From Clostridiales bacterium (lineage in GTDB: Bacteria; Bacillota; Clostridia; Saccharofermentanales; Saccharofermentanaceae): 12,641 bases of DNA. A program made the position numbers and the translations under genes. Under the pieces are notes generated by a model. The model had not been told where the DNA came from, made no database searches, and saw nothing but the letters and a program-made list of their open reading frames with translations. The stretch spans positions 1 to 12,641 of the forward strand of contig JAGAFH010000045.1 of NCBI GenBank assembly GCA_017612755.1. The letters are read 5' to 3'. Shown piece by piece: positions 1-12,641 of this stretch. Positions within the stretch are counted from its first letter, which is position 1. Every line of letters begins with the position of its first letter.

Positions 1-17
1 GCTTTCCATACGCGGAT

Positions 18-46
18 ATTATACCCTTATTATAATTAAAGGACAA
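18..46 (-). promoter_or_regulatory. Leftward sigma-A-type promoter for a gene beyond the left edge
   Basis: Read on the minus strand there is TTGTCC (46-41), a 17-bp spacer and a perfect TATAAT (23-18). The predicted start is near position 11. No gene starts between here and the left edge apart from a possible ATG at 9-7, so the served gene lies outside the window. The rest of 1-119 contains only two short palindromes (55-67 and 84-93) and no convincing terminator after the DUF4422 gene. Confidence 0.5.
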
Positions 47-119
47 ATTCAAAAATGATGTCATCATATCCAATAAATATAGTCACTGCAGTGGTTTAAC
101 TGTTGATATTACCCTAAGG

Positions 120-908
120 TCAGAAGCTCTTCTCATACTTCTTTCCGAAGAACTTGGCCTTAAGGAAAGTAGATCCCTTGTGGATCCAATCAGTCTTTTC
201 CGTATTGAACCAGGAGAGCTCCCTGACTTCTGAAGCCTTCAGTTCTCCCAGTGATATCTTATGGTCCAGCCATACGTTGAACAGAAGTTCCGACAGCCTT
301 CCGTAAAGCCTTGCATCATAAGAAGAAAGACCTGTCACATCCGTCTTTTCACGTATCTCAAAAAGGATATCGAAAAGCCAGTTGCAGTACTCATCCAGCA
401 CATCCCTTCTTGCGATCATCATGTTGAACATGTAGCCGTAAGTCTTCTTAAGCGCCCTGTCATAAGACTTCTTCATCTCCGGGTATTTTCCCGACACTAC
501 CTGATCCATTACCTTCAGATGTTCTTCGCTGTGGGTATGACAGTAGTGGGATCTTAAAGACTCTATATAATATCTCCTCTTCTTCGGAACGAAAAGGCGG
601 ACTCCTTCCCTTATACCTTTTTCAAGCTCCGGCAAGGAGATGTCATCCCCCTTCTTACCAAATCTTCTTCTGTAGTGTTCAAGGCCGATAAACTCACTGC
701 CCGGAAGGTTTTTCCAGCCCCAGTAAAGAACCGTCAGCTCACAGAATCCGGGGTTTAAAGAGGAGATATTCTCCCCTTCATCATCCCTTTGATATGAAAG
801 ATCAGATGAGGAATTGGCAGATCCTGCCCAGACAGGCAGAAAGCATCCGCTCTGCGGGAGCGGATACTCTTTATGCGCAGCTATCATAATCAGGATCTTT
901 CCGTCCAT
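120..908 (-). CDS. DUF4422 domain protein, putative glycosyltransferase-like protein
   Basis: The 262-residue product begins with a beta-strand and short motif (ILIMIAAHKEY) and has the hallmark GLEHYRRRF at about residues 75-83, both typical of the DUF4422 family. Family members often lie in capsule or exopolysaccharide loci and are presumed glycosyltransferases; that role is inferred, not shown. No signal peptide or membrane segment is evident, so it is probably cytoplasmic. I chose the ATG at 908-906. It lies one base past the TGA of the upstream TPM gene and is preceded at 11 bp by GGAGG, which sits inside the glycine codons ending that gene. An upstream in-frame ATG at 959 would add an Ala/Glu-rich stretch that is only the glycine tail read in another frame. 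It is the last gene of the 3150-120 operon. A sugar-transfer gene in a stress-type membrane operon is unusual. Confidence 0.8.
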   Translation of the reverse strand: MDGKILIMIAAHKEYPLPQSGCFLPVWAGSANSSSDLSYQRDDEGENISSLNPGFCELTVLYWGWKNLPGSEFIGLEHYRRRFGKKGDDISLPELEKGIREGVRLFVPKKRRYYIESLRSHYCHTHSEEHLKVMDQVVSGKYPEMKKSYDRALKKTYGYMFNMMIARRDVLDEYCNWLFDILFEIREKTDVTGLSSYDARLYGRLSELLFNVWLDHKISLGELKASEVRELSWFNTEKTDWIHKGSTFLKAKFFGKKYEKSF

Positions 909-909
909 A

Positions 910-1764
910 TCAGAAGCGTCCTCCGCCTCCGCCGCTGTGGCCGCCGCCTCCGCCACCACCGCCGCCTCCGCCGCCGGAGGAGCTGTTGGTCGTGACGACT
1001 ACAGTCTGTCTCAGGAAATTATCCGTCTTATCTATGCTGTCATCCGACAGCTTATACTGCTTGGAAGATGGGGCCTTATCAAGCCTTTTGGAGGAAGTGA
1101 CAAATGCAGCCAGAAGAACTGACAGACCTGCCGGGATCACTATGACCAGACCGTTCATAAAGCTTACGCCGGCTCCGTCAAATTCGTAATCATCCTCGAT
1201 ATCCTCAAGTATACCATCTATAGCATCATAGTACTTTTCATCACGAAGGTCGCTCTTATGCTTTGAGAAGATGGAAGATGCCTCATCATCATCGATGGTG
1301 TAATATGCCGTTCCGTAAGTGTAGAGCCAGAAGAACCTGCCGCCGCTGTAGTCCAGGGTCAGGTCCACCAGGATGCAGATGCCGGAATTATCCTGGAATT
1401 GTGTCTTTATTGCTTTCTTGGCATAGTAGTCAGCCGCGAATTTTGCACAGTCTTCATCGCTGTTGTCATATCCTTTTCCCTTGTCCCTGGTAGTTACGAT
1501 GACCACATTGATATTCTTGTCCTTTTTGATCTTCCTGGCCAGATCTTCCAGTTCTTTTTCTTCCTCTCTGCTGAAGATACCGGCATCGTCATCCAGGACC
1601 ACCGTCTTCTTGGGAACCTGGATCATGTAGAAATATAATCCCGTACAGAGCATGAAAAGAAGGACGATCAGGAGGAGGGATCCCACCGAAAGGAAGGAGA
1701 AATCACCCCAGATGCTCTTTTTGACCATCTCTTTTTTCCGGTTCTTTTTGTTATTCCTGCTCAT
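910..1764 (-). CDS. TPM-domain membrane protein with glycine-rich tail, YdjH-like
   Basis: The 284-residue protein has a basic N-terminus, a membrane helix at about 25-48, a TPM domain at about 55-195 (it opens VVLDDDAGIFS and includes INVVIVTTRD), a second helix at about 203-224, and a C-terminal tail at 264-284 made almost only of glycine. TPM followed by a glycine tail is the layout of B. subtilis YdjH, which with YdjG forms a membrane platform linking the PspA/SPFH stress machinery to the membrane. Equivalence here is inferred from domains and gene order. The TPM domain probably lies outside the cytoplasm between the helices. Its ATG overlaps the TGA of the zinc-ribbon gene (ATGA), implying translational coupling. 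The glycine codons (GGA/GGC) also supply the ribosome-binding site for the next gene. Their repetitive nature makes the tail prone to length changes. Confidence 0.85.
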   Translation of the reverse strand: MSRNNKKNRKKEMVKKSIWGDFSFLSVGSLLLIVLLFMLCTGLYFYMIQVPKKTVVLDDDAGIFSREEEKELEDLARKIKKDKNINVVIVTTRDKGKGYDNSDEDCAKFAADYYAKKAIKTQFQDNSGICILVDLTLDYSGGRFFWLYTYGTAYYTIDDDEASSIFSKHKSDLRDEKYYDAIDGILEDIEDDYEFDGAGVSFMNGLVIVIPAGLSVLLAAFVTSSKRLDKAPSSKQYKLSDDSIDKTDNFLRQTVVVTTNSSSGGGGGGGGGGGGHSGGGGGRF

Positions 1765-2888
1765 CCCACATATCCTCCCAACATAAGTCCTACGATGATC
1801 TTAGTGATGACCGTAAGTACCGCCAGAAGGACTGCAAAGAGTATCGTCCTCTTGACCATGCTGACAGGGGGAACGCCTGCAACTTCGCCGGACTGTCCGT
1901 TCATTGCGAAGTGATATGTTTTACCGAGATACTTATAGCTTAAGAACCAGACAGGAAGAAGGGCCAGTTCAGCTTTAGGTTCTGAGAAGGAACTGCTGTT
2001 ATTGACACCCGTGACCCTGTCATATTCCTTTGTGGATGATTTGAACTCTTCATTCATATATCCCATGGCCCTGTTAACGATCCTCTGGTTAAGGTCCTCA
2101 GCCTTAAGATCATATGTGTCAGCAAAAAAACCCGGGATGTATTTGAAATCATAGTCACGAAGTCCCTTGTAGTTAAAGGGTTCGATAGCCTCCATGAGCT
2201 TATCGTCTATCTTGGTCTCCGCATCGAGGGGGATCTTTCTCCAGTGAAGGGTTCCTTTTCTCTTAACGTCATAGTATTTAGTGGTCGTAACAGTCTTGGA
2301 ACCGGTAGTGACAACGTTTACATCAACTCCCGTTCCCGAATAGTCCATCTTTCCGTCTATATCAAAGAGCCAGAAAGGAACATAAAGGCCCGTCAGCTTC
2401 TCAATATTCTTGTCAGACACGAAACTGATGGGCGTGAACCTTCCGCCCTTACACCATCCGTAGAACTTCTCAACGGCCTTCTCCCTTCCGTATGCAAAAG
2501 GGATCATATACCTGGGCCTGAACTCATTTGTAAGTCTCTGGCCAATGAGAGCAGGAGACCCGCAGAAAGCGCAGAAGGATGCGCTGGTAGTCTTATCTGT
2601 TATTACCGCCGCGCCGCAGGCATTACATACAAACTGGGAATACTCGTCAGAAGATATTTCCGGAGCTGTTTCTTTGGAAGATGTCTCCTCCGGAGACGCT
2701 TCCGGTACTTCTTCTGCTTTCTGTTCTTCTTTCTTTGTCTCTTCCGGATGATCCTTCGTCTCTTCAGGGATAAAGGTCAGTTCATCGGGAAGGAAAGATG
2801 CTCCGCAGAAATCGCAGACCAGCTTCTGGGTATCCGCATCGAATACCAGATTGGCAGAACAGTTGGGGCACTTGATGGTATCAGCCAT
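1761..2888 (-). CDS. Double zinc-ribbon membrane protein, YdjG-like
   Basis: The 375-residue protein has two zinc ribbons: Cys7/Cys10 with Cys25/Cys28, and Cys88/Cys91 with Cys106/Cys109. They are separated by a Glu/Pro/Ser-rich linker (about 40-85). A globular domain follows (about 120-335, containing YVPFWLFD near 169-176), and one C-terminal helix at about 346-372. B. subtilis YdjG has this same layout and is encoded next to a TPM protein, as here. Databases often mislabel such proteins as PriA helicase-like because of the ribbons, but there are no Walker motifs, so helicase activity is not supported. The ribbons and linker are probably cytoplasmic. The gene starts four bases after the TSCPD gene stop with a modest AAGGG site, and overlaps the TPM gene by four bases. 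No PspA or SPFH gene is visible in this operon. Confidence 0.83.
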   Translation of the reverse strand: MADTIKCPNCSANLVFDADTQKLVCDFCGASFLPDELTFIPEETKDHPEETKKEEQKAEEVPEASPEETSSKETAPEISSDEYSQFVCNACGAAVITDKTTSASFCAFCGSPALIGQRLTNEFRPRYMIPFAYGREKAVEKFYGWCKGGRFTPISFVSDKNIEKLTGLYVPFWLFDIDGKMDYSGTGVDVNVVTTGSKTVTTTKYYDVKRKGTLHWRKIPLDAETKIDDKLMEAIEPFNYKGLRDYDFKYIPGFFADTYDLKAEDLNQRIVNRAMGYMNEEFKSSTKEYDRVTGVNNSSSFSEPKAELALLPVWFLSYKYLGKTYHFAMNGQSGEVAGVPPVSMVKRTILFAVLLAVLTVITKIIVGLMLGGYVG

Positions 2889-2892
2889 AATA

Positions 2893-3150
2893 TCAGCCCT
2901 TCATACTGTCAGACGCTTCACGGACTGCCCTGGCAAACTGGTCGGCACAGGATGTGGGCTTCATTCCGCAGGTGTTGCCGAGAAGGACCTTCTCGATATC
3001 GTCGACTTTCATTCCGTCCACCAGCTTTGAGATAGCCTTAAGGTTGCCGTTACAGCCTCCGGTAAAAGCCACATCAGAGATGACATCATCATCTATCTCA
3101 AAGTCTATCTTAACTGCGCAAACGCCCTTGGGTGTGTATGAATAGTGCAT
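2893..3150 (-). CDS. Small TSCPD-domain protein (TIGR03905-type)
   Basis: The 85-residue protein starts MHYSYTPKGVC and contains FTGGCNGNLKAI and a KPTSCADQFARAV segment. The latter is the TSCPD signature, with Ala replacing Pro. Free-standing proteins of this kind are known in Firmicutes; the domain also occurs at the C-terminus of some B12-dependent ribonucleotide reductases. The cysteines (11, 33, 61, 68) suggest metal or redox chemistry, but the function is unknown. I chose the ATG at 3150 because AGGGAG lies eight bases upstream. An in-frame ATG 63 bases earlier lacks such a site and would add a hydrophobic stretch absent from the family. It is the first gene of the leftward operon and divergent from pheA. 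Confidence 0.82.
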   Translation of the reverse strand: MHYSYTPKGVCAVKIDFEIDDDVISDVAFTGGCNGNLKAISKLVDGMKVDDIEKVLLGNTCGMKPTSCADQFARAVREASDSMKG

Positions 3151-3184
3151 GTATATTTCTCCCTTAATAAGTAAGTCTAATATG

Positions 3185-3213
3185 ATTTTGTATAATTTCA
3201 GGCGAAAATTCAA
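3185..3213 (-). promoter_or_regulatory. Possible leftward promoter of the TSCPD operon
   Basis: On the minus strand TTGAAT (3213-3208) is followed after 17 bp by CAAAAT (3190-3185), giving a start about 35 bases before the TSCPD ATG. The -10 match is weak and other AT-rich hexamers nearby could serve instead. A leftward promoter is nonetheless needed in this divergent region. Confidence 0.3.
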
Positions 3214-3254
3214 TAGTAATTATGGCTGATTACGGACTGTCTCCAAATTCCCCG

Positions 3255-3283
3255 TTGCATCACGGTGTTCTATGGCATATAAT
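3255..3283 (+). promoter_or_regulatory. pheA promoter
   Basis: TTGCAT (3255-3260), a 17-bp spacer and a perfect TATAAT (3278-3283) form a strong sigma-A-type promoter. The expected transcription start is 3290 or 3291, which is at or one base before the ATG of the leader ORF. The transcript would carry about 180 nucleotides of leader before pheA. Confidence 0.75.
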
Positions 3284-3290
3284 CAACCCC

Positions 3291-3377
3291 ATGAATCGCA
3301 ATGTCTTTACAGGTTTTGAATTTTTTGCAGGCTTTGGTTTTTTCTTTAGGAAAACGAAGTCCGGTTTCACTGCCTGA
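3291..3377 (+). CDS. Phe-rich leader peptide of the pheA attenuator (pheL-like)
   Basis: A 28-codon ORF starts at ATG 3291 and stops at TGA 3375-3377. Nine of 28 residues are Phe (positions 6, 9, 11, 12, 15, 17, 18, 19, 26), with three in a row at 17-19 (3339-3347). It lies between the promoter and a terminator hairpin directly upstream of pheA, the gene for Phe synthesis. This is the layout of enterobacterial pheL-pheA attenuation, although the peptide is not similar in sequence beyond Phe content. The leader uses seven TTT and two TTC codons, whereas pheA uses 18 TTC and two TTT. There is no Shine-Dalgarno sequence, and the predicted transcription start is at the ATG, so translation may be leaderless. 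The peptide itself probably has no function; the act of translating it senses charged tRNA-Phe. The attenuator role is inferred from the whole arrangement. Confidence 0.82.
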   Translation: MNRNVFTGFEFFAGFGFFFRKTKSGFTA

Positions 3378-3428
3378 AAGATTGTGAGTAGAAAACTAAG
3401 TACCGCAACAAGCTTCACAGTGAGACCG
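3362..3428 (+). promoter_or_regulatory. Antiterminator pairing of the pheA attenuator
   Basis: Bases 3362-3372 (CGGTTTCACTG) can pair with 3418-3428 (CAGTGAGACCG) over 11 contiguous base pairs, with one G-U. The second arm takes the last three bases of the 5' arm of the terminator plus its whole loop, so the two structures exclude each other. The first arm lies 14 bases after the last codon of the Phe triplet and just before the leader stop. A ribosome stalled at Phe 17-19 would leave it free; a ribosome at the stop codon would cover it. A weaker pairing (CAGGC 3328-3332 with GCCTG 3372-3376) could act as a protector. Confidence 0.72.
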
Positions 3429-3443
3429 CTGTGAAGCTTTTTT
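3410..3443 (+). terminator. Intrinsic terminator (attenuator) before pheA
   Basis: AAGCTTCACAG (3410-3420) and CTGTGAAGCTT (3429-3439) form a perfect 11-bp stem with an 8-base loop, followed by further T residues to 3443. The hairpin lies after the leader ORF and 28 bases before the pheA ATG. It would therefore stop transcription before pheA unless the alternative pairing forms. Confidence 0.88.
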
Positions 3444-3471
3444 GATGGAAACGAAAAAAGGAGAATGAACA

Positions 3472-4611
3472 ATGGTTAGTCAGGAAACACAAAACGAGAT
3501 CGCAAGGATCGACAAAGAACTCTCGAAGCTGGTAGCAAAAAGGCTCAAGCTCACCACAGAGTCTGAGTCGGTAATGACAAGAAGCGAAGCAGCTCTCGCA
3601 GGAAGAAGATATGAAAGGGAGATCTTAAACGGTATCGAATACGAAGGAGATCCCAACCTCGAAAGCTGCGAAAGAGTAATGTTCCAGACCTTGTTCAATC
3701 TCTCCCATTCCTACAGCGCATCCAACCTGACAAAAAGGTCAGAGCTGGCAGATATCATAGCGAAAGCTCTCGAAAACACTCCTAAAGAGTTCCCGAAAAA
3801 CGCCCTGGTAGCATGTCAGGGAGTAGAAGGAGCTTATTCCCAGATCGCTGCGGACAAGCTCTTCGCCGGGGCGGATATCATGTACTTCAGGACCTTCGAC
3901 GGAGTGTTCCAGTCTGTGGAGAGCGGATTCTGTAAATACGGGATCCTGCCTATCGAGAACAGCTCCTACGGATCCGTCACCCAGGTCTATGACCTTATGA
4001 GATCCCACAGATTCCATATCATCAGATCCATGAAGCTTCAGATAAACCATCGTCTCCTGGCTAAGCCCGGAACTAAGTTCGAAGACATAAAGGAGATCTT
4101 CTCCCACGAGCAGGCCCTCGGCCAGTGTTCCAAATTCTTAAAGGACAACAAGGACATCAAGGTGACCGTTGTGGAGAATACTGCCATGGCGGCACAGAAG
4201 GTAGCTGATTCGGACAGGACCGATATCGCTGCCATCTCCTCCCAGGACTGCTCTGCTCTTTACGGACTTGAAATAATAAAGGATGACATCCAGAACAGCG
4301 ACCACAACTACACCAGGTTCATCTGCATATCCAAGGATCTGGAGATCTATCCCGGCGCCAACAAGGCCTCCATCATGCTGGCCCTGGACCACACCCCCGG
4401 ATCTCTTTCCAACACCCTTGCAAGGTTTTCCTCCATCGGTCTTAACCTCACAAAGATCGAATCAAGACCTATCTCCGGAAGGGATTTTGAGTTCATGTTC
4501 TATCTGGATGTGGATGCTTCCATATACTCGGAACCCTTCGTTACACTACTGTGCCAGCTGGATAACGATCCGGCGGCCTTCACTTTCCTGGGAAGCTATT
4601 CGGAAGTTTAA
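3472..4611 (+). CDS. pheA: Bifunctional chorismate mutase / prephenate dehydratase (P-protein)
   Basis: The 379-residue enzyme converts chorismate to prephenate and then to phenylpyruvate, the precursor of phenylalanine. It has an AroQ-type helical chorismate mutase domain at about 1-90 (it opens with IARIDKELSKLVAKR), and a prephenate dehydratase domain at about 110-290. The latter contains GVEGAYSQ, LPIENSSYGSV, SHEQALGQC and the catalytic TRF at 281-283. An ACT domain follows at about 300-379 with HTPGSLSNTLARF and IESRP (329-333), the Phe-binding feedback elements. Length and domain order match E. coli PheA. AAGGAG lies eight bases before the ATG. The enzyme is probably cytoplasmic. It is a single-gene transcription unit, preceded by its own promoter and attenuator and followed by a shared terminator. 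Regulation should therefore be double: attenuation of transcription and allosteric inhibition by Phe. Confidence 0.96.
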   Translation: MVSQETQNEIARIDKELSKLVAKRLKLTTESESVMTRSEAALAGRRYEREILNGIEYEGDPNLESCERVMFQTLFNLSHSYSASNLTKRSELADIIAKALENTPKEFPKNALVACQGVEGAYSQIAADKLFAGADIMYFRTFDGVFQSVESGFCKYGILPIENSSYGSVTQVYDLMRSHRFHIIRSMKLQINHRLLAKPGTKFEDIKEIFSHEQALGQCSKFLKDNKDIKVTVVENTAMAAQKVADSDRTDIAAISSQDCSALYGLEIIKDDIQNSDHNYTRFICISKDLEIYPGANKASIMLALDHTPGSLSNTLARFSSIGLNLTKIESRPISGRDFEFMFYLDVDASIYSEPFVTLLCQLDNDPAAFTFLGSYSEV

Positions 4612-4618
4612 GACACAA

Positions 4619-4650
4619 AAAAGAGCGGCAGACAGATCTGCCGCTCTTTT
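4619..4650. terminator. Bidirectional terminator between pheA and the ACP gene
   Basis: AAAAGAGCGGCAG (4619-4631) and CTGCCGCTCTTTT (4638-4650) form a perfect 13-bp stem with a 6-base loop. There are T runs on both strands, so it can end pheA transcripts rightward and the ACP operon leftward. It lies eight bases past the pheA stop and 17 bases past the ACP stop. Confidence 0.93.
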
Positions 4651-4667
4651 GATCTGTCAAAGATATA

Positions 4668-4895
4668 TCAGCTGTTTTGAAGCTTGGTGATCAGTTCAAA
4701 AAGAGCTGATGCGGAATTAAAGTTTTCCGGCAGAAGATCGTCTACATTGATATCTACATCGAATTCATCATTTACGTCACTGACGATGGAGATGATATCA
4801 AAGGAATCAAGGAGTTCATCGTCGATAAGCTTTGTCTCATTCTCAAAATCGATATCAGGTCTTACTGCGGACATGATCTTTAATAATTCTTCCAT
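4668..4895 (-). CDS. Acyl carrier protein (DltC/ACP-like)
   Basis: The 75-residue acidic protein is predicted to be helical and has LDSFDIISIV at about 29-38. The Ser at position 31 is the expected phosphopantetheine attachment site; DSF replaces the usual DSL, a variant seen in specialised carriers. Its size is typical of ACP or DltC. GGAG lies seven bases before the ATG, and the gene begins 17 bases after the acyltransferase stop, as the last gene of the operon. With an adenylating ligase two genes upstream, it probably carries an activated acyl or aminoacyl group for transfer by the neighbouring acyltransferase. It is probably not the housekeeping fatty-acid ACP, because no fab genes are adjacent. 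Confidence 0.88.
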   Translation of the reverse strand: MEELLKIMSAVRPDIDFENETKLIDDELLDSFDIISIVSDVNDEFDVDINVDDLLPENFNSASALFELITKLQNS

Positions 4896-4912
4896 TACTG
4901 TTCTCCTCTCAT

Positions 4913-5575
4913 TTACCCTTCCAGTATCTTTAGTGTTTCTTCGTTCATCTTACCTGTCAGAAGATCTTTGTACTTAAGGATCTTTTCGCTCTCCCAGTCC
5001 CACCATTTAAGTTCCAGGAGCCTTTTTATTATATCATCCGGGAACCTGTATTTTATAACTTTTGCAGGGACCCCCGCCACCACGGCATAATCAGGGACTG
5101 ACCTGGTCACTACAGCTCCGCTTCCTATGACTGCCCCGTTCCCGATGCGGAGTCCTTCTTTTCTGACGATAGAGACCCCCTGGCCGATCCACACATCATT
5201 TCCAATGGATATCATGGTCTCTTCCGGATGCTTTGAAAGCTTTCCTCCCAGCTTGTTGTCGATCCTGTAGGAAGGCATCATGGTCACGGCTTCATAGTCG
5301 TGTTCGTTACCTCCGATATCCACCATCCTGGAGATGCAGCAGTACTTTCCCACCTCTGCCCACATAATAGAAGTATCTTCTCCCGTATATGTCATATCCC
5401 CGATAACGGAAGACTGTATAAGATTTCTCTTCTCTATATCACAGTTTTCCCCAATAGAAGACTTAAGGACAAGACTGTCCCGGTCTATAGTAGATCCTGA
5501 ACCTATCTGACTGGCCTTTACCTTTGTATTCTCCCCTACCTTGTAGGGAGCATCATCCATCTTTCCTACCAGCAT
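4913..5575 (-). CDS. Left-handed beta-helix (hexapeptide) acyltransferase, CatB-like
   Basis: The 220-residue protein has hexapeptide repeats at about 12-85 (for example IGSGSTI, VIGDMTY, EVGKYCCI) and 122-172 (IGNDVWIGQGV, IGNGAVIGSGAVVT, VVAGVPAKVI). Between them lies a loop with GGNEHDYEAV. His92 there matches the catalytic histidine position of the xenobiotic acyltransferase family. The C-terminal tail is helical and contains WWDWE, which is also common in that family. Such enzymes transfer acetyl or longer acyl groups to hydroxyl or amino groups of sugars or antibiotics. The ACP next door suggests that the donor may be acyl-ACP rather than acetyl-CoA, as for LpxA; this is inference. AGAGG precedes the ATG, which is two bases after the ligase stop. 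Confidence 0.88.
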   Translation of the reverse strand: MLVGKMDDAPYKVGENTKVKASQIGSGSTIDRDSLVLKSSIGENCDIEKRNLIQSSVIGDMTYTGEDTSIMWAEVGKYCCISRMVDIGGNEHDYEAVTMMPSYRIDNKLGGKLSKHPEETMISIGNDVWIGQGVSIVRKEGLRIGNGAVIGSGAVVTRSVPDYAVVAGVPAKVIKYRFPDDIIKRLLELKWWDWESEKILKYKDLLTGKMNEETLKILEG

Positions 5576-5577
5576 AT

Positions 5578-6984
5578 TTATACCTCTGTCTTAAGTTCAC
5601 TGTATAAGATCTTCCCCGAAGGATTCTTGGGAATCTCAGGGATTACCAGGGTCTTATAAAGTCCCCTGCTTATTCCGATCTTCTCAAAAACATATTCAGA
5701 TGCTGCCTCCTGAAGGGACTCATCAACAAGATAAACAAGAAGACTGTCATCCTTTCCCGTACAGGCCACGTCAGAAGTCTGAAGTTCATTTTTGAGATTT
5801 CTCTCCACCTCATCCAGGTTGACCCTCTTGCCCACCACCTTGATGAATCTCTTTTTTCTTCCAACCACATAGTAATATCCGTCAGCATCCCTTAAGGCCA
5901 CGTCTCCCGTAGCAAGACGGCCCCTGTTCTCATCGCCCTTTGAAAGATCTTCCCTGCATTCCGCATAGCCCAAAGTTACATTGTCACCGTAGTAGACGAG
6001 CTCTCCGGGAACATCAGTTTCCGTAATGACATTTCCCTCATCGTCCACAAGTTCAAACCGGCCCCCGGGGATCTCTATTCCCATGCTGCCGTTTTTCTCC
6101 AATGACTTCTCAGGAGGAAGATATCCCATCCTGGCAGTGGCCTCCGAGGCTCCGTACATAACAACGAAATCACGGCCCGTCTCAGCTGCATATTCAGCGA
6201 AGACTTTATGGAGTTCCGGAGTGATCTTTCCACCCGCCTGGGTCATGGTCTTAAGGGTGGGAAGTTCTTTTTTCTTAAAGACCTTCAGCTTATTTATCAC
6301 CTCATACATGAAAGGGACTCCCGCAAAAGAAGTTGCCTCTTTCTCATTAAAAAGCTGCCAGAACTTAGGGGAATAACAGTTAAGACCCGTAAGGACCAAA
6401 GCCGCCCCTGCGCACAGGTGTGTATTTATGACGGAAAGTCCGTAAACATAGTTCATGGGAAGGGATGTAACAGCCCTCTCCTTCTCCGTTATACCAAGAT
6501 ATTCGATTATGGAACGGGTGTTGGATTCCAGGTTCCTGTAGCTCTGCCTGACAAGCTTGGGGCTTCCGGTGGACCCTGAAGTCGTAATGAGAAGCGCCAG
6601 TTCAGGAAACAGCTCACAGGGCTCATCATCCGAAGCCTTAAGGAGCACATATCCTTCCTTTGACCAGATCTCCTCATATCCTGAAAAGGTCTCCCCGGAA
6701 TCAGGCATCCAGATAAAGGAGGGCTTATAAAGATCTGTCATAGACACTTTAAGGTCGTGATGAAGGCCGCTGTCAACCATAACGGGAACGATCTTTCCGT
6801 TTATGCATCCCACATATCCGGCTATCGATGCAAGAGTATTTGATGCCATGATAAAGCATAAAGACCTGCCACCCATTTTTTCAGCTATCTCACGGGAAAA
6901 AGAACAGAGAGCACTGTAACTTACATCCCTGTTCTCTTCGATAATAGAGGTCCTGCCGCCAAACTTTTCTATATCAAAAAACAT
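5578..6984 (-). CDS. AMP-forming acyl/amino-acid ligase (ANL superfamily)
   Basis: The 468-residue protein has the ANL core motifs in order: the ATP-binding loop TTSGSTGSPK (134-143), MYGASEATARM (276-286), ATGD (358-361), the GRKKRFIKVVG hinge (375-385), and the C-terminal NPSGKIL whose Lys458 is the expected adenylation lysine. It is shorter than a typical acyl-CoA synthetase and close to DltA-like or stand-alone adenylation enzymes. It probably activates a carboxylic acid as an acyl-AMP and loads the ACP encoded two genes downstream. The substrate cannot be told from the sequence by eye. AGGGG lies seven bases before the ATG. It is the first gene of the ligase-acyltransferase-ACP operon and is probably cytoplasmic. 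Confidence 0.9.
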   Translation of the reverse strand: MFFDIEKFGGRTSIIEENRDVSYSALCSFSREIAEKMGGRSLCFIMASNTLASIAGYVGCINGKIVPVMVDSGLHHDLKVSMTDLYKPSFIWMPDSGETFSGYEEIWSKEGYVLLKASDDEPCELFPELALLITTSGSTGSPKLVRQSYRNLESNTRSIIEYLGITEKERAVTSLPMNYVYGLSVINTHLCAGAALVLTGLNCYSPKFWQLFNEKEATSFAGVPFMYEVINKLKVFKKKELPTLKTMTQAGGKITPELHKVFAEYAAETGRDFVVMYGASEATARMGYLPPEKSLEKNGSMGIEIPGGRFELVDDEGNVITETDVPGELVYYGDNVTLGYAECREDLSKGDENRGRLATGDVALRDADGYYYVVGRKKRFIKVVGKRVNLDEVERNLKNELQTSDVACTGKDDSLLVYLVDESLQEAASEYVFEKIGISRGLYKTLVIPEIPKNPSGKILYSELKTEV

Positions 6985-7007
6985 GAATGTTCCCCTGTGT
7001 TCCCATT

Positions 7008-7051
7008 ATTATACGCAGGGATATTATACAACAGTTCAAGCCTCATTTAAA
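7008..7051 (-). promoter_or_regulatory. Promoter region of the ligase operon
   Basis: On the minus strand TTTAAA (7051-7046), 17 bp and TATAAT (7028-7023) form a promoter that overlaps the end of the upstream gene. A second TATAAT (7013-7008) lies closer to the ligase but lacks a well-spaced -35. Starts near 7016 or 7001 would give a short 5' leader. No terminator separates the upstream gene, so read-through is also possible. Confidence 0.45.
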
Positions 7052-7635
7052 TCAGCGGAAAGAGGGGCCTCCCCTATATCGTAGTGATAAGTAGTATCCT
7101 GCAGGCATAATCCCATGGAGATACCCATCATAATACCGATAATGTATCCGGCAGGACTGCCCACTGCCTGGGAAAACATCACTCCGTATAATGCTGAGAA
7201 CATGAAAAACATCATCCAGTTAAAACCTTTTTTCTTTGTCTTAAGTTCAGGAAGTACACTGTTCTTAAATATCGCCCTGGCATCCTTGGAAAGGCTTAAG
7301 GAATTATGGCTTATAAGAAAGGCTACCTGGGCATCCATCAGATCCTTTACAGGCTCATCCATAATGTCGGGAGCGTAGAAGATCTCGTTACAGGAATATC
7401 TGTTTTCTGTCCTTCTTACAACATAAAGGGATTTTACGATACCCTTCTTTTTGTAGGCATATACCTTGCCTTTATTCTGAAGTGCGTCCAGTAATCTCTC
7501 AGGATCGAAGTTAACTTCCGACCTCTCTTTAAACTTCTCACTCTTTACTGTTCCTTTTCCGATCTGTACGAGGGAATAACCCTGAACATTAAGTGATGAT
7601 GATGTGAATTCTCCTGAGACGATGTACTTTTCCAT
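7036..7635 (-). CDS. Unrecognised protein with two C-terminal membrane helices
   Basis: I do not recognise this 199-residue protein. Residues 1-135 are soluble and mixed charge, with a basic KKKG cluster (62-65) and a second one just before the membrane (KTKKKG, about 133-138). Two hydrophobic segments follow at about 140-157 and 161-178, joined by a short GSPAG turn, then a short polar tail. The basic flank suggests that the N-terminal domain is cytoplasmic and anchored by a helical hairpin. There is no signal peptide and no catalytic motif that I can identify. A very good ribosome-binding site (GGAGG, eight bases before the ATG) supports translation. It lies upstream of the ligase operon in the same direction, and downstream of the ECF gene. 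It could belong to either transcript. Confidence 0.72.
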   Translation of the reverse strand: MEKYIVSGEFTSSSLNVQGYSLVQIGKGTVKSEKFKERSEVNFDPERLLDALQNKGKVYAYKKKGIVKSLYVVRRTENRYSCNEIFYAPDIMDEPVKDLMDAQVAFLISHNSLSLSKDARAIFKNSVLPELKTKKKGFNWMMFFMFSALYGVMFSQAVGSPAGYIIGIMMGISMGLCLQDTTYHYDIGEAPLSADLNEA

Positions 7636-7756
7636 TTGTCTTTCCTCCGGGTGTTTTTTCGTTTTATGGCTACATGATAAAGGCAGGATGTTAAATCAAC
7701 GCCAAAAGGAGATAAAGATTTATCCTGATATGTTAAAGATAAGGTTAAGCATAAGA

Positions 7757-7788
7757 CAGAGGGCCGGGGACAAAGCCCCGGCCCTCTG
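7757..7788. other. GC-rich perfect hairpin without a clear T tract
   Basis: CAGAGGGCCGGGG (7757-7769) and CCCCGGCCCTCTG (7776-7788) form a perfect 13-bp stem with a 6-base loop. Rightward it is followed by CCATGTATAAAA and leftward by TCTTATGCTT, so neither side has a proper T run. It may be a weak leftward terminator, an RNA stabiliser or the 3' end of a small RNA. Confidence 0.55.
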
Positions 7789-7862
7789 CCATGTATAAAA
7801 CCGTAACTTATGGATCAGTACAAACCCAATACCAATGAAGCATAAGTCTGATTTTTTAGATA

Positions 7863-7927
7863 AGATGCGGAAAGTGCTGGTATGGGATGGTTTGAGGCTG
7901 ATAAAGCGCCTCTTTCTTCCCGCATCT
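7863..7927. repeat. 12-bp inverted repeat around AGATGCGG
   Basis: AGATGCGGAAAG on the plus strand (7863-7874) pairs with CTTCCCGCATCT (7916-7927); one position pairs only as G-U in RNA. The left arm is identical to the leader of the ECF gene (minus strand, 9669-9658). In a leftward RNA started from copy B it would form a 5' hairpin with a loop of about 41 bases. Confidence 0.5.
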
Positions 7928-7961
7928 GATTATAAGACACATGAAGATCTGTTTTTATTCA
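7906..7961 (-). repeat. Second copy of the ECF promoter and leader (copy B)
   Basis: This 56-bp stretch aligns without gaps to 9648-9703 upstream of the ECF gene, with 44 of 56 bases identical. Read leftward, the shared blocks are TGAATAAA, a 12-base variable spacer, TGTGTCTTATAA, AGATGCGG, AAGA and GAGGCGC. The spacer differs while the flanking blocks match, as expected for a promoter under selection. In this copy no start codon follows GAGGCGC. It begins seven bases past the ECF stop and points toward 7635. Confidence 0.7.
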
Positions 7962-7967
7962 CTGTTT

Positions 7968-9644
7968 TTACCAGTATGCATACTGGTACTGGTTATCGTA
8001 ATTAACTGAATCAGATGTATAAGTATGTCTGGTCATATTTCCATATTCATCATATTCATATGAGTGGACTGCGCCATTGTCGATATAGATATGAAGTTTA
8101 TTACCTGCATCATCATAGTCATAAGTCCAGTCAGTTACGGTACCGCCATTATCGTTCTCTACTCCGTCCACATAGCCCACGTATGTATTGTGTCTGGATA
8201 TAAGAAGTCCGTTTCCGTCATACTCATACGTATAAGTAATGAGTGTATACGTTCCTGTGTTTGGCATATCATAGTATTCGTACTGGGTCGTTGATACGAG
8301 AACGCCATTTGAGTATTCATTAGTGATCTGGTCTGATATATCAAGTACCCCACTGTCATCATAGGGAGCATAATGGGTCTCGGAGATCACATTACCATTT
8401 CCGTCATACTCATATACGATCCTGAAAGAAACAGAACCGTCAGCATCGTTATTTATCTGTTCGATCAGATTACCGTTATCATCATATGTGAAATAGACTG
8501 TGGTCTCAAGAGTTCCGTCTCCGTCATAGGACTCCCTGTAAGTCTCTACTCCGTTATCATCATAGAAATAAAGGCCGTATCCGGTCAGGTCTGTTCCGTC
8601 ATAGAAATATTCCTTTGTCACATTGCCGTCCTCATCATACTCGCCGAGTATATACCACTGGCCGTCATCTTCAAGTACGTACTTCTCCTTGACAACAGCA
8701 GAGGCTGAAACATCTGTACCACTGCTCTCTTCCGTTTCAGATGTAAGACTCTCCGATACCTCTGACTCCAGAACAGACCCAGAGCCTTCGCTCTCTACTG
8801 TCTCTGACAGCTCCGTCTCATTTCTGCCGGAACGCTCATCAGATCTGTCATCATCATTTTGTGCCAGATGGACTACTCCTGCTACTGCGCCGCCTGTTAC
8901 CAGTAATGCAGCAGCTCCGATCAAATACTTCTTTACCATAACTCCTGTCCCTTTCTTTGCGGCAGCAGATGCTGCCTTCATTGCAGTTTTTGTCGCTGCG
9001 CCTTTGGCAGCGGGGGCAGATGCGGGAAGATTTTGTAAAGGAAGAGGCATGGGCCGGAAAGGCACCTGTTCAGCTTCTCTGATAAACAGCTTGGTCAGGA
9101 ACGGAACAGCCATAACGAACAGCTTATCGTCACTTTCTTTTTCATATTTTTCGACCCCTCTCTTGATCTTCTTTTTGGCGCTGTTGATACGTGACAGTAC
9201 AGTTCCCTGGGGGATCCCCAAAGCTTCGGCTATCTCTTTAGTCGACATCTCGTTAAAGTAGAACATGATGATAGTTATCCTGTGTTCTTCTGAGAGCTCT
9301 TTTTCGATGATATCCATTATCACCTTACGTTTCTCATCCGATTCAAGTATCGACTCGGGAAGGAAGTCTTCGGGAAGTGCCTCCTCATTATCGAAAAACT
9401 CATCCTCCACATTAAGAGTCCTGGTCCTTGTCAGCTTGTTAAGACTCTTGTTTGCGGCGATCTTCTTTATCCACGGAAGGAACTTGTCCTTATCCTTAAG
9501 GGAATCGTAGGACTGATATGCAGTGATAAACGTATCCTGTACTATATCCTCTGCGTCCTCGTTATTCTTAAGGAAGGACATGGCTGTCCAGTAAACGGAT
9601 TTATAAGATTCTTCATAGAGCTTTTCGAATTCGGATCCTGTCAT
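7968..9644 (-). CDS. ECF sigma factor fused to a membrane helix and extracellular YD-like repeats
   Basis: This 558-residue fusion starts with a complete ECF sigma factor. Region 2 spans about 5-75 (EDAEDIVQDTFI, FLPWIKKIAANK) and region 4 about 112-165 (MSTKEIAEALGIPQGTVLSR, a helix-turn-helix). An Ala/Pro-rich linker (195-235) leads to a membrane helix at about 239-260. A Ser/Glu-rich spacer (262-315) follows, then at least six YD-type repeats at 335-558 (YDEDGN, YDDNGN, YDGNGN, YDGNGL, YDDAGN, YDEYGN). The N-terminus should be cytoplasmic and the repeats outside. ECF factors with C-terminal extensions that replace a separate anti-sigma are known; use of YD repeats as the outer domain is notable. 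The repeats could bind a cell-wall or carbohydrate signal, and release of the sigma part may need proteolysis; both are inferences. GGAGG lies six bases before the ATG. No separate anti-sigma gene is adjacent. Confidence 0.9.
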   Translation of the reverse strand: MTGSEFEKLYEESYKSVYWTAMSFLKNNEDAEDIVQDTFITAYQSYDSLKDKDKFLPWIKKIAANKSLNKLTRTRTLNVEDEFFDNEEALPEDFLPESILESDEKRKVIMDIIEKELSEEHRITIIMFYFNEMSTKEIAEALGIPQGTVLSRINSAKKKIKRGVEKYEKESDDKLFVMAVPFLTKLFIREAEQVPFRPMPLPLQNLPASAPAAKGAATKTAMKAASAAAKKGTGVMVKKYLIGAAALLVTGGAVAGVVHLAQNDDDRSDERSGRNETELSETVESEGSGSVLESEVSESLTSETEESSGTDVSASAVVKEKYVLEDDGQWYILGEYDEDGNVTKEYFYDGTDLTGYGLYFYDDNGVETYRESYDGDGTLETTVYFTYDDNGNLIEQINNDADGSVSFRIVYEYDGNGNVISETHYAPYDDSGVLDISDQITNEYSNGVLVSTTQYEYYDMPNTGTYTLITYTYEYDGNGLLISRHNTYVGYVDGVENDNGGTVTDWTYDYDDAGNKLHIYIDNGAVHSYEYDEYGNMTRHTYTSDSVNYDNQYQYAYW

Positions 9645-9647
9645 CGT

Positions 9648-9703
9648 GCGCCTCCATCTTTCCGCATCTACTTATAAGACACAGGGAGCAGGGTATTTAT
9701 TCA
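9648..9703 (-). promoter_or_regulatory. Predicted ECF-type autoregulated promoter and leader (copy A)
   Basis: Read leftward, TGAATA (9703-9698) is separated by 16 bases from TGTC within TGTGTCTTATAA (9683-9672). This spacing suits ECF promoters of the TGAAAC/CGTC type. The leader then carries AGATGCGG and GGAGG before the ATG at 9644. A near copy lies past the other end of the gene (7906-7961). Recognition by the downstream sigma factor is inferred from this duplication and position. Confidence 0.6.
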
Positions 9704-9751
9704 TTGATTTTCAACCATTATACATTATGGAATACTTTTTCTTTTCGACAG

Positions 9752-9760
9752 TGGTAAAAT
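9752..9760 (+). promoter_or_regulatory. Possible extended -10 promoter of the lipoprotein gene
   Basis: TGGTAAAAT (9752-9760) is an extended -10 element with no good -35 hexamer at the right distance. The start would be near 9767. A run of seven G (9779-9785) then provides a purine-rich ribosome-binding region before the ATG at 9792. No copy of the ECF promoter blocks is seen on this strand. Confidence 0.4.
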
Positions 9761-9791
9761 AACTGTGTTTTTAAAAAAGGGGGGGAACCAT

Positions 9792-10811
9792 ATGAAAAAG
9801 ACAAAGATCATATCCACAGTCCTGGCAACGTCCATGCTCATGTCGCTCAGCAGCTGTTCTCTTTTTGACAGCGACAACAAGAATGTCCTTTCAGCAGCTG
9901 ACGAGTATGCCTAGGCCGTTATCTCAGGGGATGCCGGTGACATAGCCGACCTCATGAAGGACGGAGACGACTACGAAGATGCTCTTACAGCCTTCTTCGA
10001 CAAGTACAAGAACAACAAGAGTCTGGAAGACGTCTTTGGTGCCATTGAAGAAACCATGACATACAAGATCGACAAGGGTTCTGTCGAATCTTCCAAGAAG
10101 AACAAGAAAGCAAGCGTAGACATCATCTATACCATTGCAGACTACGAAGAGATATTCGATCAGGTACAGGACGACGACGGCGATCTGAACGACTTTATCG
10201 ATGCCATCGAGGAAAACGGCAGCAGTACTACCATAGAGATCAAGCAGACAGTTAAGCTGGTCATGAGCCACGATGAGTGGATCGTTAAAGATGACGACTG
10301 CGAGAACCTTTATGAGGTCTATGAGTTCTATCCGGAAGTCTCCTCTTACAGCCTTTACGACATCAAGTACATAGCCGCTTCAGACTTTACAGATGCTCTC
10401 GAGGACGTATTTGATGCAGAAGAGGGAGACGACTACTATCTCTACAGTTCGGATGATTATGATTATGTCGGATACTACGACTCGGCTTATGTGTTCTTCT
10501 TCTACGACTACAGTGATGCAGATGTGGCTGCCGGAATGTTCGAAGATATCTACGACAGCTATGAGGATATGATCGGAAACGGTGATTTCGAAGGAACTAA
10601 TTCAGCATGCTTCGGTGATTCAGAAGGCTATATCCTTCTCAACGGAGAATGCACTGATTATTACCTTGAATTCGAAGATGACGATTGTTATGGCGGCGTC
10701 TTCTTCAAAGAAACAACAGTAGCATACATAATAGCAACAAGCGACAATGAAGAAAAGACAGCCAACGTCGACCAGTTCCTTAGCGAACTCGGATATCCCA
10801 CTCCTAACTGA
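9792..10811 (+). pseudogene. Acidic lipoprotein gene interrupted by an in-frame TAG
   Basis: The reading frame starts at ATG 9792 with a lipoprotein signal peptide: MKKTK, a hydrophobic core, and the lipobox LSSC with Cys22 as the lipidation site. It then meets a TAG at codon 41 (9912-9914) and continues open in the same frame to TGA at 10809-10811, for 339 codons in all. The segment before the stop (SAADEYA) flows directly into AVISGDAGD, so a single base change, for example AAG (Lys) or CAG (Gln) to TAG, explains the break. The rest is rich in Asp, Glu and Tyr, with two likely domains (about 42-190 and 195-339). I do not recognise the family. If the stop is real, only a 40-residue stub is made. 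The next in-frame ATG (9954) lacks a signal peptide. The gene is divergent from the ECF fusion and may have served the same envelope response. Confidence 0.75.
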
Positions 10812-10831
10812 TGACAATACTGAAACCAAAG

Positions 10832-10859
10832 AAAAGCCGGAGCATTTGCTCCGGCTTTT
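10832..10859. terminator. Bidirectional terminator between the lipoprotein gene and the flavin protein gene
   Basis: AAAAGCCGGAGC (10832-10843) and GCTCCGGCTTTT (10848-10859) form a perfect 12-bp stem with a 4-base loop, with T runs on both strands. It lies 20 bases after the lipoprotein TGA and 12 bases after the stop of the converging gene. Confidence 0.93.
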
Positions 10860-10871
10860 TATTGTCTTTTA

Positions 10872-11372
10872 TTACATGTCCAGATGCTGTCTGTTCCCAA
10901 ATCCTTCTTTTGCAAGATCCGAATCAAGAAGGTCATAACATTCAGGAACGATCTTGATGAGATTTAAGAAGTTAGGAAGTTTCTTCATAGCCTCCAGGGG
11001 AATGTGCTTATATTCCATGACCATCAGATATTCATCACAGAAGGGCTCGATCATCTCCGCCCTGCCTGTGATCTGAAGTCCTTTTACCTTATTAAATCCT
11101 TCAAAGGGTTCAAAGATAGAGAATCCGATATTCTTATTCTCCTTAAGGGCCTTGAACTTCATACCCCCTTCGGAGAACAGATAGATATAGCAGTTTACTA
11201 AGTTATATTCAATAGGAGTACATCTTACAAAGTCACCTGATGCCGTAGCCAGAGCTCCGGTGTTATGAGCCTTTATGAATCCGTCGATCCATTCCTTAAG
11301 AGCATCCTTTTCCATGTGAACGCTGCCCTTGTCTCTTTCTATCCACAGAGCAGATAACTTATCGTAATCCAT
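10872..11372 (-). CDS. Pyridoxamine 5'-phosphate oxidase-family flavin-binding protein
   Basis: The 166-residue protein has the split-barrel fold signature: HNTGALATASGDFVRCTPIEY at about 36-56, YIYLFSEGGMKFKALKENKNIGF at about 63-85 and a GLQITGRAEMIE strand at about 98-109. Members bind FMN, F420 or haem; small clostridial ones are mostly uncharacterised flavin proteins, so the substrate is open. I chose the ATG at 11372 because AAAGGAGG lies seven bases upstream. A GTG at 11447 would add 25 residues overlapping the regulator gene and has no comparable site. It follows the XRE regulator by 67 bases in the same direction and is probably co-transcribed and controlled by it. It is probably cytoplasmic. 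Confidence 0.85.
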   Translation of the reverse strand: MDYDKLSALWIERDKGSVHMEKDALKEWIDGFIKAHNTGALATASGDFVRCTPIEYNLVNCYIYLFSEGGMKFKALKENKNIGFSIFEPFEGFNKVKGLQITGRAEMIEPFCDEYLMVMEYKHIPLEAMKKLPNFLNLIKIVPECYDLLDSDLAKEGFGNRQHLDM

Positions 11373-11439
11373 GACGGCTCCTCCTTTAAGTTCCGGTATA
11401 TCCATCATTATATCCCATTTATTCCCGTTGAGGACAAGA

Positions 11440-11949
11440 TCAGCCACGCTTTCTTGTCATAAATGCTCCGATAGCGGAAGCGATGAAGACGACCGGTGCG
11501 GCCCTTACAAATACGAACTCAAGGCCGTGGAGGATGGTCCCCGCCACTGACATCTCCGGATCACTATAGTCCCATTCAAGATAGGGGCTTCCCGCAAAAA
11601 AGAGGCCTATAAGGATCACTGCGATGATCAGGCAGATCAGGATAAAGATACTGTTAATGGTCTTTCTTCTTGCTTCCTTCTGCCCTGCAAGCTGTGCATT
11701 GATGACTTCCAGTTTTTCTGCGATAACCTTGATGTCTTCAGGTTCCGTCTCCGCGACCGTGCCACCCAGTAAAACGGACACCGGAATATCAAGCACCTCC
11801 GAAATGGATATAAGCATATCCGAATCCGGGACCGACAGTCCTCTCTCCCATTTAGATACAGTCTGGCGTACCACGTTTAATCTGACCGCGAATTCTTCCT
11901 GTGAAAGACCTTTGGACTTTCTACCTGCTTTGATGTTTTCGTTCAACAT
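11440..11949 (-). CDS. XRE-family transcriptional regulator with two membrane helices
   Basis: The 169-residue protein has an N-terminal helix-turn-helix at about 5-62 (KGLSQEEFAVRLNVVRQTVSKWE, then SVPDSDMLISISEVLDIPVSVLL), a short helical linker, and two membrane segments at about 95-118 and 142-164. This HTH-plus-membrane layout is common in Firmicutes; such proteins are thought to read membrane or envelope conditions, but their ligands are mostly unknown. GGAGG lies nine bases before the ATG. The leader has a palindrome (12010-12021) at the predicted transcription start, which suggests autorepression. It is the first gene of a two-gene unit with the flavin split-barrel protein. Confidence 0.9.
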   Translation of the reverse strand: MLNENIKAGRKSKGLSQEEFAVRLNVVRQTVSKWERGLSVPDSDMLISISEVLDIPVSVLLGGTVAETEPEDIKVIAEKLEVINAQLAGQKEARRKTINSIFILICLIIAVILIGLFFAGSPYLEWDYSDPEMSVAGTILHGLEFVFVRAAPVVFIASAIGAFMTRKRG

Positions 11950-11991
11950 ATTCGAAAACCTCCTTTCGCGGTCATGTTAGGTCAGGGCCTG

Positions 11992-12010
11992 CCGTTGCGG
12001 CAAGCAACGG
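11992..12010 (-). repeat. Inverted repeat in the regulator leader
   Basis: CCGTTGC (11992-11998) and GCAACGG (12004-12010) are separated by five bases and abut the 12-bp palindrome. There is no T tract, and it lies between the start site and the ribosome-binding site, so it is either part of an operator or a leader hairpin rather than a terminator. Confidence 0.5.
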
Positions 12011-12021
12011 ATGTTAACATC
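12010..12021. promoter_or_regulatory. Palindromic operator candidate
   Basis: GATGTTAACATC is a perfect 12-bp palindrome covering about +1 to +13 of the predicted regulator transcript. XRE proteins bind as dimers to palindromes of this size, so binding by the downstream regulator is a reasonable inference. A related ATGTTA half lies at 11975-11980. Confidence 0.5.
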
Positions 12022-12028
12022 GCTTTAG

Positions 12029-12037
12029 ATTATAGCA
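12029..12037 (-). promoter_or_regulatory. Extended -10 promoter of the regulator gene
   Basis: On the minus strand TGCTATAAT (12037-12029) is a perfect extended -10. The -35 region overlaps the dikinase terminator stem and is poor, which an extended -10 can tolerate. The predicted start is about 12022, next to the palindrome. Confidence 0.6.
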
Positions 12038-12051
12038 TTAGCACATAAAAG

Positions 12052-12082
12052 AAGAGGCCGGAGATATGATCTCCGGCCTCTT
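12052..12082 (-). terminator. Terminator of the pyruvate phosphate dikinase gene
   Basis: AAGAGGCCGGAGAT (12052-12065) and ATCTCCGGCCTCTT (12069-12082) form a perfect 14-bp stem with a 3-base loop. Leftward transcripts then run into CTTTTA. It begins 19 bases past the dikinase stop. Confidence 0.9.
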
Positions 12083-12101
12083 TTAGTCAGTGTTTTATCT
12101 A

Positions 12102-12641
12102 TCAGCCTTTGTGCTTGATAGCAGCCTGTGCTGCAGCAAGTCTTGCGATAGGTACGCGGAAAGGTGAGCAGGATACATAGTCAAGTCCGATCTCGTCGCA
12201 GAACTCAACGGATGTGGGATCACCGCCGTGCTCGCCGCAGATTCCTACGTGAAGGTTGGGATTAACAGGTTTACCGAGCTTAATGGCCATTTCCATAAGC
12301 TTGCCGACACCTGTCTGGTCCAGCTTAACAAAAGGATCTGACTCGAAGATCTTTGTGTCGTAGTAAGCTTCAAGGAACTTACCTGCATCGTCTCTGGAGA
12401 AGCCGTATGTCATCTGTGTAAGGTCGTTTGTACCGAAGCAGAAGAAAGCGGCTTCCTTAGCGATCTCATCAGCTGTAAGAGCAGCTCTGGGGATCTCGAT
12501 CATGGTACCTACTTCGTACTTGAGGTCGGAACCTGCAGCTGCGATCTCGGCATCTGCTGTCTCAACAACAACCTTCTTAACGAATGCAAGCTCCTTGATC
12601 TCACATACAAGAGGGATCATGATCTCAGGCTTGATATCCCA
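12102..12641 (-). CDS. ppdK: Pyruvate phosphate dikinase, C-terminal part (runs off the right edge)
   Basis: The visible 179 residues are the C-terminal end of the TIM-barrel PEP/pyruvate domain of pyruvate phosphate dikinase, which interconverts pyruvate, ATP and phosphate with PEP, AMP and pyrophosphate. The reading frame continues through the last base of the window, beginning with WDIKPEI before MIPLVCEI, so the gene is cut by the window, not truncated. Diagnostic motifs are [29 protein letters not shown] and [12 protein letters not shown], whose Cys is the catalytic acid of the family, and the final [18 protein letters not shown]. The related PEP synthase and PTS enzyme I share the fold but differ at these motifs. 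The enzyme is cytoplasmic and common in Clostridia, where it runs pyrophosphate-linked glycolysis or gluconeogenesis. Confidence 0.96.

Follow-up and report, generated by a model that had tools for sequence, protein, structure and literature searches.

The question raised by this locus is what kind of switch controls pheA in a member of the Clostridia. T-box leaders (RF00230) are the usual device for amino-acid genes in Firmicutes; they occur in the genus concerned, but none was found in the pheA leader described here. The DNA under study is a stretch of 12,641 nucleotides, hereafter "the window". A sequence-only reading of it had proposed attenuation of the enterobacterial pheL-pheA type. We conclude that pheA is very probably governed by a ribosome-mediated transcription attenuator in which a leaderless mRNA encodes the leader peptide.

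The relatives of the PheA protein identify the source genome as a Saccharofermentans-like metagenome-assembled genome of the Clostridia. The nearest named record is RUG11234, whose PheA is 94% identical to that of the window, and several close PheA relatives are labelled Saccharofermentans sp., a genus that NCBI places in the Clostridia. The lineage first given for the DNA, Lachnospiraceae, was thus mistaken. The pheA product scores 210.7 bits against PRK11898 and 193.3 bits against PRK10622; because both scores fall under the curated cut-offs, its name holds at the level of the family only. Adjoining pheA on the minus strand (window positions 4668-6984) is a small cluster for acyl-carrier-like, hexapeptide acetyltransferase-like and acyl-CoA ligase-like proteins, all below cut-offs; the acetyltransferase-like protein scores best against TIGR03308, at 145.5 bits. 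The divergent gene on the other side (2896-3150, minus strand) encodes a TSCPD-domain protein (TIGR03905, 115.6 bits, above the cut-off). The features of the pheA locus are as follows.

3255-3260, plus strand: -35 element TTGCAT, weak, with three of six consensus matches; read from the sequence, most relatives having TTG... or TTTAC... at the same place
3278-3283, plus strand: -10 element TATAAT, perfect, 17 nt past the -35 element and 7 nt before the leader ATG; read from the sequence and from relatives
3291-3377, plus strand: pheL-like leader peptide ORF, MNRNVFTGFEFFAGFGFFFRKTKSGFTA, nine Phe among 28 codons, predicted to be leaderless; from the sequence, the alignment and model matches
3362-3372, plus strand: 5' arm of the antiterminator, CGGTTTCACTG, at the end of the leader ORF; from the fold of 3280-3428 and covariation
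3410-3443, plus strand: intrinsic terminator, a hairpin with a U tract; from the terminator scan and the pairing in 31 relatives
3418-3428, plus strand: 3' arm of the antiterminator, CAGTGAGACCG, the end of the terminator 5' arm and the loop; from the fold and covariation
3457-3464, plus strand: Shine-Dalgarno sequence of pheA, AAAGGAGA, in contrast with the leader ORF; read from the sequence
3472-4611, plus strand: pheA, chorismate mutase/prephenate dehydratase, the regulated gene; from profile search and homologues

The leader ORF runs from the ATG at 3291 to a TGA ending at 3377 (stop codon at 3375), and it reads as had been claimed: 28 codons with nine for Phe, three of them consecutive (codons 17-19). 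A longer in-frame start at 3222, which the ORF list gives for the same frame, was rejected as lying upstream of the promoter. We read the upstream regions of the first 110 pheA loci and, after dropping duplicates and three with too little upstream DNA, kept 99 non-redundant loci, 49 of the window's group and 50 from outside it. The succession of TATAAT, 6-9 nt, ATG and a Phe-rich short ORF is present at 43 of the 49 group loci, and this recurrence in the same place bears out the earlier judgment that chance is an unlikely origin. The leader was not found at the other six (L026, L038, L054, L055, L058 and L059). Alignment of 31 of the 43 leaders, those less than 92% identical (alignment A1), shows conservation of a coding type. 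Within the ORF (columns 1-63), each of the 27 gaps has a length divisible by three, gaps in the linker measure 1-9 nt, and conservation is lowest at the third codon position (0.53 vs 0.72 and 0.66). Further, Phe accounts for 449 of the 1437 codons in the 65 leaders found by the model described below, each of which has at least five. The Phe-rich frame and the terminator are therefore kept among relatives while the linker drifts, as the sequence-only reading had expected of a working leader, and this pattern points to translation of the ORF.

A covariance model of the transcribed leader (R1), built with no promoter in it, detects the element in 66 of the 85 genomes available for this group of gut and rumen clostridia, the genus of the window (37 of the 46 of good quality). 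A pheA-type match is present in 65 of these 66, and in all 65 pheA is the very next gene, 1-29 nt on. Among 103 genomes outside the genus, from the rest of the order, R1 found none under filters strict enough to overlook weak relatives. Of the 50 non-redundant loci outside the group, L082 alone showed a Phe-rich ORF followed by a terminator; L064, L065 and L109 have weak candidates that lack a terminator. In the relative G016, we scanned 1.99 Mb for a leaderless short ORF followed by a terminator and a gene, using a procedure that recognises 40 of 59 known group loci. Eight candidates emerged, of which three overlap at a single place; with control spacings the scan yielded 8 and 3. The pheA leader is the most biased (10 Phe in 28 codons), the next being 5 Ala in 11 and 7 Leu in 27, at the one overlapping place. 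In these 1.99 of about 2.9 Mb, the scan turned up no further leaderless leader with a bias equal to that of the pheA leader.

These results bear on the simplest rival account, in which a U-rich stretch happens to read as Phe codons ahead of an ordinary terminator. The Phe codons are TTT and TTC and the region is T-rich, as such an accident would require; against it stand a frame conserved with gaps in threes over 31 leaders, the spread of the element over most genomes of the genus and into a second clade, and the first rank of the pheA leader in the G016 scan. We consider its probability negligible and rejected it, since conservation in practice refutes a chance origin. A genus-wide family of such leaders was likewise considered and rejected. 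The pattern TCACTGC..GCAGTGA occurs in at least 57 of 83 genomes and, among the matches listed, recurs before pheA and glmS. One more match is recurrent, in five genomes among the matches listed, and in L198 it lies inside a response-regulator-like coding frame; the others among the matches listed look single.

The intrinsic terminator previously placed between the leader ORF and pheA is indeed present at 3410-3443, with conserved pairs. Its stem of 13 bp (3410-3439) is followed by T's, and the terminator scan of a 701-nt stretch gave 2 sites, one of them weak and on the minus strand, against 0.6 expected. Over 31 relatives, 96.4% of cells in the terminator are paired, and double changes are found at 10 of 11 pairs.

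A second helix competes with the terminator. With the leader folded up to 3428, CGGUUUCACUG (3362-3372) pairs with CAGUGAGACCG (3418-3428) over 11 bp; when the 3' arm of the terminator is included in the fold, the terminator form wins. The two folds, which have 3418-3428 in common and are mutually exclusive, are the alternative states of a classical attenuator. The fold made without the terminator 3' arm is not exceptional (z -0.95). In the 31 leaders, 84.8% of the antiterminator cells are paired vs at most 50.9% in slid controls, and 7 of 12 pairs have changed on both sides. Of five measures, two lie within reach of shuffling, which ignores relatedness (double-change pairs in 30 of 500 shuffles, further pair types in 98 of 500), and pairing often fails at the outer end of the helix (18 of 28 cells unpaired at column 73). 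Each leader's own antiterminator duplex averages -17.6 kcal/mol vs -13.6 kcal/mol with the partners of other species, a difference reached in 0 of 20000 permutations that ignore relatedness. For three leaders (L011, L037 and L039), most cross duplexes are at least as good as the own one, which ranks 26, 24 and 23 of 31. By reading, the pairing sequence has moved as a unit to GATGCTTCAC with GTGAAGCATC in L041 and L057, and to GGGTTCGCTG with CAGCGTAACCC in L003. These leaders, in which both arms appear to have shifted together, are the most telling cases for the antiterminator.

The placement of the stop and the Phe codons relative to the 5' arm was computed with a ribosome footprint that we took as an assumption from general background. 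On reaching the stop codon, a ribosome would cover the arm in 29 of 31 leaders; in the remaining two (L008 and L009), the core of the arm begins 17 nt beyond the stop and so escapes the assumed footprint. Stalling at any of at least three Phe codons leaves the arm free in all 31, although in L014 one Phe codon adjoins the arm. Also in all 31, the 5' arm of the terminator lies more than 12 nt beyond the stop.

We infer from this anatomy the transcription start, translation, stalling and response to Phe as follows. RNA polymerase would begin the transcript with the A of the leader ATG or a neighbouring nucleotide, and a ribosome would bind the emerging 5' end and translate the Phe codons. When Phe-tRNA is sufficient, the ribosome would reach the stop (3375) and cover 3362-3372, and the terminator at 3410-3443 could form. 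When Phe-tRNA is short, the ribosome would stall at Phe codons, most plausibly 17-19 or earlier ones. The arm at 3362-3372 would then be free to pair with 3418-3428, no terminator would form, and pheA would be transcribed. By its anatomy, then, the switch should turn pheA on when phenylalanine is short. The pheL-type reading offered earlier gains from conservation of both frame and terminator, and the covarying antiterminator, which that reading had not named, completes the switch; the dependence on Phe is predicted from the structure.

Might the terminator and short ORF do something else? They could simply insulate pheA, or give rise to a small RNA or peptide acting in trans, read-through into the gene being constitutive. 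There is precedent in the trp leader RNA of Sinorhizobium meliloti, which starts at an ATG and, according to the passages available to us, acts in trans as well (PMC7298713). A covarying antiterminator that includes the terminator loop would have no role in such an arrangement, and we regard it as most improbable.

Equally, the signal could be sensed by RNA or protein (a T-box, a riboswitch or an RNA-binding protein), leaving the Phe-rich ORF incidental. T-box matches are abundant in the genus: all 30 genomes searched have them, 28 with matches over the cut-off, and the window's own genome has 7. In the window itself, T-box RF00230 has no match at gathering and none is listed in 3150-3480 up to an E value of 10. 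In fact, the whole window contains no match to an Rfam family at or above that family's cut-off, and the best sub-threshold match of the leader is RF01859 (Phe_leader), at 22.1 bits with a gathering cut-off of 55. A T-box or other known RNA in the pheA leader was accordingly rejected by the Rfam search. Moreover, the coding-type conservation and the Phe bias of the ORF need translation as their explanation, and the likelihood of a sensor of this sort is very slight indeed. Because T-box matches are plentiful in the genus, the pheA leader is an exception and not a sign that T-boxes have been lost.

The preferred reading, an attenuator with a leaderless leader peptide, depends further on where transcription begins. 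The promoter had been called strong: the TATAAT -10 element is perfect, but "strong" was an overstatement, as the -35 element matches the consensus at only three of six positions, and a promoter scan by consensus listed none around the leader. The sets of 43 and 62 leaders were collected with a pattern that required TATAAT; because of this, the unbiased count of spacings is that of the 65 pheA-type leaders found by the promoter-free model R1 (nine glmS-type elements among its 74 matches were left out). TATAAT lies 6-9 nt before the ATG in 63 of these 65 (37 at 6 nt, 22 at 7, 3 at 8 and 1 at 9), and the remaining two carry TAAAAT there instead. As transcription generally begins some 6-7 nt downstream of a -10 element, the leader ATG is probably at or next to +1. 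The promoter geometry thus fits a leaderless message, which we predict on that basis.

The spacing is not peculiar to pheA. In the sample of G016 (L219-L258 and L292-L351; 1907 predicted ORFs in 1.99 of about 2.9 Mb), exact TATAAT lies 6 nt (28 times) or 7 nt (13 times) before ATGs near predicted ORF starts, and it occurs at each other spacing from 0 to 25 only 0-6 times. A regular minority of the messages of this genus thus appears to be leaderless. The search for Shine-Dalgarno words found none in the 65 leaders or at the G016 sites with 6-7 nt spacing, and looser motifs gave a Shine-Dalgarno-like word in 1 of 62 leaders; this lack is not independent evidence, because the -10 box fills the place of a Shine-Dalgarno sequence. 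In three of the relatives in which the attenuator was not found (L038, L055 and L059), TATAAT stands 7 nt before the ATG of pheA, and pheA itself may be leaderless there.

It could still be that the attenuator is the same and the message is not leaderless, with transcription starting further upstream or some nucleotides downstream and the leader, then preceded by a short 5' UTR, being initiated without the help of a Shine-Dalgarno sequence. The spacers of 8 or 9 nt in 4 of the 65 leaders, which leave a 5' UTR of up to about 3 nt, and the leaders that begin ATGATG would suit such a start. The nearly fixed distance of TATAAT in 63 of the 65 and the same spacing peak before other ORFs of G016 argue the other way, and we judge this variant unlikely.

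An attenuator of this kind also appears to occur in a second clade, labelled Oscillospiraceae and reached through L082, where a Phe leader precedes pheA at 16 of 30 loci:

L354-L376, e.g. L365:2663-2792, minus strand in L365: second-clade leaders, found by reading pheA loci

These leaders encode a Phe-rich peptide of 17-18 codons, e.g. MRFGFTAEFSFFTFARQK, followed by a terminator, and the tail of a further one is present at a contig end (L369). As in the window, the end of the leader pairs with the 5' arm and loop of the terminator, and the gene is likewise pheA. Unlike the window's, the leader is led by a Shine-Dalgarno sequence and is not of leaderless type: a GGAG or GAGG word, counted by eye, stands shortly before the ATG in 15 of 16, and a promoter-like TTGACA/TATCAT was read some 30 nt upstream. 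Own duplexes average -17.7 vs -14.8 kcal/mol for cross duplexes (0 of 20000 permutations, ignoring relatedness); in L370, the exception, the own duplex is weaker than the cross mean. It would seem, therefore, that pheA comes under one kind of switch whose leader peptide is started in two different ways.

The Escherichia coli pheL-pheA region (RF01859), where such a switch is most familiar, resembles the window in its leader peptide with a run of Phe, its terminator and the gene that follows. It differs in that pheL is preceded by AAGGA, a word that the window's leader lacks, and in its pairing sequences, which in the window are TTCACTGC with GCAGTGA. Model R1 matches the second clade at 18.5-42.8 bits over its full or nearly full length at 16 of 17 loci (L364 in part only), and it matches the E. 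coli pheL region (L289) over its full length at 32.5 bits, above 14 of the 17 loci of the second clade. With E. coli pheL scoring this well, R1 cannot separate homology from convergence, either between the two clades or with the enterobacteria.

A related element of putatively leaderless type lies before another gene. R1 matches upstream of glmS in 9 of the 85 genomes (L141-L149; in L141 from about base 1898), and the element is followed by glmS, purF-like and dapL-like frames, named from reading their translations; TIGR01135 also identifies glmS in five of the nine loci. We read 30 glmS loci of the genus, including one whose upstream DNA comes to just 134 nt, and saw the element at five. Its peptide is MK[IM]IWFISY[AE]YAL, with the ATG 6 nt past TAAAAT, and its switch consists of TTCACTGC, GC[AG]GTGAAT (also given as GCRGTGA) and a terminator. 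We tentatively suggest, as a possibility of rather less than even probability, that the leaderless start is a working principle of the device and that the cassette has been copied and retuned. The ribosome would load once the first codons leave RNA polymerase, allowing ribosome-timed attenuation in a Gram-positive group, and the copy before glmS-purF-dapL would sense the translation of aromatic codons, or nascent-peptide arrest, rather than Phe supply for Phe synthesis.

Parts of this device have precedents, here taken from titles, abstract openings and passages of the papers cited. The rnTrpL leader mRNA of S. meliloti trpL starts at the leader-peptide ATG (PMC7298713), Corynebacterium glutamicum ilvBNC is discussed in terms of leaderless mRNAs (PMC11857589), and the reference list of PMC10272879 includes work on leader peptides formed with no ribosome binding site. 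The first two are of leaderless type like the window's leader, but they belong to Alphaproteobacteria and Actinobacteria and to Trp or branched-chain amino acids. Outside the Proteobacteria, amino-acid-specific leader peptides with terminators include the His leader peptide of hisZ/hisS* in bacilli (PMC2965389), Listeria Rli60 (ilv; PMC5864092) and the Phe-coding Acholeplasma uORFC-13-1 before aroF (PMC8632094), a ribosome binding site being named for the latter two; a leucine-rich attenuator peptide serves branched-chain synthesis in Staphylococcus aureus (PMC5794164). The His leader, Rli60 and uORFC-13-1 differ from the window's leader in their hosts (Bacilli or Acholeplasma) and genes, and in the passages available none is described as leaderless or as controlling pheA. 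The earlier description of the device as "under-reported" is consequently fair, as amino-acid leader peptides of Firmicutes are rare but already reported in these excerpts; "first" would not be. Among the matches listed from open-licence PubMed Central, judged by titles, abstract openings and passages, we found neither a pheA leader peptide in Clostridia nor a leaderless attenuator in Firmicutes, nor the glmS copy. The mechanism is thus of the known pheL type, and its leaderless start, its clostridial setting and the glmS copy were not met in the literature so sampled.

Ribosome-mediated attenuation needs RNA polymerase and ribosome to move in step. An excerpt of PMC7858274 reports, with reference to Johnson et al. 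2020, that Bacillus subtilis has mostly lost this coordination and that many bacteria may have lost it; the same source offers a short stop-to-terminator distance as a proxy for runaway transcription. For 121 terminator stems from four pieces of G016 that were joined, the distance from the stop to the first G/C of the stem is 20-30 nt in 68 and below 15 nt in 22, counts that relaxing the stem length hardly altered; the E. coli control comprised only 7 terminators, 2 of them at less than 10 nt. These distances are the opposite of the short-distance proxy and look like coupled transcription and translation, although they are suggestive only.

One amino-acid pathway gene appears to be served by a leader peptide in genomes with several T-box matches each. 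A genus-wide clostridial attenuator, together with a second clade in which the leader is led by a Shine-Dalgarno sequence, offers a direct test of coupling in Clostridia. The two clades would also allow what a leaderless start adds to such a switch to be tested.
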